Positions 1-64,000 of a stretch of DNA of 64,000 nt are shown here, one piece after another. The translations under genes and the position numbers were made by a program. The stretch's first letter is position 1; every line of letters starts with the position of its first letter. This stretch comes from Chondrocystis sp. NIES-4102. Its GTDB lineage: Bacteria; Cyanobacteriota; Cyanobacteriia; Cyanobacteriales; Xenococcaceae. The notes under the pieces were generated by a model. It worked only from the letters and a program-made list of their open reading frames with translations, was not told where the DNA came from and made no database searches. Where the stretch lies: assembly GCA_002368355.1 (NCBI GenBank), contig AP018281.1, positions 4,402,001-4,466,000 on the forward strand, given 5' to 3'.

Positions 1-47
1 TAACTACTAACAAAAAAAGTAGACATAAGAATGATCAGGATAGTTGC

Positions 48-887
48 ATGAATTTAGAGCCTACTATCTCTCTTGATATAACTGACAATGTGCCAGATTC
101 TTCACCTTTAGTTAATCGCTATTCACAAATCTATCTCAGAAATGATGGTGATCAACTATTACTAGTTCTGCCCAACGAATCCCAAAGCAATTCGGATCTA
201 CCTTGGTCAGAAATTTGGCAAGAGTTAAAACATCTGTTACAAGCAAAAGAACAGTCTTGGCAGATAGGCACAAAGGTTTGTTTGGTTGCTCAAGATCGCT
301 TACTTGATGCCAGGCAATTACAAACAATTGCTGAAACTTTAGATGAAGTAAAGTTATCTTTATCAAAAATTAGCACCAATCGTCGGCAAACGGCTGTAGC
401 TGCTGCTACCAGTGGCTATTCTGTTGAGCAGGAAAGTCTAGCTGAGCCTATCGGCAACGAACCAACCACTGATAATGATCTGCTTGCCCCTATGCTTGCA
501 GAACCACTTTATTTACAAAGTACGGTACGTTCTGGAGTGGAAATACGCCATCCAGGTACAATTGTTATCTGTGGAGATTTAAATCCAGGTGGAAAAGTAA
601 TCGCTGCTGGAGATATTTTAGTTTGGGGACGTTTACGGGGTATTGCTCATGCAGGAGCGCAAGGAAACTATCAATGTCGAATTGCAGCCCTACAAATGGA
701 ATTTACCCAACTACGTATTGCCGATGCTGTGGCAAGACCGCCCAGAATAAGACCAAGACGTTTATCACCAGAGTTAGCTTTTATAACTACAGACGGAATT
801 TACTTGGCTAAAACCGCAGATTTTACTAAAAACTATATTTTTTTGCCGTCAAAAAAGGTATGGGTTGAAAAAAATCAAGCAAAATAA
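48..887 (+). CDS. minC: Septum site-determining protein MinC
   Basis: Inhibitor of FtsZ ring assembly, recruited to the membrane by MinD. The protein is 279 aa. Its C-terminal part (about residues 155-260) has the right-handed beta-helix of the MinC C-domain, with repeated turns such as HPGTIVICGDLNPGGKVIAA and the conserved GRLRGIAHAG. The N-terminal half is poorly conserved, with a low-complexity linker around residues 115-150, as is usual for cyanobacterial MinC. It is first in a minC-minD-minE run, 30 bp before minD, so co-transcription is likely. Only 47 bp precede the ATG, so its promoter cannot be judged. Confidence 0.95.
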   Translation: MNLEPTISLDITDNVPDSSPLVNRYSQIYLRNDGDQLLLVLPNESQSNSDLPWSEIWQELKHLLQAKEQSWQIGTKVCLVAQDRLLDARQLQTIAETLDEVKLSLSKISTNRRQTAVAAATSGYSVEQESLAEPIGNEPTTDNDLLAPMLAEPLYLQSTVRSGVEIRHPGTIVICGDLNPGGKVIAAGDILVWGRLRGIAHAGAQGNYQCRIAALQMEFTQLRIADAVARPPRIRPRRLSPELAFITTDGIYLAKTADFTKNYIFLPSKKVWVEKNQAK

Positions 888-917
888 TTACAGCTACACC
901 AATCGTAAACAAGCAAT

Positions 918-1715
918 ATGAGTCGTATAATTGTTGTTACTTCTGGCAAAGGGGGAGTGGGAAAAACCACTACTACATCTAACTTGGGAGCAGCATTAGC
1001 TAAACAAAATCGTTCAGTAGCTCTCGTTGATGCTGATTTTGGGTTAAGAAATTTGGATTTGTTATTAGGTTTAGAAGAGCGAGTAGTTTATACCGCTATT
1101 GATGTGTTAGCTGGTGAATGCCGTCTAGCACAAGCCTTAGTCAAAGATAAGCGTCTTAAGGGTTTGGTATTATTACCAGCAGCGCAAAATCGCAATAAGG
1201 AAGCAGTTAAACCTGAGCAGATGAAGAAGTTAGCTACTGCTTTAGCCAAGGGTTATGATTACATTTTAATTGATTGTCCTGCGGGGATCGAGTTGGGTTT
1301 TCGTAATGCTATTTCAGCAGCACAGGAAGCTTTAATTGTCACAACTCCTGAAGTTGCTGCGGTTAGGGATGCCGATCGCGTTATAGGCTTATTGGAAGCA
1401 GAGGGCGTTAATAAAATTAACCTCATAGTTAATCGGGTTAAACCGTTGATGATTGAGGAAAATAAGATGATGAGCGTTGAGGATGTTTTGGAGTTATTGG
1501 GCGTACCTTTAATTGGTGTTGTTCCTGATGATGAAAAAGTAATTGAATCAACCAATAGAGGAGAACCTTTAGTTTTATCTGAACATACTTCTCTGCCTGC
1601 AATGGCATATTCTAATATTGCTCGGCGTTTAGAAGGGGAAAAAGTACCATTTCTTGATTTGATGGCAAACCAAGGTAATATTTTTTCTCGTTTGCGTCGG
1701 ATGTTTGGTGGTTAA
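918..1715 (+). CDS. minD: Septum site-determining protein MinD
   Basis: Membrane-cycling ATPase of the ParA/MinD family that recruits MinC and is displaced by MinE. The 265-aa protein has the deviant Walker A motif SGKGGVGKTTTTSNLG from residue 9, a switch region with DADFGLRNLD, and the Walker B-like YDYILIDCPAG. It ends in the short amphipathic helix IFSRLRRMFGG that serves as membrane-targeting sequence in this family. Length and motifs are normal. It lies between minC (30 bp upstream) and minE (75 bp downstream). Confidence 0.97.
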   Translation: MSRIIVVTSGKGGVGKTTTTSNLGAALAKQNRSVALVDADFGLRNLDLLLGLEERVVYTAIDVLAGECRLAQALVKDKRLKGLVLLPAAQNRNKEAVKPEQMKKLATALAKGYDYILIDCPAGIELGFRNAISAAQEALIVTTPEVAAVRDADRVIGLLEAEGVNKINLIVNRVKPLMIEENKMMSVEDVLELLGVPLIGVVPDDEKVIESTNRGEPLVLSEHTSLPAMAYSNIARRLEGEKVPFLDLMANQGNIFSRLRRMFGG

Positions 1716-1808
1716 TTAACCTAACAGATTTGGTTGGAACGACAACAAGTTTCTTTATGACAACACCATTGATTCTGTTAGTCTCTTACCATGCAAACAA
1801 TCTTAATT

Positions 1809-2177
1809 ATGATTTACGGGTTTCTGGAAATGCTTTTTCCTTGGAATAATAACACTGATAGTCGAAATCAGGCAAAAAGTCGTCTGAAACTAATTATTGC
1901 TCATGATCGCGCTTGCATTAATCCAGATATTATGAAGGCAATGCGAGAAGAAATTTTAGATGTAGTTGCTCGCTACGTTGAAGTTGATCGCGAAGAGATG
2001 GAATTTACTTTATCTAACGACCAACGGATGACTTCTCTGACGGCTAATTTGCCTATTCGTCAAGTTAAAAGGTTGGGAGAGCTTAGAAAGCAGTTGGAAA
2101 AAAATGACTCAATTGAATTACAAAAATTGGAGGTGGTAGAGCTAGATCAAGGAGGTCTGGAAAAGGATGATCATTAG
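1809..2177 (+). CDS. minE: Cell division topological specificity factor MinE
   Basis: Stimulates MinD ATPase and drives Min patterning. I place the start at ATG 1809, giving MIYGFLEMLFPWNN at the N-terminus, which fits the usual MinE amphipathic start (M-x-x-x-L-E-x-L-F). A longer frame opens at ATG 1791 and adds only MQTILI. The core follows the family: SRLKLIIAHDRA, MREEILDVVARYVEVD and the topological region with ANLPIRQVKR. No clear Shine-Dalgarno precedes either ATG. Last gene of the minCDE run. An 8-bp inverted repeat (ATTAGGGA 2173-2180 with TCCCTAAT 2241-2248) spans the convergent junction downstream. Confidence 0.93.
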   Translation: MIYGFLEMLFPWNNNTDSRNQAKSRLKLIIAHDRACINPDIMKAMREEILDVVARYVEVDREEMEFTLSNDQRMTSLTANLPIRQVKRLGELRKQLEKNDSIELQKLEVVELDQGGLEKDDH

Positions 2178-2236
2178 GGAATAGGGGGTTGGGGAATTGA
2201 CAATTTTTACGTAAACTCACGCGATTAGTTGTTTTT

Positions 2237-2968
2237 CTAATCCCTAATTGTTGATTTTCTATTTTTTTGTTTACCTTGACGACGATAGAAATTATTAAGT
2301 TTTGTGGGAGAAATCCCTAGAAAGTAACCAATAATTATTAATTGATTAATTATAGTAGTTTGCAAAATTCCTAGTGTTTGCCAACGTCTTTGTGATGTAG
2401 TTACGTTACCTGGCGCGATCGCGATTTTTCCTTGGCGTTTGAGTCGTTGAATTAGTTCAAAGTCTTCCATAATTGGTAAGTTCGCAAAACCCCCCATTTC
2501 CCAAAAGGTCTGTTTTTTTAGAAAGATGGCTTGATCTCCATAGGGAAGGGAAAATATATGTGAACGGAGTTTTACTAGTTTTTCAACCCAGCGTAATGCT
2601 ACATCTTCTCCTCTAATATTTAGTTCAAATGCGCCTGCAATAGTATCTGGCTTTTGCAGGGTTTGTAAGATTAATTTTACAAAGTTGGGGGGTAGCTGGG
2701 TATCTATATGCAGAAATAGTAGTATCTCTCCCTTGGCTATATTAGCACCTGCGTTCATTTGAGCAGATCTACCTTTACCACTTGCAGTGATTACTAATAC
2801 TTCTGTCTGCTGGGCTAACTCTACAGTGTTGTCTTGACTACCTCCATCTACAACTATTATTTCTATATTGGAATTGTTTTTTAGTTGCTCTACATTTCTT
2901 TGAATAATTGCTGCTTCGTTGAGAACTGGAATAATAATGCTAATAATAATATTAGGATCTTGAGTCAT
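2237..2968 (-). CDS. TIGR04283-type family 2 glycosyltransferase
   Basis: Probable GT-A glycosyltransferase of the TIGR04283 arsenosugar/rSAM-associated group. The 243-aa protein opens with ISIIIPVLNEAAIIQRNVEQ. It has IIVVDGGSQDNTVELA for nucleotide-sugar binding, a metal-site-like LFLHIDTQLPPNF, and PYGDQAIFLKKQTFWEMGGF near the acceptor region. The C-terminus is hydrophobic (about residues 205-225), so peripheral membrane association is possible. It converges on minE and is divergent from the devC-like gene, with 33 bp between the two start codons. Substrate unknown. In other cyanobacteria this type often sits beside a second enzyme of the same group; I do not see one here. Confidence 0.85.
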   Translation of the reverse strand: MTQDPNIIISIIIPVLNEAAIIQRNVEQLKNNSNIEIIVVDGGSQDNTVELAQQTEVLVITASGKGRSAQMNAGANIAKGEILLFLHIDTQLPPNFVKLILQTLQKPDTIAGAFELNIRGEDVALRWVEKLVKLRSHIFSLPYGDQAIFLKKQTFWEMGGFANLPIMEDFELIQRLKRQGKIAIAPGNVTTSQRRWQTLGILQTTIINQLIIIGYFLGISPTKLNNFYRRQGKQKNRKSTIRD

Positions 2969-3001
2969 ATATTAAGGTTTAACTTAGATTAGCTAAAAAA
3001 A

Positions 3002-4150
3002 ATGAAAACTCCTTTAGCTTGGTTGCAGTTAACACACGAAAAAGCTCGCTTATTAATTGCTCTTGCTGGTATTGGTTTTGCGGATATGCTGATGTTTATT
3101 CAGCTAGGTTTTCAGACCGCTTTATTTGATAGTTCTGTAACTTTACATAAGGCTTTAGACGGGGATATATTTTTAATGAGTCCTCAGTCCGATGCTTTGG
3201 GTTATACTAAGCCTTTCTCTGATCGACGTTTATATGAATCTGTAGCAGTTAAGCAGGTAGAATCTGTAACTCCTTTATATCTTAATTTTGGTTCTTGGAA
3301 AAATCCTATTGATAGGAATACTCGCACGATTTTAACTATTGGTTTTAATCCTGCTAATAATATTTTAAATCTATCAGGAATTCCCGAAAATATAGACAAG
3401 CTAAAATTAGCTGACACAGTATTATTTGATGTTAAATCTAGAGCGGAATTTGGCCCTATTTCTGATTTATTGCAGCAGAATAAAACTGTACAGGCTGAAT
3501 TATCTTCCCGTAAAGTTACAGTGGGTGGATTATTTAGTTTGGGTGCATCTTTTGCTGCTGATGGTAATATTATTACTAGTGATCTTAACTTTTTACGCTT
3601 ATATCCCGATCGCGCTCCTGGATTAATTGATATTGGTATTATTAACCTCAAACCTGGTGCAAATTTAGAATTAGCCCTAGCTAATATCAGAGCAAAATTA
3701 CCCAAGGATGTTGATGTTTTCTCAAAAGAGGAATTTATTCAAAAAGAAATAAACTATTGGCAGAATTCTACAGCTATAGGCTTTATTTTTACTCTGGGTA
3801 CAGCTATTGGTTTTGTGGTCGGAACGGTTATTGTATATCAAATACTCTACACTGATGTTACTAATCATTTATCGGAATATGCCACCCTTAAAGCTATGGG
3901 TTATAAAGATGGGTATTTTGTAGTTTTAGTCTTCACGGAAGCAGTAGTTTTAGCCGTTTTGGGTTTTCTTCCTGGTTGCGCGATCGCTACTGGTTTATAT
4001 GCTTTGGCTGCTGGTGCAACAAATTTACCTTTATTTATGACTGTTAGTCGCGCTATTGTAGTTTTGATTCTCACAGTGATTATGTGTTGTATTTCAGGTA
4101 CTATCGCTGTTAGAAAACTTAGTGCAGCCGATCCTGCTGATATTTTTTAA
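3002..4150 (+). CDS. devC: DevC-type ABC transporter permease
   Basis: Permease of the heterocyst-type DevBCA exporter family (FtsX/MacB fold). The 382-aa protein has one N-terminal membrane helix (about residues 17-38), a large extracytoplasmic domain, and three C-terminal helices (about 256-280, 300-332, 346-370), the layout of this family. The ATPase devA follows 402 bp downstream, but no HlyD-like DevB is encoded in the window. In DevBCA and relatives the three parts form an efflux pump with TolC. In non-heterocystous cyanobacteria the substrate is unknown. The long gap to devA, filled with repeats, suggests the pair is no longer a tight operon. Confidence 0.88.
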   Translation: MKTPLAWLQLTHEKARLLIALAGIGFADMLMFIQLGFQTALFDSSVTLHKALDGDIFLMSPQSDALGYTKPFSDRRLYESVAVKQVESVTPLYLNFGSWKNPIDRNTRTILTIGFNPANNILNLSGIPENIDKLKLADTVLFDVKSRAEFGPISDLLQQNKTVQAELSSRKVTVGGLFSLGASFAADGNIITSDLNFLRLYPDRAPGLIDIGIINLKPGANLELALANIRAKLPKDVDVFSKEEFIQKEINYWQNSTAIGFIFTLGTAIGFVVGTVIVYQILYTDVTNHLSEYATLKAMGYKDGYFVVLVFTEAVVLAVLGFLPGCAIATGLYALAAGATNLPLFMTVSRAIVVLILTVIMCCISGTIAVRKLSAADPADIF

Positions 4151-4552
4151 GTATATATTTTCAATAGTTTTATCAGAGAATTAATGAAGGGGAATATAAA
4201 CTATAGCTGTATTAGGTAGGAGTTAGAAGTCAGGAGACAGGTAAAGAGTAATCCCACAAGGGGACAATGAGAGTAACGAGTAACGAGTAACTAAAATCTA
4301 AGAAGCAAAAGGCTAACAGCTAACAGCTAAGATATATTATCAGTAAGCAATTGCTCTGATTACTTAATATTTAAGTTTTAAATCTCAGCCAAAGCAGTTA
4401 AATGTAATATATTGCATTGTTATAGAGAATTGCTATTAGTCCATATCTTATATTCATTCTAAATATAAATCTACTAATTACTTAGAATATAAATATTACC
4501 AAGCAGTTTAAAGAATTTAAAATTATAGATAAGATTAAACTACCTAAAACTA
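4151..4552. repeat. Intergenic heptamer repeat array between devC and devA
   Basis: No gene seen. From about 4213 to 4330 the sequence is a chain of 7-bp units that change along the way. GAGTAAC occurs three times (4271-4291), GCTAACA twice plus a partial copy (4312-4330), and GTCAGGA-like units lie before them. The 19-bp element ATCCCACAAGGGGACAATG is nested at 4251-4269. The rest (4331-4552) is AT-rich and presumably holds the devA promoter; no clear -35/-10 pair could be chosen. Confidence 0.8.
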
Positions 4553-5266
4553 ATGGATAGTTCACAATTAATAAACCAAACTAATCAAGTTGTTAATATT
4601 CAGAATCTTAATCACTTTTTCGGTGAAGGGAAATTAAAAAAACAAATTTTATTTGATATTAATTTAGTTCTTAATTCAGGAGAAGTAATAATTTTAAAAG
4701 GTCCTTCAGGTTCGGGTAAAACAACACTTTTAACTTTGATGGGTGGGTTGAGATCGGCACAAGTAGGTAGTTTACAAGTTTTTGATCAAGAATTGGTGGG
4801 GGCGAAAAAAAATCAATTAGTCCAAACAAGAAGAAACATTGGTTATATTTTCCAGGCTCATAATTTACTCGCTTCTTTAACCGCCAAACAAAATGTTCAG
4901 ATGTCTTTAGAACTACATCCTCAGTTTAATAGAACTGAAATTGAACAAAGAACGATCGCTATTTTACAAGCAGTTGGTTTGGGAGAACGTATTCATTATC
5001 ACCCTCAAAATCTTTCAGGTGGACAAAAACAACGGGTGGCGATCGCTCGCGCTTTGGTTTCTCATCCTAAAATGGTATTAGCTGATGAACCTACCGCAGC
5101 CCTAGATAGTAAGTCTGGACGAGATGTAGTGGAATTGATGCAAAAGCTGGCTCGTGAACAAGGATGTACGATTCTTATTGTTACTCATGATAATCGTATT
5201 CTTGATGTCGCAGATCGTATTGTAGAGTTGGAAGACGGTAGAATTACTTTGGATGTTATACAGTAA
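4553..5266 (+). CDS. devA: DevA-type ABC transporter ATPase
   Basis: ATP-binding subunit that would power the DevC-type permease upstream. The 237-aa protein has Walker A GPSGSGKT at residues 50-57, a Q-loop (IFQAHNLL), signature LSGGQKQRVAIARAL, Walker B MVLADEPTAALDS and the switch histidine in VTHDNR. This is the LolD/MacB-like class to which DevA belongs. The stop is followed within a few bases by three CAGGAGA heptamers (5272-5292). DevB is missing locally. Confidence 0.92.
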   Translation: MDSSQLINQTNQVVNIQNLNHFFGEGKLKKQILFDINLVLNSGEVIILKGPSGSGKTTLLTLMGGLRSAQVGSLQVFDQELVGAKKNQLVQTRRNIGYIFQAHNLLASLTAKQNVQMSLELHPQFNRTEIEQRTIAILQAVGLGERIHYHPQNLSGGQKQRVAIARALVSHPKMVLADEPTAALDSKSGRDVVELMQKLAREQGCTILIVTHDNRILDVADRIVELEDGRITLDVIQ

Positions 5267-5271
5267 TTAGT

Positions 5272-5292
5272 CAGGAGACAGGAGACAGGAGA
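5272..5292. repeat. Three tandem CAGGAGA heptamers
   Basis: Three exact copies of CAGGAGA directly after the devA stop codon. Same family as the arrays at 19121 and 29763. No terminator hairpin is evident here. Confidence 0.85.
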
Positions 5293-5427
5293 AGCTAAAA
5301 AGATCAAATAATGATCCATTTAAGAAATTCACAGCTAATGATTTCTGACAAGATCAATCTATTTAACTATATTTAACATCTTTTTGGGCATGATAGGCTC
5401 GATGCTTGTTTATATCCAAATTTTATT

Positions 5428-7149
5428 ATGGATCAAGAGTTGATTCTCGATGCTTTAAAAAGTGCTTGTGGTAATAGGAATTTTCGTTTTCAGTTAGTCA
5501 TTCAAAATACCAGGCTACATATATATATTAATCGTAAAGCAGAACTGATGGCGGATTATGATTTGCTAACTAATTTAGTTACTCAAGCGATCGCGCCTTT
5601 AAATTTGGAAGCTATTGATAGTATTTGGTTGTATAGTCGTAAATTGGGGACTATTGAGCCTGACTGGCAAACTTTTATAGATTTATCCGATATTAAGGAA
5701 TTTGATAATTTAGATAGTATTCCAACTTCACCTACTATTAATCAGGATCTTGATAATTTTAGAAGTCTGGAGGAATTTAAATCAAGCTCTGCTGATAATA
5801 ATAGTTTGGATGAGCAGATAGGTAATGAAAATTTAGATTTAAGTGAGTATTGTTTTATTCGCGATCGCTCTTTGTTAACTAGTGAGATAATTACGCCTGA
5901 TAAAGAAACTATCCGCTTAGTTAAGTTTTTTCATTATTTATCCCAGGATAATAAAACTAAAATATTACCAGCTTTAAATATTTACTTTGAGTCTGGGAAA
6001 ATTCCTAGAGTGGATAATTTATCTGCTGGAGTGCATAAATGGTATGAACAGATAACTCAATTAAACTATGAAGATGCTCATACTGTAGCTTTATGGCTTA
6101 GTCGTTACTGTTTTGATAGTGATGCAACCCTGGCGGATTTTAAAATTATGAGCCAAAAGACTGAACTTGCCAAGGTCACTAAGCAAAATAATACTAAGTA
6201 CAATAGTACTGTTAATCCTCCAGCCCAAGTAAATCAGTTACATCGAAAATATAGTAAGCTTGCTAGTATTAAAAAACTTTTGCTTCCCTGCGTTTGGGTT
6301 TGCGCTACATTATCCCTGATAATTTGGGGAATTTATGCCAACAATGGAATAAAATCTAGTGCGGTTGCGTCTATATGTGAAAATACTATAGGTTCTCGTG
6401 ATTATTGCCATTTAGCTGTAAATTTAGCTGGAATAAATGCCATAAAACAAACGCCTACTAAGATTTTTCCCTTAACTTCCACTACTACTCAAGCAGCTAA
6501 TTTAGGTTGTCAAAGATATGCTAACTTCAAAGCTGGAATTAAAAATGAATTAGATCCTAAACAAACCCCTGTAACATTTACTTATGGGGAAAAAGTTTTA
6601 CCACATATATATGTAGTAGAAACGCAACAAAAAAAGTGGCAACAACAAGGGGATGTGAGGGTAGGATGTGTTTATACTGTTGGGAGACAAGAGCGATCGC
6701 CCAGGTTATTAGCTGCGGATGTTATTGATAATAATTGGTCTTTAAAATTGGCTTATAAAGCCAGAAAATTACAGTTAAAAGATACTTTTGGCACTTACAC
6801 TTACATAATTAAGTTAGGTTTATATACAATATTTAGTGCTATTGCCATAGCGATCGCTTGTAAACTAAATTTAGGTATTCAAGTTAATCATGCTCAAGCA
6901 ATTTATCTACTAGCTTTATTACTTGGTATTGTGCAGTTAGTTATAGGAGAATTGCCAATATTAAATTTATTTAGTTATCTAGGCTTTTCTGCTGTAGTAA
7001 TTATATTTTGTAGTTTCTTATTTAAGAGTATACAAATATATTGGAATTTCAATTATCCAATAGCAGTTGTTGGTATTTTAACTATTATTGCTATTCAATC
7101 TTTGCTTTATGGCTTATCTTTAAAGTTAATCAATTATAGTTTGGGTTGA
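5428..7149 (+). CDS. Unknown cyanobacterial membrane protein
   Basis: Not recognised. The 573-aa protein has a soluble N-terminal region (about residues 1-90, starting MDQELILDALKSACGNRNF) that looks like a small alpha/beta domain. An acidic linker follows (about 90-150), then a helical segment and a first membrane helix near residues 287-306 (LLLPCVWVCATLSLIIWGIY). A loop of about 150 residues with several cysteines comes next, then a cluster of about four hydrophobic helices from residue 458 to the end. The cysteine pairs in the loop (CENTIGSRDYCH and one near GVGCVY) could form disulfides if it is periplasmic. It follows devA by 161 bp on the same strand. A sensor or transporter accessory role is only a guess. 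Confidence 0.7.
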   Translation: MDQELILDALKSACGNRNFRFQLVIQNTRLHIYINRKAELMADYDLLTNLVTQAIAPLNLEAIDSIWLYSRKLGTIEPDWQTFIDLSDIKEFDNLDSIPTSPTINQDLDNFRSLEEFKSSSADNNSLDEQIGNENLDLSEYCFIRDRSLLTSEIITPDKETIRLVKFFHYLSQDNKTKILPALNIYFESGKIPRVDNLSAGVHKWYEQITQLNYEDAHTVALWLSRYCFDSDATLADFKIMSQKTELAKVTKQNNTKYNSTVNPPAQVNQLHRKYSKLASIKKLLLPCVWVCATLSLIIWGIYANNGIKSSAVASICENTIGSRDYCHLAVNLAGINAIKQTPTKIFPLTSTTTQAANLGCQRYANFKAGIKNELDPKQTPVTFTYGEKVLPHIYVVETQQKKWQQQGDVRVGCVYTVGRQERSPRLLAADVIDNNWSLKLAYKARKLQLKDTFGTYTYIIKLGLYTIFSAIAIAIACKLNLGIQVNHAQAIYLLALLLGIVQLVIGELPILNLFSYLGFSAVVIIFCSFLFKSIQIYWNFNYPIAVVGILTIIAIQSLLYGLSLKLINYSLG

Positions 7150-7373
7150 TTTGCCTAGATAATATAATATTCTGACTTCCCCTTCCCCGTCACGAGCGAT
7201 AAGCCTTGGGTATAGCTATGCCTAGGCGCAGAATATAACTACTATTTTATATAACCATATCAAAAAAATATATAAATAAGAATACTGCTAGACAATCTAC
7301 CTATTTATCAAATTTATCTATAAAGTGTACAATTTCAGAGTCGCAAAGATTGTTTAGATTGATTTAATTGACT
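7150..7373. other. Intergenic region with imperfect palindrome
   Basis: No gene seen. Positions about 7208-7236 hold an imperfect inverted repeat around TATAGCTATGCC (left arm GCCTTGGG, right arm CCTAGGC), a dispersed-repeat-like sequence. The rest is AT-rich leader of the antiporter gene. Confidence 0.5.
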
Positions 7374-8915
7374 ATGAATGAAGTTGGTATTGAAGAGAAT
7401 CTGAAGCAATTTCTCTTAGTTTTATCTATATCATTAAGCGTTGCAACCTTACCTCAAATTGTTAGTTGGCTGCGTCAAATTCCCTATACATTGCTCCTAG
7501 TAATAGTTGGTTTGGGTTTGGCATTTGTAGATATTCGCTTGTTAGATTTATCTCCCGAATTAATATTATCCATTTTTTTACCACCGTTATTGTTTGAAGC
7601 AGCATGGAATTTAAAATGGTCTAACTTAAAAAAAGACTTATTACCAATTACTTTATATGCGATCGCTGGAGTAATTATTTCAATTATTGGCATTGGGTTA
7701 GGTTTAGAGCGATTTACTCAACTAAGTTTAACCACCGCCTTACTCGTGGGAGCAAGTTTGTCAGCTACCGATCCTGTCTCTGTAACGGCGTTATTTAGAG
7801 AATTAGGAGTAGGAAGCCGTTTAACCACATTAATGGAAGGAGAAAGCCTGTTTAATGACGGGATGGCGGTAGTAGCTTTTAGCTTCTTAGTAGGACTTCC
7901 CTTTGGTACTTCCAATTTAGAAATTCAGTCGATTTTGCAACAATTCTTTTCTGTCGTTGGTATCGGTTTAGGGGTTGGTGCTTTAATTGGTTTTGGAATT
8001 TCCTATCTAACACAAAGATTTGATCTACCACTAGTTGAGCAATCTTTAACTTTGGTATCGGCGTACGGTACATATATAATTGCTGAAGAATTGGGAGGAT
8101 CTGGGGTTATTGCTACCGTTACAATGGGATTGATTCTAGGAAACTTTGGATCTCGTATCGGTATGAATCCCCGTACTCGCGTTATTGTTACCGAATTCTG
8201 GGATTTTTTAGCATTTTTCGTCAATTCCATCGTTTTCTTGCTTATTGGCGATCAAATTCACTTTGCCACGTTAAAAGATAATTTAAATATTATTGCCGTA
8301 ACGATTGTAGCTATGATTGTAACTAGAGCTATAGCTGTTTATGGTTTGAGCAGTCTGACCAATATTATCACCAAGTCGGATATTCCGCCTCAAGAACAGA
8401 CAATACTATGGTGGGGTGGATTAAGAGGTTCGGTATCGATCGCTCTTGCTTTAAGTATCCCTGCTATTTTACCCCAACGAGATACTATTATTGCTACGGT
8501 TTTTGGAGTAGTTTTGTTTACGCTATTGGTACAGGGATTAACAGTTAAGCCATTACTAGAAAAATTCAATTTATTAGGCGATCGTGCTTTAATTGAGCAA
8601 TACTTGGAAGCGATCGCCCGTTATACCGCCTTAGATCGCGCTCTTGATTATTTAGGTCAAATTGGTAAGCGTCCTGGAATTGAGCCTGAATTTGCCCGCT
8701 ACCAAGCAACTCTAATTACAGGAGAATTAAATCGCTTAGAAAATGAAATAGAACAGTTACAGAATGAGCATCCAAATTTGCAAGACTCCACCAACGAACA
8801 ATTACGTCAAGAATTGATTTCAACTGAAGCTAATACTTATGCCGAATTTGTGCAAGCAGGGTATCTCAATAAAGAACTAGCTCCTTTTTTCCAGCAACAT
8901 TCCCTGGAAGATTGA
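7374..8915 (+). CDS. nhaP: Na+/H+ antiporter, CPA1/NhaP family
   Basis: Cation/proton antiporter of the inner membrane. ATG 7374 gives a 513-aa protein; a TTG six bases earlier is in frame but less likely. About 12 hydrophobic helices span residues 10-400. The ion-binding segment GASLSATDPVSVTALFRELG and the helix with EGESLFNDGMAVVAFSFLVG (the conserved acidic ND pair) are typical of CPA1 exchangers. A conserved arginine lies in WWGGLRGSVSIALALSIP. The C-terminal ~110 residues are a soluble, coiled-coil-like cytoplasmic tail (NRLENEIEQLQNEH). Na+ rather than K+ as substrate is inferred from the family. Confidence 0.92.
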   Translation: MNEVGIEENLKQFLLVLSISLSVATLPQIVSWLRQIPYTLLLVIVGLGLAFVDIRLLDLSPELILSIFLPPLLFEAAWNLKWSNLKKDLLPITLYAIAGVIISIIGIGLGLERFTQLSLTTALLVGASLSATDPVSVTALFRELGVGSRLTTLMEGESLFNDGMAVVAFSFLVGLPFGTSNLEIQSILQQFFSVVGIGLGVGALIGFGISYLTQRFDLPLVEQSLTLVSAYGTYIIAEELGGSGVIATVTMGLILGNFGSRIGMNPRTRVIVTEFWDFLAFFVNSIVFLLIGDQIHFATLKDNLNIIAVTIVAMIVTRAIAVYGLSSLTNIITKSDIPPQEQTILWWGGLRGSVSIALALSIPAILPQRDTIIATVFGVVLFTLLVQGLTVKPLLEKFNLLGDRALIEQYLEAIARYTALDRALDYLGQIGKRPGIEPEFARYQATLITGELNRLENEIEQLQNEHPNLQDSTNEQLRQELISTEANTYAEFVQAGYLNKELAPFFQQHSLED

Positions 8916-9427
8916 ATTGAATTACTCAGATATAAACTATTAATGGTAATTTACTCTAATTATTGAGCATTCGTCTAATATGAGTTACTTAAATGTTGGC
9001 TGCAAGTAGAAAGGTTTTTGAGTAGTAGGTTTTATGGACTTTTGACTCTCTATAAGGCACGTTTTGGGTAAAAATATTCTTATCCAGAAGTTGCCCTAAA
9101 TTAGTAGCATTCTTTTCTATACTTCATGTGATATAGCCGTGCATAATTAGTTGCTTGATAATTCGGGTGATTATCAATCGAAGGTAGTATATAGAGTATG
9201 TAGTAAGGGTTTAGGTAGGGGGTAGTAAATAAGAGTAACAAGTAACGAGTCAGGAATATCTAAAAACTAAAAGCCCAAAGCTAAAAATTTAATTATTTCG
9301 TTTTGCTATATCTTTAAATACCAATTTTATTAATTATTAATAATTACCGAATTAAATAATTTTTATTGCAACTTATCCCTTGCCAAATTAACATTTAACG
9401 CTTAATCTAGGTGGAATATTCTGAGAA
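8916..9427. other. Gene-free region with heptamer-like repeats
   Basis: 512 bp without a convincing gene. The first half is AT-rich. From about 9183 to 9290 there are degenerate period-7 repeats (GGTAGTA-, AACGAGT- and AAGCTAAA-like units). The text TGGCTGCAAGTA near 8999 recurs at 63034, again just before a repeat array. Confidence 0.5.
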
Positions 9428-9436
9428 GTGATAAAA

Positions 9437-9637
9437 ATGATATTTCATTCTGGACAATTGCCAAATGGACGGTGGGGAATTTTTTTAGATCATCAACTTA
9501 TGGCTTCGGTAGGCTGCTTTGATACTTGTCAAAAAACTATTCAATTTCTAGAAAGTCGTTTATCCACTAAAAAGCTAACTAAATTAAAGATAAATATAGC
9601 AGTTGCACCTTATTTTCAAAATATCAAATTAATATAG
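9437..9637 (+). CDS. Small hypothetical protein
   Basis: Not recognised. A 66-aa frame starting MIFHSGQLPNGRWGIFLDHQ; a GTG nine bases upstream (9428) is in frame. It has a compact, protein-like composition with two cysteines (VGCFDTCQKTIQFLESRL) and a basic C-terminus. It stands alone between two repeat-rich gaps. The regular alternation of hydrophobic residues argues for a real small gene. No function can be proposed. Confidence 0.5.
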   Translation: MIFHSGQLPNGRWGIFLDHQLMASVGCFDTCQKTIQFLESRLSTKKLTKLKINIAVAPYFQNIKLI

Positions 9638-9704
9638 CTTTTTGCTATTAGCCTAACTTTTAACTGAATACTTGAACTTAATATAATTAGATATTAGTTA
9701 TTAT

Positions 9705-9740
9705 CTGTTAGCTGTTAGCTGTTAGCTGTTAGCTGTTAGC
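9705..9740. repeat. Five tandem CTGTTAG heptamers
   Basis: Five exact CTGTTAG units plus one base. The unit is the reverse complement of CTAACAG, the family also seen at 4312 and 19205, here in the opposite orientation. It lies just downstream of the galU-like gene, which reads leftward. Confidence 0.9.
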
Positions 9741-9774
9741 TTTTCCTTTTTGCTGACTACTGAATTACTACCTA

Positions 9775-10683
9775 CTACCTATTACCTATTGATTTCATAT
9801 AGTTATAATAGTCAATCATAGTCTGACGATAAAACAAAGGCATACCTGTATCATAATATTGTCCTTGAACTTGATAGGCAACTGCGCCATATTTCTTATT
9901 TAGTTTATCCAAACAACTTGTTAATTGAAACTCCCCTGCTTCTAGTTGCTGATTCTCAATTGCATTTGCTAATAAATCAAAGATATCCGACTCTAAAATA
10001 TACATTCCAAAGATACCTAAATATTGCTCATCTGGCATACCTGTAACGTGTAGATGTTGACGAGCATATTCTAAGGTTGGCTTTTCATATATTTCTTTAA
10101 TTTCTAAAACAAACTCATCCTTTGTCCAATCACCAAAAATACAACCTGCTTTATGAATAATATCCTCATTCATAACAGTAATACCAATGATACTAGTACC
10201 AAATTGCTGATAAATATCCACCATTTGTTTAGCACAGGAAACAGCAATATTAGAGGTATAAACATGGTCGCCTAATAATAGTAGAAAAGGTTGATTGTTA
10301 ACCCATTCTTGAGTACAAAAAACAGCATGACCGAAACCCATTTGTTCAGGTTGAGTTAAAATAGTAATGCGATCGCCGATAGATTGTAGATATTTAGTAT
10401 AAGCTTGATTATCTGGGGATAACTTGGCTGCTAATTCAGGCGAAGGGGGAGATTTAAATAGATCATTAAATAAATCGCGATCGCTTTGTTGTACCACAAT
10501 TGCTATTTCTTCAATTCCTGCACTGATAGCCTCTTCAACAATTGCCAAAATAATCGGTTTAGCCCGTCCATCACCATCAATAATTGGCATCAATTCCTTT
10601 TTCAAAACCTTAGTTGCAGGATACATTCTTGTCCCAAAACCTGCTGCTGGGATAACGGCTTTTCTTACTGCTTGATGAGACAT
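9775..10683 (-). CDS. galU: UTP-glucose-1-phosphate uridylyltransferase family protein
   Basis: Sugar-1-phosphate nucleotidyltransferase making UDP-glucose or a related sugar for lipids and envelope polysaccharide. The 302-aa protein has the signature AAGFGTRMYPATKVLKKELM near residue 13, then the family segments FGHAVFCTQ, LLLGDHVY and GMPDEQYLGIFGMYIL. It is closer to bacterial GalU than to the CugP-type enzyme common in cyanobacteria, but the substrate is inferred. The final codons (reading IGNR) and the stop lie inside AGGTAAT/AGGTAGT heptamer repeats, so the native C-terminus may have been replaced by repeat sequence. Confidence 0.85.
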   Translation of the reverse strand: MSHQAVRKAVIPAAGFGTRMYPATKVLKKELMPIIDGDGRAKPIILAIVEEAISAGIEEIAIVVQQSDRDLFNDLFKSPPSPELAAKLSPDNQAYTKYLQSIGDRITILTQPEQMGFGHAVFCTQEWVNNQPFLLLLGDHVYTSNIAVSCAKQMVDIYQQFGTSIIGITVMNEDIIHKAGCIFGDWTKDEFVLEIKEIYEKPTLEYARQHLHVTGMPDEQYLGIFGMYILESDIFDLLANAIENQQLEAGEFQLTSCLDKLNKKYGAVAYQVQGQYYDTGMPLFYRQTMIDYYNYMKSIGNR

Positions 10684-10753
10684 AAATTATATTTCTAAAA
10701 ATTGCTATTAGCCTTTAATTGCTAAACAACCGATAGATCGATCATTGATAATT

Positions 10754-10835
10754 ACTACCAAAACCCCTACTACCAAAACCCCTACTACCTACTACCAAAA
10801 CCCCTACTACCTACTACCAAAACCCCTACTACCTA
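10754..10835. repeat. Composite 15-bp/7-bp tandem repeat
   Basis: Four copies of ACTACCAAAACCCCT interspersed with three copies of ACTACCT, which is the reverse complement of AGGTAGT. The 15-mer looks like the heptamer ACTACC(A/T) extended by AAACCCCT. It lies between the galU-like gene and the haemagglutinin-type gene, divergent from each other, so it falls in the shared promoter region. Confidence 0.9.
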
Positions 10836-10981
10836 ACTGTAACTTCTCTTAACCTTAAATTATAAATCTTCAAACACAATCTAAAAAAAATTGGAATGTA
10901 GCTTAATTGCAATATGTCTTACCTTTATAATACTCTATAGAAATATACCTAGTAATTAAATCAATATCAGGGAGTATCAAG

Positions 10982-13900
10982 TTGAAAACGCGCTTTTGTT
11001 TTCCTCTATCTTTTGCTACTTGTATAACTGCAAGTTTATTTTACAGTCTTGCTGCTTCTGCCCAAGTAACTTCAGATGGTACAACTGGCACTGTAGTTAA
11101 TAATAATGGTAATAACTTTGAAATAGATGCAGGTACAAGAAGCGGAGATAACCTGTTTCATAGTTTTGGAGAATTTTCTATCCCTACAGGCGGTAGTGCG
11201 GTTTTCAATAATGATCTAGATGTCAGTAATATCCTTTCTAGGGTAACAGGGGGTAATATTTCCCAGATTAATGGTTTAATTCAGGCACAGGGGAGTGCTA
11301 ATCTATTCCTTATTAACCCTGCGGGCATTATCTTTGGTACAAGTGCAGACTTAAATATTGGGGGTTCATTTTATGGTAGTACAGCCGATAGTATTTTATT
11401 TGAAGATGGGGAATTTAGTGCAGTTAATAATCTAAATCAACCCACACTTACTATTAATGCTCCCATTGGTTTAAATTTACGAGATAATCCAGCAGGTATT
11501 ACACTAAGAGGTAATGAAAACGCAACAGATTTAAATAATTTTGCTGCGATAGGCGTTCAAACGGGTGAGGGTTTAAACTTAATTGGTGGCGATATACAGC
11601 TAGATAATGCCATAATCTTAGCTATTGACGGCAATATAACATTAGGCGGGTTACAAAGTTCGGGAACTATTAACATTAACGAAAATGGGGGCTTGAACTT
11701 TCCTAATAATGTTGCTCAAGGTAACATCTCTCTAGATACTTCTGGAGTTTCCGTAAGATCTGCAACCGATGGTGCTGGTGGAACTATTAATTTAATTGGC
11801 AATAATATAAATATAAATAGCAGTTTATTAGAGGGTGGTATTGTAGCCAATTCTGTAGCCAATTCTGGTTTTGCCGACGCTCAAGCAGGAGATATTAACC
11901 TTAATGCGAGGGGAATAATAGATATTAGAGAAAGCCGTATTTCTAATATAGTTGATGCTGGTGGAATTGGTAATGCAGGAGATATTAATATTGAAACAGG
12001 ATCTCTCTCCTTGTCTAATAGCAAAGTTTTAAGTAGTGTGAGTGCAGGTGCAGTAGGCAAGGGTGGCAATATCACTATCAACGCCGATAATTTATCCCTA
12101 TCAGAAGCTTCAGGTATAGCAGCAGAAACGTCGGGTATAGCAGGAGAAAATCAACGTGCTGATGCTGGAAATATCACCATCAATGTCTCAAATTCTCTGC
12201 AAGCAACAGGTGGTTCATTGTTTCAATTGGATACTTTTGGTCAAGGGGATGCTGGTAATATAACGATTAACGGTGAAGACGCTACTATAACCCTTGATGG
12301 TAGCGCAATTTCAAGTTCAGTTAGAAACTATATATATGATACGGGAGATCAACTTATTGCTAATGGTAAGAGTGGTGCAATAAGTATTACTGCTGATTCC
12401 TTATCTTTATCCAATGGGGCGCAAATTAAAAATAATCTAGATCCTGGTGTTATAGGCGAAGGAAATAATATTAACCTCAGTGCTAATTCCATTTCCTTAT
12501 CTAATGCTAGTAATATTTTAAGTGGTGTTGATGCAGATGCAGTAGGTAAGGGTGGTAATATAAATATCAACGCCGATAAATTATCTTTATCAGAAGCCTC
12601 AACAATTGCTACTACAACATTGGGTATAGCAGGAGAAAATGGACGTGCTGATGCTGGAGATATTACCGTAAATGTCTCAGATTCTCTGCAAGCAACAGGT
12701 GGTTCATACTTTCAATCAGATACTTTTGGTCAAGGGGATGCTGGTAAGATTACGATTAATGCTGAAAGTGCAAACGTTACTTTAGATGGTACAAACCCTA
12801 ACGATAATGTATCTTCAGGTATTTTTAGTTCAGTCAGAAACTTTATATATGATACAGGAGTGCAACTTATTGGTAATGGTAAAAGTGGTGAAATAAGTAT
12901 TACTGCTGATTCCTTATCTTTATCCAATGGGGCGCAAATTAGAAATACTTTAGATCCTGGCGTTATAGGCGAAGGAAATAATATTAACCTCACTGCTAAT
13001 TCCATTTCCTTATCTAATGCTAGTGGTATTTTAAGTGGTGTTGATATAGACGCAATAGGTAAGGGTGGCAATATCACTATCAACACAGATAATTTATCTT
13101 TATCAGAAGCTTCAGGTATAGCAACAGATACATCAGGTATAGCAGCAGAAAATGGACGCGCTGATGCTGGAGATATTACCGTGAATGTCTCAAATTCTCT
13201 GCAAGCAACAGGTGGTTCAGTATTTCAATCAGATACATTTGGTCAAGGGGATGCAGGTAAGATTACGATTAATGGTGAAACTGCAAACGTTACTTTAGAC
13301 GGTATAAATCCTAATACAACAGTACCTACTCAGATTTCAAGTTCAGTCAGAAACTTTATATATGATACGGGAGTGCAACTTATTGCTAATGGTAAGAGTG
13401 GTGAAATAAGTATTACTGCTGATTCCTTATCTTTAACCAATGGGGCGCAAATTAGAAATAGTTTAGATTCTGATGTTATAGGCGAAGGAAATAATATAAA
13501 TGTTAGCGCAGATAATTTATCTTTAAATAATAACGCATTAATTTTTTCTGGTACTTTTAGTCAAGGTAATGGTGGTGATATTACCTTAAATACTAGCGAT
13601 CGCCTGACTCTGGCGGAAAATAGTACTATTTCAACCCAAGTTGTAGGAACTAACGCTAGTGGAGGTAATATAACTATTAATGCCAAAGATGGTTTTATAG
13701 TTACTCCTGAGAGTCAAAATGCAGGTAATGGTAATGATATTGTCACTAACTCTCCAGAAGGTGAAGGAGGCAATATTAGAATTGAGGCTCAGGGTGTTTT
13801 AGGCATACAAGAAAGAGATGCTACTCCCGACAATGGCACAAACGATATTGATGCTAGTGGTACTGTTGATGGTGATATTAATATTAACGCTCCTAGTTCT

Positions 13901-14248
13901 GATGCCATTGAAGGCGCAACCAAATTACCTAATAATCCCGTAGAGGCTGGGGAAACTGTGGCTCAAGCCTGCGTTTCTAATAGGGGTACTGATGGTAATA
14001 ATTTGGTTATTACTGGTAAGGGTGGAATACCTAATGAAATTATTGCACCTTTAGTTTCAGATTCAATTACTATTAATGGTCAAGCAACATCAGCAGCATT
14101 TCCAGTTAAAGAAATAAAAACTAGTAAGGGTAATATTATTGCTGCCCAAGGAATTGCAATTAAAAAGGATGGTAGCATTGTTTTAACCGCCTATCCAACT
14201 AATAATTCCCGAATTCCTCAAATTCCCAATAGTTGCGGTAAATCGTAG
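10982..14248 (+). CDS. Two-partner secretion, filamentous haemagglutinin-type protein
   Basis: Large secreted/surface protein of 1088 aa. The start is TTG 10982, preceded by GGGAG at about 8 bp, and it gives a clean signal peptide (LSFATCITASLFYSLAASAQ). The TPS domain follows (about residues 30-180), including LINPAGIIFGTSADLNIGGS. The rest is a repetitive beta-helix rich in G/N/S/T. Three tandem copies of a ~165-aa unit start near nt 12050, 12539 and 13052, each with LSLSEAS, RADAGDITVNVS, SLQATGG, DTFGQGDAG and SITADSLSLSNGAQI. The C-terminal part has a lone Cys (AQACVSNRGT), common in cyanobacterial S-layer/TPS proteins. No TpsB outer-membrane transporter gene is nearby. Adhesion or cell contact is the likely role. 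Confidence 0.85.
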   Translation: MKTRFCFPLSFATCITASLFYSLAASAQVTSDGTTGTVVNNNGNNFEIDAGTRSGDNLFHSFGEFSIPTGGSAVFNNDLDVSNILSRVTGGNISQINGLIQAQGSANLFLINPAGIIFGTSADLNIGGSFYGSTADSILFEDGEFSAVNNLNQPTLTINAPIGLNLRDNPAGITLRGNENATDLNNFAAIGVQTGEGLNLIGGDIQLDNAIILAIDGNITLGGLQSSGTININENGGLNFPNNVAQGNISLDTSGVSVRSATDGAGGTINLIGNNININSSLLEGGIVANSVANSGFADAQAGDINLNARGIIDIRESRISNIVDAGGIGNAGDINIETGSLSLSNSKVLSSVSAGAVGKGGNITINADNLSLSEASGIAAETSGIAGENQRADAGNITINVSNSLQATGGSLFQLDTFGQGDAGNITINGEDATITLDGSAISSSVRNYIYDTGDQLIANGKSGAISITADSLSLSNGAQIKNNLDPGVIGEGNNINLSANSISLSNASNILSGVDADAVGKGGNININADKLSLSEASTIATTTLGIAGENGRADAGDITVNVSDSLQATGGSYFQSDTFGQGDAGKITINAESANVTLDGTNPNDNVSSGIFSSVRNFIYDTGVQLIGNGKSGEISITADSLSLSNGAQIRNTLDPGVIGEGNNINLTANSISLSNASGILSGVDIDAIGKGGNITINTDNLSLSEASGIATDTSGIAAENGRADAGDITVNVSNSLQATGGSVFQSDTFGQGDAGKITINGETANVTLDGINPNTTVPTQISSSVRNFIYDTGVQLIANGKSGEISITADSLSLTNGAQIRNSLDSDVIGEGNNINVSADNLSLNNNALIFSGTFSQGNGGDITLNTSDRLTLAENSTISTQVVGTNASGGNITINAKDGFIVTPESQNAGNGNDIVTNSPEGEGGNIRIEAQGVLGIQERDATPDNGTNDIDASGTVDGDININAPSSDAIEGATKLPNNPVEAGETVAQACVSNRGTDGNNLVITGKGGIPNEIIAPLVSDSITINGQATSAAFPVKEIKTSKGNIIAAQGIAIKKDGSIVLTAYPTNNSRIPQIPNSCGKS
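12050..13560 (+). repeat. Three tandem ~490-513-bp coding repeats
   Basis: Copies begin near 12050, 12539 and 13052 at GCA(G/A)TAGG(C/T)AAGGGTGG, i.e. periods of about 489 and 513 bp. Long stretches are nearly identical at DNA level, for example TACTGCTGATTCCTTATC in all three. The homology implies recent duplication or gene conversion inside the TPS protein gene. Confidence 0.9.
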
Positions 14249-14360
14249 GTAAATAGGTAGTAGTTTAAATATAAAAGTTATTAAGTACACCATCATCGCT
14301 TTTGCTCAATTTCATGGTGAGCGCGCTTTAGATTACAGATAAAACATTGCTTATGTTGAT

Positions 14361-14774
14361 TTATTCAGCAGTCAAAAACATCAGAGGAGAAATGCTAAAA
14401 AATTCACTGAGTTTTTGTATTTGTTTGGCACTCATTTCTTGATTTTTTTCTAAAATATTAATAACTGTAGCTTCGTTATTAAAAACCGTAACTAAATCCC
14501 CTTGCTGCAAATTTTCTTCAATCATTAATGCTTTAATAAGTTCAATTCCTCTTAGCACTGGCATTGGTTCATGTTTTTGCTCGTATTCATAAACCAGAGT
14601 ACCCAGTACTTCAAGATAATCTTTATCGTCCTGATCAATATTTTTTTTATCTATAATTGCTTCAATTTGTGCCAATGTCGCCAATAATTGAGCTTCGTTA
14701 TTTATAGGACGTGGCGGAAAAGAATTAATTAATTGAAGATAGTAATTACTAGGAGTTGTTAAACCAGTCGTCAT
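14361..14774 (-). CDS. higA: HigA-type antitoxin
   Basis: Antitoxin of a HigBA type II module; the antitoxin follows the toxin, as is usual for HigBA. The preferred ATG at 14774 gives MTTGLTTPSNYYLQLINSFP (137 aa); an upstream ATG at 14795 would add MIGRRGK. The COG5499-like arrangement is clear: an N-terminal helical part (LLATLAQIEAII), a linker with DKDYLEVLGTLVYEYEQKH, and a C-terminal HTH (MSAKQIQKLSEFFSISPLMF). The gene overlaps the end of higB by about 26 bp, so translational coupling is expected. The antitoxin looks intact while the toxin does not. Confidence 0.85.
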   Translation of the reverse strand: MTTGLTTPSNYYLQLINSFPPRPINNEAQLLATLAQIEAIIDKKNIDQDDKDYLEVLGTLVYEYEQKHEPMPVLRGIELIKALMIEENLQQGDLVTVFNNEATVINILEKNQEMSAKQIQKLSEFFSISPLMFLTAE

Positions 14775-15049
14775 TTTTCCCCTTCTCCCTATCATATTCT
14801 GCGTGGGTAAGGATATTGCGAGTAAAAACTATTTGAGATTGATAATCGATGAAAGTAACGAGTCTATATTTATTGCCTCCTATATTGAAAACGGTCAAAT
14901 TTCCTACAAGATCAGCAGCAGGAAAGACTTTTCGCACATCTGCCAGGTTTTGCCATTTGGCATCAGTGGTACGTTGATACCATAATAATAGACTTATTTC
15001 AGCGTCGTTATGTTTTGACCAGAACTCTCTTAATTTTCTTAATCCGCAT
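14749..15049 (-). pseudogene. higB: HigB-type toxin, frameshifted at N-terminus
   Basis: mRNA interferase-like HigB (RelE fold). The conserved body is intact on the minus strand: LREFWSKHNDAE, VFNIGGNKYRLV and TFIDYQSQIVFTRNILTHAE, ending in DDWFNNS. This frame has no start codon before it meets an in-frame TGA (15053-15055). The natural ATG (15047-15049), giving MRIKK, is in a different frame. A net one-base shift in the A-rich codons just after the ATG (about 15025-15046) would join the two. A GTG at 14937 is in frame, but it would yield only the last ~62 residues and lose the first helices. I read it as an inactivated toxin; a sequencing error is possible. Confidence 0.75.
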
Positions 15050-15094
15050 TTTCAGTATTAGTATGGCATAACTTAGAACTAAGATATCCAGATT

Positions 15095-16216
15095 TCAATA
15101 CAACTCATACTTTAAAAAAGTACAGGGAATTGCACCGTTATAGAGTTTTATCCGTTTAGAAGTCCGTAGTCCTACTTGCTTGGTTAGTTTCATGCTTCCA
15201 GTCAGGATATATGCCGTCCAGCCTTTAAATCGTTGTTTAAAAATATCTCCCAACTGTTTATATAATTCTCCTAATTCTGCTTCCTTACCCAACCTAATAC
15301 CATAGGGAGGATTACAAATTAACACACCCCGATCGCTTGGAGGTTCAATAGTAGATATTTCCTGACGGGCAAATTTTACATAGTCTTCTAGTCCTGAATT
15401 TTCCGCATTGATAAAAGCCTGACGAATTACTTGTAAATCGCGATCGCTACCAATAATCGGTACAGCTAATTCAAATTTCTGGCGATCGCCTGCCTCTTTT
15501 AAGAGAGTTTGCCATAAGTCATGGTCGTAATCTAACCAATTTTGAAACCCAAAATCACGATATAATCCTGGGGCAACATTTAAACCTTTTAAAGCTGCTT
15601 CAATTGGTAAAGTCCCACTACCACACATGGGATCGAGAAAAGGTAAATCTGGTGTCCATTGAGCCAAATCTAATAAGGCTGCTGCTAATGTTTCTTTCAT
15701 CGGTGCAGCACCAATAGCAGGACGATATCCCCGACGGTGTAAACTAGACCCCGAACTATCAAGACTAAGAATACAGTGTTTTTCGTCAATATGAGCATTA
15801 ATTAATAAATCGGGATTTTCCGTATCAATGCTAGATCTTTTTCCGCCTCGACGCTGTTGCCAATCTACGATCGCATTTTTAATTTGTAAGGCTGTAAAGT
15901 GGGTATGATTGAGATTTTTATTCTTACCCGTGCAAGTAACAGCGATCGTCATCTCTGGTGTTAAATATTCGTCCCAATCAAGTTTTTGTACATGACGGTA
16001 AAGTTCATCCCCATTAAAACTTTTTACCCTGGCAATAGGCATCAAAATCCGAAAAGTTGTTCTTGTCCAAAGATTGGCTTTATATAATAATGCTTTATCT
16101 CCCCGAAAATGCACCCCTGTAAAATCTGGACGCACATCAACCGCACCAATATTACTTAATTCCTCCGCAGCCACTTCCTCCAAGCCACGGGCAACAGTAG
16201 CAAAATAATCATTCAT
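15095..16216 (-). CDS. rlmL: THUMP-domain class I RNA methyltransferase (RlmL-like)
   Basis: Predicted 23S rRNA guanine-N2 methyltransferase corresponding to the N-terminal half of E. coli RlmKL (m2G2445 activity inferred). The 373-aa protein starts MNDYFATVARGLEEVAAEEL. It has a ferredoxin-like/THUMP region (about residues 1-160), the motif FLDPMCGSGTLPIEAALK for SAM binding, and the catalytic NPPY in GVLICNPPYGIRLG. Cytoplasmic. It lies 34 bp downstream of the K+ channel gene on the same strand, so the two may be co-transcribed. Confidence 0.92.
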   Translation of the reverse strand: MNDYFATVARGLEEVAAEELSNIGAVDVRPDFTGVHFRGDKALLYKANLWTRTTFRILMPIARVKSFNGDELYRHVQKLDWDEYLTPEMTIAVTCTGKNKNLNHTHFTALQIKNAIVDWQQRRGGKRSSIDTENPDLLINAHIDEKHCILSLDSSGSSLHRRGYRPAIGAAPMKETLAAALLDLAQWTPDLPFLDPMCGSGTLPIEAALKGLNVAPGLYRDFGFQNWLDYDHDLWQTLLKEAGDRQKFELAVPIIGSDRDLQVIRQAFINAENSGLEDYVKFARQEISTIEPPSDRGVLICNPPYGIRLGKEAELGELYKQLGDIFKQRFKGWTAYILTGSMKLTKQVGLRTSKRIKLYNGAIPCTFLKYELY

Positions 16217-16250
16217 AATTTTAAATACTTATATAATACTTAAATAATAC

Positions 16251-17321
16251 CTACTGATTCTTAGGTGTTCTAAAAGAATTAATAGGATTCATTGGGCCTA
16301 AAATCTTATTTAAATCTCGTAATTGTTCGGCTGTCCCCATACAAATTAAAGCATCCTGTTCTAAGATTAAAGTCTCCCCTGTCGGCCCTGCAAACAAATC
16401 CCCATCAACACGACGAATAGCCAAAACCAAAGCCCCAGATTGCGATCGCAGTTGTGCCTCCCTCAAAGTTTTACCAACATAAGGACAATGTTCGGAATCT
16501 ACTAAAAACTCTTCTAAATAATAGGAACGATTCGATCCTGTAATAATACCATCAACAAAGTCCATTACCTGCGGTCTTAAAGCCGAAGCTGCTAACCTTT
16601 TACCCCCCGTAATATAAGGAGATACTACCGCGTCTGCCCCTGCCCTTTGTAACTTTTGTACAGCCTCTTCATTACTAGCACGAGCTATCGCCCGAATACG
16701 GGGATTAAGGGTTTTGGCGGATAAAACAGTATAAAGATTTTCGGCATCGGAAGGTAAGGCGGTAACTAAACAGATTGCTTTATCAATTTGAGCGCGGATC
16801 AAAGAATCATCTAGGGTAGCATCCCCCAAAATAGCTATATATCCTAACTGTTTAATCGCCTCGACATTTTCGAGGTTATCATCAATCACCACAAACTGTA
16901 TCCCTTCTGCAAAGAATTCACGCGCCACATGGCTACCAGTGCGCCCACAACCGCAAACAATATAATGTTGATTTAAAGATTCAATCAAGCTTTTCTCCTG
17001 TCTAAATCTAAACCCTTCTTGGAAATAACCTTGAATTAAGGCTTCTGTAAAACGATTAACAATGTAACCAATGGTCACCAACCCCATTAAAATTAAGACA
17101 ATGGTAAATAATCTGCCTCTTTCCCCCAGAGGACGAACCTCAGTAAATCCGACTGTAGATAAAGTAATGACAGTCATGTAGGCTGATTCTACCAAAGTCC
17201 ATTTTTCAACAAACCGATACCAAAAAGTTCCAATAAGGATAATGATAGCTAATGCTATACCACCTCGAACCAACTCCTTGCGTAAACGACGATATTTTTC
17301 CTCAAAACTAAAACTTTGCAT
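16251..17321 (-). CDS. Potassium channel with TrkA-N/RCK domains
   Basis: Two-helix K+ channel. The 356-aa protein has helix 1 near residues 15-35, a pore with MTVITLSTVGFTEVRPLGER (filter TVGF) and helix 2 near 75-95. These are followed by a Rossmann-fold RCK/TrkA-N domain (YIVCGCGRTGSHVAREF, about residue 115) and a TrkA-C domain from about residue 265. The filter is TVGFTE, not the common TVGYGD; TVGF occurs in several bacterial channels of this group. Nucleotide- or Ca2+-gated K+ flux is inferred from the architecture. Confidence 0.93.
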   Translation of the reverse strand: MQSFSFEEKYRRLRKELVRGGIALAIIILIGTFWYRFVEKWTLVESAYMTVITLSTVGFTEVRPLGERGRLFTIVLILMGLVTIGYIVNRFTEALIQGYFQEGFRFRQEKSLIESLNQHYIVCGCGRTGSHVAREFFAEGIQFVVIDDNLENVEAIKQLGYIAILGDATLDDSLIRAQIDKAICLVTALPSDAENLYTVLSAKTLNPRIRAIARASNEEAVQKLQRAGADAVVSPYITGGKRLAASALRPQVMDFVDGIITGSNRSYYLEEFLVDSEHCPYVGKTLREAQLRSQSGALVLAIRRVDGDLFAGPTGETLILEQDALICMGTAEQLRDLNKILGPMNPINSFRTPKNQ

Positions 17322-17580
17322 TCAAAGATTGCCTTTGGTAATTCTGAGATTTTAAAGCTAAAGCGTATAAGAATAATAAATTAATGATCAATCCTAAGTA
17401 ATTAAGTTTACTTGTAAGGCGTTCTAAATACGGGTAATAATCACAAGTTTTGCCTAAAATTGATTACATTTAAAAATAAGTTTGGTTAGATACTAAACAA
17501 TCTCAGTATTATCAAATACTAATTGCTATTTTAGATACATTTATGATGCTGCTAAAACAAATTATACTCAGGAGTAACTC

Positions 17581-18852
17581 GTGATTCAATCACCATTACT
17601 AAAAGATCTGGCTACCACCGATAATCATAGCGAATTTGATGGCGATCGCTTTGAGCAAAATGTCATGAATACCTATGGTCGTTTTCCTATTGCGATCGAA
17701 AAGGGAGAAGGTTGTCGTCTTTGGGACACTAACGGCAAAGAATATTTAGATTTTGTGGCTGGAATTGCTACCTGTACCCTCGGTCATGCACATCCTGCAC
17801 TAATTGCTGCTGTAACTGCCCAAATTCAAAAGGTACATCATGTATCTAATCTGTATTATATTCCTGAACAGGGAGAGCTTGCAGCCTGGTTAGTAGAACA
17901 TTCCTGTGCTGATAAAGTTTTCTTTTGTAATTCAGGTGCGGAAGCTAATGAAGCTGCGATTAAACTTGCCAGAAAATACGCTCATACTAAACTCGAAAAA
18001 GTAGATGAGCCGATTATTCTAACTGCAAAAGCAAGTTTTCATGGACGGACTTTAGCGACTGTTACCGCCACAGGACAAGAAAAATATCAACAAGGTTTTG
18101 CTCCCTTACCCGCAGGCTTTGCCTATGTTCCCTATAATGACATTACCGCCGTGGAAAATGCGATCGCTGACCTTGATGAAGGTACTTGTTCTAGGGTAGT
18201 AGGAATTATGATTGAACCTCTCCAAGGGGAGGGGGGGGTACGTCCTGGGGATAAAGAATATTTCTCGAAGTTACGTAAGATATGCGACGATAATGGAATT
18301 CTGTTGATCTTTGACGAAGTACAAGTGGGGGTCGGTAGAACAGGTAAACTTTGGGGATATGAGAATTTAGGAGTTGAACCAGATATCTTTACTAGTGCTA
18401 AAGGTTTGGCTGGTGGTATTCCCATTGGGGCAATGCTTTGTAAAGACTCTTGTGCAGCCTTTGAACCTGGCAATCATGCTAGTACTTTTGGTGGTAATCC
18501 CTTTGTCTGTGCTGCTGCTTTGGCGGTATTAAAAACCCTAGAGAAAGAAAACATTTTACAAAATGTACAAGCTAGAGGTGAACAATTACGAGCTAGATTA
18601 ACAGCGATCGCCCAGAAATATCCTAATATATTTAGTGATGTGCGTGGGTGGGGATTAATTAATGGGTTGGAAATACGTTCTGATATTGATTTAACTTCCA
18701 TTGAATTAGTCAAAGCAGCCATGTCAGAAGGTTTATTATTAGCCCCCGCAGGTACTAAAGTTTTACGTTTTGTCCCACCCCTAATTGTTTCGGAAGCCGA
18801 AATTGATCAAGGTATGGCAATTTTAGATAAAGCGATCGCACTTTGTAATTAA
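17581..18852 (+). CDS. argD: Acetylornithine aminotransferase
   Basis: PLP enzyme of arginine biosynthesis converting N-acetylglutamate semialdehyde to N-acetylornithine. The GTG start at 17581 has a strong AGGAG 8 bp upstream. The 423-aa protein carries the class III aminotransferase signature LIFDEVQVGVGRTGKLWG, the Schiff-base lysine in TSAKGLAGGIPIGAM, and FCNSGAEANEAAIKLARKYA for the PLP phosphate region. It may also act on succinyldiaminopimelate, as ArgD can. It stands alone, with a 260-bp AT-rich leader. Confidence 0.95.
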   Translation: MIQSPLLKDLATTDNHSEFDGDRFEQNVMNTYGRFPIAIEKGEGCRLWDTNGKEYLDFVAGIATCTLGHAHPALIAAVTAQIQKVHHVSNLYYIPEQGELAAWLVEHSCADKVFFCNSGAEANEAAIKLARKYAHTKLEKVDEPIILTAKASFHGRTLATVTATGQEKYQQGFAPLPAGFAYVPYNDITAVENAIADLDEGTCSRVVGIMIEPLQGEGGVRPGDKEYFSKLRKICDDNGILLIFDEVQVGVGRTGKLWGYENLGVEPDIFTSAKGLAGGIPIGAMLCKDSCAAFEPGNHASTFGGNPFVCAAALAVLKTLEKENILQNVQARGEQLRARLTAIAQKYPNIFSDVRGWGLINGLEIRSDIDLTSIELVKAAMSEGLLLAPAGTKVLRFVPPLIVSEAEIDQGMAILDKAIALCN

Positions 18853-19120
18853 TTAATAGGTAGAAAACTTTTAGCAACGGGTCATCGGTACTGCGTCGTT
18901 CGTAGGCGGAGTCTGGAATAACTACTTTGTAGTGACAATCCTCAAACTGTTACATTATTACAATTATTTAATGGTTAGATGAGTAAAAATACCAATTGTG
19001 AGGAGTGAACTATCTAAGAGGCTTGTTTTTGGGATCGAAACACGGACAGAACCCCAAGAGCAAGCTTCTTGCTTTATTCATGTATAAGTTTATGACAATT
19101 GGGGTGATTATTAGTTATAG
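18853..19120. other. Intergenic region with nested inverted repeats
   Basis: No gene seen. CCAATTGT (18992-18999) pairs with ACAATTGG (19095-19102) and encloses two further stems: TTGGG (19029-19033) with CCCAA (19053-19057), and the hairpin AGCAAG-CTT-CTTGCT (19059-19073) followed by TTATT. The last could terminate argD transcription. The whole 110-bp block resembles a structured RNA or a miniature mobile element. Confidence 0.45.
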
Positions 19121-19225
19121 GAGTCAGGAGTCAGGAGACAGGAGACAGGAGTCAGGAGACAGGAGTAGTAGGTAGGGGATAATAAGTAATAAGTAATAAG
19201 TGATAGGTAACAGCTAACAGCTAAA
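19121..19225. repeat. In-register mosaic array of 15 heptamers
   Basis: Fifteen consecutive 7-bp units keep perfect register while the unit changes. GAGTCAG twice, GAGACAG twice, GAGTCAG and GAGACAG come first. Then GAGTAGT, AGGTAGG and GGATAAT lead to AAGTAAT twice, AAGTGAT, AGGTAAC, AGCTAAC and AGCTAAA. Located between argD and uppS (convergent). Confidence 0.9.
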
Positions 19226-19294
19226 TACACCCTCCCTTAATTATCTTTAATAACTCCTAAGATAATTACCTATCCCCAAAACCAAGGTTAATAA

Positions 19295-20044
19295 CTAACC
19301 AACCTTCTTACCAAAACGGCGATCGCGCTGCTGGAAAGAAAGTAAAGCTTGGTCAAACTGTTGTTGTGTAAAATCTGGCCAAAGGGTATCAGTAACATAT
19401 ATTTCCGTATAGGCTAATTGCCATAACAAGAAATTACTCAGGCGCATTTCACCACTAGTACGAATTAATAAGTCAGGATCACAACTTGCAGAAGTATAAA
19501 GATGTTGTGCGATCGCTTGTTCGTTAATTTCTTCGGAAGTTAATTCTCCTCGCTCAATTTTTTCAGCAATTAGTTGACAAGCTTTTACTATTTCGTTACG
19601 ACTACCATAATTAATTGCGACATTAAAAAACACCCCTTTATTATTCTTGGTTCGTTCCATAGAATGACGCATTTCTTGTTGCAAAGATAGCGGTAAAGGA
19701 GTTATATCTCCAATAAAATTGATGCAAACTTCCTCAGCCTCCATCTCTCTTAATTCTTTTTGTAATAGTCTTTCAAATAATGCCATTAAAAAACTAACTT
19801 CTGTGGTTGGACGACCCCAATTTTCTGTGGAAAAAGCATAAGCAGTTAAAGTTTTAATTCCTAAATTTTTACAATAGCGTAATATTTCCTTTAACGTATT
19901 AGCTCCTCGGCGATGTCCTTCGATTCTAGGGAGATTTCTTTGTTTTGCCCAGCGACCATTACCATCCATAATTATGGCAACGTGTTGTGGTAATTTAGTT
20001 AAATTGAGTTCGGGGGATAGAGTAGATATTAGTTGGGCTGTCAT
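19295..20044 (-). CDS. uppS: Isoprenyl transferase (undecaprenyl diphosphate synthase)
   Basis: cis-Prenyltransferase making the undecaprenyl carrier for peptidoglycan and polysaccharide. The preferred ATG at 20044 gives [14 protein letters not shown] and a 249-aa protein of normal length; an upstream in-frame ATG (20140) adds 32 hydrophobic residues that do not fit the family. Signature motifs: [16 protein letters not shown] (substrate Asp and FPP phosphate binding), [20 protein letters not shown], and the C-terminal [19 protein letters not shown]. Cytoplasmic, membrane-associated. Confidence 0.94.
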
Positions 20045-20087
20045 GGAAAAAATAATTAAATAATATTTGGATAAATAAAAGTCCTTG

Positions 20088-20270
20088 CTATTGCTTATGC
20101 TTTGTAAAAATATTATTCCCAAAAAAACAGATATTACCATAGTTTAATTGGAAATATTCCCTAGCCAAATAACGATTCGGCGGTAACAGAGGTTTTAAGC
20201 TACTAAGCAAGGTATAAATTGCTTCTGTTTTGGATAAAAATAACCGAAATTGCCAATTTAAAGTTGACAT
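20088..20270 (-). CDS. Possible small ORF upstream of uppS
   Basis: A 60-aa frame beginning [20 protein letters not shown], ending 43 bp before the uppS start on the same strand. I do not recognise it. The first half has a helix-like pattern and [20 protein letters not shown] looks protein-like, while the end is ordinary AT-rich text. It could be a real leader gene of uppS or chance. Confidence 0.25.
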
Positions 20271-20516
20271 TAGATATAAAAGATAAACTATAAATTTATC
20301 AAGGATAATTAACCTTCTTTATAGGATATAGGTAAGATAGTGTGAATTTGGCTAAGAAGATAGCAGAATAAATATAAGCAAGAAGAAAAAGAAAAAGATA
20401 ATAATTATCAGTTACACATTGTAGTTCTGTGACAATTAATCAACTGTTCTGGACTTGAAACTATAAAACCTTTAGCATAAGCTACCAAACTATATCATCG
20501 TAATTGAGGCAGAAGT

Positions 20517-21056
20517 TTGAGAAAGCTATTACAACTAGCCCGTAGGATTGATCTAATTAATGAGTGGATTGGTCGTTTTACTCATGGGTTAGTCTTCTTA
20601 ATGGTAATTGTGGGAGTCTGGAATGTCTTAGGTAGGTATCTTGGCAAAATTATTGGCAGCAATTTAACCTCCAATGCTCTAATAGAAATCCAATGGTATC
20701 TATTTGATTTGGTTTTTTTGCTCGGTGCAGCTTACGCCCTCAAATATAATGAACACGTGCGAGTTGATATATTCTACAAAAACTGGGATCGTCGTCGTCA
20801 AGCTTTAGCGGATTTTTGGGGTAATTTGCTATTTTTGATTCCTTTTAGTAGTTTATTAATTTACTATTCTTGGGCAACAGTATTTAATTCTTGGCGAATA
20901 CGTGAAATGTCTCCTGATCCTGGCGGTTTACCTCGTTATCCGATTAAATTCGTCATTATTATTGGTTGCTTCTTATTAATCTTGCAAGGGATCTCCGAGG
21001 CTATTAAAAGCTGGAATATCTATCAACAGACTATTACCAGTCAGGGGGAAAGATAA
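20517..21056 (+). CDS. dctQ: TRAP transporter small permease (DctQ family)
   Basis: Small membrane subunit of a tripartite ATP-independent periplasmic transporter. TTG start at 20517 with GAGGCAGA upstream. The 179-aa protein has four hydrophobic helices (about residues 20-42, 60-80, 100-122, 145-168) and the family motif EIQWYLFDLVFLLGAAYALK followed by HVRVDIFY. Its stop TAA abuts the ATG of the large permease (21057), a tight operon. No DctP-type binding protein is in the window. By analogy with the Synechocystis Gtr system, a glutamate or other dicarboxylate substrate is possible. Confidence 0.9.
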   Translation: MRKLLQLARRIDLINEWIGRFTHGLVFLMVIVGVWNVLGRYLGKIIGSNLTSNALIEIQWYLFDLVFLLGAAYALKYNEHVRVDIFYKNWDRRRQALADFWGNLLFLIPFSSLLIYYSWATVFNSWRIREMSPDPGGLPRYPIKFVIIIGCFLLILQGISEAIKSWNIYQQTITSQGER

Positions 21057-22391
21057 ATGAATTACGACTGGCTCGGCGTAGCGATGTTTGCAGGGGCATT
21101 GGTTTTTCTCTCCCTTGGCTTCCCTGTTGCCTTTTCCCTGGGGGGAGTGGCGATTATTTTTGCCCTCATTGGTGCTGCGGTTGGGGAATTTAGCTTTAGT
21201 TTTTTTAATGCCATGCCTAGCCGTATTTTTGGCATTATGGCTAACTATACCCTTTTGGCAATTCCCTATTTTATCTTTTTAGGTTCAATGCTGGAGAAAA
21301 CTGGTATTGCCGAGAAACTGTTAGAAACTATGGGCATTCTCTTTGGCAAAGTTCGAGGAGGATTAGCTTTAGCTGTGGTAATTGTCGGGGCTTTATTGGC
21401 TGCTTCTACGGGGGTGGTGGCTGCAACTGTTGTGGCAATGGGCTTGATTTCCTTACCGATTATGTTACGTTATGGCTACAACAAGGAATTAGCATCAGGG
21501 GTAATCGTTGCCTCTGGAACTTTAGGGCAAATCATTCCGCCAAGTGTGGTGCTGGTGGTATTAGGGGATCAATTAGGCGTGCCTGTTGGGGATTTATTTA
21601 TCGGCTCATTTATCCCTGGGTTGATGATGGCAGGATCTTTTGCTCTCTATGTTTTAATACTTGCCCTAGTTAAACCAGAAGTTGCTCCAGCTTTACCTGC
21701 TAGTGTGATTGGTGGGGAAAAGTTGTTGACGCGCGTTATTAAAGTCATGTTTCCACCCTTGATTTTAATTCTGTTGGTACTCGGTAGTATTTTTGTGGGT
21801 ATTGCTACTCCCACAGAGGCTGGGGCTTTGGGTTCAATGGGGGCGATGATTCTAGCAGCTTTTAATCGTCAGCTAAGTTGGCAAGCTATCAGAGAAGTTT
21901 GTGATGCAACCATGCGGATATCTACAATGGTGATGTTTATCCTTTTGGGTTCGACTGCTTTTAGTTTGGTGTTTCGGGGTGTGGGAGGCGATAGATATAT
22001 GGAAAGCCTACTATTAAATATTCCTGGGGGAACGGTTGGCTTTTTAGTAGTCAATATGTTGGTAATTTTTTTCCTAGGGTTTTTTATTGATTTTTTTGAA
22101 ATTGCTTTTATTGTTATTCCGATTTTTGCACCTGTTGCCCAACAATTAGGATTAGATTTAGTCTGGTATGGAGTGGTAATTGGCGCAAATTTACAAACCT
22201 CTTTCCTGACTCCTCCTTTTGGTTTTGCTTTATTTTATCTACGTGGAGTCGCCCCGCCAGAATTAAAAACCATAGAAATATATCGTGGTGCAATTCCTTT
22301 TATACTTTTACAGTTATTAGTTTTAGTTTTAATTATTATTTTTCCCCAAATAGTTAGTTTCTTGCCTAATTTAAGTGCTTCCCCAAATTAA
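21057..22391 (+). CDS. dctM: TRAP transporter large permease (DctM family)
   Basis: Large membrane subunit (444 aa, about 11-12 helices) that binds Na+ and substrate and moves substrate with the small subunit upstream. Typical segments: LPIMLRYGYNKELASGVIVA, SGTLGQIIPPSVVLVVLGDQ, PTEAGALGSMGA and LTPPFGFALFYLRGVAP. The start ATG directly follows the dctQ stop. Substrate is inferred only; the periplasmic receptor is elsewhere. Confidence 0.93.
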   Translation: MNYDWLGVAMFAGALVFLSLGFPVAFSLGGVAIIFALIGAAVGEFSFSFFNAMPSRIFGIMANYTLLAIPYFIFLGSMLEKTGIAEKLLETMGILFGKVRGGLALAVVIVGALLAASTGVVAATVVAMGLISLPIMLRYGYNKELASGVIVASGTLGQIIPPSVVLVVLGDQLGVPVGDLFIGSFIPGLMMAGSFALYVLILALVKPEVAPALPASVIGGEKLLTRVIKVMFPPLILILLVLGSIFVGIATPTEAGALGSMGAMILAAFNRQLSWQAIREVCDATMRISTMVMFILLGSTAFSLVFRGVGGDRYMESLLLNIPGGTVGFLVVNMLVIFFLGFFIDFFEIAFIVIPIFAPVAQQLGLDLVWYGVVIGANLQTSFLTPPFGFALFYLRGVAPPELKTIEIYRGAIPFILLQLLVLVLIIIFPQIVSFLPNLSASPN

Positions 22392-22419
22392 ATTAGATAT
22401 TTAAGGATTAGAAATAAAA

Positions 22420-23514
22420 ATGTCAATTGGATACACTCTACCTGTTTTCGCCTGCGCTAGTGCGATCGCTGCTTTACGCCATCTCCAAGAAACTTTAAAT
22501 CAGGATACTGTGACGGTAAATTTAATTAAACCAGATCAAATGGTAGACATTAAAATTGAACAAGTGGCAAAGATTGATCCAAATTGTGCGATCGCCATTA
22601 CTCGTAGTGATTCTGGACAGCATTTAGATATTACTCATAATATTGCTGTCTGGGCAAAAGTTAGTCTGATTAATGGTAGATCAGCAGAGCCTATTGTCAT
22701 TGAGGGAGGGGAGGGTATTGGGAAATATAATAACCAATCAGCAATTTATAGTTATGCTCAAGAATTAATTAAGACTAATCTGCAATCTTTACTGGGTGAA
22801 GATCAAAACGTTATTGTGACAATTATTCTGCCTCAAGGACAAAAATTAGCTCAACGCACTTCTAATGAGGCTTTTGGGGTGATAGACGGACTATCTTTAT
22901 TGGGTACTACGGGTATTGTGCAACCTTTAACCGCTCCTAATCAATTAGAAGCCTATCAAGCAGAAATTAAAAGTAAAGCAGAGTTATATGACTCCTTAGT
23001 CTTTTGTATAGGAGAAAATGGGCTAGATTTGGCGCAAACATTGGGTATTAACCCCCAAAGGCTAGTTAAAACTGCTAACTGGTTGGGTTCAATGTTAGTT
23101 ACAGCAGGATTTTGTGGAGTTGAATCCATCCTATTATTTGGATATCATGGCAAATTAATTAAACTAGCTGGGGGCATTTTCCACACCCACAATCATTTAG
23201 CTGATGCCAGACTAGAAATCTTAACCGCCTACTGTGCTAAACTTGGTTTTCCATCAGAGCAAATTCAGCAAATTTTTACTAGCCCTACAACAGAATCAGC
23301 CTTAGAAATCCTGCGAGCTATAAATTCTACTGATGATCAATGGGTAGATTTAATTTATCAAGAAATTACTAGGGCGATCGATTCTAAATCTCAAGATTAT
23401 ATTTATAAATATACTGAAAAGAAAGTTTGCGTAGGGTCAATACTATTCGATCGCACACGTAAAATTATCAAAAAAAGCGATAACGCTATTCTTTTGCTAC
23501 CTAACTTATGCTAG
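22420..23514 (+). CDS. cbiD: Cobalt-precorrin-5B C1-methyltransferase CbiD
   Basis: Enzyme of the early-cobalt (anaerobic) cobalamin pathway that methylates C1 of cobalt-precorrin-5B using SAM. The 364-aa protein begins GYTLPVFACASAIAALRHLQ and has the family segments DPNCAIAITRSDSG, FGVIDGLSLLGTTGIVQPL and LLFGYHGKLIKLAGGIFHTH. It lies 28 bp after dctM and 145 bp before guaA. Cytoplasmic. No cobalamin riboswitch was seen upstream. Confidence 0.93.
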   Translation: MSIGYTLPVFACASAIAALRHLQETLNQDTVTVNLIKPDQMVDIKIEQVAKIDPNCAIAITRSDSGQHLDITHNIAVWAKVSLINGRSAEPIVIEGGEGIGKYNNQSAIYSYAQELIKTNLQSLLGEDQNVIVTIILPQGQKLAQRTSNEAFGVIDGLSLLGTTGIVQPLTAPNQLEAYQAEIKSKAELYDSLVFCIGENGLDLAQTLGINPQRLVKTANWLGSMLVTAGFCGVESILLFGYHGKLIKLAGGIFHTHNHLADARLEILTAYCAKLGFPSEQIQQIFTSPTTESALEILRAINSTDDQWVDLIYQEITRAIDSKSQDYIYKYTEKKVCVGSILFDRTRKIIKKSDNAILLLPNLC

Positions 23515-23659
23515 TGTAATAAGAATATTTAGGCTAATTTTGCGATATATATAGTAACCCAGCAGAATCATAACCTATTACCTAGTGAAACTTTTACAAC
23601 AGTTCCAACTTCTTTACATTTTGTTATCTAAATCACCTATAAGAATTTTCTAGAAAATA

Positions 23660-25291
23660 GTGACTACTCAGACAGAATCAGTTTCCCCCAAAAATGAGAC
23701 TTTATCCCCAGAGTCTCTCATTGAGCAAAATAATCACCGCCAAAAAATAATTATCCTTGATTTCGGCTCTCAATACTCCGAGTTAATTGCTCGCAGAATT
23801 AGAGAAACTCAAGTATATTCAGAGGTGCTGTCTTATCGAACCACTGCGGAGAAACTCAGAGAAATAGATCCTCAAGGAATTATTCTCTCAGGTGGGCCAA
23901 ATTCTGTATATGACGATAACGCCCCTAAATGTGATCCTGAAATTTGGAATTTAGGTATTCCTGTGTTGGGTGTATGTTACGGAATGCAGTTGATGGTAAA
24001 ACAACTGGGTGGAACAGTTGAAAAAGTAAAATTAGGAGAATACGGTAAAGCCCAGCTATATATAGGAGATCCCACAGATCTACTTACCAATGTAGAGAAT
24101 GGATCAACTATGTGGATGAGTCATGGTGATTCATGTACTCAATTGCCTCAAGGGTTTTCAGTGTTAGCTTATACTAAGAATACTCCTTGTGCTGCTATTT
24201 CTAATCCTGATAAAAAACTGTTTGGAGTGCAGTTTCACCCTGAAGTCGTACATTCCCAAGGTGGAATTGCCCTGATTCGCAATTTTGTCTATCATATATG
24301 CCAATGCGAACCCAGTTGGACAACTGAAGCATTTGTTGAAGAATCCATCCGTGAAATAAGGGCAAAAGTAGGTGATAAAAGAGTATTGTTAGCTTTATCT
24401 GGGGGTGTAGACTCTTCAACTTTAGCTTTTCTCCTCCATAGAGCCATCGGCGATCAATTAACTTGTATGTTTATTGATCAAGGTTTCATGCGAAAAGGTG
24501 AACCAGAAAGACTAGTAGAAATATTCAAAGACAAGTTTCATATTCCTGTAGAATACGTCATGGCTCGCGATCGCTTTTTGGCACAAGTTAAGGGAGTAAC
24601 CGATCCCGAAATTAAACGCCGTCGCATTGGACATGAATTTATTCAAGTATTTGAAGAAGAATCGAAAAAACTAGGCCCGTTTGATTACCTGGCTCAAGGA
24701 ACTTTATACCCTGATGTGATCGAATCTGCGGATACTAATGTAGATCCTAAAACAGGTGAAAGAGTAGCAGTCAAGATCAAGAGTCATCATAATGTTGGTG
24801 GTTTACCTGAAGATTTACGTTTTAAATTAATTGAACCTTTACGCAAACTATTTAAAGATGAAGTTCGTAATGTTGCCCGCGCGATCGGGTTACCCGAAGA
24901 AATTGTGCGTCGTCATCCTTTCCCAGGGCCAGGTTTAGCAATTCGGATCGTGGGGGAAGTTACCGCCGAAAGATTAAATATTTTACGCGATGCCGATTTT
25001 ATTGTGCGGGATGAGATTAGTAATCAGGGTATGTATCACGATTACTGGCAAGCTTTCGCCGTCCTCTTACCTGTTCGTAGTGTTGGGGTGATGGGGGATA
25101 AACGCACCTATGCTCATCCTATAGTCTTGCGCTTTATTACTAGTGAGGATGGAATGACCGCAGATTGGGCAAGAGTTCCCTATGACTTACTGGAAACTAT
25201 TTCTAATCGCATTGTTAATGAAGTTAAGGGAGTTAATCGGGTCGTCTATGACATTACCTCAAAACCCCCTGGCACAATTGAATGGGAGTAA
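23660..25291 (+). CDS. guaA: GMP synthase (glutamine-hydrolysing)
   Basis: Amidates XMP to GMP in purine synthesis. GTG start; the protein is 543 aa. The class I glutaminase domain has nucleophile Cys in [11 protein letters not shown] and catalytic His/Glu in VQFHPEVVH. The ATP-pyrophosphatase P-loop is [17 protein letters not shown] near residue 250. The C-terminal dimerisation domain ends in the conserved [15 protein letters not shown]. The ~25-residue N-terminal extension before [14 protein letters not shown] is common in cyanobacterial GuaA. Confidence 0.97.
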
Positions 25292-25601
25292 GGTTTTTTA
25301 GGTAGTGGGCGCGGAAAGCGTCCCTGAGCGCACGCTTGCTTTGGTAGCCAAAGCCCGAACATGACGATAGTAGGTAGTCCTAAAGGATAAGCTACGCAAA
25401 TCCCACAAGGGGACAATGTAGGTAGTAGGTTTTCTTCAATTTATAGTTGACAAATTAGTAGAGTTTGAGGGATGAAGAATGAAAAGTAAGGGACATAGAT
25501 TTCACCTCCAAAATAAACTACAAAATAAACTATTGCTCATATCTAATAGTAACTAACTCTCCTTCTACCAATTTTAATTTACTTACATATTGATTAATTA
25601 A
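25292..25601. repeat. Intergenic region with REP-like palindrome and heptamers
   Basis: No gene seen. It contains a GC-rich palindrome GCTTTGG-TAG-CCAAAGC (25338-25354) preceded by the imperfect hairpin GGGCGC/GCGTCCC (about 25308-25325), short AGGTAGT repeats, and the 19-bp element ATCCCACAAGGGGACAATG (25400-25418). The hairpins could stop guaA transcripts, but no T-run follows. Confidence 0.7.
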
Positions 25602-27626
25602 TTACATTTGAGCGATCGCTCCCCTTGCCATTTCGGCGATCGCACTATCGGTAGCTTTGGGCAAATGATAATAAGTGCCACCAGCTTGTTTAGCTAATTC
25701 CTTAGCAAAGCCAGTAGATACAAAACGGCTCTCTGTATCAATTACCAATAGTTTCATACCTAAAGCTCGAATTTTTCCTGCAATATCTAATAATTCCTCT
25801 TTAATGTTTGGTTTTTCCCCCTCCTCTGGTGGTTCACCCAAGGAACGAGACAGGGGAATATTACCTCGACCATCAGTAATCGCCACAATAACCACCTGTC
25901 CAATATCTCCCGACATTTTAGCGTTAATTCCCACATTTACTGCTTGAGTTAAGCCGTGGGAAAGAGGAGATCCACCGCCACAGGGTAATGTTTCTAGTCT
26001 TCCCCGTGCCATCGTAATCGAACGTGTGGGAGGTAATAAAACATCTGCCCGTTCACCGCGAAAAGGAATCAAGGATATTTGATCACGATTTTCATAGGCT
26101 TCTGTCAATAACCGCATCACCGCACCTTTTGCCGACTGCATCCGATTTAACGCCATAGAACCAGAAGCATCCACCACAAAGACAATCAATGATCCTGCCT
26201 TACGTGCCATGCGTTTAGAGCGTAGATCGCTCTGTTCAACAATTACTTGACGGTCAGGATTCCGTAGTCGGCGAGCTTTTTGATAGGGTGCAGCACTACG
26301 CAAAGTCGCATCAACCGCAATTCTTTTAACTTTCCCTTTAGGAATCATAGGTTTGATATATCTACCCCGATCCTCAGAAAAAATCAAGTTGCGCGCCCCA
26401 GACTTCCCTTGACGCTGCATAGTTTGAGCAAAGGTTAAAACAGTGGGATCTAATACCACCCCTTCTATATCAAAGATAAATTCATCGGGTATAGCAGGTG
26501 GTTCTTGTTCCTGTTCTTGTTCCTCCTCTGGTTCATCTTCATCTTCATCTTGATCTTGATTAGAATTATCCTCTGGCTGCTGCTGTTGGGGTGGTGGTGG
26601 TGGTGGCTGAGGGGCATCTTCTGGAGGAACTTCGATAGTGGTTGCACGGGGAACAATCACTAGTTCTACAGCTTTGCGCAAATCATCAGCATTGACTTGT
26701 TCTCGACCATCTAAGGCTGCACAGGCTTTAGCTACCTTAACTGCATATAATTCCGCGCGGTGTCCTTCTACTGTCCCTCTAACAGCTTCTTGAACTAGAT
26801 AAAGAATTTGATCGTTAGTTATTTTGACTTCCTTGAGCCATTCGCGAGCCAAGATAATATCAGTTTTAAGGGTCTCAATATCTGCTTGATAAGCACTGAG
26901 AAACTCTTGGGGGGAATTGGTAAAATCAATCACCTGGTTAACTGCTTCAACCCTTTGTTCTAAAGATAAGACAGCATCAGCCGACATAGCGATCGCAATT
27001 CTGTCTAAAAGGTGTTCTCTCAAAATCCCTTCTTCAGGATTATAAGTAGCAATCAAAATTGGCTTACAAGGATGCTGAAAACTAATTCCTTCCCGTTCAA
27101 TAATATTGCGCCCTTCGGTTAGCACACTCAGAAGTTGATTGACTATTTGATCATCTAAAAGATTAATTTCATCAATATACAAAACTCCACGATGTGCTTG
27201 AGCTAGAAGTCCTGGTTGAAATACAGGCTCACCCCGTTTGACCGACTCTTCAACATCTACTGATCCTAAAAGTCTATCTTCCGTTACCCCTAAAGGAATC
27301 TGCACAAAAGGCGCAGGGATAATTTGAGTAGATATATCTTCTGTCGCAGTATTGCTATATTCAACGGCAGTATCATCATCCCACTCTTGAGGTTTGGCTG
27401 GGTCGCAATTATAAAGAGAGCCTTTGATAACTTCAATTGGTGGTAAAAGCTGATAGATAGCTCTTGCCATAACTGATTTGGCTGTACCACGACGACCAGC
27501 GATCGCCACACCCCCAAGTTCGGGATCTACAGCAGATAGAAGTAGAGCAAGCTTAATAGATTCTTGTCCAACAATGGCAGTTAAAGGGAAATTGTAATTT
27601 TTGGGAGTAGTAGTTACAGCAGACAT
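25602..27626 (-). CDS. chlD: Magnesium chelatase subunit D
   Basis: Subunit of the ATP-dependent Mg-chelatase that inserts Mg2+ into protoporphyrin IX, the first committed chlorophyll step. The 674-aa protein has an N-terminal AAA+ domain ([20 protein letters not shown] near residue 40, then [20 protein letters not shown]). A Pro/Gln-rich and strongly acidic linker follows (about residues 335-385), and then a C-terminal VWA domain with the MIDAS motif [13 protein letters not shown] (about residue 490). Works with ChlI and ChlH, which are not in the window. Single transcription unit as far as visible. Confidence 0.97.
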
Positions 27627-27730
27627 GGCGATCGCCTTAGAATTCTTTCTGGGTAATAAGACTTAGTAACTTTTCACTTTAATCTATTTAGGGGTCAAAC
27701 TCCAAAGTCATCTAAAATTGATTGACACCC

Positions 27731-27949
27731 CTAATCTTCATCCCAATCTTCAACCGCTAGAAGTTCTTTTATTTCGTCTTTGGGAGAAAAATCAAAGTCT
27801 GATAGTTCATTCTTCCAATACGACCAATCATTGCCTAATAACAGCGCGATCTTACCTATGCGATCATTAGGTTTAACTACTTTAGAATCCACCAAGGAAG
27901 ATACCTTGCGTTGCAATTTCAGCATCGGATGCGCAACCTGTTTTGTCAT
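27731..27949 (-). CDS. Small conserved-looking hypothetical protein
   Basis: A 72-aa protein, MTKQVAHPMLKLQRKVSSLV at the start and a strongly acidic end (DEIKELLAVEDWDED). It reads as a compact helical protein with a basic N-terminus and an acidic C-terminus. A 90-aa frame on the opposite strand (27780-28052) overlaps it but has less protein-like composition. Neighbours are chlD and a subtilase. I do not know its function. Confidence 0.6.
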   Translation of the reverse strand: MTKQVAHPMLKLQRKVSSLVDSKVVKPNDRIGKIALLLGNDWSYWKNELSDFDFSPKDEIKELLAVEDWDED

Positions 27950-28161
27950 ATACTCAATTTTGCCTATTATGATATGTTGGTTAAATGGTTTATGGTCTGG
28001 CTTACTGTCTGGCTTGACTTTTGTAGTTTTAAGCCTGAAGTTTGCAGATTAGCCTGACATACTTTTAACTTACACTATACTATTTCGGCAAGCTTTTGTG
28101 ACACATTCGGTCGGTAATTGCTACAGATAGTGAGGAAATCCGATAATCATGTGCGAAAAAT

Positions 28162-29775
28162 ATGGGCAAAAAAGTATCATTTTTGGTTTTTAGTTGGCTA
28201 TCGGCTCTTTTAGTTACTCCTGTTTTTGCTTTGCCAGATTCTTTAGGGGAAAAGGGAGTAAATGCGAGACGTTTACAACAACCTCCTTATAATTTGTTAG
28301 GTCGTAAAATTGGTATTGGTCAAGTTGAAGTAGGTCGTCCCGTAAAATTTGGACAGGATAAAGCTGCTAGCAACCTGAAAATAATTACTCCTAAAGCTGT
28401 CTTTTATCGAAATCTGCCCCCTAAGTCGGATCAAAATGTCGATGAACACGCCACTATGGTTGCAGAGGTGATGATTGCCCAAGATAAATCTTTATCAGGA
28501 ATTGCGCCCCAAGCTAGATTATATTCTTCGGCGGTTGGTTCTTTAAGTGAAGGGGGACAACCTCAAGAATGTCTGGCTACTCAGCATATTGCTCTACAAA
28601 ATAACGGCGATATTAGGGCAATTAATTTTAGTTTTGGGGAATCTTTAGAGCGAGACGATCGGCGAAATGCCCAATTGGATGGTAAGGCTTTGTTAACTGC
28701 CTGTATTGACTGGTCTGCTCAGGAACATAATGTTTTATATGTTATTGCAGGTAATCAGGGGACAGGGGGCATTCCTATCCCGACAGATAATTTTAATGGA
28801 ATTACCACCGCCTATACAACTAAAAGGAATGGCAAATATAAAAAGGTTGATTTTGCTAATTTGAGTGATATACCAGAGGGGATTGGGCGTAGTTATATTA
28901 AAAAGGAAATTAATTCTGGTCAACGACGTGCAATCAGTTTAGTTGCCCCAGGAGGAGGGATATCTCTCTATAATCAGAAAGGAAAAATTGAGAAAGTTAG
29001 CGGTACTAGTTTTGCAGCCCCCCATATTACAGGTGCGATCGCTCTATTACAAGAGTATGGAGACAGGCGTTTATCGGAATCTAAATCTTTAGGGGATAAC
29101 TGGAGTCTAGATTCCCGTCGTCATCAAGTTATGAAAGCAGTTTTACTCAACTCAGCAGATAAAATAGCCGATCGCAGTAATGGTTTATTACTAGGTATGG
29201 AACGTACAATTTTAGGGGAGAAAAATCATACCTGGTTAAATTCCGATGCCTATCTTAACCCCCGTATACCCTTAGATATGCAAATGGGGACAGGACAATT
29301 AAATGTTTGGCGTGCTTATCAACAATTTCAAGCAGGACAAGCGGTGAAGGGTTCGGGAAAAAGTAAACTAGCAGATGATCTAGGTTGGGATTATGGAGAG
29401 GTAGCGGTTAATGATTATCAGGAATATTATCTGCAATCACCATTAGTCGCGGGGAGTCATGCAGCCATAACTTTAACTTGGGATCGTCAGGTTTTATTAA
29501 ATGATTTTAATCGTAATGGACAATATGATGAGGGGGAAACTTTTCGCGATCGCGGTTTAAATAATTTGGATGTTTATCTTTTACCCATAGATGAAACTAG
29601 TAATATGCGCAACGTTTGTTCTTCTTCTAGTTTTGAAGATAGTGTTGAACATATTTTTTGTCCGATCCCCGCCACAGGACGTTATAAGATCCGTGTTTAT
29701 TATCGTCACCAATTTAATGAACCTACTCAAGCTTATGGGTTGGCTTGGTGGACGGTTAAAGTAGGTAGTAGGTAA
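28162..29775 (+). CDS. S8 (subtilisin-like) secreted serine peptidase
   Basis: Extracytoplasmic protease-like protein of 537 aa with a signal peptide (VSFLVFSWLSALLVTPVFAL). The S8 fold is recognisable: a His block VDEHATMVAEVMIAQ, the oxyanion Asn in VLYVIAGNQGTGG and the nucleophile Ser in KVSGTSFAAPHITGAIALL. The first block reads GIGQVEVGRPVKF where the catalytic Asp is expected, so Glu may replace Asp. A C-terminal ~130-aa beta-rich domain follows (about residues 400-537), with a calcium-loop-like DFNRNGQYDEGE. The last codons (VGSR) and the stop are formed by GTAGGTA heptamers. Confidence 0.85.
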   Translation: MGKKVSFLVFSWLSALLVTPVFALPDSLGEKGVNARRLQQPPYNLLGRKIGIGQVEVGRPVKFGQDKAASNLKIITPKAVFYRNLPPKSDQNVDEHATMVAEVMIAQDKSLSGIAPQARLYSSAVGSLSEGGQPQECLATQHIALQNNGDIRAINFSFGESLERDDRRNAQLDGKALLTACIDWSAQEHNVLYVIAGNQGTGGIPIPTDNFNGITTAYTTKRNGKYKKVDFANLSDIPEGIGRSYIKKEINSGQRRAISLVAPGGGISLYNQKGKIEKVSGTSFAAPHITGAIALLQEYGDRRLSESKSLGDNWSLDSRRHQVMKAVLLNSADKIADRSNGLLLGMERTILGEKNHTWLNSDAYLNPRIPLDMQMGTGQLNVWRAYQQFQAGQAVKGSGKSKLADDLGWDYGEVAVNDYQEYYLQSPLVAGSHAAITLTWDRQVLLNDFNRNGQYDEGETFRDRGLNNLDVYLLPIDETSNMRNVCSSSSFEDSVEHIFCPIPATGRYKIRVYYRHQFNEPTQAYGLAWWTVKVGSR

Positions 29776-29862
29776 TAGGTAGGAGGTAGTAGGTAATCCC
29801 ACAAGGGGACAATGTAAGTAACGAGTCAGGAGAAGCTAAACGCTAAAAGCTAGTAGTCAGGA
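29763..29862. repeat. Mosaic heptamer array overlapping the subtilase 3' end
   Basis: Period-7 units run from inside the protease gene outward: GTAGGTA twice, ATAGGTA, GGAGGTA, GTAGGTA. The 19-bp element ATCCCACAAGGGGACAATG follows (29796-29814). Then TAAGTAA, CGAGTCA, GGAGAAG, CTAAACG, CTAAAAG and CTAGTAG complete the array. Confidence 0.88.
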
Positions 29863-29995
29863 GTATTGAGTCTGATAATAGATATTAATCAGGTGGGTAT
29901 GAGTGAAAAGCTCAAAGTTAATAGGTTAAAAGGTAGTAGGCAGTAAACAAATACAATCTAATGCCTATTACCTAATTAATAACTCAGTTATTCCC

Positions 29996-30454
29996 TTATT
30001 GTGGAACAACTTGAAAATCTACAGTAGCAGTAACTTCAGGGTGTAATTTAACTTCTGCTTGATAGTTGCCAGTTTTACTAATATCTGGAACTTCAATACC
30101 GCGACGATCTACTTCAATTCCAGCTTGCTGTTTGATTATGTCAGCAATTTCTTGAGTAGTTACTGTACCAAAGATGGCGTTTTCTTCCCCAACTTGTTTA
30201 CGAATTGTGAGTTTACCAATAGTTTTAAAAGCAACTTTTTTGTTTTCTGCTGCTTGTTTTTCTGCTAATTTTTGTTGTCTTTCTTTTTCTCTTCTAGCTT
30301 CAACTTGTTTAACGATACCTCTTGTCGCTATACTAGCCAAACCTTGAGGAATTAAGTAATTGCGGGCGTAACCTGGAGCAACCTCTACTAGATCGCCATT
30401 ATTACCCAATTTACTAACACTCTGATTTAAAACCACGGATATACGCTTTGCCAT
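29996..30454 (-). CDS. rplI: 50S ribosomal protein L9
   Basis: Binds 23S rRNA and bridges to neighbouring ribosomes. The 152-aa protein has the N-terminal signature GNNGDLVEVAPGYARNYLIP-like segment (residues about 18-37), a long central basic helix (VEARREKERQQKLAEKQAAE) and a C-terminal alpha/beta domain ending VTATVDFQVVPQ. Length is normal. It stands alone here, downstream of a repeat array. Confidence 0.96.
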   Translation of the reverse strand: MAKRISVVLNQSVSKLGNNGDLVEVAPGYARNYLIPQGLASIATRGIVKQVEARREKERQQKLAEKQAAENKKVAFKTIGKLTIRKQVGEENAIFGTVTTQEIADIIKQQAGIEVDRRGIEVPDISKTGNYQAEVKLHPEVTATVDFQVVPQ

Positions 30455-30697
30455 TGCTAATTAAAATTCTCCTATAGATAATTATTTTGTGATGTGGCGA
30501 TTCAATTTTGCACCTCAGAACTTTTTATTATATCAGTCTGATTATCTCTGGTCTAGTTGGGCAAGCTTAGTTGAAAAGAATAAGTGGGAGATTAGCCTTT
30601 CGGGGCTACTAGAAATGTGATCGCGCCTTTAAAATAACAACAGTAATTACTTGATGTAAAAATATAATATATCAGTATCTTAATTTACAAGCATATA

Positions 30698-30862
30698 ATG
30701 GCTCGTCAACGCAAAAAATCCGATTTCCCTACAAAAATTTGTCCTGTCTGCGATCGCCCTTTTACATGGCGTAAGAAATGGGAGAAATGCTGGGATGATG
30801 TTAAATATTGTTCGGATCGTTGTCGTCGTCGCAAACAATCGGATAATCCTGTAAATTTATAA
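30698..30862 (+). CDS. DUF2256 small zinc-ribbon-like protein
   Basis: A 54-aa gene. It starts MARQRKKSDFPTKICPVCDR and contains RPFTWRKKWEKCWDDVKYCS and DRCRRRKQS. The two CxxC/CxxxC-like pairs (CPVC and CSDRC) and WRKKWEKCW are the DUF2256 pattern, probably binding one zinc. Strongly basic. Function unknown; in other bacteria it is often next to a cryptochrome or photolyase, not seen here. It precedes the isoaspartyl peptidase gene by 40 bp on the same strand. Confidence 0.88.
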   Translation: MARQRKKSDFPTKICPVCDRPFTWRKKWEKCWDDVKYCSDRCRRRKQSDNPVNL

Positions 30863-30902
30863 TTTATATTTATACATATTCATATATTCATCTAACATAA
30901 TT

Positions 30903-31865
30903 ATGTCGCTTAAGCAAATTCAGCCCAAATTAATTATTCATGGTGGCGCAGGGGGACACCTAAAGAGTGAGTCTGGGGAATCTTTAGTACGTCAGGCACT
31001 CCATAGTATTGTAGAAGAAGTATATGCCCTACTCATCGATGGCGCAAAGGCTACCGAAGCAGTAATTAAAGGGTGTCAACTACTAGAGGATCACCAAACT
31101 TTTAATGCTGGTACAGGTTCAGTACTTCAGTCTGACGGACAAATACGCATGAGTGCTGCATTAATGGACGGAGCGAAACAACGTTTTAGTGGTATAATTA
31201 ATGTTTCAAGGGTAAGACATCCAATAGAATTAGCCCAATTTTTACAAGATCAAGATGATCGCGTCCTTTCTGATTATGGTGCAGCCGAGTTATTACGCGA
31301 GTTGCAAGTTCCTATATATGATCCTTTAGTTGATATCCGTTTACAGGAATGGATGCAGGAACGTAAAGAAAACTTTAGTAAGGATATGGCGGGAGTGGTG
31401 GCAGAACAAGCATTAGTCCATGAACCTCGTCAAGGTACAATAGGGGTGGTTGCTCTAGATCGTGATGGTAAGATTGCTGCTGGCACTTCTACAGGTGGTA
31501 AGGGTTTAGAAAGAATTGGACGGGTAAGTGATTCAGCTATGCCTGCGGGTAACTATGCGGATGCTTCGGCTGGGGTTAGCTGTACGGGGATTGGTGAGGA
31601 CATTATGGAAGAATGTTTAGCTGCTAAAATCGTTATTCGGGTGACTGATGGGATGTCTTTGGTAGAAGCAATGAATAAATCAATGGAAGAATCTCGCAGT
31701 CGTAAACGTGACTTGGGGGCAATTGCGATCGCTGCTGACGGGACAATTTCCTGGGGTAAAACCAGTGAGGTTATCTTGGCTGCTTATCATGATGGTAATC
31801 AAATTGGTGATACTCTCAACTGGAATAATCAGGATTTAGTAGGCTATCTAGCAAAAACTAATTAA
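30903..31865 (+). CDS. iaaA: Isoaspartyl peptidase / L-asparaginase (plant type)
   Basis: Ntn-hydrolase that cleaves isoaspartyl dipeptides and asparagine and may help turn over cyanophycin dipeptides. The 320-aa precursor begins [11 protein letters not shown]; autocleavage is expected before Thr in [14 protein letters not shown] (about residue 179), leaving Thr as nucleophile. The oxyanion/substrate segment [18 protein letters not shown] and [11 protein letters not shown] are conserved. Its stop overlaps the convergent pyrD stop by 4 bp. Confidence 0.93.
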
Positions 31866-33007
31866 TTAACCCTTGTTCGATGTTCCAAACCAATTGCCTC
31901 GCTAATATTATTTAAACCTTGTGCTTTTAATCTAGTTACAAGCCCAGATAACACTTGATTAACTAGCCAAGGGCCTTGATAAATCCAACCTGTATAAACT
32001 TGTAATAAACTCGCCCCTGCTATAATTTTCTCCCAAGCATCCGAAGGGGTAAAAATTCCTCCTACGCCAATAATTGGTAATTTACCGCCAGTTTCTTGAT
32101 AAATAAAGCGAATAACTTCTGTAGATCGTTGTTTAACAGGTAAACCGCTAATTCCGCCTGCTTCTTCCCTAATGCTTTTACCCGTTTCTGGTAAGATAGT
32201 AGTGTTTAAGCCATCACGCCGAATTGTAGTATTAGTGGCAATTACCCCAGCCAGATTATAACTGGTGGCTAAGTTTAAAATATCCTGAATATCTTGCCAT
32301 TCCAAATCAGGTGCTATTTTAATAAATATAGGTTTAGATTGGGTATTTGCTGCCTGTAAGCCAGACAATATTGGTTCTAGTTGTTCTCCACTTTGAAGCG
32401 ATCGCAACCCAGGAGTATTCGGCGAACTTACATTAACTACAAAATAATCTGCCACAACTTGTAAATATTGGAAACTACCCACATAATCTGCTGCTGCTTC
32501 GGTTAAAGAGGTTGTCTTTGATTTACACAAATTGATGCCAATAGGAATTTGACGTGCTTGTCTTTTCCATGTTTGGGTTAGGGTATCTGCCATAACTGCT
32601 GCGCCGAGATTATTTGCACCCATGCGATTTAAGGCTGCTTGATCTGCGGGTAAACGAAACATTCGAGGGCGAGGATTTCCTGGTTGTGCGTGTAGCGTCA
32701 CCGCCCCTAATTCGGCAAAACCAAAACCTAAACTGTTCCAAATTCCTGCTGCTGTGCCATCTTTATCAAAACCTGCAGCTAAACCAAAGGGATTATTAAA
32801 TTTTAAGCCCCAAAGAGTTTGTTCTAAACTAGGAGCATTTACACAAAAGGATTTTTCTAACTGTTTTATGGCTAAACTACCCCAGGTAGAATGACGATTT
32901 GTATCTAAATAATTGAAAGTTTTTAATGTTTGATAATGTGCAGTTTCGGGATCTGTTTTAACTGCTGAAAGTAATAGAGGATAAAAGGGTTTGGTAAAGT
33001 TTAGCAT
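31862..33007 (-). CDS. pyrD: Dihydroorotate dehydrogenase (quinone), class 2
   Basis: FMN enzyme of pyrimidine synthesis passing electrons to quinone at the membrane. The 381-aa protein has the class 2 N-terminal helical extension ([20 protein letters not shown]). Typical segments: [15 protein letters not shown], the catalytic serine region [24 protein letters not shown], and FMN-phosphate binding [17 protein letters not shown] near the C-terminus. Convergent with iaaA. Confidence 0.95.
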
Positions 33008-33612
33008 TGTTTATTTTGGTGGTTTTATTTAGGAAATTATTATTATTGCTTTTGTAATAATTATTGGAATTCTTGATTATTTATCCTAATATTAATTTTA
33101 ATTGGTATATTTATTTGATTTTTAATCATTAACAATTTATTTAATAATACAAAAGCTATTTTATTGGGTAATTAATATAATAATGATAAGTCTTTAGTTA
33201 AGCTTAAAAGAGTATTTTTTAATTTTTTTCTTTTGTTCTGTTTTTAGTTTAAAAAGTCAAATATTATTCAATACAGATTCTCGAAAACAAAGAGATACTT
33301 ATAACTAGTTTAGCTTTTTCATTGACTTAATAAATATTTTCATCATTCCAACTAATACTTGATCATTGATATAAGCTATTTGCTTACATATAACAAAGAT
33401 CATAATAAATTATCTTAGCGTCTTAGCGTGAGACTATTCTTTTAACCTTTGCCTCGACTCCTGTACTAAAACCTCAATAATTATAAGCAAAAATAAACCG
33501 ACCATTTTAATTAGTCGGTAAATTAATTACTTTAGTAATGAAACCTAAAAATTATTAATTCATAGCTACAAAAAGTAATACTATTGCTCAATAATTAAAT
33601 CATTAACCATCC
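33008..33612. other. AT-rich intergenic region between pyrD and typA
   Basis: 605 bp with no convincing gene. It holds a typA terminator (33497-33519) and a tandem TCTTAGCG pair (about 33413-33428). Otherwise it is AT-rich and presumably includes the pyrD promoter. Confidence 0.6.
33488..33519 (-). terminator. Rho-independent terminator of typA
   Basis: On the minus strand, ACCGAC pairs with GTCGGT (33514-33519 with 33497-33502, 11-nt loop), followed by TTATTTTTG. It lies about 95 bp past the typA stop. Confidence 0.75.
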
Positions 33613-35403
33613 CTATCTTTTAACCAATTTCTTAGTTTGAAGTTTACGTAAACGAATCGACTCAGGAGTAACTTCTACTAGTTCATCAGAACCAATATAC
33701 TCCAATGCTCGTTCTAAACTCATCTCCGTAGGTGCTTGTAACTGTACCAATTCATCGCCACTAGCTGCACGATGGTTAGTTAACTGCTTGGCTTTACAAA
33801 CGTTTAAATCTAGGTCTTGAGGACGATTATGTTCGCCTACAATCATACCTTTATAAACCTTTGTACCAGGAGTAATAAAGAAAGTACCCCGATCCTCAGC
33901 GTTTTTGAGGGCATAGAAAGTTGCTACTCCTTCCTCAAAAGCAATTATCACACCGTTATAACGAGTTTCTAATTCTCCAGAAAAGTCACGGTATTCCAAG
34001 AAACTATGATTCATAATACCTTCACCGCGAGTCAGTCTGACAAACTCCCCACGGAAACCAATTAAACCTCTTGCAGGAATAACAAACTCCAACTGAGTAC
34101 GCCCATTACTATTCTGCATATCCTTCATTTCGCCCTTGCGTTGTCCAAGACGTTCAATACAGCTACCTACCGCAGCTTCAGGAACATCTAAAACAAGATA
34201 CTCAAAAGGTTCACAGGGTTTACCATTGATTTCACGATAAATCACTTGAGGCTGAGACACTTGGAATTCATAACCTTCGCGACGCATAGTTTCAATTAAA
34301 ATTCCTAAATGCAACTCTCCCCGTCCTGAGACTAAGAATTGTTCGGCAGATTCTCCATCTTCGACTCTTAAAGCCACATTAGTTTCTAATTCTCGCATCA
34401 AGCGATCGCGTATTTGTCTGGAGGTTACAAAACTTCCTTCTTGTCCTGCGAAAGGTGAGTTATTTACTGAAAAGGTCATTTGTAAGGTAGGTTCATCCAC
34501 CTTAATTAAAGGTAATGCTTGAGGCTCACTAGGACAAGTGATAGTTTCTCCAATGTTAGCATCTGCAAAACCTGCCACCGCGATAATGTTACCCGCAGTT
34601 GCTTCTTGTAATTCCACTCTCGATAAGCCTTGAAACCCCATCAGCTTGGAAACTTTAGCCTTAACTATGCTTCCATCTTCTTTAATTAAAGCTGCTTGCT
34701 GACCTGCTTTTAAGACTCCGTTGTGAATTCTACCAATTACAATTCTTCCTAAGTAGTCGGAATAATCAAGGGTTGTAACTTGCAACTGTAAAGGTTTATC
34801 TACATCCCCTGCTGGTGGTGGAACATGATGTAAAATCGCCTCAAATAAAGGTTTCATATCTACCCCTTCATCCTCTAGGCTTTCTTTAACATACCCTTCT
34901 AAACCTGAAGCATAAAGAGTAGTAAAGTCACATTGGTCATCATCTGCACCCAATTCTACAAACAAGTCAAATACTTTATCAACCGCACCGTCAGGATGAG
35001 CGCGAGGACGATCTATTTTATTAACAACTACAATGGGACGTAAACCTTGCTCTAGGGCTTTTTTCAAAACAAAGCGAGTTTGTGGCATTGGCCCTTCATT
35101 AGCATCCACAATTAACACACAGCCATCCACCATACCCAAGACTCGTTCTACCTCTCCGCCAAAATCGGCGTGTCCTGGAGTATCGACAATGTTAATTAGA
35201 GTATCTTGATAACTAACTGCTGTATTTTTGGACAGAATAGTAATGCCTCTTTCTCTCTCAAGGTCATTAGAGTCCATAACACAATCTGGTACGTCTTCGC
35301 CTTCGCGGAAAATACCCGATTGTTTGAGTAATGCGTCCACAAGCGTTGTTTTACCGTGATCGACGTGGGCAATGATAGCAATATTGCGAATAGGAAGAGA
35401 CAT
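33613..35403 (-). CDS. typA: Translational GTPase TypA/BipA
   Basis: Ribosome-binding GTPase needed under stress and cold. The 596-aa protein begins with the G1 loop [20 protein letters not shown], then G2 [10 protein letters not shown]3 [13 protein letters not shown] and G4 [10 protein letters not shown]-Tu-like domain 2 and EF-G-like domains follow (about 300-480), and the BipA-specific C-terminal domain includes [20 protein letters not shown]. Full length, no anomalies. Confidence 0.97.
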
Positions 35404-35490
35404 AGGATTGGTCTATAGACTTTTGTATCGTCAACTCAAAATTTCTTAATAATTATAACGCAGTTCTGTTTTTATTTATATTTAAATGTT

Positions 35491-36006
35491 ATGAGGACTA
35501 TGGTAATGAAAAGGAAACGAATTTTTTGGTTAGTTGCTATTTTAGGTATTATTTTTGATCAAATCACTAAATATCTGGTAGTAAAAACCTTTGTGGATAT
35601 AGGTAGAACTATAGCTATTATTCCTGGTATATTTCATTTTACCTATGTAGTTAATACGGGTGCAGCATTTAGTTTTTTTAATGGACAAGTGGAAATTCTC
35701 CGTTGGATTTCCTTAATTGTTAGTTTGATTTTGATTGGTTTTGTCTGCTACAGTCCCAAGCTTAGTTTAATTGAACAATTGGGGTATGGGTTTATTTTAG
35801 CTGGAGCTATTGGGAATGGTATTGACCGTTTTTTATTTGGTCATGTTGTTGATTTTCTAGATTTTCGCTTAATTAACTTTCCAATTTTTAATGTGGCTGA
35901 TGTGGCGATAAATATTGGGGTGTTTTTATTATTATTGGCAAGTTTTTATCCGACATCCAGACAAAAACAAAACGCAATTAAAGACTCAGAAACTCAAAAT
36001 AAATAG
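35491..36006 (+). CDS. lspA: Lipoprotein signal peptidase (signal peptidase II)
   Basis: Inner-membrane aspartyl protease that removes lipoprotein signal peptides. The 171-aa protein has four helices. Catalytic Asp residues sit in AGAIGNGIDRFLFGHVVDFL and FNVADVAINIG, with the conserved NTGAAFSF upstream. Divergent from typA with 87 bp between starts. Alternative start codons (M4, M6) change only the first few residues. Confidence 0.95.
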   Translation: MRTMVMKRKRIFWLVAILGIIFDQITKYLVVKTFVDIGRTIAIIPGIFHFTYVVNTGAAFSFFNGQVEILRWISLIVSLILIGFVCYSPKLSLIEQLGYGFILAGAIGNGIDRFLFGHVVDFLDFRLINFPIFNVADVAINIGVFLLLLASFYPTSRQKQNAIKDSETQNK

Positions 36007-36199
36007 AGTATAAATTAAGAGCTCGGTTAAATGTGAAGTTGATGTTTTATAGGTTAATTGAAAAATGAGAAAAAGGTGAAAACTAATCTTAGACAATTAG
36101 AAATTGAGGAGAAAATGACAAAAAAGTGATTGAAATATGAAACGCACAATTAGGTAAAATAATTTACAATTGGTAATAAACCAATTATATATAATAGTC

Positions 36200-36757
36200 G
36201 TGGAATTATTTCAAACATCGTTATTAGCTTTAGGATTAGCAGCAGATGCCTGTGCGGTTTCAATGACCAGTGGCATAACAATTAAGCATATTACTATTAA
36301 CAAGTCACTAAAGATTGCTTTGTTTTTTGGGGTTTTTCAAGCCATTATGCCTTTACTAGGTTGGTTATCTGGCTTGACTTTTAAAAAATATCTACTGGCA
36401 ATAGATCATTGGATAGCCTTTATTTTATTATGTTTTATTGGTGGAAAAATGATCCACGATGCTTTTAGTTCTGAAGAAGAAAAGCAATTTAATCCTCTAG
36501 ATATATCGACTTTAGTAGTTCTGGCGATCGCGACTAGTATTGATGCTTTCGCTGCTGGTTTTGGCTTATCTTTACTGAAATATACAATTTTACAAACCGT
36601 AGGGTTAATTGGTGTTATTACTTTTATCTGTTCCTTCGCCTCAGTTTATTTAGGACATTTTTGTGGAGATTTACTAAAAAATAAGATTGAAATTGCTGGC
36701 GGGGCGATTTTAATAATTATTGGCACAAAAATCTTATTACAACACCTAATGGTATAA
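36200..36757 (+). CDS. mntP: Manganese efflux pump MntP
   Basis: Six-helix Mn2+ exporter. I prefer GTG 36200, giving (M)ELFQTSLLALGLAADACAVS; a TTG at 36170 would add ten residues that do not match the family. The protein has two repeats of three helices with acidic residues in the membrane (LAADACAVSMTSG and ATSIDAFAAGFGLSLL) and KMIHDAF before the central loop, all hallmarks of MntP. The leader shows no yybP-ykoY-type Mn riboswitch that I can recognise. Confidence 0.9.
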   Translation: MELFQTSLLALGLAADACAVSMTSGITIKHITINKSLKIALFFGVFQAIMPLLGWLSGLTFKKYLLAIDHWIAFILLCFIGGKMIHDAFSSEEEKQFNPLDISTLVVLAIATSIDAFAAGFGLSLLKYTILQTVGLIGVITFICSFASVYLGHFCGDLLKNKIEIAGGAILIIIGTKILLQHLMV

Positions 36758-36923
36758 ATATTATCTGATTTAGTGATAGCAACTTATTTAGGGTGACGTT
36801 CTTAACATTTTTATTTAATATTGAGTAGGTACTGGAAAATACTCTCAATAAAGAACAATATTGATTGAACGGTTATATCCATAAGTTGATCAGACGGACA
36901 AAGTTTATCTGGAGCTAAATCAA

Positions 36924-37151
36924 ATGTTAAATTATAGTGTGGTGATTCAATGGTCTAAGAAAGATAATTGTTTTATCGTTACCCTGCCAGAATGGGGAGA
37001 ACTTTGTCAAACTTATGGAGATTCTTATGAGGAAGCTTTAAAAAATGCCAAAGAAGTATTACAGTTGATGGTAAATTCTTCCAAAGCTGAAGGCGCATCA
37101 TTACCAGATGTTAATACTTTTAAGGGAAACATACAAAAAGCTTCTTTATAA
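36924..37151 (+). CDS. hicB: HicB-family antitoxin-like protein (orphan)
   Basis: A 75-aa protein with the partial RNase H-like HicB fold: YSVVIQWSKKDNCFIVTLPE, GDSYEEALKNAKEVLQLMV. No C-terminal HTH or ribbon-helix-helix domain is present, so it is the short single-domain form. No HicA toxin frame lies in the ~170 bp before or ~360 bp after it. In cyanobacteria such orphan HicB-like proteins are common and may not be antitoxins at all. Confidence 0.8.
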   Translation: MLNYSVVIQWSKKDNCFIVTLPEWGELCQTYGDSYEEALKNAKEVLQLMVNSSKAEGASLPDVNTFKGNIQKASL

Positions 37152-37513
37152 GATTGTATATGGTTATGTTTTTGATAACAGCTAGTTTGGGATTTTGAAA
37201 GTAAGTCTAATAAAAATAGAGTAGGGGTATTTATTGGATATTAACTAAATAAACTTTTACTAGATAAAAAACCAAAGATATTCAAAATACTATTGTTTAA
37301 AAAAATGGTGATAATAGTTATAAAATGCTATGTAACTTAGAGATAAATATCTTGATAATTTAAACAAGTGTTAATTAGTAAAAGCGACGGATAGCTTCAT
37401 AATCAAAAGACTTAGCTACTACATAGATAAATAAAACTTTCAATGATCGCAATGATTTTAATTTTAAACAGTATAGTGAAGAAACATATCTATAAATCAC
37501 ACTGCTATATATT
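37152..37513. other. Intergenic region before sdhC
   Basis: 362 bp of AT-rich sequence; I see no gene, RNA or clear repeat. It presumably holds the promoter of the cytochrome b gene. Confidence 0.5.
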
Positions 37514-38233
37514 ATGATCACAAATAGCGATAGCCAAATCAATTTTAAAGATAACCGCCCTAAACTAATTAAATTTTACACATCCCCCCTAGGAAAAAAA
37601 ATAATTACAGGTATTACAGGGTTGGGGCTGTCTGTATTTGTTCTATTTCATATGGTGGGCAACTTAACCTTATTAACTAGTTCTGTCGCTTATAACCAAC
37701 TGGCACATTTTATTAATAGCTTAGGAATTTTACTATATATAACAGAATTTAGTTTATTAGGATTAGTGATTTTTCACATAGCGATCGCTATTTTAATTAC
37801 TATAAATAATATACAAGCAAGACCAATAGGTTATAGTCAACTTAAAAGTGTAGGACAACCTAGTAAACAATCATTAAGTTCTCGGACTATGATTATTACA
37901 GGGTCAGTATTATTAGGATTTTTAATCTTACATTTAGCATCCTTTAAATTTGGCACATACTATTCAACAGTAATTAACGGTGTCCAAATGCGAGATTTAT
38001 CTCGTTTAGTGATAGAAAAGTTTCACACCCCAGTTTATACTTTTGGGTATACAGGAGTGATGGTACTATTAGGCTTACATTTACGTCATGGTATTTGGAG
38101 TCTTTGGCAGTCTATCGGGTTGCTTAATGACAAATATAGTTCTTTACTATATGCGATCGCGTTAATTTTAGCTATTTTAATTACTTTAGGATTTATAGTA
38201 TTACCTTTAGCAATTTACTTTAATTTAGTTTAA
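37514..38233 (+). CDS. sdhC: Succinate dehydrogenase cytochrome b subunit (SdhC, b558 type)
   Basis: Membrane anchor of succinate:quinone oxidoreductase. The 239-aa protein has five helices and matches the single-subunit di-heme b558 family. Candidate heme-ligand histidines are in LSVFVLFHMVGNLTLLTSS, LVIFHIAIAI, LLGFLILHLASFKFG and LGLHLRHGIWSLWQSIG. The flavoprotein and iron-sulfur genes are not adjacent, as is usual in cyanobacteria where sdh genes are scattered. Followed 55 bp later by a small gene on the same strand. Confidence 0.88.
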   Translation: MITNSDSQINFKDNRPKLIKFYTSPLGKKIITGITGLGLSVFVLFHMVGNLTLLTSSVAYNQLAHFINSLGILLYITEFSLLGLVIFHIAIAILITINNIQARPIGYSQLKSVGQPSKQSLSSRTMIITGSVLLGFLILHLASFKFGTYYSTVINGVQMRDLSRLVIEKFHTPVYTFGYTGVMVLLGLHLRHGIWSLWQSIGLLNDKYSSLLYAIALILAILITLGFIVLPLAIYFNLV

Positions 38234-38288
38234 TAAAATTCCTGATTGCGCTACTGTAAAAGAATATCCATAACAGAAAGACTAGGAC

Positions 38289-38501
38289 ATGAATAGTCAG
38301 GAATTAGCTAAATATATAGAAGCCACAAACGGCATATCAAAACCTTGGTTATTAGTACAATTAAGGTTATCGAAATTGCAAGAGCGTAAAGAGCAAATTT
38401 CTCCTCAAGAATATATGAGTGAGTTGCAAGATATCCAAGCAGACTTATTAAAATTGGGTGAATGGTGGAAGGGTATCGAAGATGAAGTGTTTGGTGCTTA
38501 G
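38289..38501 (+). CDS. Small hypothetical helical protein
   Basis: A 70-aa protein, NSQELAKYIEATNGISKPWL at the start, then a helical amphipathic body and GEWWKGIEDEVFGA at the end. Composition and spacing after sdhC (55 bp, same strand) support a real gene, possibly co-transcribed. A 96-aa frame on the other strand over the same bases looks like a shadow. Function unknown. Confidence 0.65.
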   Translation: MNSQELAKYIEATNGISKPWLLVQLRLSKLQERKEQISPQEYMSELQDIQADLLKLGEWWKGIEDEVFGA

Positions 38502-38752
38502 ACAGAATTTTAAAATATAAAAGCTGAAATATAAAAGGGAAAATAGGCAGATAGAATTGATGATAGTGGCTACCTGCTTTAAAACGCAATACATACAAAA
38601 GCGATCGTATTTATAAGTATCATGGAAATTACGCGATCGCTTTAAAGGTAATGTTGATACAGGCGATCTCAGGTTGCCAAAATAACATTAATTGTATTAA
38701 TTTTTACTTTAGTTTTAGTGAAGAAACTTAGTAACGATAATCTTTGGAAAAT

Positions 38753-40149
38753 ATGGAGATGAAAAAACCAAATTTAAGCTTCAGTGGAAATCTGATTATT
38801 AATGGTTTGGCAAAAATGTCCCCTTCGAGATAATATTTCCTGAAACTCAAGATACAAAACCTGTTATTAAAGCTAACTTGGATGAAATCAATATACCTTT
38901 ATACGCATTTCCTTTTAAATTTGGTTTGGAAGCTAATATTTTAGATTCAACAGGAAATCCTAGATACATTATTCAAGCAAGCAAAATTTATAATTTGGGA
39001 ATTAAATCTGGTTATAATATATCTGGAAATAAAAATACTGTCTTAACAGGAGAACCTACAAATTTAAAAATAAAAGAATTTTTCAAAAAGGCAAGTAATA
39101 AAAAAGAAAAATTTGGAACATTTTATTTTTGGATAACTCAAAGCTTACTATTACGCCCAAGTTGCATTGTACAACAAAATTTTGATGGCAATGTATCTGT
39201 CCAAAATGTTTTAATAAAAAGCTTTGAAATAGCAAAAGACCTTCAATTAGATTTTATCAACCATTACTCTTACTTTGACGATTCAGAGAGGAAAAATATT
39301 AAAATTTCAAAATCAGTACTAGCTGCTAATTTCAGTGGAAAAGTAAATATTGAGGGTGGTGAAGATATTTTTGATGACTTGGATTTATTTTTAAAGCTAG
39401 TATCATTTTCCCAACGTAGAAAGATCACTTGTTATGGATACAGATCGATAATAGAAAACGAGTTTGTTGATTTCTATAGAGGAGACGTATCTGTTCCTAA
39501 AGAAAATTTTGAGCATTCAACGGATGACTTACTTATCGATCCAAGTATTTTCAGCAATTTCATTAGCTATGCTTTATTGGCAGTTAACAATTGCAGTTTT
39601 AAGGGATATTTGACTGATGCTATTAGCAAAGCAGCTTATTGCAAATATGCAACTCTTGAAAGCGAATATCTGAGTTATTATGCTGCCATCGAAAATTTAG
39701 TTAATGGATATAAAGATGAACATAGCTTGCACTTTATATTAGATAATGATTTATGGAAAAAGTTTAGTAATGATTTAAAAGGTTTTATTAAGAATCATGA
39801 TTACTTCAAACATGAAAAAATTAAAAGGCAATTAGTTTATGAAAAACTTTCAGAATTAAACAGATCTTCTTTGGCAAGTGTATTCAGTTCATTTTGTCAA
39901 TTTTACAAAATTGATGTAAGTGATTTATGGACATTAGGTGGACATGAATATTCATTAACGAACATAAGAAATTTGCTAATTCATGGTGGAAGATTTGAAA
40001 GAGAAAAATTGAATTTGCTGATTAATGCTAACTCTCATCTTAAATGGATATTAGAGCGTTGTATATTACGCATATTAAGTTGGGATATAGAACACTCTAA
40101 TATATCACCATCATTTTTGAGAAATTTTATTTCCTATAATCTTTGGTAA
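38753..40149 (+). pseudogene. ApeA-like HEPN-domain protein, interrupted by a frameshift
   Basis: The main frame (about 423 aa) runs to 40149 and opens only at TTG 38878, but its coherent sequence reaches further upstream (FEIIFPETQDTKPVIKANLD) to 38811. A second frame from ATG 38753 or 38759 (MKKPNLSFSGNLIINGLAK) meets it exactly at an A5 run (38812-38816); one extra A would fuse them. The C-terminal third carries a HEPN RNase motif R-x4-H (RNLLIH, near residue 364 of the long frame), plus SEYLSYYAAIENLVNGYKDE. The HEPN part resembles the Apea-like HEPN family of anti-phage nucleases; the N-terminal region is unassigned. Either a decayed defence gene or a sequencing slip. Confidence 0.65.
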
Positions 40150-40201
40150 CAAAAGCAATTGTTTTGATCCTTGAATTGAATAGCTATTTACAATTGATTA
40201 G

Positions 40202-41257
40202 CTAACGCACAGTACCCCGTAAAGCCTCAGCATCAATAGGTTTAATTAAATACAGAACTAATAAATCCCAAACAGTTGCAATAATCAAGGGCAATTTACG
40301 GCAAAACTTAACTATTTTTGGTGCATTTGTTGCTTCTATAGCTTTTAATTCTTCATTCCTGTCTGCACAGTGTTCTAAACGTTTAAAAAATTGGGGATGA
40401 TCTACATCTAAAATAATAGGAAATGCTCTTGCTGAGGTTTCGTTAGTTTTCTTAATTACCTCGCGATCGTATTCTTGAGCGTTTAAGCCAACAGATTCGT
40501 AAAAATCAGCCCGTTCATGTACAGTTAATGTATGGGTAGCAAATACCGATAATAAAAAGAAACGCGCCCATAATCTACCCTTCCAACCTTGCCACATAGA
40601 CTTTTGCGATCGCAATAATGCCTTAAAAATATCTCCATGACGGTTTTCATCCTGACACCAACTTTCAAACTTTTTAAACAGAGGATAGAACTGATATTCT
40701 GGATGTTGCTCTAAATGACGATACATTAAAATATAACGCCAGTAACCAATTTTTTCAGATAAATAAACAGCATAAATTACCCACTCTGGTTTAAAGAAAG
40801 TATAGGTACGGTTTTTTGTCAGATATCCTAAATCTAGAGAAATATTGAAATCACTCATCGCCTTATTTAGAAAGCCAGCATGACGCGCTTCATCTCTTGC
40901 CATTAATTGAAATATTTCTGCCAAAATTGGGTTACGATCTTTAAGTTGGCGAGATAATTCTTTAAATAGCAGAAAACCAGAAAATTCTGAAGTACAAGAA
41001 CGTTCTAAAAAGTCAACAAATACACGACGGGTTTTTTCGTCTATATGATCCCATGATTGCTTAAAATCGTCATCCCGTAAGAAATGATCTCGATTATAAT
41101 CTGCGCGCATCTCTGCAATCATTGCCTTTAATTCTTCTTCCTGAGTTGAAATATCCATATTTGCCACCGCCTCAAAATCTGTGGTGTAAAAGCGAGGAGT
41201 CAGCAAAGTTTCTTCTGTAGTTTTTTTAATTGCAGGTTGGGTGAGCGTCTTACTCAT
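40202..41257 (-). CDS. acsF: Mg-protoporphyrin IX monomethyl ester oxidative cyclase
   Basis: Diiron aerobic cyclase that forms ring E of chlorophyll. The 351-aa protein has the two diiron helices: SCTSEFSGFLLFKELSRQL with Glu ligands and MARDEARHAGFLNKAM, then a second pair with CQDENRHGDIFKALL. C-terminal membrane-associated segment LPLIIATVWDLLVLYLI. It is divergent from hemF (152 bp between starts), so the two tetrapyrrole operons share a control region. Cyanobacteria often have a second, low-oxygen paralogue. Confidence 0.96.
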   Translation of the reverse strand: MSKTLTQPAIKKTTEETLLTPRFYTTDFEAVANMDISTQEEELKAMIAEMRADYNRDHFLRDDDFKQSWDHIDEKTRRVFVDFLERSCTSEFSGFLLFKELSRQLKDRNPILAEIFQLMARDEARHAGFLNKAMSDFNISLDLGYLTKNRTYTFFKPEWVIYAVYLSEKIGYWRYILMYRHLEQHPEYQFYPLFKKFESWCQDENRHGDIFKALLRSQKSMWQGWKGRLWARFFLLSVFATHTLTVHERADFYESVGLNAQEYDREVIKKTNETSARAFPIILDVDHPQFFKRLEHCADRNEELKAIEATNAPKIVKFCRKLPLIIATVWDLLVLYLIKPIDAEALRGTVR

Positions 41258-41409
41258 AATTTATTTGATTTATAACTAAATAGTAATGTTTATTATATTT
41301 ATCGCTAAACCACGATTAGTGCAATTAAGTTTTGTAAAAAGAAAAAATCAAACTAAATATATTGCCATATAGTTAAATAATTGAAAAGATATTTAATTGC
41401 ATAATTTCC
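41258..41409. promoter_or_regulatory. Divergent control region acsF / hemF-ho1
   Basis: 152-bp AT-rich spacer between divergent tetrapyrrole genes. No -35/-10 pair stands out and I see no riboswitch. Shared regulation is inferred from the arrangement only. Confidence 0.4.
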
Positions 41410-42435
41410 ATGAGTAACCAATTAAGCAATCAAGTTATAAACAAAAGCCAAAATGTACCACCCAAAGACTCCAGACAACAAGCCAAACAATTTGTACAAA
41501 AATTACAAGATGATATTTGCGCAGGTTTAGAACAACTTGATGGCAAAGCTAAATTTCTCGAAGACAGTTGGCAAAGAGAAGAAGGAGGCGGTGGAAGATC
41601 TCGTGTTATTAGAGATGGCAGAGTTTTTGAACAAGGCGGTGTCAACTTTTCAGAAGTATGGGGAGATACCTTACCACCTGCTATTTTAATACAACGTCCA
41701 GAGGCAGCAGGACATGGGTTTTATGCAACTGGAACATCAATGGTGTTACATCCCAAAAATCCCTACGTTCCTACAGTACATCTTAACTATCGATATTTTG
41801 AAGCTGGTTCAGTTTGGTGGTTTGGTGGTGGTGTAGATCTTACTCCCTACTATCCTTTTGCTGAAGATGCGGTACATTTCCACAAAACCATAAAACAAGC
41901 TTGCGATAATCATCATCCAGAATACTATCCTGCTTTTAAACGTTGGTGCGATGAATATTTTTATTTAAAACATCGTCAAGAAGCCAGAGGGATCGGCGGG
42001 ATCTTCTTTGATTACCAAGATAGTATCAATCCATTATATTGTGGTTCTGATATTAACAGTCCTGCTGCGGAATACAGTAATAAAGTTGGTAAAATAACTC
42101 GTAGTTGGTCAGATTTATTTGCATTTATACAAAGTTGCGGTAATTCTTTTCTGCCTGCTTATGTGCCGATAGTTGAAAGAAGACAAGATACCGAATACGG
42201 ATCAAGAGAAAGAGATTTTCAATTATATCGTCGTGGACGTTATGTAGAATTTAACTTAGTTTACGATCGCGGTACTATTTTTGGCTTGCAAACTAATGGA
42301 CGTACTGAATCAATTTTAATGTCATTACCACCTTTGGTACGTTGGGAATATGGGTATCAACCCGAAGCAGGAACACCCGAAGCACAGTTAACCGAAGTAT
42401 TTCTTAAGCCTCAAGATTGGATAAATTACCAGTAA
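41410..42435 (+). CDS. hemF: Coproporphyrinogen III oxidase, aerobic
   Basis: O2-dependent decarboxylation of coproporphyrinogen III to protoporphyrinogen IX. The 341-aa protein has [52 protein letters not shown] and [19 protein letters not shown], all HemF hallmarks. It lies 38 bp upstream of the heme oxygenase gene, so haem made here feeds bilin synthesis directly. Confidence 0.97.
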
Positions 42436-42473
42436 TTAATGATTAAATAGAAATAAATAAGGAGGGTTAAAAT

Positions 42474-43226
42474 ATGTGTAGTGATCTAGCTATCGAGTTA
42501 CGGGAAGGTACTAAACAGTCTCACACTTTGTCAGAAAACACCGCTTATATGAAGTGTTTTTTAAAAGGAATTGTGGCAAAAGAACCCTTTCGTAAATTAT
42601 TAGCTAACCTCTATTTTGTCTATAGCACTCTAGAAGCAGAACTATTAGCCCATAGAGATAATCCGCTAGTTAGTTTAATATATTTTCCAGAACTTAATCG
42701 CACCGCCAATTTAGAAGAAGATTTAACCTTTTATTATGGCGATAATTGGCAACAACAGATTGTACCTTCACCAGCAGGTAAAGCTTACGTAGCTAGAATT
42801 AAAGACCTTGGCTTATCTCAACCTGAATTACTAGTAGCCCATTCCTATGTACGCTATTTAGGCGATCTTTCAGGGGGACAAGGATTAAAAAGTATTGTTC
42901 GTTCCGCTTTAGATTTACCATCAAATCAGGGTACAAGATTCTATGAATTCGATGCCTTGCCTTCAGTGGGTGCAATCAAAGAATTTAAAATAAAATATCG
43001 CGATGCCCTCAATTCCTTGCCAGTCACCCCCGAATTAATCGAGCAAATTGTAGCAGAAGCTAACCAAGTTTTTACTTTCAACCGTGATGTAATGCACGAT
43101 CTAGAACCAGAAGTTAAAGCTGCTATTGGCGATCGCGATTTTGATTTGATTACCCTTCAAGATCATCCTGGCAGTACTGAATCTTCTCGAGGGAATGATC
43201 CTGCTCAATTGACTACTGCCAAATAA
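42474..43226 (+). CDS. ho1: Heme oxygenase (biliverdin-producing)
   Basis: Cleaves haem to biliverdin for phycobilin and phytochrome chromophores. The 250-aa protein has the proximal His in TKQSHTLSENTAYMKCFLKG and the distal helix motif YVRYLGDLSGGQGLKSIV. The RBS AAGGAGGG sits about 7 bp before the ATG, stronger than for most genes here. The C-terminal tail (DHPGSTESSRGNDPAQLTT) is unstructured. Operon with hemF. Confidence 0.96.
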   Translation: MCSDLAIELREGTKQSHTLSENTAYMKCFLKGIVAKEPFRKLLANLYFVYSTLEAELLAHRDNPLVSLIYFPELNRTANLEEDLTFYYGDNWQQQIVPSPAGKAYVARIKDLGLSQPELLVAHSYVRYLGDLSGGQGLKSIVRSALDLPSNQGTRFYEFDALPSVGAIKEFKIKYRDALNSLPVTPELIEQIVAEANQVFTFNRDVMHDLEPEVKAAIGDRDFDLITLQDHPGSTESSRGNDPAQLTTAK

Positions 43227-43289
43227 ACTATTAACCTGTCGAAGGTTATCAATATCTAACGATTATAGTTGCCTACCCTAAGAAAACCC

Positions 43290-44663
43290 ATGACACAGAG
43301 GCGCAAGTTTTTAAACTTATTAACTATGATGTTGATGAGTTGTTATCTTACTAGTGCTAAAGAGTCACAAGGGAATATAGCAAAATCCAGCAAAAAGAGC
43401 ATTGTAATCATAGGTGCGGGGTTGGCGGGTCTTACTGCTGCACGCCAATTGCAAAAGCAGGGGCATCAAATTATTATTATTGAAGCTCGCGAGCGCATTG
43501 GTGGTCGTATCTGGACAAGTACCAAATGGCAAGATATACCCTTAGATTTGGGCGCAAGCTGGATACACGGCGTTCAAGGTAATCCTTTGACTGATTTAGC
43601 TGGCTTAATTCAAGCCCAAAGGCTGATTACTAGTTATGACAAAACTATAACTTATCATACCTCTGGGCAACCCCTCTCCCAAACACAGGCAAATCTTTTA
43701 GAGAGTTTAAGGCAGCAAGTAAATAAAGCTTTGAAAAAAGCACAGAATCAGGATACTGATCGATCAATCTCACAAGCAATTGAACCCTTGAGGAGGAAAT
43801 TTGATCCCTCATCCGAGGCATACCGATTTATTAACTTTATATTAAGTGGCGAAATAGAACAAGAGTACTCAGGAAGTACAAGCAAGCTTTCCGCCCATTG
43901 GTATGACAGTGCTAAGGAATTTGGGGGTGATGATGCCTTATTTGTTCAAGGGTTTAAAACTATTACAGATTATTTAGCTAGCACCTTGGAGATTGAATTA
44001 GGTCAGATAGTTAAAGAAATACATTGGGATAAATCTCCCGTCAAGATAATTACACAAAAGTCAGAGTTTATCGCTGATCATGTGATTATAACCTTGCCAT
44101 TGGGAGTTCTACAGTCTCAAAGTGTAGCTTTTTCTCCTCAATTACCAGATTATAAACAAAATGCGATCGCTCTTTTGGGGATGGGCGTATTAAATAAATG
44201 CTATCTGCGCTTCCCTGATGCTTTTTGGGCGACTAATGTTGATTGGCTAGAATATATCTCCCAGAAACATGGCGAATGGACAGAATGGGTTAGCTTTAAA
44301 CGAGTGGCTAATCAACCTATATTACTAGGGTTTAATGCAGCAGATAGGGCAAAAGAGATAGAAGCCTGGTCGGATCAGCGAATTGTAGCTAGTGCTATGG
44401 AAACATTAAAGCTGCTTTATGGACGGGATATACCTAACCCTATCGATTATCAGATTACGCGCTGGGCAAGCGAGCCGTTCTCTTTAGGATCTTATTCCTA
44501 TAATGCTGTGGGTGCAACACCTAAAACACGTCGGGATCTGGCTATGCCATTGGGAAAATTATTATTTTTTGCAGGGGAAGCCTGTAGTCAAGATTATTTT
44601 GGTACTGCTCATGGTGCATATTTATCTGGTTTGCGTGTTGCCAAGGAAGTTTTGGCAATATAA
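43290..44663 (+). CDS. Flavin amine oxidase family protein, probable Tat-exported
   Basis: FAD monoamine/polyamine oxidase-like protein, 457 aa from ATG 43290; TTG 43269 is in frame upstream. The N-terminus TQRRKFLNLLTMMLMSC has a twin-arginine motif, and LMSC could act as a lipobox, suggesting folded export. FAD-binding VIIGAGLAGLTAARQLQKQG and ARERIGGRIWTS follow. The C-terminal flavin segment has LLFFAGEACSQDYFGTAHGA. The substrate is unknown; homologues oxidise amines or aromatic amino acids. It follows ho1 by 64 bp but its link to tetrapyrroles is only positional. Confidence 0.85.
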   Translation: MTQRRKFLNLLTMMLMSCYLTSAKESQGNIAKSSKKSIVIIGAGLAGLTAARQLQKQGHQIIIIEARERIGGRIWTSTKWQDIPLDLGASWIHGVQGNPLTDLAGLIQAQRLITSYDKTITYHTSGQPLSQTQANLLESLRQQVNKALKKAQNQDTDRSISQAIEPLRRKFDPSSEAYRFINFILSGEIEQEYSGSTSKLSAHWYDSAKEFGGDDALFVQGFKTITDYLASTLEIELGQIVKEIHWDKSPVKIITQKSEFIADHVIITLPLGVLQSQSVAFSPQLPDYKQNAIALLGMGVLNKCYLRFPDAFWATNVDWLEYISQKHGEWTEWVSFKRVANQPILLGFNAADRAKEIEAWSDQRIVASAMETLKLLYGRDIPNPIDYQITRWASEPFSLGSYSYNAVGATPKTRRDLAMPLGKLLFFAGEACSQDYFGTAHGAYLSGLRVAKEVLAI

Positions 44664-45077
44664 CTCCTGTAGCTAGAGGAAATTTAACTGTGCTGCATTG
44701 CTTATATATATCTAATAGTTATAGTAATTAAACTCAATTACTGTAATTATAAGTCTTATAAATAATAGTTAGATTAGCAAGAATTTTATTTTTTAAAGTA
44801 CTATTCTTCAGGAAAAAATTATATTTCAAATTATTATAATAAGTTTTATTACTTAATATTATATAATATTAAAAAAAGTATCAAAATTTAATTAATAATA
44901 TACTTAGAGCCTCAATTTATATAGAGCCTTGCTGACAATCAAATATATAAAAATAAATGGAAATAAGCAAAACCATATACCTTAAATTCATAAAAACCCT
45001 CATCCTTTTGATATATGAAAAATAGAGATAAATTTAATAAAATTAAATACGCCAATTAAATATTAAATATATAAATA
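44664..45077. other. AT-rich intergenic region upstream of crtO
   Basis: 414 bp, very AT-rich. I find no gene or repeat array. It is likely the crtO promoter region; no motif can be named. Confidence 0.5.
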
Positions 45078-46763
45078 ATGCAAGCCTACGATGTAGTAAT
45101 TATTGGTGCAGGGCATAACGGCTTAGTCTGTGCAGCCTATCTGCTCAAAGAAGGTTATAGTGTTCTACTGCTAGAGAAGCGTTCGCTCCCTGGTGGAGGT
45201 GCAACAACCGAGGAACTAATGCCAAAGGAAGCTCCTGGGTTTCAATTCAATCGTTGCGCGATCGATCATGAGTTTATCCACCTAGGGCCGGTCGTCGAAG
45301 AGCTTGAATTAACTAAGTATGGCTTAGAATATCTCTATTGCGATCCTGTTACTTTTTGTCCTCATCCAGACGGTAAATATTTCCTAGCGCACAAATCAGT
45401 AGCCAAAACCTGCGCAGAAATTGCCCGCTTCAATCAAAGAGATGCAGAAAAATATGGAGAATTTATTGATTTTTGGCAAAGATTAACCAAAGGAATTACT
45501 CCTGTCTTTAATGCTCCTCCTAAATCCCTACTTGATATCGCTGGTAATTATGGATTAAAAAATATTCAAGATCTTTTATCCACTTTAGGTGGTGTTGATA
45601 AAACCTTGGATTTAATCCGCACCATGTTGACATCTCCTGAAGACAGTTTAAATTACTGGTTTGATTCAGAGTTTCTCAAAGCCCCACTAGCAAGATTAGC
45701 TGCTGAATTTGGCGCACCTCCTTCCCAAAAAACCATCGGCATCGGTTCAATGATGATGTCCATGCGTCATAATCCTGGTATGGCAAGACCTCGCGGTGGT
45801 ACAGGAGCATTAACCCAAGCCTTAATGAATTTAGTCAACTCTAAAGGTGGCGTAGTTTTATGCGATCAATCCGTTGAATCATTGTTATTCGATAATAAAG
45901 GCAAAGTATCAGGAGTAAGAGTTAGAGGTGGACAGGAATATCGCGCCAATAAAGCGGTTATCTCTAATATCGATGCTCAACGGTTATTCTTACAAATGAT
46001 TCCCGATACAGCAGCACCAGAATTATATGAGCGACTCAAACGCCGTATTGTTAACAACAACGAAACTATTCTGAAAATTGACTGTGCCTTATCTGAAGTA
46101 CCACGTTTTATTCACCATAACCATCAAGACGAGTATTTAGTAGGTTCAGTTTTAATCGCCGACTCAGTACATCATGTTGAAGAATCCCATGCTTTCCCTT
46201 CTATGGGTAGAATACCTGATCATGATCCTTCCATCTACTTTGATGTACCCACAGTCTTAGATCCATCTATGGCACCTAATGGCAAACATACACTCTGGAT
46301 CGAATTTTTCGCCCCCTATCAAATTCATGGTAAAGAAGGGACTGGGTTACATGGCACTGGTTGGACTGATGAACTTAAAAATCAAGTGGCTGATCGAGTG
46401 ATCGATAAGATAGCTGATTATGCTCCAAATATCAAAGATGCAATTATTGCACGCCATGTTGAAAGCCCCGCAGAATTAGGGGAGCGTTTAGGTGCATATA
46501 AAGGTAACTACTATCACATGGATATGACTCTCGATCAAATGATCTGTTTCCGTCCTCTACCTGAAATTGCTAACTATAAAACTCCTCTAGAAGGATTATA
46601 TCTAACTGGTGCAGGTACTCATCCAGGTGGTTCAATCTCAGGAATGCCTGGGCGTAATTGCGCTCGTGTCTTTATTAACGATGAGAAACCAATAGTTGAA
46701 AAGATTAAGAAAGTCGGCGAAAACATTAAATCGACAATTGACAATATTGTTAAGTCTGACTAG
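45078..46763 (+). CDS. crtO: Beta-carotene ketolase CrtO
   Basis: FAD enzyme of the phytoene desaturase superfamily that makes echinenone (and canthaxanthin) from beta-carotene. The 561-aa protein starts with the dinucleotide motif DVVIIGAGHNGLVCAAYLLK, then LLEKRSLPGGGATTEELMP. It has the CrtO-like FGAPPSQKTIGIGSMMMSMR and the C-terminal LYLTGAGTHPGGSISGMPGR. Echinenone is also the usual pigment precursor of orange carotenoid protein, which is not encoded here. Confidence 0.93.
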   Translation: MQAYDVVIIGAGHNGLVCAAYLLKEGYSVLLLEKRSLPGGGATTEELMPKEAPGFQFNRCAIDHEFIHLGPVVEELELTKYGLEYLYCDPVTFCPHPDGKYFLAHKSVAKTCAEIARFNQRDAEKYGEFIDFWQRLTKGITPVFNAPPKSLLDIAGNYGLKNIQDLLSTLGGVDKTLDLIRTMLTSPEDSLNYWFDSEFLKAPLARLAAEFGAPPSQKTIGIGSMMMSMRHNPGMARPRGGTGALTQALMNLVNSKGGVVLCDQSVESLLFDNKGKVSGVRVRGGQEYRANKAVISNIDAQRLFLQMIPDTAAPELYERLKRRIVNNNETILKIDCALSEVPRFIHHNHQDEYLVGSVLIADSVHHVEESHAFPSMGRIPDHDPSIYFDVPTVLDPSMAPNGKHTLWIEFFAPYQIHGKEGTGLHGTGWTDELKNQVADRVIDKIADYAPNIKDAIIARHVESPAELGERLGAYKGNYYHMDMTLDQMICFRPLPEIANYKTPLEGLYLTGAGTHPGGSISGMPGRNCARVFINDEKPIVEKIKKVGENIKSTIDNIVKSD

Positions 46764-46868
46764 TGGCTAAAAATATAGGGCAGAAAAAAATAATAACTAT
46801 CTCCCTATGTTTCCATTCCGTGATTATATATTCTCATTTCAACCCATTCGCGATCGCGAGGCAATACA

Positions 46869-47411
46869 ATGCAAAATACAGACAGTGGATCTAATCAAGC
46901 ACCCTATCCTAATATTCCCCCACTACTCGAAAGTAGAGACGAAGATTATATTGGTAGCGGTGTAACTAGCACTGTGGCTATTTTAGGACATCCCATTCAT
47001 CCGATTTTGGTTATTTTTCCTGTAGCTTTTTTAAGTGGTGCTGCTGGTAGTGATGTTGGTTTCTTTTTAACCCAAGATCCTTTTTGGGCGCGTGCATCAG
47101 TTTGGTTATTGGGTGCAGGTGGCTTAACTGGTATATTGGCTGCTTTGGTTGGGATAGTAGATTTTATACGTATCGGCAAAGCACGTGAGCGTCGAGCAGG
47201 TTGGTTACATACTATTATTAATATTCTGGCTTTGGTATTAACTATAGTTAACTATATTTCTCGCTCAGGCGATCCTGTTGGAGCAATTGTACCAATTGGT
47301 TTAGCTATTTCCTTAGTTACAGCCACACTACTTTCTGTAGGTGGTTGGTATGGTGGAGAATTATCTTTTCGTCATAAGATTGGCGTGGTAGGTACAGAAA
47401 CTAGAAATTAA
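46869..47411 (+). CDS. DUF2231 membrane protein
   Basis: A 180-aa protein with four hydrophobic helices. The DUF2231 motif LGHPIHPILVIFPVAFLSGA lies near residue 41, with paired prolines and histidines in the first helix; HTIINILALVLTIVNYISRS follows. Function unknown; some homologues are heme-binding or cytochrome-associated. It lies 106 bp after crtO on the same strand. Confidence 0.85.
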   Translation: MQNTDSGSNQAPYPNIPPLLESRDEDYIGSGVTSTVAILGHPIHPILVIFPVAFLSGAAGSDVGFFLTQDPFWARASVWLLGAGGLTGILAALVGIVDFIRIGKARERRAGWLHTIINILALVLTIVNYISRSGDPVGAIVPIGLAISLVTATLLSVGGWYGGELSFRHKIGVVGTETRN

Positions 47412-47607
47412 ATAGCAAAGGTTGGTAATTTGATATTCTTTTTACCAACTTTAATTGCCTATAACCCTTATTTAACATTTGACATTTACTGTTTTAGTTA
47501 TGTTGAATGTTTTTTTATATATTAATTTTGACTTGAGCGTGAATTAATTATTTAATATAGTAATTATATTAACTAGATAAAGAGCGATCGCGCTTATTTA
47601 GATTTTA

Positions 47608-48192
47608 TTATTTTATAGTGGAATTATATTTTCCTTTACTTTCAGAGATTTTATCCGCTTTTCCTGAATGTAAGTATTGCATATTTAATAAATACTGACT
47701 AATTGATATTAATAAAATAGACAAGGCTATATACACTACATCTTGAACCTGTTTTACTTGAAAAGTCAACATTTGTTTGAATAGACTGACAATTAAAGCC
47801 ACTACAATCACATTAACTATTTTGCCTTTTAATTCCTCCAAATTATTACTTTGCAAAATATTAGAATTATCTCGATGTTTGGTTTCTATATCTGAGATAA
47901 ATAACTCGTAAATACCAAAGGCAAAGATCAATAACACAATGCCAATTAGATAATAATCAATTCCACCAATAATATAAGAAACTGTCTTTAGAGTCCCACT
48001 GCCAAAAGGATTTTTAGGATCTATATCTAATACTAAACCCGACCATATATCAATAGTTCCAATAATAATAAAACGTAAAGCACTGAGTAAACTAAAAATT
48101 ACTGGAGCTATAATAAAAAATCTAAAATTCCAAATCAAAGATTCAAAAAATAATTCAAGTTTTCTTAATAATCCTGTGGATTTTCTATTCAT
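47608..48192 (-). CDS. UPF0114/YqhA family membrane protein
   Basis: A 194-aa integral membrane protein with about four helices (about residues 22-48, 73-98, 125-147, 150-165). The family pattern includes LFFESLIWNFRFFIIAPVIF and SYIIGGIDYYLIGIVLLIFA, then FGIYELFISDIE. The polar loop between helices 2 and 3 is unusually Asn/Asp rich. Function unknown in the family. Confidence 0.85.
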   Translation of the reverse strand: MNRKSTGLLRKLELFFESLIWNFRFFIIAPVIFSLLSALRFIIIGTIDIWSGLVLDIDPKNPFGSGTLKTVSYIIGGIDYYLIGIVLLIFAFGIYELFISDIETKHRDNSNILQSNNLEELKGKIVNVIVVALIVSLFKQMLTFQVKQVQDVVYIALSILLISISQYLLNMQYLHSGKADKISESKGKYNSTIK

Positions 48193-48273
48193 TAGTTAAC
48201 GTATTTTCTAGAGTAGATAAAACTCTTAATTAATTTTTAAATTACTTATCATTTTAAAGGTCTTAACTCATGT

Positions 48274-48486
48274 ATGATGCAAGCATACAAAAAACATAAA
48301 TCCTTAACCAAACAAGGCATTAATGTTTATTATAAAGTGATTTGGGGACAGCTAATTCCAATTAAGTATATTAAGCCTAAAAATCCCATCTGCTAAAAAG
48401 CCTTTACTAAGCGTGATCGCGTTTATCGCTATTTAACTGATCTGAAATTTAAGTATATATACTCAATAGTAGGTATAGCTGCATAA
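48274..48486 (+). pseudogene. Possible broken small ORF with internal stop
   Basis: From ATG 48274 the frame reads MMQAYKKHKSLTKQGINVYY and on to KYIKPKNPIC, meets TAA at 48394, then stays open in the same frame (KAFTKRDRVYRYLTDLKFKY) to 48484. Composition before and after the stop is alike, lysine- and tyrosine-rich. It may be a small gene with a nonsense mutation, or chance. No homologue recognised. It lies in a 350-bp gap between divergent genes. Confidence 0.3.
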
Positions 48487-48544
48487 AGTCATATTTTCAT
48501 CCTATAAAATCCTAAGCAAGATAAGACTTAAGAGCTTTATTAAT

Positions 48545-49279
48545 ATGAAATATAACCATTGGATTAAATCATTAATATTTAGTTTATCAGCGATCGCTAG
48601 TACTGCTTTAATTAATCCTTCTCAAACTAATGCCCAAACTGTTTCTTTCCAAGAACAACAGGTAAATCAAGCGGAATTTAATATTGTAGCTGTTCCTTTT
48701 GGATATCAACAATATCGTTTAGAAATTTTAGAGCAAATCCCAGGTAAACAGCCATGTTGGGCAGAATCTGCAACAATGCCTGGACAAATCGATTTATTAT
48801 TGCTAAATTTCGATTATACTGATAGCTGTCGTCGTTTCGTTGATACCAATGGTTATACCTTGCGAGTTAATGGTATAGATGAAACTATGGCATATGTGAT
48901 CAAGTTAGTACCATCAGCTAGTGGGTTACAACTCTTAGCAATACATAAAGATCCTACGCAACCTAGCATAATTATTGGTAGTAGTAATGGCAAGAGCGAT
49001 CGCGCTGTAAAAATTAATTTTAATCCAGGATGGCAGATTACTAAAAGAGTATATCAAGGACAAGTACTTAATCACATATATCTAAGTGGTAACTTAGGTA
49101 CAAGCATTGGAAATAGTTTTAATAGTGGTAGTATGCCCATCAATAATCAAGAGATAGTTCCTGGACTTGAAAACATTGATACACAAACCTTGGTTAACAA
49201 TGTAGAACAGATTTATAATAATGTGCTTACTCCTATACTTTATAATCTTTCCCAAGAAGCTAGTAATTCCAACAACTAA
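48545..49279 (+). CDS. DUF3747 secreted protein
   Basis: A 244-aa protein with a signal peptide (LIFSLSAIASTALINPSQTNAQ) followed by a DUF3747 domain (VSFQEQQVNQAEFNIVAVPF, YQQYRLEILEQIPGKQPCWA, DYTDSCRRFVDTNGYTLRVN). The two cysteines in these segments probably form a disulfide. Exported or outer-membrane-associated. The Asn-rich C-terminus is low complexity. Function unknown. Confidence 0.85.
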   Translation: MKYNHWIKSLIFSLSAIASTALINPSQTNAQTVSFQEQQVNQAEFNIVAVPFGYQQYRLEILEQIPGKQPCWAESATMPGQIDLLLLNFDYTDSCRRFVDTNGYTLRVNGIDETMAYVIKLVPSASGLQLLAIHKDPTQPSIIIGSSNGKSDRAVKINFNPGWQITKRVYQGQVLNHIYLSGNLGTSIGNSFNSGSMPINNQEIVPGLENIDTQTLVNNVEQIYNNVLTPILYNLSQEASNSNN

Positions 49280-49807
49280 ATTTAAGTAGGTGTGATTAAA
49301 AATAAAATAGCAAAAACACTTGTAATAAGAGTAATTATTAATTAAAATTCAGTAGCTAAAACAAAGTATGATGCTTTCTCAATATTGCCTATATTATCAA
49401 TTATTTTGCCGATCGCGCACTTGGGGTAAATAAGGGCAAAGCTGTTATATAGTGCAATCTAGATCGAAACTTTTGCTATGTAAGGATTTCAAAACCATAA
49501 TTTTTCAGACTGGCGCGATCGCTATATAATAGTAATTTATGCATCTTCTGACTAATCTCTGCAAAAGTTGAAATTTTTATAGCTTTGGCGAAACGACTAA
49601 AAAGCATACATGGCAAATATTATAGAGATTATTGATTAAAAACTATTTTGACAGTCTCAACTACAGAAAGCTGCCAAATATTTTAAAATGTTCAAGATTG
49701 CCCCTTATGTCACATTCGCGCTTATCTTGCCTTTCTTAGATAAACTTATACTTACTACTCAAACAATTAAGTCTATCTGCTAATTATTATTGATTCAATT
49801 AATCAAA
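49280..49807. other. Gene-free region
   Basis: 528 bp. I see isolated HIP1-like sites (GCGATCGC at about 49516-49523) but no gene, tRNA or repeat array. Short fragments read like decayed mobile-element text but cannot be identified. Confidence 0.4.
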
Positions 49808-50524
49808 CTAAATTTTTTTATACCTAATTTTCAGTTGATTATTAATAAGTTTAGCTAACCTCTCAAACTTTCCATCTAATAAAAGTCGTAAAAAATTCTG
49901 GACTTTAGCACTAAAAATAAACAAGTGACTTTTTCTAACAATATAAGCCTGCTGCCCATACCATTTAGCCTGCGTATACTTTTTAATTTTAGTAAATATA
50001 GCCGAGCGCGGTGGAGAATTTTTAGCAATTTCCCATTCTGGCTCTAAGGTTAAAAACTGCTTTAACACCCAGCCTGTCCATAGTTGAGTGTCATCAATAA
50101 TCATTTTTCCCCCTATTTTTAACTGACGATAGGTATAGTACCAATCAATAAATGGGATAGGGAAAGCATGAGAACCATCAATTAAAATTAAATCTATTTT
50201 CTCAGTCTTTAAAGAAGGTAAAACCTTTTCTGAAAAATCTATTTTAAAATCTATTTTATCAGTACTTATTTGATGCGTTAAACAATAAGCTTTTACTCGC
50301 TCTACTTGTTCTTGGCTTGGAGTAATACAAGTATGAGAAGATCCCTTAATTGCAAAAAGAATTGTACTAATACCAGCACCTGTTTCTAAAGTTACCGAAT
50401 TTTCATCAATACTTTGATCAATAAAATAAAGAACTTCATCTGATAATTGCCAGGAAGTAAGACTACCCGATGCTTCTTCATGTATCAATGGAGGATTTGC
50501 CAGTAACTCATGCAATTGGATCAT
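49808..50524 (-). CDS. Class I SAM-dependent methyltransferase-like protein
   Basis: About 238 aa from ATG 50524 (MIQLHELLANPPLIHEEASG). An upstream ATG at 50689 adds 55 residues of unlikely composition. The Rossmann motif ENSVTLETGAGISTILFAIK carries a GxGxS glycine loop, and IDLILIDGSHAFPIPFIDWY and LKIGGKMIIDDTQLWTGWVL follow as in small-molecule methyltransferases of the TylF/Methyltransf_24 kind. Substrate unknown. Confidence 0.75.
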   Translation of the reverse strand: MIQLHELLANPPLIHEEASGSLTSWQLSDEVLYFIDQSIDENSVTLETGAGISTILFAIKGSSHTCITPSQEQVERVKAYCLTHQISTDKIDFKIDFSEKVLPSLKTEKIDLILIDGSHAFPIPFIDWYYTYRQLKIGGKMIIDDTQLWTGWVLKQFLTLEPEWEIAKNSPPRSAIFTKIKKYTQAKWYGQQAYIVRKSHLFIFSAKVQNFLRLLLDGKFERLAKLINNQLKIRYKKI

Positions 50525-51117
50525 ATTAACTATTGATAATAAAATCTTAAATAAAGTTATATTAGCATTTAATACGAAAGGTTGATATACGTGAATATAC
50601 TCACATATATAATTAAGTAATAAAGTTATTTTACTGTTACTTGTCCTTTTAATATTATAAAACAGGGCAATTGTGAAGTTTATTAACAACCCTGCTTTAA
50701 AAATAATTAACTCAACTAAAAAATTTACAAAATAACTGTAATCTGCAACACTTAATTAGTTATTTTAAATATAAATAAATATAACAGAAAGCATAACTTT
50801 GCTACAGCAGAAGCTGAAATGACGGTTTTTTGTTAAGTTTTCTCTTCATTCTTAGTGGAGTGTGGAAACATAATGTTGCCGAAAGTTTTAATTGGAATCA
50901 TAAAGCTGCCACGAGTAATTATTGTCTTAATACAAAGCTACAACATAGGTTAGCATTAACCATTAAAAACTTTTAGACCTATATTTAGCATTAATTCTTG
51001 TGCCTGATTATTAATCATTCTCAAACAATTCCTCAAAGAAATCGTTTATATTCCTTTAAACCATTAGGAGTTGGAACACCATATACCGAAAGTATCAAAA
51101 TATTAGTCGAAGATAAA
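50525..51117. other. Intergenic region left of the integrated element
   Basis: AT-rich; apart from the TniQ-like relic at 50998-51120, nothing recognisable. It corresponds to the original sequence downstream of tRNA-Val before the element inserted. Confidence 0.5.
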
Positions 51118-51120
51118 ACT
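50998..51120 (+). pseudogene. TniQ-like N-terminal fragment
   Basis: The frame from TTG 50998 encodes SQTIPQRNRLYSFKPLGVGT and then PYTESI before losing similarity and stopping at 51145-51147, inside the repeat. The pattern R-x-RLY-x(2)-P-x-G-x-GTPY-x-ES is what I know from the N-terminus of TniQ/TnsD-like transposition proteins of cyanobacteria (RSRLY, GIGTPYVES). Only about 26 residues match, there is no ATG, and the reading ends at the island boundary, so it is a relic at best. Confidence 0.45.
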
Positions 51121-51154
51121 ATGCAAAATGGGCGATACTGGATTTGAACCAGTG
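51118..51154. repeat. attL: 37-bp direct repeat (tRNA-Val 3' fragment)
   Basis: Exact copy of 56525-56561; the flanking bases differ on both sides. It contains the T-arm and 3' acceptor strand of tRNA-Val (minus strand) plus 18 bp beyond it, and no other tRNA part. This marks the left junction of the integrated element. Confidence 0.93.
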
Positions 51155-51193
51155 AAAGAACTGTTTTTAACGCTGTAGCGTTACATCAAAGAC

Positions 51194-51237
51194 TTACTCA
51201 CTAACGTTTTGAACAGAAGTGAGTAAAAAGTGAGTAA
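51194..51237. promoter_or_regulatory. Left-end TGAGTAA repeats (candidate integrase arm sites)
   Basis: TTACTCA at 51194-51200 (inverted) and TGAGTAA at 51220-51226 and 51231-51237; the last overlaps the int start. Matching direct TGAGTAA copies lie near the right end (56454-56471). Confidence 0.5.
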
Positions 51238-52639
51238 GAATTATAATTACGAGATTGGTTACGAAAGTTTACAAAAGGATTTTGAAAGATACCAAAAACA
51301 AACGCCTAGAGGTGTAGGAATGACCCGTAAAGGGCAAAACATCTATTTACAGTTTAAAACGCCTAATACTGCCAGAAAACAGTATGCTTGTGAATGTCCG
51401 TTTACCCTAGACGGCATGGTTGAAGCATTAAAAAAAGCTAATAAGGTATCGAATGCTTTAAAGTCATTTACATCTGAGACTGAATTTTGGGCTTGGTATG
51501 ACAAAGAAATCAAAGAAGAAAGCCAGTTAGCGGACGATAAAATAACCTTTGCTGAAGCTATAGCCAAAGTAGAAGATGATTTCTGGAGTAGACTTAGTAG
51601 GACTAAGCGCAAGCGCGATCGTAATAATCCCAGTGATTTATCTAGTTGGTATGATACCTATGGAGGGTTTTACAAGCATCTACCACAAAATAAGAGTGTT
51701 AATTTAGCTGACATTCAGACAGTGATTGATAAACAAAAAAAAGGGACTAGAAGTTACAAATATGTCGTTTCTGCTATGAAAAAGTTAGTCCGAATAAATA
51801 AACGACAAGATATCTTAGAGGTACTAGACGATATTAATGTTACTCAAGCTGAATTTGCGGAATTACAAAGTATTAATTTAGAAGACTTCTTAAGCTGGCG
51901 AGAGAAGACGTTAGGTATAACAGCTAGCTTACATGAGAACGTTAATTTAGATACCCGTAAAGCATGGCTATGGGTGTTTTCTATGCAGGTAGTCTATGCT
52001 CTTAGAATTAGTGAAATATTCGCAATTAAAAACCTCACAGAATCATACAAGACTAAAGACGGTACTGTTATCCCAGCTTTAAACGACCTTGAGAATACTG
52101 ATAATCTGATTTACATAGGAGAAAAGACAGTACTGGGAACTACTGTTAAGACAGGGAACAGAATAGCTCGTCCTTTAATTCCTCCTAAATATCCTAACCT
52201 AATGGATAGACTAGATATTAAAATACCTTTATTGCCTAGTAATAAGCCTGAAAGTCAAAAAAGCGATACTTTAAAACGTTTTTATGCGACATCTGCCAGA
52301 AGGTATTTAGTTAAATGGAACGCTCCTTTTACTCAAACCCATGCTGATAGACATCTAGGGAACATCAACGGAATGCAAGCAGGAATACCGCTAGAGATAA
52401 GAGCGCAATCAATGGGACACACGCCAGCAATGAATGATTCAGTGTACAAAAAGCGTCAGTCAACACAGACAACAATAGACCTACTACTAAGTTCAAACAC
52501 TAGCGCGATCGACTTTGTAACAGCCTTAAATCAGGTCAAAAAACTAGTAGAGTCTCAACTATCACAAAGGGAATTTGCAGCCCAAATCTTGGCGATTATT
52601 TATCAGAAAAATCAGAAAGAAATAATCAAGCTACTCTAA
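51230..52639 (+). CDS. int: Tyrosine recombinase (integrase)
   Basis: Site-specific integrase, 469 aa, GTG start at 51230 inside a GTGAGTAAG repeat. The N-terminal ~110 residues are an arm-binding/SAM-like part (GVGMTRKGQNIYLQFKTP), followed by a core-binding helical region. The catalytic domain shows Arg259 in YALRISEIFAIKNL, H371-x-x-R374 (THADRHLGN), His397 in SMGHTPAMND and nucleophile Tyr406 in VYKKR. It sits 76 bp from attL, pointing away from it, as expected for the enzyme that made the 37-bp repeats. Followed by a strong terminator at 52680. A second lysine-rich loop (SRTKRKRDRNN) is unusual but not disruptive. Confidence 0.92.
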   Translation: MSKNYNYEIGYESLQKDFERYQKQTPRGVGMTRKGQNIYLQFKTPNTARKQYACECPFTLDGMVEALKKANKVSNALKSFTSETEFWAWYDKEIKEESQLADDKITFAEAIAKVEDDFWSRLSRTKRKRDRNNPSDLSSWYDTYGGFYKHLPQNKSVNLADIQTVIDKQKKGTRSYKYVVSAMKKLVRINKRQDILEVLDDINVTQAEFAELQSINLEDFLSWREKTLGITASLHENVNLDTRKAWLWVFSMQVVYALRISEIFAIKNLTESYKTKDGTVIPALNDLENTDNLIYIGEKTVLGTTVKTGNRIARPLIPPKYPNLMDRLDIKIPLLPSNKPESQKSDTLKRFYATSARRYLVKWNAPFTQTHADRHLGNINGMQAGIPLEIRAQSMGHTPAMNDSVYKKRQSTQTTIDLLLSSNTSAIDFVTALNQVKKLVESQLSQREFAAQILAIIYQKNQKEIIKLL

Positions 52640-52679
52640 ACAAGTAAGGTAATCAAACCTTAAAAAAGTAGCCAAAGTG

Positions 52680-52715
52680 ATCAAAGATTCCTTACAAGAG
52701 TCTTTGATTTTTTTT
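52680..52715 (+). terminator. Rho-independent terminator of int
   Basis: ATCAAAGA (52680-52687) pairs with TCTTTGAT (52701-52708), 13-nt loop, followed by seven more T. Confidence 0.88.
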
Positions 52716-53113
52716 GATGACAATAGCAAGTATTAGACTAAAAGCTAGCCTAAAGATGAAACACAACTAATGATTTTAAATCAGCTACCTATTGCCTTGA
52801 TCCAAGGGTAGATACGACAGCAAGTAAAATCAAACAAAGTATAAAAAGTAATTGATGGTAAAAGCATCAGTAATTGCACTGAAATTTACGATAATTTTCT
52901 AATAATAAATATCACGCTTAAATAGATAAAATACTAAATATAAAAAAGAAATTAAATTTACTTGACACATCCTAAAATGAGCTTATTATATATATAATCC
53001 TTCCGCCTACGCTCCAGGAGAAATATATATACTAGGGGTGGGTGGGCGTTAGCCAGGGAAAACTAATAAATATACATATAAGCTTTTACTTACTTACCGT
53101 TACCTTATAGTCA

Positions 53114-53168
53114 TTACCTAAATAGTGACACTAAATAGTGACACTATTTTATATACCCTCCCTTACTC
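53114..53168 (+). promoter_or_regulatory. Control module A (two TAGTGACACTA palindromes)
   Basis: TTACCTAAA, then TAGTGACACTA at 53123-53133 and 53136-53146 (13-bp step), then TATTTTATATA and CCCTCCCTTACTCACTA. The second site extends to the 15-bp palindrome AATAGTGACACTATT. Operator or iteron function is inferred. Confidence 0.7.
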
Positions 53169-53301
53169 ACTAACACTAGTAACAAACGATAATACTAAAA
53201 TACATCAGATAATCAATAATCATTATACTGATGCTAATAGTTGTGACTGCTAAAGTACGTTCTAATCAAATTACGTCCTATAGGTCGCATATATAATGAG
53301 T

Positions 53302-53454
53302 GATAATATTCCTTGGGGGCTGTCAAAAGAAAAAAACAGTCTGAGAGATAGTTAGTCAAGTACTAGCTCGTAGAGTCGAAGTGAAACGGAGATACTGGAC
53401 GAACGAGAGCGAAGACGTAGAATAACCAATAACAAGCCCCTAAAGAATGTTATC
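53302..53454. ncRNA. Candidate structured RNA closed by a 20-bp stem
   Basis: Positions 53302-53321 pair with 53435-53454 over 20 bp (17 Watson-Crick, 2 G-U, 1 mismatch). Inside are GTCT/AGAC (53339-53342 with 53413-53416), CTCGT/ACGAG (53367-53371 with 53403-53407) and a TAGT/ACTA hairpin (about 53353-53365), giving a branched fold. Just upstream, TATAAT at 53292-53297 with TTACGT about 15 bp before it could be a promoter on the plus strand. The alternative is a small frameshifted gene in the same bases (53296-53427). No known RNA family matched from memory. Confidence 0.45.
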
Positions 53455-53519
53455 TGAAATACCTACAGTCTGTAACCTAACAAAAAGCTTAAATTCATCT
53501 CAAGTCAATGTAAGGGGGC

Positions 53520-53563
53520 ATATATAAAATAGTGTCACTTTAAAGTGTCACTATTTAGGTAAC
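53520..53563 (-). promoter_or_regulatory. Control module B (30-bp near-perfect palindrome)
   Basis: Inverted copy of module A/D. AAATAGTGTCAC and its mirror form a 30-bp palindrome (53527-53556) broken only at the two central bases of the half-palindromes. On the minus strand it is preceded by CGTTACC and followed by TATTTTATATATGCCCC. Confidence 0.7.
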
Positions 53564-53654
53564 GGGTACACTAGTGGTTAATCTACAAAGTAAATAAGTA
53601 TTTTTTTATACATACCCAAGAGAATCTAACTAAGGTAATTAGTGAGTAAGGGAG

Positions 53655-53700
53655 GGTATCTAAAAACGTAATACGTTTTTATATTACGTTTTAGGTAACG
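53655..53700 (-). promoter_or_regulatory. Control module C (same flanks, different palindrome)
   Basis: Minus-strand flanks CGTTACCTAAAA and ATACCCTCCCTTACTCACTA match module A, but the core is the 19-bp palindrome AAAAACGTAATACGTTTTT (53662-53680) plus a half-site ATTACGTTTT. So the operator was exchanged while the frame of the module stayed. Confidence 0.7.
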
Positions 53701-53871
53701 GGTATAGGGTAACTGTAAGTAAAGCTTAGTTCCAATTTCTACGAGTACTTGTATCCTAATTCGACAGCTTAAAGTTAAGCAGCTATAACAGTACAGGAAT
53801 ACTAGGTTAGGGTAAACAGACAAAAAAAAATAAGCCCTGTCAAGAGAACTCACTTTTAATCACTAAGCATC

Positions 53872-54870
53872 ATGATAAAACCAAATATCCAAAGCAGCAA
53901 CAAGCAGTTATTAGTTGTAGAAAATTGTTCTAGTAATACCACGCTATCCCTTCATAATACTCTTTCTCTTACTACTAATAGCTTTAACTATCTTTTACCT
54001 ACTAAAACTTACTCCCAATTTAAATTTCTCAAGAATTTTATTCACTTAGATTATCTACGTTTAAGTAGTAATAATTTAACTAAGAAATCTTTTGACTCAC
54101 TAGTAGATTTTGTGTTTGATAAGCAGGAAACAAAAACAATAAACAAGCCTTGGCATCCTGACCCTAAGATGCCCCAAAGTAAGAAATATCAAAACATAAT
54201 TACATCAAGTTCAGGAATAACTTTAGGTTATACAAAGAAAGCCAAAAATCGAGGTAAAAACATTAGACACGTCTATGACATAATGCTTGACCTATCAGGG
54301 GCTTATTTTGCCAAATTAAGCCTACTAAAACAGCAAAAGGTTATTAGCTACCTAAACATTAATTGGACGTTTAAATGCCATCGGATTGATGTAGCCATAG
54401 ATGATTATTCACATAAGCTTATACCTGTTATTGAGATGAAAAAAGCTTTTAAGCTTGGTTACAATTTTGGGTTTTCGGTAATAGATGATAGCTATTTCAA
54501 AATCACTGATAATCAGTTTGAAGGTACTTTAGCCATAGGTTCTAGACGTTCAAGTTTATTTATCAGAATCTACACCAAGGGTAAAGATTTTGTCAGATAT
54601 GAAGCTGAATTGAAAAGGCAAAAAGCCCAAGGGTTATTTAATCAAATAGCTAACTTAGAAGTGGATAAGACTCTAGCTAATGATTTAATTGTAAGTTTTG
54701 CTATAGTCTTAGCTGAAGCTGCTTTATCTAGCATAGACTTTAGGAATAAAGATAATATTAGCAGTCAGAAGAATATGACCAAGAAAAGAACTGATAGGTT
54801 ATTTTTCTGGCAAGATTTTATAGATAAGGTATTAGTAACTATTGATAATCAGCTACTTGATAATAATTAA
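53872..54870 (+). CDS. rep: Rep_trans-family rolling-circle initiator / relaxase-like protein
   Basis: Probable replication initiator of 332 aa. The central part matches the Rep_trans (RepC/NicK/MobT) pattern: CHRIDVAIDDYSH (Arg171, Asp residues for metal), TLAIGSRRSSLFIRIYTKGK (Gly223, Tyr234) and VRYEAELKRQKAQGL. These proteins nick the double-strand origin of rolling-circle plasmids or the oriT of integrative elements. I cannot fix the catalytic Tyr; Ala stands before IGSRR where an aromatic residue is often found, and Tyr234 is kept. The N-terminal ~55 residues are poorly conserved. It is the only gene besides int in the element; a terminator follows at 54942. Confidence 0.75.
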   Translation: MIKPNIQSSNKQLLVVENCSSNTTLSLHNTLSLTTNSFNYLLPTKTYSQFKFLKNFIHLDYLRLSSNNLTKKSFDSLVDFVFDKQETKTINKPWHPDPKMPQSKKYQNIITSSSGITLGYTKKAKNRGKNIRHVYDIMLDLSGAYFAKLSLLKQQKVISYLNINWTFKCHRIDVAIDDYSHKLIPVIEMKKAFKLGYNFGFSVIDDSYFKITDNQFEGTLAIGSRRSSLFIRIYTKGKDFVRYEAELKRQKAQGLFNQIANLEVDKTLANDLIVSFAIVLAEAALSSIDFRNKDNISSQKNMTKKRTDRLFFWQDFIDKVLVTIDNQLLDNN

Positions 54871-54941
54871 TTTATCTTGAGGGTTAAAGATGACTATAAG
54901 GATACATTAAGCATTGTTTGAAGGGTATACAGGTATTAAGT

Positions 54942-54978
54942 ACTGGCAACTTGAATAAACATTATTGCCAGTCTTTAT
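54942..54978 (+). terminator. Terminator-like hairpin after rep
   Basis: ACTGGCAA (54942-54949) pairs with TTGCCAGT (54965-54972), then CTTTAT. 72 bp past the rep stop. Confidence 0.65.
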
Positions 54979-55057
54979 CTAGCTGTAATTTATCTTGATT
55001 AGGGTGAATATAACCTACAGTCTGTAAGGTTAATTAAGTACTATTGAGCTTACATTA

Positions 55058-55099
55058 AGCATCTAGATGCTCGTTAATTGACCAGCTATGAATTCATAG
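55058..55099. promoter_or_regulatory. Twin perfect 14-bp palindromes
   Basis: AGCATCTAGATGCT (55058-55071) and CTATGAATTCATAG (55086-55099), 14 bp apart, with TTGACC between them. Their perfect symmetry suggests operator or recombination sites. Confidence 0.6.
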
Positions 55100-55177
55100 T
55101 AAGTGTACTTAGAGATATTGCTTTTGTTGGTTTTATTGGTAGCTGACTAATATATCTATGAGTAGGTTCAGATTACG

Positions 55178-55206
55178 GGTTAGTTGTAATAAACTAACCT
55201 TCTTTT
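55178..55206 (+). terminator. Isolated rho-independent terminator
   Basis: GGTTAGTT (55178-55185) pairs with AACTAACC (55192-55199), 6-nt loop, followed by TTCTTTT. No protein gene ends before it, so it may close a small RNA that starts near the twin palindromes. Confidence 0.7.
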
Positions 55207-55741
55207 AAAACAATTGGAACATGGGACTATTTTGTATCTGTTGGATATTAAGCCATGCGGTTATTTATTCTATCTGTTTTGGTTGGTTGAGGGTTTGAGC
55301 TTTATTTGTATATCTTCTGAGTCTATGGTTATTTCGTTAAGAGTAAGGGTTAGTTTTATTGCTTTTGTAAGTAATGGACGTTAATTAGAAATGACTAAAT
55401 GTAGGGGTATATAACATCTATCGTCTTTACTAATTGTCGATAGATACATAGCAGTAGTATTTAATTGGTTTTTGGTAGGATGTGTTTTAGTCAATAACAG
55501 ATGTGAAAAATAAGCGTCTAACCTTTTTGTTTATTTGAAGAGTCATAAAAGATATTAGACTGTCTCTACTAGCGATATAAAGCTCATTCTAGATTACTTC
55601 TTTTTAATGAACAGTAGAAAGACTTACATGAGTATTTACGTTCTCAACCTATAGTACTTGAGATACCTACTTATATATCTACTCGTTATCTTCAGCGTTA
55701 TTTCTTAATCATCTCTGGCTAATTTAGACAACACCTATATC

Positions 55742-55903
55742 TTGTCCGCCTGTGAGCAATACCAAAAAAATAACGACCTACAGATAAAGATGGTTTCAAT
55801 GATTGCTGACCCTGGCGATAAGGACGAAAGGCTAGCATTACTGACAGAGCGTCAGCATGAAATCAAAAAGATTGAATTAGCCCTAAAAGCTCTAGCTAAC
55901 TGA
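55742..55903 (+). CDS. Possible small ORF in the element
   Basis: A short frame with TTG at 55742 or ATG at 55790. It reads SACEQYQKNNDLQIKMVSMI, then DPGDKDERLALLTERQHEIK and KIELALKALAN. The second half is a clean amphipathic helix with heptad spacing of Leu/Ile, more protein-like than its surroundings. No RBS is evident. It is 37 aa from the ATG or 53 from the TTG and may be a small DNA-binding or dimerising protein. Confidence 0.4.
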   Translation: MSACEQYQKNNDLQIKMVSMIADPGDKDERLALLTERQHEIKKIELALKALAN

Positions 55904-55922
55904 ACCTAACAGATAGTTAAGT

Positions 55923-56085
55923 AGGGGTTATCGGGTGGCATTCCCTGATAGCCCCTAGGGCTGGGGAGGGGGTAGTGGAAATAGCTTATATAAAGACCGC
56001 CGAATTTAGGCGATATGAACCCCTGGGGACTGGTGAGGAATTAAGCAGACTACTTAGTAATTTGTCTATACGAGTTCGTCTAGAC
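55923..56085. ncRNA. Candidate structured segment with multiple hairpins
   Basis: AGGGGTT (55923-55929) pairs with AACCCCT (56018-56024) and encloses TATCGGG/CCCTGATA, AGCCC-CTA-GGGCT and CGCC/GGCG hairpins, a four-way-junction layout. Just after it, 56064-56085 forms GTCTA-T-ACGA / TCGT-C-TAGAC. It could be an RNA or a single-strand origin of rolling-circle replication. Confidence 0.4.
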
Positions 56086-56110
56086 AGAAGTATGTACAGA
56101 AGTAGGGGGC

Positions 56111-56156
56111 GTTACCTAAATAGTGTCACTATTTAGTGTCACTATTTTATATATGC
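56111..56156 (+). promoter_or_regulatory. Control module D (two TAGTGTCACTA palindromes)
   Basis: GTTACCTAAA followed by TAGTGTCACTA at 56121-56131 and 56134-56144 (13-bp step, as in module A) and TATTTTATATATGCC. Closest to module B in its right flank. Confidence 0.7.
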
Positions 56157-56368
56157 CTACCCTGACTAAACAGAATCAGAAAAGTTAGTTGTGTTACTAG
56201 GACGTATTAGACTAATTAGTTTCCCACTAGCATTTAAATGACCTACAAGGCACTTTGTTAAGGTATCTGGTAGATTACTTAAAGACGAGTATTACCCCGT
56301 CTTTATTTTGTACCTACTAGTACAGGAGTAGTAAATGTAATCCGAGACTGTAATTATTCGGTTACTTG

Positions 56369-56394
56369 TAAAACACAATAATCTAAGTGTTTTA
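56369..56394. terminator. Terminator-like AT hairpin
   Basis: TAAAACAC (56369-56376) pairs with GTGTTTTA (56387-56394), 10-nt loop. Weak, lacking a separate T-run. Confidence 0.3.
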
Positions 56395-56453
56395 ATTGCT
56401 AGGGTACAAGCGTATTAGTTTACTCTAGTTTCTAGGTGTGTTATTTTCAGTTT

Positions 56454-56471
56454 TGAGTAAGTTTTGAGTAA
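56454..56471. promoter_or_regulatory. Right-end TGAGTAA repeats (candidate integrase arm sites)
   Basis: Two direct GTTTTGAGTAA units (56450-56471) carrying TGAGTAA at 56454-56460 and 56465-56471, about 55 bp inside attR and matching the left-end copies. Confidence 0.5.
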
Positions 56472-56501
56472 GAGTGTCTGCCTTACAAGGAGGATATCAC
56501 T

Positions 56502-56576
56502 GTGAAAATCAGTAGTATTAAGGCACTATGCAAAATGGGCGATACTGGATTTGAACCAGTGGCATCCTGCTTGTAA
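56502..56576 (+). CDS. Possible 24-residue peptide crossing attR
   Basis: AAGGAGGA (56487-56494) lies 7 bp before GTG 56502, the best RBS in the element. The frame MKISSIKALCKMGDTGFEPV continues into the tRNA and stops at 56574-56576 (ASCL then TAA). In the excised circle it would instead continue as KELFLTL and stop about 80 bp before int. It may act as a leader for int in the circular form. Confidence 0.35.
   Translation: MKISSIKALCKMGDTGFEPVASCL
56525..56561. repeat. attR: 37-bp direct repeat inside tRNA-Val
   Basis: Exact copy of 51118-51154. It covers the 3' end of tRNA-Val (T-arm and acceptor) and 11 bp beyond, so integration leaves the tRNA gene whole. Confidence 0.93.
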
Positions 56577-56607
56577 GGCAGGCGCTCTACCGCTGAGCTA
56601 ATCGCCC
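56536..56607 (-). tRNA. tRNA-Val (anticodon UAC)
   Basis: On the minus strand the cloverleaf folds fully: acceptor GGGCGAT/ATCGCCC, D-arm GCTCAGCGGTAGAGC, anticodon stem CCTGC/GCAGG with loop CTTACAA (TAC), T-arm ACTGG-TTCAAAT-CCAGT, discriminator A. CCA is not encoded. It is the target of the element to its left. Confidence 0.97.
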
Positions 56608-56893
56608 TTTCGTGTAATTAAGCACTAGGTTAGTATAGCAGCTTTTAAGTTTTTTGTGCAAATTTTTAGAAAATATATTGATTAAATAAAATGTTTATTT
56701 AGCTCAAGCCAAGTATGATAAGCCTTTCAACACCCTGATAATCATCGACAGAGCCAATTAAAAATAGAGCGATCGCTTGTGTAATTCGGTAAAAAAATAA
56801 AAGATCTCTAGCTTTACATCAAGCTACTAAAGGGTTAAAACCACTATTGAGTTTAAATTTTATTAGTAAAAAGCTATTTCCAGCTAAGTAAGA

Positions 56894-57841
56894 ATGCAGA
56901 ATAATTCCTTACTCGATAGTCTTAGTCTTAAAATAGATGAAATTGTGATAGGACAGTCACATCTAGTCAAACAATTACTAGTTGCTTTATTAAGTGGTGG
57001 TCATGTAATCATAGAAGGAGTACCAGGGACAGGTAAAACCCTAATGGTAAAAGTACTATCGAGATTAATTGCAGCAGATTTTCGACGCATTCAGTTAACC
57101 CCCGATATCCTACCTTCAGATATTTTAGGAACAAATATATTTGATTTAAATAGTCGTGAATTTATCCTCAAAAAAGGGCCTATATTTACTGAAATTCTAC
57201 TAGCTGATGAAGTAAATCGTACTCCGCCAAAAACCCAAGCAGCTTTACTAGAAGCGATGGAGGAACAACAGATTACCCTAGATGGTGAGACAATGCCTCT
57301 ATCACCTTTATTTTGGGTAATTGCTACACAAAATTCTTTGGAATTTGAAGGAACATATCCTTTACCTGAAGCGCAACTCGATCGCTTTTTATTTAAATTA
57401 CTAGTAGATTATCCCAATAAAGAGGCAGAAAAACAGATCTTATATAACGCCCAAGCTGGGTTTAAAGCAAAAAAATTAGATTTAGACTTGATCAGCGCGA
57501 TCGCTAGTGTGGATGATATTTTAAAATTAAGAGAACAAGTACAAACAATTCAAGTAGAAGATAATATCTTTGATTACTTATTAAATCTAGTTGAACGTAC
57601 TCGTCAACATCCTGACTTAATTTTGGGTGCATCACCTAGATCTGCTGTGGCTTGGTTAAATGCTACCAAAGCTAATGCTTATGTATCAGGAAGAAATTAC
57701 GTTATTCCCGATGATCTTAAAGAAGTCGCTGCACCTTTACTACGTCATCGTTTGTTACTTAAACCTGAAGCCCAACTTGATAACGTTAAAGTTGATGAGG
57801 TGATCGAATCTATACTTAAGCAGGTATCTGTACCAAGATAA
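56894..57841 (+). CDS. MoxR-type AAA+ ATPase
   Basis: Chaperone-like ATPase of the MoxR family, 315 aa. Walker A IIEGVPGTGKTLMVKVLSRL near residue 40, Walker B EILLADEVNRTPPKTQAALL, sensor 1 VIATQNSLEFEGTYPLPEAQ and the arginine region LDRFLFKL. MoxR proteins usually act with VWA proteins; here the partner is the DUF58 gene 33 bp downstream. Substrate unknown. Confidence 0.93.
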   Translation: MQNNSLLDSLSLKIDEIVIGQSHLVKQLLVALLSGGHVIIEGVPGTGKTLMVKVLSRLIAADFRRIQLTPDILPSDILGTNIFDLNSREFILKKGPIFTEILLADEVNRTPPKTQAALLEAMEEQQITLDGETMPLSPLFWVIATQNSLEFEGTYPLPEAQLDRFLFKLLVDYPNKEAEKQILYNAQAGFKAKKLDLDLISAIASVDDILKLREQVQTIQVEDNIFDYLLNLVERTRQHPDLILGASPRSAVAWLNATKANAYVSGRNYVIPDDLKEVAAPLLRHRLLLKPEAQLDNVKVDEVIESILKQVSVPR

Positions 57842-57874
57842 ATCTACTTTAAACTTCAATTACTTATTAAAGCA

Positions 57875-59179
57875 ATGATTCCTTCTCGACGAAGCTATGT
57901 ACTTTTATCTGTTGGTGGTTTATGTGCTGCAATACTCGATATTTTAATTGATCGTCAGGTTAGTTTAGGTTTTTTAAGAATTTATAATTTTCTGCTGCTG
58001 GTTGCCACTATTGTAGATGCGTCGCGGGTAAAATCAAGCGCGTTAAAGATCAAACGAGAAAAAATAGATCGTCTGTCGGTAGGTAGGGATAATCAAATCA
58101 AGTTAAAGATCAAATCTGGAAAACAAAGTGCGATCGCTCTAGTGCGTGATCATTTTCCTCAATTTACAGTAGATCAACACACTCTCAAGATTGATATACC
58201 TGCTAATCAAACTCAATACATAACTTATATCATTCATCCTGATAGCCGTGGAGAATATGAATGGGGAGATATTCATCTGCGTCAATTAGGTAAATTAGGT
58301 TTAGCTTGGCGAGACTGTATAATTCCAGCCAAACAAAAAGTTACTATCTATCCTGATTTAATTGGGTTAAAAGAGCTTGCAATTCGTTTAAAGCTTGAAA
58401 ACACTGGTACAATGCGCCAAGCACGAAGACTGGGTAATGGCACAGAATTTGCCGAGTTGCGAGAATATGCCAATGGGGAAGATATTCGTTTAATTGACTG
58501 GAAAGCTACGGCTCGTCGTTATCGCCCTGTAGTTAGAGTCTTAGAACCAGAACAAGAACAAACTGTAATTATTTTACTCGATCGCGGACGTTTAATGACT
58601 GCTCGGGTAAATGGTTTAAAACGTTTTGACTGGGGTTTAAATGCTACTTTATCTTTGGCTTTAGCTGCTTTAAATCGTGGGGATAAGGTAGGGGTTGCAG
58701 TTTTTGATCGAGACATCACTACATGGATACCACCTCAAAGGGGCAATAACCATTTATCAAAATTAATTGATCGCTTGACTCCCATTCAACCAGTATTATT
58801 AGAACCAGATTATTTAGGTGCAGTAACTAATATTATTACCCAACAAACTAGACGGGCTTTAGTTGTCTTAATTACCGATCTCGTTGATGCAACCGCTTCT
58901 AGTGAGTTACTCAATGCTATGAGTCGTTTAACCCCTCGTTATCTTCCCTTTTGTGTGACTCTCAAAGATCCATTGATAGATAATTTTTCCCATACCCCAA
59001 GCGATCAAATAAAAGATATCTATGGGCGTGCAGTAGCTTTAGATTTAATCGCCCAACGTCAAGTAGCTTTTGCACAGTTAAAACAACAAGGAGTTTTAGT
59101 TTTAGATACCCCTTGCGATCGCGTTACTCAGGAATTGGTTGATCGCTATCTGCAATTGAAGGCTCGTAGTTTATTGTAA
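57875..59179 (+). CDS. DUF58 domain-containing protein
   Basis: A 434-aa protein with two N-terminal hydrophobic segments (about residues 8-46). A beta-rich region with SRGEYEWGDIHLRQLGKLGL and the DUF58 signature GTEFAELREYANGEDIRLID followed by WKATARRYRP come next, then a VWA-like part (VIILLDRGRLMTAR, ALVVLITDLVD). The MIDAS-like serine pattern is replaced by DRGRLM. It pairs with the MoxR ATPase upstream, the common MoxR-DUF58 operon. Confidence 0.92.
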   Translation: MIPSRRSYVLLSVGGLCAAILDILIDRQVSLGFLRIYNFLLLVATIVDASRVKSSALKIKREKIDRLSVGRDNQIKLKIKSGKQSAIALVRDHFPQFTVDQHTLKIDIPANQTQYITYIIHPDSRGEYEWGDIHLRQLGKLGLAWRDCIIPAKQKVTIYPDLIGLKELAIRLKLENTGTMRQARRLGNGTEFAELREYANGEDIRLIDWKATARRYRPVVRVLEPEQEQTVIILLDRGRLMTARVNGLKRFDWGLNATLSLALAALNRGDKVGVAVFDRDITTWIPPQRGNNHLSKLIDRLTPIQPVLLEPDYLGAVTNIITQQTRRALVVLITDLVDATASSELLNAMSRLTPRYLPFCVTLKDPLIDNFSHTPSDQIKDIYGRAVALDLIAQRQVAFAQLKQQGVLVLDTPCDRVTQELVDRYLQLKARSLL

Positions 59180-59517
59180 TTATATAGCTGTATAAGAGGT
59201 TATTACTACCTATGGGTGGTTGTAGGTAGGAGTAGTCAACTTATGATTAGTAAACAAAGAGTAACCAGAAGCTAACAACATCCCTTAATTATCTAATATT
59301 GCTGTATCTTTAAGGGTTTTCCTAAAAAATTGGGAATAGAAAATTATTGAAACATTTAACTCCCTACTCCCAATGTATTTAGTAATATACTTCTATAACC
59401 GTACAAAATTAGATTAGGACAATTAGGGTGATTGGATCGTGGGTAGTAGGTAGTAGGTAGTAGGTAGTAGATATCAGTAAAAAAATGTCCTAACTTTATC
59501 TGGTATTGCTATAAATA
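59180..59517. repeat. Intergenic region with AGGTAGT array
   Basis: No gene. Units of GTAGGTA/GGTAGTA type occur at about 59209-59232, and a tight GTAGTAG run lies at about 59442-59470. The rest is AT-rich. It separates two convergent genes. Confidence 0.75.
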
Positions 59518-60255
59518 TTATTTAATTAATGTACTTTCAATAAAAGGTTTAGAAGCAACTTCTCCTAACCCTACTGATTGTAGTAATTCAGACCATTTTT
59601 TTCTAATTATCGGTTGTTCTGTTTGGCTATTGAGGTTTTGTGCTAATATTCCCAAAGCATCGTACCAAAAACCTTGCTGACGATAAGTTTCTGCTTGATC
59701 AATTACAGAAGGGAGAGGGAATTTTTGATTGGCTATATTCATTTTTTCTCGACGTAACCAACCTTCAACTACTAGATCACGAGATCTTTGTTGAGGATTA
59801 CAAATAATTGAAAGATACCAATGATAATTTTGCTCATTCTTGAGTAAATTTGCGTTTACATCAGCAGGAATTGTCACGTTCATAATTCCTTCCCCTTCTG
59901 TAGCAATAAAAGCTTCATACACAAGTTTATCTTGTTCATCACGCAAGACAAATTCTAGGGTTTTTGATTCTGGAATTTGAGGCACATAGAAAAATAATTG
60001 TGGTGATTGCATACTATTTCTACCAATAGTATGTTGAGGAATTAAGGCTATTAAACTCTGATCGTTATTAGCTAAACAATTATCTGTACCACCTCTACTT
60101 CCGCCATCTCGACGATGGGTAGGTAAACCGTAATTGGAGTTACCTCTATTATTATTTACTTGACGTTGTTCTGCTATAGCTTGACTATTTAAATTTAATA
60201 ATATTGTATTTGCTATAAATATTATGGTTAAACAGCTATTAAAATATTTAATCAT
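59518..60255 (-). CDS. DUF928 secreted protein
   Basis: A 245-aa protein with a signal peptide (CLTIIFIANTILLNLNSQAI) followed by a Gly/Asn/Arg-rich stretch (NNNRGNSNYGLPTHRRDGGS) and the DUF928 domain (LALIPQHTIGRNS-like motif near residue 70, PQLFFYVPQIPESKTLEFVL, NYHWYLSIICNPQQRSRDLV). Periplasmic or surface. In cyanobacteria DUF928 often lies beside CHASE2 and CHAT/TPR genes, as here. Function unknown. Confidence 0.85.
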   Translation of the reverse strand: MIKYFNSCLTIIFIANTILLNLNSQAIAEQRQVNNNRGNSNYGLPTHRRDGGSRGGTDNCLANNDQSLIALIPQHTIGRNSMQSPQLFFYVPQIPESKTLEFVLRDEQDKLVYEAFIATEGEGIMNVTIPADVNANLLKNEQNYHWYLSIICNPQQRSRDLVVEGWLRREKMNIANQKFPLPSVIDQAETYRQQGFWYDALGILAQNLNSQTEQPIIRKKWSELLQSVGLGEVASKPFIESTLIK

Positions 60256-60515
60256 TCTATTATTCTAAAAGATAATTTTAATCTATAAATTTTAATACAT
60301 CATATTATTTTTCAAGAATGACTGTCCAGTTAATTAAAGCTAATTTATACTAGTTTAATATTTCCCCTAATTGTTTTTATTTTTTTATTAGGCTTAACTG
60401 TATTTATTACTAAGTATAAATCCTGAGTATATAAATCATTTAAATCAATACTAAGGGTTATTCCTGAGCAATATAGACATGAGAAATAAAATATAGTCTT
60501 GGGTATTAAATATCA

Positions 60516-63026
60516 ATGATTCAAAAAAATAAAAAAACTGCATATAAAAAAGTAAAAAAAATAATAGATAGCCATACATTTTCTTTACTGCTTTTGACTG
60601 TATTTATCAGTTTAATAATATTAGGAATTAGACGCTTATCAGGATTACAAACTTTAGAATTACTTGCTTACGATTGGCTAGTTAATTTAAAGTCTCAAAA
60701 TCATACAGATCCGAGATTACTAGTAGTAGAAATTACAGATAAAGATATTGAGCAACAAAACAGTTGGCCGATCGCTGATCAAACTATGGCTCAATTACTT
60801 CAGAAAATACAACAACATCAACCAAAAGTCATAGGCTTTGATTTATATCGGGAAGTTGGCTATCCACCTGGCACAGCAGCCCTAAAACAAGAGTTGCAAA
60901 AAGACAATCTCGTCATCATTAAATTAATCGGTGATGGTGAAAATAGTGTTTCTGCGCCATCGGGAATAATCAACGATCACGTAGGCTTTAATGATGTGGT
61001 GGTGGATGTGGATGAAGTCCTAAGAAGGAACTTGATGTATGTAAAATTAGGAGAAAATAAAGATCAAGAGTTATATTCCTTTGCTTTGCGCCTCAGTTTA
61101 AAATATTTAGCAGGGCGCGGGTTTGATTTTCAAGTAAATGAGCGCAGTTTACAAATTGGAAACAAAGTTTTTCCCGATCTACAAATTAATTCAGGGGGTT
61201 ATCAATTAGAGCCTTCAGAAACAGCAGGATGGCAAATACTGATTAATTATCGGTCTCCTAATATTGCCAAAAAAGTTACTTTAACCCAAGTGTTAGCAGG
61301 AAATGTCGATCCTAATTTAATTAAAGACAAAATTGTTTTAATAGGTACAAGTGCGCCCAGTATTAAAGATATTTTACCAACTCCCTACCGAGGGTCTCAA
61401 ACCTATATGCCTGGGGTAATAGCCCACAGTCAGATGGTTAGCCAAATTTTAAACACTGTCTTAGATGAGCAGCCTTTAATATGGTATTGGGCTGAGTGGG
61501 TAGAAAATTTGTGGATTTGGGGTTGGTCATTACTTGGGGTAGTGATAGCCTGGAAACTGAAACACCCACTCTCAGTTGTAATTATAGATATTATTAGCCT
61601 CGCTGGCTTATGGATCATAAGCTTAATTATCTTTTACTTCGGGGGTTGGATTCCTACTATCCCCAGTGCTTTAACTTTACTGATTACTAGTGGTAGTGTA
61701 ATGGGTTACAAAGCTCTTTATAACTTATTTTATGATGCTCTAACAGGGTTGCCTAATCGTAGTCTTTTTGCGCAACAACTAAAAAAATTACAACGTCGGA
61801 AACTATTTAACTCCCAGGAATTTATTGCTATTCTCTGCCTAGACTTAGATCGATTCAAACTAATTAATGATGGGTTAGGATACCAAGCAGGCGATCGCAT
61901 TTTATTAGAAACAGTACAACGTTTGCAATCACATTTAGATCCAGAAGCAATATTAGCTAGAGTAGGGGCGGATGAATTTGCGATCGCGTTTAAAACTGGT
62001 GAAGATTCCACAGAAGCAATTGAAGTAGCCAACAAACTCAATAAAGAATTGGCAATTCCATTTCAACTGCAAGAACAAAACATCTTTACCTCTGCTAGTA
62101 TTGGTTTGGCTCTAAATCGTGTCAGTGATAATTTACAACCAGAAGAGCTTTTACAGGCTTCCCATACGGCTATGTATGAGGCTAAAGCAGCAGGAAAGAG
62201 CAGACATGAAGTATATGCGACTAAAATGCACGAACAAGCATTTAAACGCTTACAATTAGAAGCAGATCTTAACCAAGCAATTATTAATCAGGAATTTGAA
62301 CTATATTATCAGCCGATCATCTGTTTAACTACAGGTAAAATAGCTGGTTTTGAAGCTTTAGTGCGTTGGCAATCTCCCTCTCGTGGCTTTATATCCCCTG
62401 GGGCTTTTATTCCCGTTGCCGAGGAAACTGGTTTAATTGTACCAATGGGAGAATGGATTCTAACTACAGCTTGTAACCAAATGCACCAATGGCAACAAAA
62501 ATTTAGTGAGGCTGAGGGAGTGACAATGAGTGTTAATCTCTCTAGTCGGCAGTTTTCCCAAGTTAATTTAGTTGAGCAAATTCAACAGACTTTAGTAACT
62601 ACAGGGCTAAATCCAGCTAGTTTGAAATTGGAAATCACTGAAAGTATGGTGATGGATGATGTTGAAAAGACAATTATCTTACTGAATCAGTTAAAACAGT
62701 TAAATATTAAAATTAGTATGGATGATTTTGGTACGGGCTTTTCTTCTTTTAGTTATCTCCATCGCTTCCCCACAGATACTCTTAAAGTAGATCGCTCTTT
62801 TGTAAGTAATATGAGTCTGGGAAATAAGAATTTAGAAATTGTTAGTACGATAGTTATTTTGGGTCATAAACTAGGAATGGATGTAATTGCTGAAGGTATA
62901 GAAACTCCAGAGGAAAGAAAGATTCTAACAGATCTAAATTGTGAGTATGGACAAGGATATTACTTTGCCAAGCCTTTATCACAGGAAGATGCCACTAAGT
63001 TATTTGTTGATCATGTTCATTGGTAA
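60516..63026 (+). CDS. CHASE2-GGDEF-EAL sensor / c-di-GMP phosphodiesterase
   Basis: An 836-aa membrane receptor for cyclic-di-GMP turnover. One N-terminal helix (about residues 20-42), an extracytoplasmic CHASE2 domain (to about 320), and three helices (about 325-395). GGDEF follows, with the degenerate motif GADEF (residues 484-488) and no RxxD inhibitory site, and then EAL. The EAL domain keeps FEALVRWQSP (Glu613), NLSSRQF, EITESM, DDFGTGFSSFSYL and DVIAEGIETPEE, so phosphodiesterase activity is likely while cyclase activity is doubtful. It is divergent from DUF928 with 260 bp between. Confidence 0.92.
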   Translation: MIQKNKKTAYKKVKKIIDSHTFSLLLLTVFISLIILGIRRLSGLQTLELLAYDWLVNLKSQNHTDPRLLVVEITDKDIEQQNSWPIADQTMAQLLQKIQQHQPKVIGFDLYREVGYPPGTAALKQELQKDNLVIIKLIGDGENSVSAPSGIINDHVGFNDVVVDVDEVLRRNLMYVKLGENKDQELYSFALRLSLKYLAGRGFDFQVNERSLQIGNKVFPDLQINSGGYQLEPSETAGWQILINYRSPNIAKKVTLTQVLAGNVDPNLIKDKIVLIGTSAPSIKDILPTPYRGSQTYMPGVIAHSQMVSQILNTVLDEQPLIWYWAEWVENLWIWGWSLLGVVIAWKLKHPLSVVIIDIISLAGLWIISLIIFYFGGWIPTIPSALTLLITSGSVMGYKALYNLFYDALTGLPNRSLFAQQLKKLQRRKLFNSQEFIAILCLDLDRFKLINDGLGYQAGDRILLETVQRLQSHLDPEAILARVGADEFAIAFKTGEDSTEAIEVANKLNKELAIPFQLQEQNIFTSASIGLALNRVSDNLQPEELLQASHTAMYEAKAAGKSRHEVYATKMHEQAFKRLQLEADLNQAIINQEFELYYQPIICLTTGKIAGFEALVRWQSPSRGFISPGAFIPVAEETGLIVPMGEWILTTACNQMHQWQQKFSEAEGVTMSVNLSSRQFSQVNLVEQIQQTLVTTGLNPASLKLEITESMVMDDVEKTIILLNQLKQLNIKISMDDFGTGFSSFSYLHRFPTDTLKVDRSFVSNMSLGNKNLEIVSTIVILGHKLGMDVIAEGIETPEERKILTDLNCEYGQGYYFAKPLSQEDATKLFVDHVHW

Positions 63027-63046
63027 TTTTATTTGGCTGCAAGTAA

Positions 63047-63158
63047 AGGTAGTAGGTAGTAGGTAGGAGGTAATGGGGGTTTAGGTAATAAGTAATAAGT
63101 AGCGAGTAAGGAATAATAACTAACAAGCAGCAAGTAACGAGTAGCGAGTCTGGAGAAG
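63047..63158. repeat. In-register mosaic array of 16 heptamers
   Basis: Sixteen 7-bp units in perfect register: AGGTAGT twice, AGGTAGG, AGGTAAT, GGGGGTT, TAGGTAA, TAAGTAA, TAAGTAG, CGAGTAA, GGAATAA, TAACTAA, CAAGCAG, CAAGTAA, CGAGTAG, CGAGTCT, GGAGAAG. The common core is (A/G)AGTA. It begins 21 bp after the CHASE2 gene stop. Confidence 0.9.
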
Positions 63159-63344
63159 TTAAGAGCTTATCAATACTAGCTCAAATAAGGGAATATTAAA
63201 CTAGTTAGTAAATCTTGTTAGCTATTTGGGAATTATATTACTATTCATTACCTATATAACCTGCTCTATTAGCTTAACAAAAAAATAGTAGCTAATTAAC
63301 TCAATTGATATTCTCTGTTTAACCCAGTCAACCCCAAATATGTT

Positions 63345-64000
63345 ATGTTATCGAAGCTCTTAAAGCAGGGTTTACAATTATTTGTCTTCTTAATAATAGG
63401 ATTATCAATTAGTTTAATTGTTTATAATGATAGTATTAGTAGAGTTTATGCTACAATTACGCCACAGCATCAAGTAGTAAATACTCAGACTGCTACCAAA
63501 CTAGAAAAAGACGGAAATTATTATTATCAATTACAGCAATTTGAAACAGCAATTAGTTTGTGGCAACAAGCAATAAGGATATATGAGCAAGAATTAAATC
63601 ATCTCAGTCATGCACGGGTATTAAGTAAGCTGGCGTTAGCTTATAGTCAATTAAACCAACAACAACAAGCGACGGCAACTATTACTAAAAGCTGGAAAAT
63701 ATTAACAGAATCTCAGTATCCTACAGCAGAATTATCACCTGTTTTAGCGCAAGTTTTAAATAATCAGGGTATTATCGAACTTTCCCAGGGAGCAAGAGAA
63801 AACGCGATCGCAACTTGGGATCGAGCTAAAGTTTATTATCAGCAAGCAGCAGATGAATTAGGATTAGTAAAAATAGCTGTTAATCAAGCCAGCGCCTTTA
63901 AACAAGCAGGTTTGTATCATCAAGCTTTAAAAAGCTTAACTGCCCTCAATGATAGTTTAGAGCAACAACCAGATTCTGTGGTCAAAGTTACAGCCTTAAG
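63345..64000 (+). CDS. TPR protein, probably CHAT-type, partial at window end
   Basis: An open frame from ATG 63345 that runs past the window edge (218 codons visible). N-terminal membrane helix or signal (LQLFVFLIIGLSISLIVY), then TPR-like helix pairs: NYYYQLQQFETAISLWQQAI, VLSKLALAYSQLNQQQQATA, QGIIELSQGARENAIATWDR and ASAFKQAGLYHQALKSLTAL. In cyanobacteria such proteins beside CHASE2/DUF928 genes usually continue into a CHAT caspase-like domain; that part is not visible. An upstream ATG at 63340 is in another frame and closes at once. Confidence 0.75.
   Translation, partial: MLSKLLKQGLQLFVFLIIGLSISLIVYNDSISRVYATITPQHQVVNTQTATKLEKDGNYYYQLQQFETAISLWQQAIRIYEQELNHLSHARVLSKLALAYSQLNQQQQATATITKSWKILTESQYPTAELSPVLAQVLNNQGIIELSQGARENAIATWDRAKVYYQQAADELGLVKIAVNQASAFKQAGLYHQALKSLTALNDSLEQQPDSVVKVTAL

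Follow-up and report, generated by a model that had tools for sequence, protein, structure and literature searches.

Could the DNA that lies between two repeats at a tRNA-Val gene of the cyanobacterium Chondrocystis sp. NIES-4102 be a replicon that inserts and copies itself with only two genes? The window analysed is 64,000 nt long (GCA_002368355.1, contig AP018281.1, positions 4,402,001 to 4,466,000 of the forward strand), and all coordinates refer to it. An earlier note had proposed a cargo-free integrative rolling-circle element here, bounded by a perfect 37-bp direct repeat. The two repeat copies are indeed 100% identical over 37 nt, and one lies at the 3' end of an intact tRNA-Val (tac), the arrangement by which tRNA attachment sites are recognised (Table 1). 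They enclose about 5.4 kb, and int and rep account for 2,409 of the 5,407 bp. As the note had it, there is nothing else of size: the only other ORFs of at least 60 aa in the element are one of 89 aa, which runs antisense to int, and one of 75 aa, neither with a Pfam match near the cut-off (for the 75-aa ORF, none at E ≤ 1). No cargo gene and no xis was recognised in the element, and an Rfam scan returned the tRNA alone at gathering score. The non-coding DNA may serve as control DNA.

Table 1. Features of the element and its attachment site (window coordinates)
Feature	Position	Strand	Remark
attL, left 37-bp repeat copy	51118..51154	+	made up of a displaced tRNA-Val 3' end and 11 further nt
Putative integrase arm sites TTACTCA (51194), TGAGTAA (51220, 51231)	51194..51237		left end
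int, tyrosine recombinase, 469 aa, GTG start	51230..52639	+	adjoins left repeat
Hairpin a, 30 nt	53120..53149	+	immediately left of shared core
Rep core common to three elements	53176..56172	+	98.7-98.9% over 3.0 kb
Hairpin b, 30 nt	53527..53556	-	
75-aa ORF, reality uncertain, GTG start	53626..53853	-	between int and rep; overlaps hairpin c
Hairpin c, 30 nt	53663..53692	-	overlapped by 75-aa ORF
rep, Rep_trans protein, 332 aa	53872..54870	+	mid-element
53-aa ORF, reality uncertain, TTG start	55742..55903	+	
Hairpin d, 30 nt	56118..56147	+	immediately inside right edge of shared core
Putative integrase arm sites, TGAGTAA x2	56454..56471	+	near right end
attR, right 37-bp repeat copy	56525..56561	+	overlaps tRNA-Val 3' end
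tRNA-Val (tac), attachment gene	56536..56607	-	intact

The spacing of the putative arm sites at the left end, 26 + 11 nt, recurs in loci L038 and L143, and is 27 + 11 nt in L039; in L040, only the two right-hand sites of this set are present, as TGAGCAA. The heptamer occurs four more times inside the element (51840, 52329, 53163, and 53643). In the relative L143 (genome G391), the same tRNA-Val fragment precedes a related integrase. A query for the empty tRNA-Val site, made of the joined flanks, had no spanning match in 29 other genomes because the left flank is not conserved.

Family models failed on int: no Pfam integrase model, Phage_integrase included, matched at E ≤ 1, and PHROG gave only a weak integrase match (E 0.073). 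The catalytic residues were therefore checked in an alignment of 11 recombinases, from which a twelfth (L046) was left out because its reading frame contains a stop. R259, K307, R374, and Y406, which we take to be the catalytic positions, are invariant in all 11 rows, which bears out the tyrosine recombinase named in the earlier note. The second catalytic His (GH motif) is H397 in int and is a His in 9 of the 11 rows, with Thr in L061 and L047. The integrases of the latter two pass the Pfam Phage_integrase cut-off; those of L013 and L063 fail it and match the phrog_1 integrase. Relatives of int at E ≤ 0.001 were found in 25 of 59 other genomes searched. Structure predictions for int (mean pLDDT 37) and Rep (mean pLDDT 49) were too poor for use, and solved-structure searches from either single sequence gave nothing meaningful.

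The middle protein, called Rep_trans-like before, passed the PF02486 profile search by a narrow margin, scoring 30.6 bits where 29.6 are required (E 3.1e-7). The Reps of L061, L047, and L063 also pass; that of L066 does not. A profile search with Rep reached RepSTK1 (4cij, E 1e-8) and, more weakly, RepDE (4cwe, 4cwc). Tyr234, presumably the nucleophile, lines up with the R-I/F-Y-x-K motif Tyr in RepDE and RepSTK1; it is invariant in all six aligned sequences (Rep included) and across the alignment with 4cij, 4cwe, and 4cwc. No HTH domain was detected in Rep by Pfam or NCBIfam at E ≤ 1. Hairpins lie near rep, and none of them matched a known nick site that would mark a double-strand origin.

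The genome carries three such elements, with two further copies of the rep core elsewhere in the same chromosome (L012 and L013). Over 2,671 bp (53290-55960), non-coding DNA included, the three cores share 99.6% identity, with 11 and 10 mismatches and no gaps, a near-identity that assembly polishing could exaggerate. Both other elements have intact frames and a different integrase (int2), and they occupy sites elsewhere that are not in tRNA genes; the cargo-free integrative rolling-circle element proposed earlier stands for the most part, but it is not the only one of its kind. The L012 copy interrupts an ssuD-like gene and has a 9-bp repeat; joining its flanks gives a reading frame uninterrupted by stops. 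Since the same core adjoins a different integrase at two other sites, we suggest that cores and integrases are interchangeable, hairpin-edged parts. Two small ORFs recur in these copies: both L012 and L013 have the 75-aa ORF, on DNA that is near-identical in any case, and the 53-aa ORF is identical in both, but so is the underlying DNA; the best match of the latter among the other compared loci has an E of 0.019.

Hairpins with covarying arms are what is new here. They span 27-30 nt, mark both edges of the shared core, and have an exact frame with eight occurrences across the 5-Mb genome, all within these elements. That such hairpins are a general feature of integrase elements was considered and rejected after comparison with 20 loci of other integrase relatives (219.5 kb), 0 of which encode this Rep. 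These loci contain 15 hairpins with a score of at least 11, spread over 9 of the 20, and by eye, none of the 15 has a TTACCT or AGATACGC-like frame. Nor are the hairpins universal in this Rep group, as four of seven plasmids with related Reps have none at threshold. It is conceivable, though rather doubtful, that the hairpins are joints on which Rep or a host protein acts, so that the rep core would depart from one element as a separate small circle and move into another, as a mobile replicon among integration modules. Both the hairpins and the core copies elsewhere in the chromosome are absent from the earlier note.

A search of 99 other genomes found relatives of Rep in 8, which all belong to one family. 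A recombinase adjoins rep at six of the nine loci in these genomes, so int-rep pairs do exist in related cyanobacteria; at the other three (L062, L065, and L066), none was detected, and each rep lies at most 1.6 kb from a contig end. L061 is a 3.8-kb int and rep element in a tRNA-Ser with an imperfect repeat of 60 nt, L063 has int and rep with a 16-bp repeat, and L064 is an int-rep remnant in a tRNA-Met with a 31-bp repeat. The six element Reps cluster in the tree (support 89/88) as a separate group that is not nested among plasmid Reps. A tBLASTn search of 72,556 plasmids with Rep gave only two records (24% and 36% identity). Rep relatives are found in two cyanobacterial plasmids (2.2 and 2.8 kb) and in a 2,461-bp contig unit, and two intermediate Reps led to pCB2.4, pCB of another Synechocystis, pFIS3754-02, and pSTK1. 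Known relatives are thus on tiny plasmids (pCYLM01, pCB2.4, and pSTK1), some reached only via intermediates. The Rep of L083 led to 54 plasmid records, typed by MOB-suite as 38 mobilizable, 2 conjugative, and 14 non-mobilizable; the relatives are therefore not only simple replicons. An inovirus satellite was also considered and rejected: the one Zot-linked Rep_trans protein encountered (L082) groups with a plasmid Rep and not with the element Reps.

These elements are probably best described as integrating rolling-circle plasmids of exchangeable modules. Acting on the 37-bp repeats, the integrase would release the 5.4-kb DNA in circular form and later re-insert it at the tRNA-Val 3' end, with the tRNA gene kept whole. 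The Rep_trans protein would copy the circular form after nicking one strand via a tyrosine, and the circle might enter new cells. The proposed order is an integration module (att site, arm sites, and int), hairpin a, the rep core, hairpin d, and a variable right end, with recombination swapping rep cores between elements that have different integrases.

Another reading makes Rep chiefly a MOBT-like relaxase, with the excised circle of an integrative mobilizable element (IME) passed through the pore of a conjugative helper. MOB-suite assigns pSTK1 to MOBT and types the 38 records above as mobilizable; in streptococcal IMEs described in PMC5357655, a tyrosine integrase accompanies a PF02486 relaxase, and some of these IMEs lack a coupling protein; PMC7563843 reports that mobilization needs one such IME Rep_trans protein. 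Rep was found without an HTH, whereas MOBT is described in PMC11389934 as HTH plus Rep_trans; this absence is not decisive because PMC7563843 mentions an IME whose putative Rep_trans relaxase has no HTH. We consider the reading unlikely: the genome has no VirB4-type ATPase (PF12846, the sole conjugation marker searched), although the same search was positive in 10 of 14 control genomes, no coupling protein was recognised in the element, and all five cyanobacterial plasmids examined were typed as non-mobilizable.

That the element is a satellite, sharing its integration module with a virus-like helper and travelling in the helper's particles, seems quite improbable to us. Close int relatives (60-69% identical) do adjoin phage-like genes in larger elements, such as a virus-like element of 15.15 kb in a tRNA-Leu(taa) of genome G392 that has an endolysin, and L038 has the same arm-site layout as the element. 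Against this, no capsid, packaging, or interference gene was recognised in the element, the other two elements have a different integrase, and no virus-like helper was found in the genome, where the int matches are int itself, two int2 copies, and one short remnant. Neither Rep nor Int nor int2 had a relative in pattern-based scans of IMG/VR, Rep had none in 50,697 phage records, and one protein of the virus-like element had none among viral contigs. Least probable is a decayed or inert remnant whose core is kept alike only through gene conversion between chromosomal copies. Decayed members do exist (L064 with an int-rep deletion, L067 with a rep fragment, and L051 with rep in two frames and ORFs that by eye look transposase-like), as do int remnants near tRNA-Leu and tRNA-Ser in the same genome; here, however, int and rep are open with their catalytic residues kept, the repeat is perfect, and the other two copies have intact frames.

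An integrating plasmid of this kind has its closest described layout in the streptococcal IMEs with Rep_trans relaxases (Rel_PF02486/MobT). According to PMC5357655, these likewise combine a tyrosine integrase and a Rep_trans protein, have direct repeats, lack mating-pore genes, and swap integration modules with one another; because of them, the earlier statement that no named family has this layout was too strong. No family with this layout came up in a search of the open PMC literature, though this does not prove that none has been described. The cyanobacterial element differs from these IMEs in its phylum, in a Rep in which no HTH was found, in the hairpins that bound its core, in a genome that lacks a VirB4-type ATPase by one model, and in the solved and plasmid relatives of its Rep, which include tiny-plasmid initiators. 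Plasmids such as pSTK1, pCB2.4, and pCYLM01 share the homologous Rep_trans protein and the scarcity of other genes, but they exist as free circles (1.9-2.8 kb) in which no integrase is annotated, whereas the elements sit integrated at att sites. Actinomycete AICEs (pSAM2 and its kin) combine an integrase with a rolling-circle initiator, often at tRNA 3' ends, and exchange modules (PMC3218068). They also encode an FtsK-like Tra, and AICE RepSA has HUH motifs and is not a Rep_trans protein; the element has no ORF of the size of an FtsK/SpoIIIE-type Tra besides int and rep. Small size is also a property of pSSVi of Sulfolobus. As described in PMC8371274, it is an integrated plasmid whose free form rises upon virus infection, and it is archaeal with an SSV-type integrase gene that is split by integration, whereas the cyanobacterial int stays whole.

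The loci point to a family of integrating replicons of 3.8-5.4 kb in one cyanobacterial family, very small for DNA that could carry out its own insertion and copying, and they link tiny cryptic cyanobacterial plasmids with integrated elements. Three natural copies on a single chromosome, with one replicon and two integrase types, are a ready system for testing module exchange, for which the hairpins provide a specific sequence. Cyanobacteria that resist engineering might also gain a vector from such a two-gene integrating replicon. A 92-bp non-coding stretch (53332-53423), 87% identical in L061, has modest fold z-scores (-1.50 and -2.59) and is not claimed as an RNA; a 45-bp part of it is also found beside another integrase.

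E1, the 5.4-kb element of the window, is best explained as an integrating rolling-circle plasmid made of exchangeable modules. Conjugation, transformation and carriage in virus particles are candidate routes by which it might spread to other cells. The repeat, tRNA and two genes described in the earlier note were all recovered in place: a perfect 37-bp direct repeat bounds the element, and its 469-aa tyrosine recombinase gene (int) and 332-aa Rep_trans gene (rep) take up 2,409 of its 5,407 bp. The opposite strand has two further ORFs of at least 60 aa (89 and 75 aa), for which a Pfam search returned nothing near a cut-off. A joined-flank query of 29 other genomes, in which the left flank is not conserved, did not reveal an empty tRNA-Val site.

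Features of E1 (window positions) and of a virus-like element with a related integrase
Feature	Position	Strand or type
tRNA-Val(tac)	56536-56607	minus
int	51230-52639	ORF
rep	53872-54870	ORF
15.15-kb virus-like element	L040 5700 to L089 (G392:C1 about 4384700-4399875)	in tRNA-Leu(taa)

The genome itself (5.0 Mb, 7 contigs) encodes three Rep copies with identical protein sequences, in E1, E2 (L012) and E3 (L013). Over 53290-55960, E1 DNA is 99.6% identical to both, non-coding sequence included, with 11 (E2) and 10 (E3) mismatches and no gaps in 2,671 bp. The likeness ends past ~53176 and ~56172, save for hairpins and a 155-bp stretch directly after int (83% identity). E2 and E3 instead carry int2, a 493-aa integrase with 21% identity to Int in the recombinase alignment. 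These near-identical rep cores with differing integrases therefore suggest that core and integrase move independently of one another. When E2 and E3 are compared in 100-column steps, identity across the int2 region ranges from 63 to 99% in mosaic fashion, against 99-100% in most of the rep core; their small right-end ORFs are unlike, and that of E2 has a weak, below-cut-off ribbon-helix-helix match. No tRNA was found in 16 kb at either locus. E2 splits a gene (L012 4864-11362; 9-bp repeat TCATGATAA) that we take, from its protein by eye, to encode an ssuD-like monooxygenase; its frame is continuous and free of stops when the flanks are joined, and excision of E2 would restore the gene. The E3 site is intergenic, with a weak 7-bp candidate repeat. 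Elsewhere in this genome, near tRNA-Leu(tag) and tRNA-Ser(gga), the beginning of a related integrase survives as two remnants (L014 ~6300-7119 and L015 5114-5407), which are signs of past occupants.

E1 Rep narrowly passes the Rep_trans cut-off (30.6 against 29.6 bits). A six-sequence Rep profile matched RepSTK1 (4cij, E 1e-8) and the RepDE structures 4cwe (E 0.0067) and 4cwc (E 0.011), a comparison that aligns Tyr234 with the tyrosine of the R-I/F-Y-x-K motif. Direct plasmid searches with Rep found pCYLM01 (2,175 bp) and pFIS3754-01 (2,849 bp), and two intermediate Reps (9 and 54 plasmid records, respectively) led to pCB2.4 and pCB of Synechocystis, pFIS3754-02, pSTK1, and many Firmicute plasmids. 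Because its relatives reside in small plasmids, including those of Synechocystis, for which PMC10667661 considers rolling-circle replication the mode, the evidence favours an initiator over a relaxase. The less favoured relaxase role draws on the typing of pSTK1 as MOBT by MOB-suite, which also classes 38 of the 54 records from the second query as mobilizable, and on ICEBs1, where a single protein serves both functions according to PMC5357655. E1 is also like integrative mobilizable elements (IMEs) in layout; no HTH domain, the other half of MOBT, was detected for E1 Rep, a difference that is not decisive, and neither is the absence of a VirB4-type ATPase from the genome by one model (PF12846) decisive against an IME.

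Int matched no Pfam integrase model, yet R259, K307, R374 and Y406 are invariant in all 11 aligned recombinases, and H397 is conserved in nine. Its relatives (E<=0.001, weak ones counted) occur in 26 of 60 genomes, its own among them. One, in G391, sits at a matching tRNA-Val fragment and shares the TTACTCA/TGAGTAA layout of E1; another, in G392, is 60% identical and part of the virus-like element, which besides this integrase encodes an endolysin and a coiled-coil-like protein of 793 aa, most of its other genes being unmatched. E1 might therefore instead be a satellite that shares the integration module of a virus-like helper and is carried in helper particles; the integrating plasmid remains the best explanation. 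By eye, ORFs like those of the G392 element are present in G387 (L038, L039) and G391 (L085).

Of 100 genomes, nine have Rep relatives (E<=0.001), every one a member of the same GTDB family; in a set spread across the phylum the figure is two of 386. Both counts include the genome of E1. A neighbourhood survey of all nine rep loci of other genomes found a recombinase or its remnant adjoining rep at six (L047, L051, L061, L063, L064, and L067); at L062, L065 and L066, where rep lies at most 1.6 kb from a contig end, the integrase profile found none. The L061 element carries int and rep in 3.8 kb and occupies tRNA-Ser(tga), between imperfect 60-nt repeats. The six element Reps cluster together (support 89/88) in a 12-Rep tree; the long-branched plasmid Rep pFIS02 falls on their side, opposite a Zot-linked Rep and the four other plasmid Reps. 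A 6,075-bp contig (L083, G280:C3) holds about two and a half tandem copies of a 2,461-bp unit that carries a Rep_trans gene; its likeliest source is a small circular plasmid assembled as a tandem. In G030, a cyanobacterium of the same order, a Rep_trans gene lies near a Zot-like morphogenesis gene (L082 9100-12674), possibly a filamentous prophage.

Four 30-nt palindromes, flanked by TTACCT and TAKATAYSCC or near variants, lie in E1: one immediately left of the shared core (53120), two well within it (53527 and 53663), and one barely within its right edge (56118). All four score at least 11, a value reached nowhere in the 58.3 kb of the window outside E1 (one palindrome there scores at least 10), and 100 shuffles of E1 gave a mean of 0.15 hairpins and a maximum of two. 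The exact 45-bp hairpin frame, from which two of E1's four deviate, occurs eight times in the genome, always within E1-E3; the reversed control pattern never occurs. In a gap-free alignment of the seven distinct copies, built on their conserved flanks, pairing holds in 96.4% of cells, and 12 show a change on both sides; only seven sequences underlie these figures. None of 500 shuffles attained this pairing, these both-side cell changes, or the covariation score; the numbers of pairs with both-side change (reached by 33 of 500 shuffles) and of further pair types (260 of 500) are not exceptional. Shifting partner columns by 1-3 lowers pairing to 26-50%. Because the arms differ and covary within one element, we argue for a hairpin, of DNA or RNA, rather than a single sequence-specific operator. 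Hairpins of relatives measure 27-30 nt, and 168 of 176 cells pair in 16 distinct stems, a figure partly built in since these hairpins were chosen as palindromes; it covers 18 of 31 hairpins, leaving out five E2/E3 duplicates, one in L061, two in L065 and five in plasmids. Plasmid pFIS3754-01 (L069) has 24-nt palindromes at 1942-1965 and 2107-2130 with similar flanks and different yet complementary arms. The non-coding stretch 53332-53423 is better conserved than rep (87% identical in L061), and a 45-bp part of it recurs next to another integrase.
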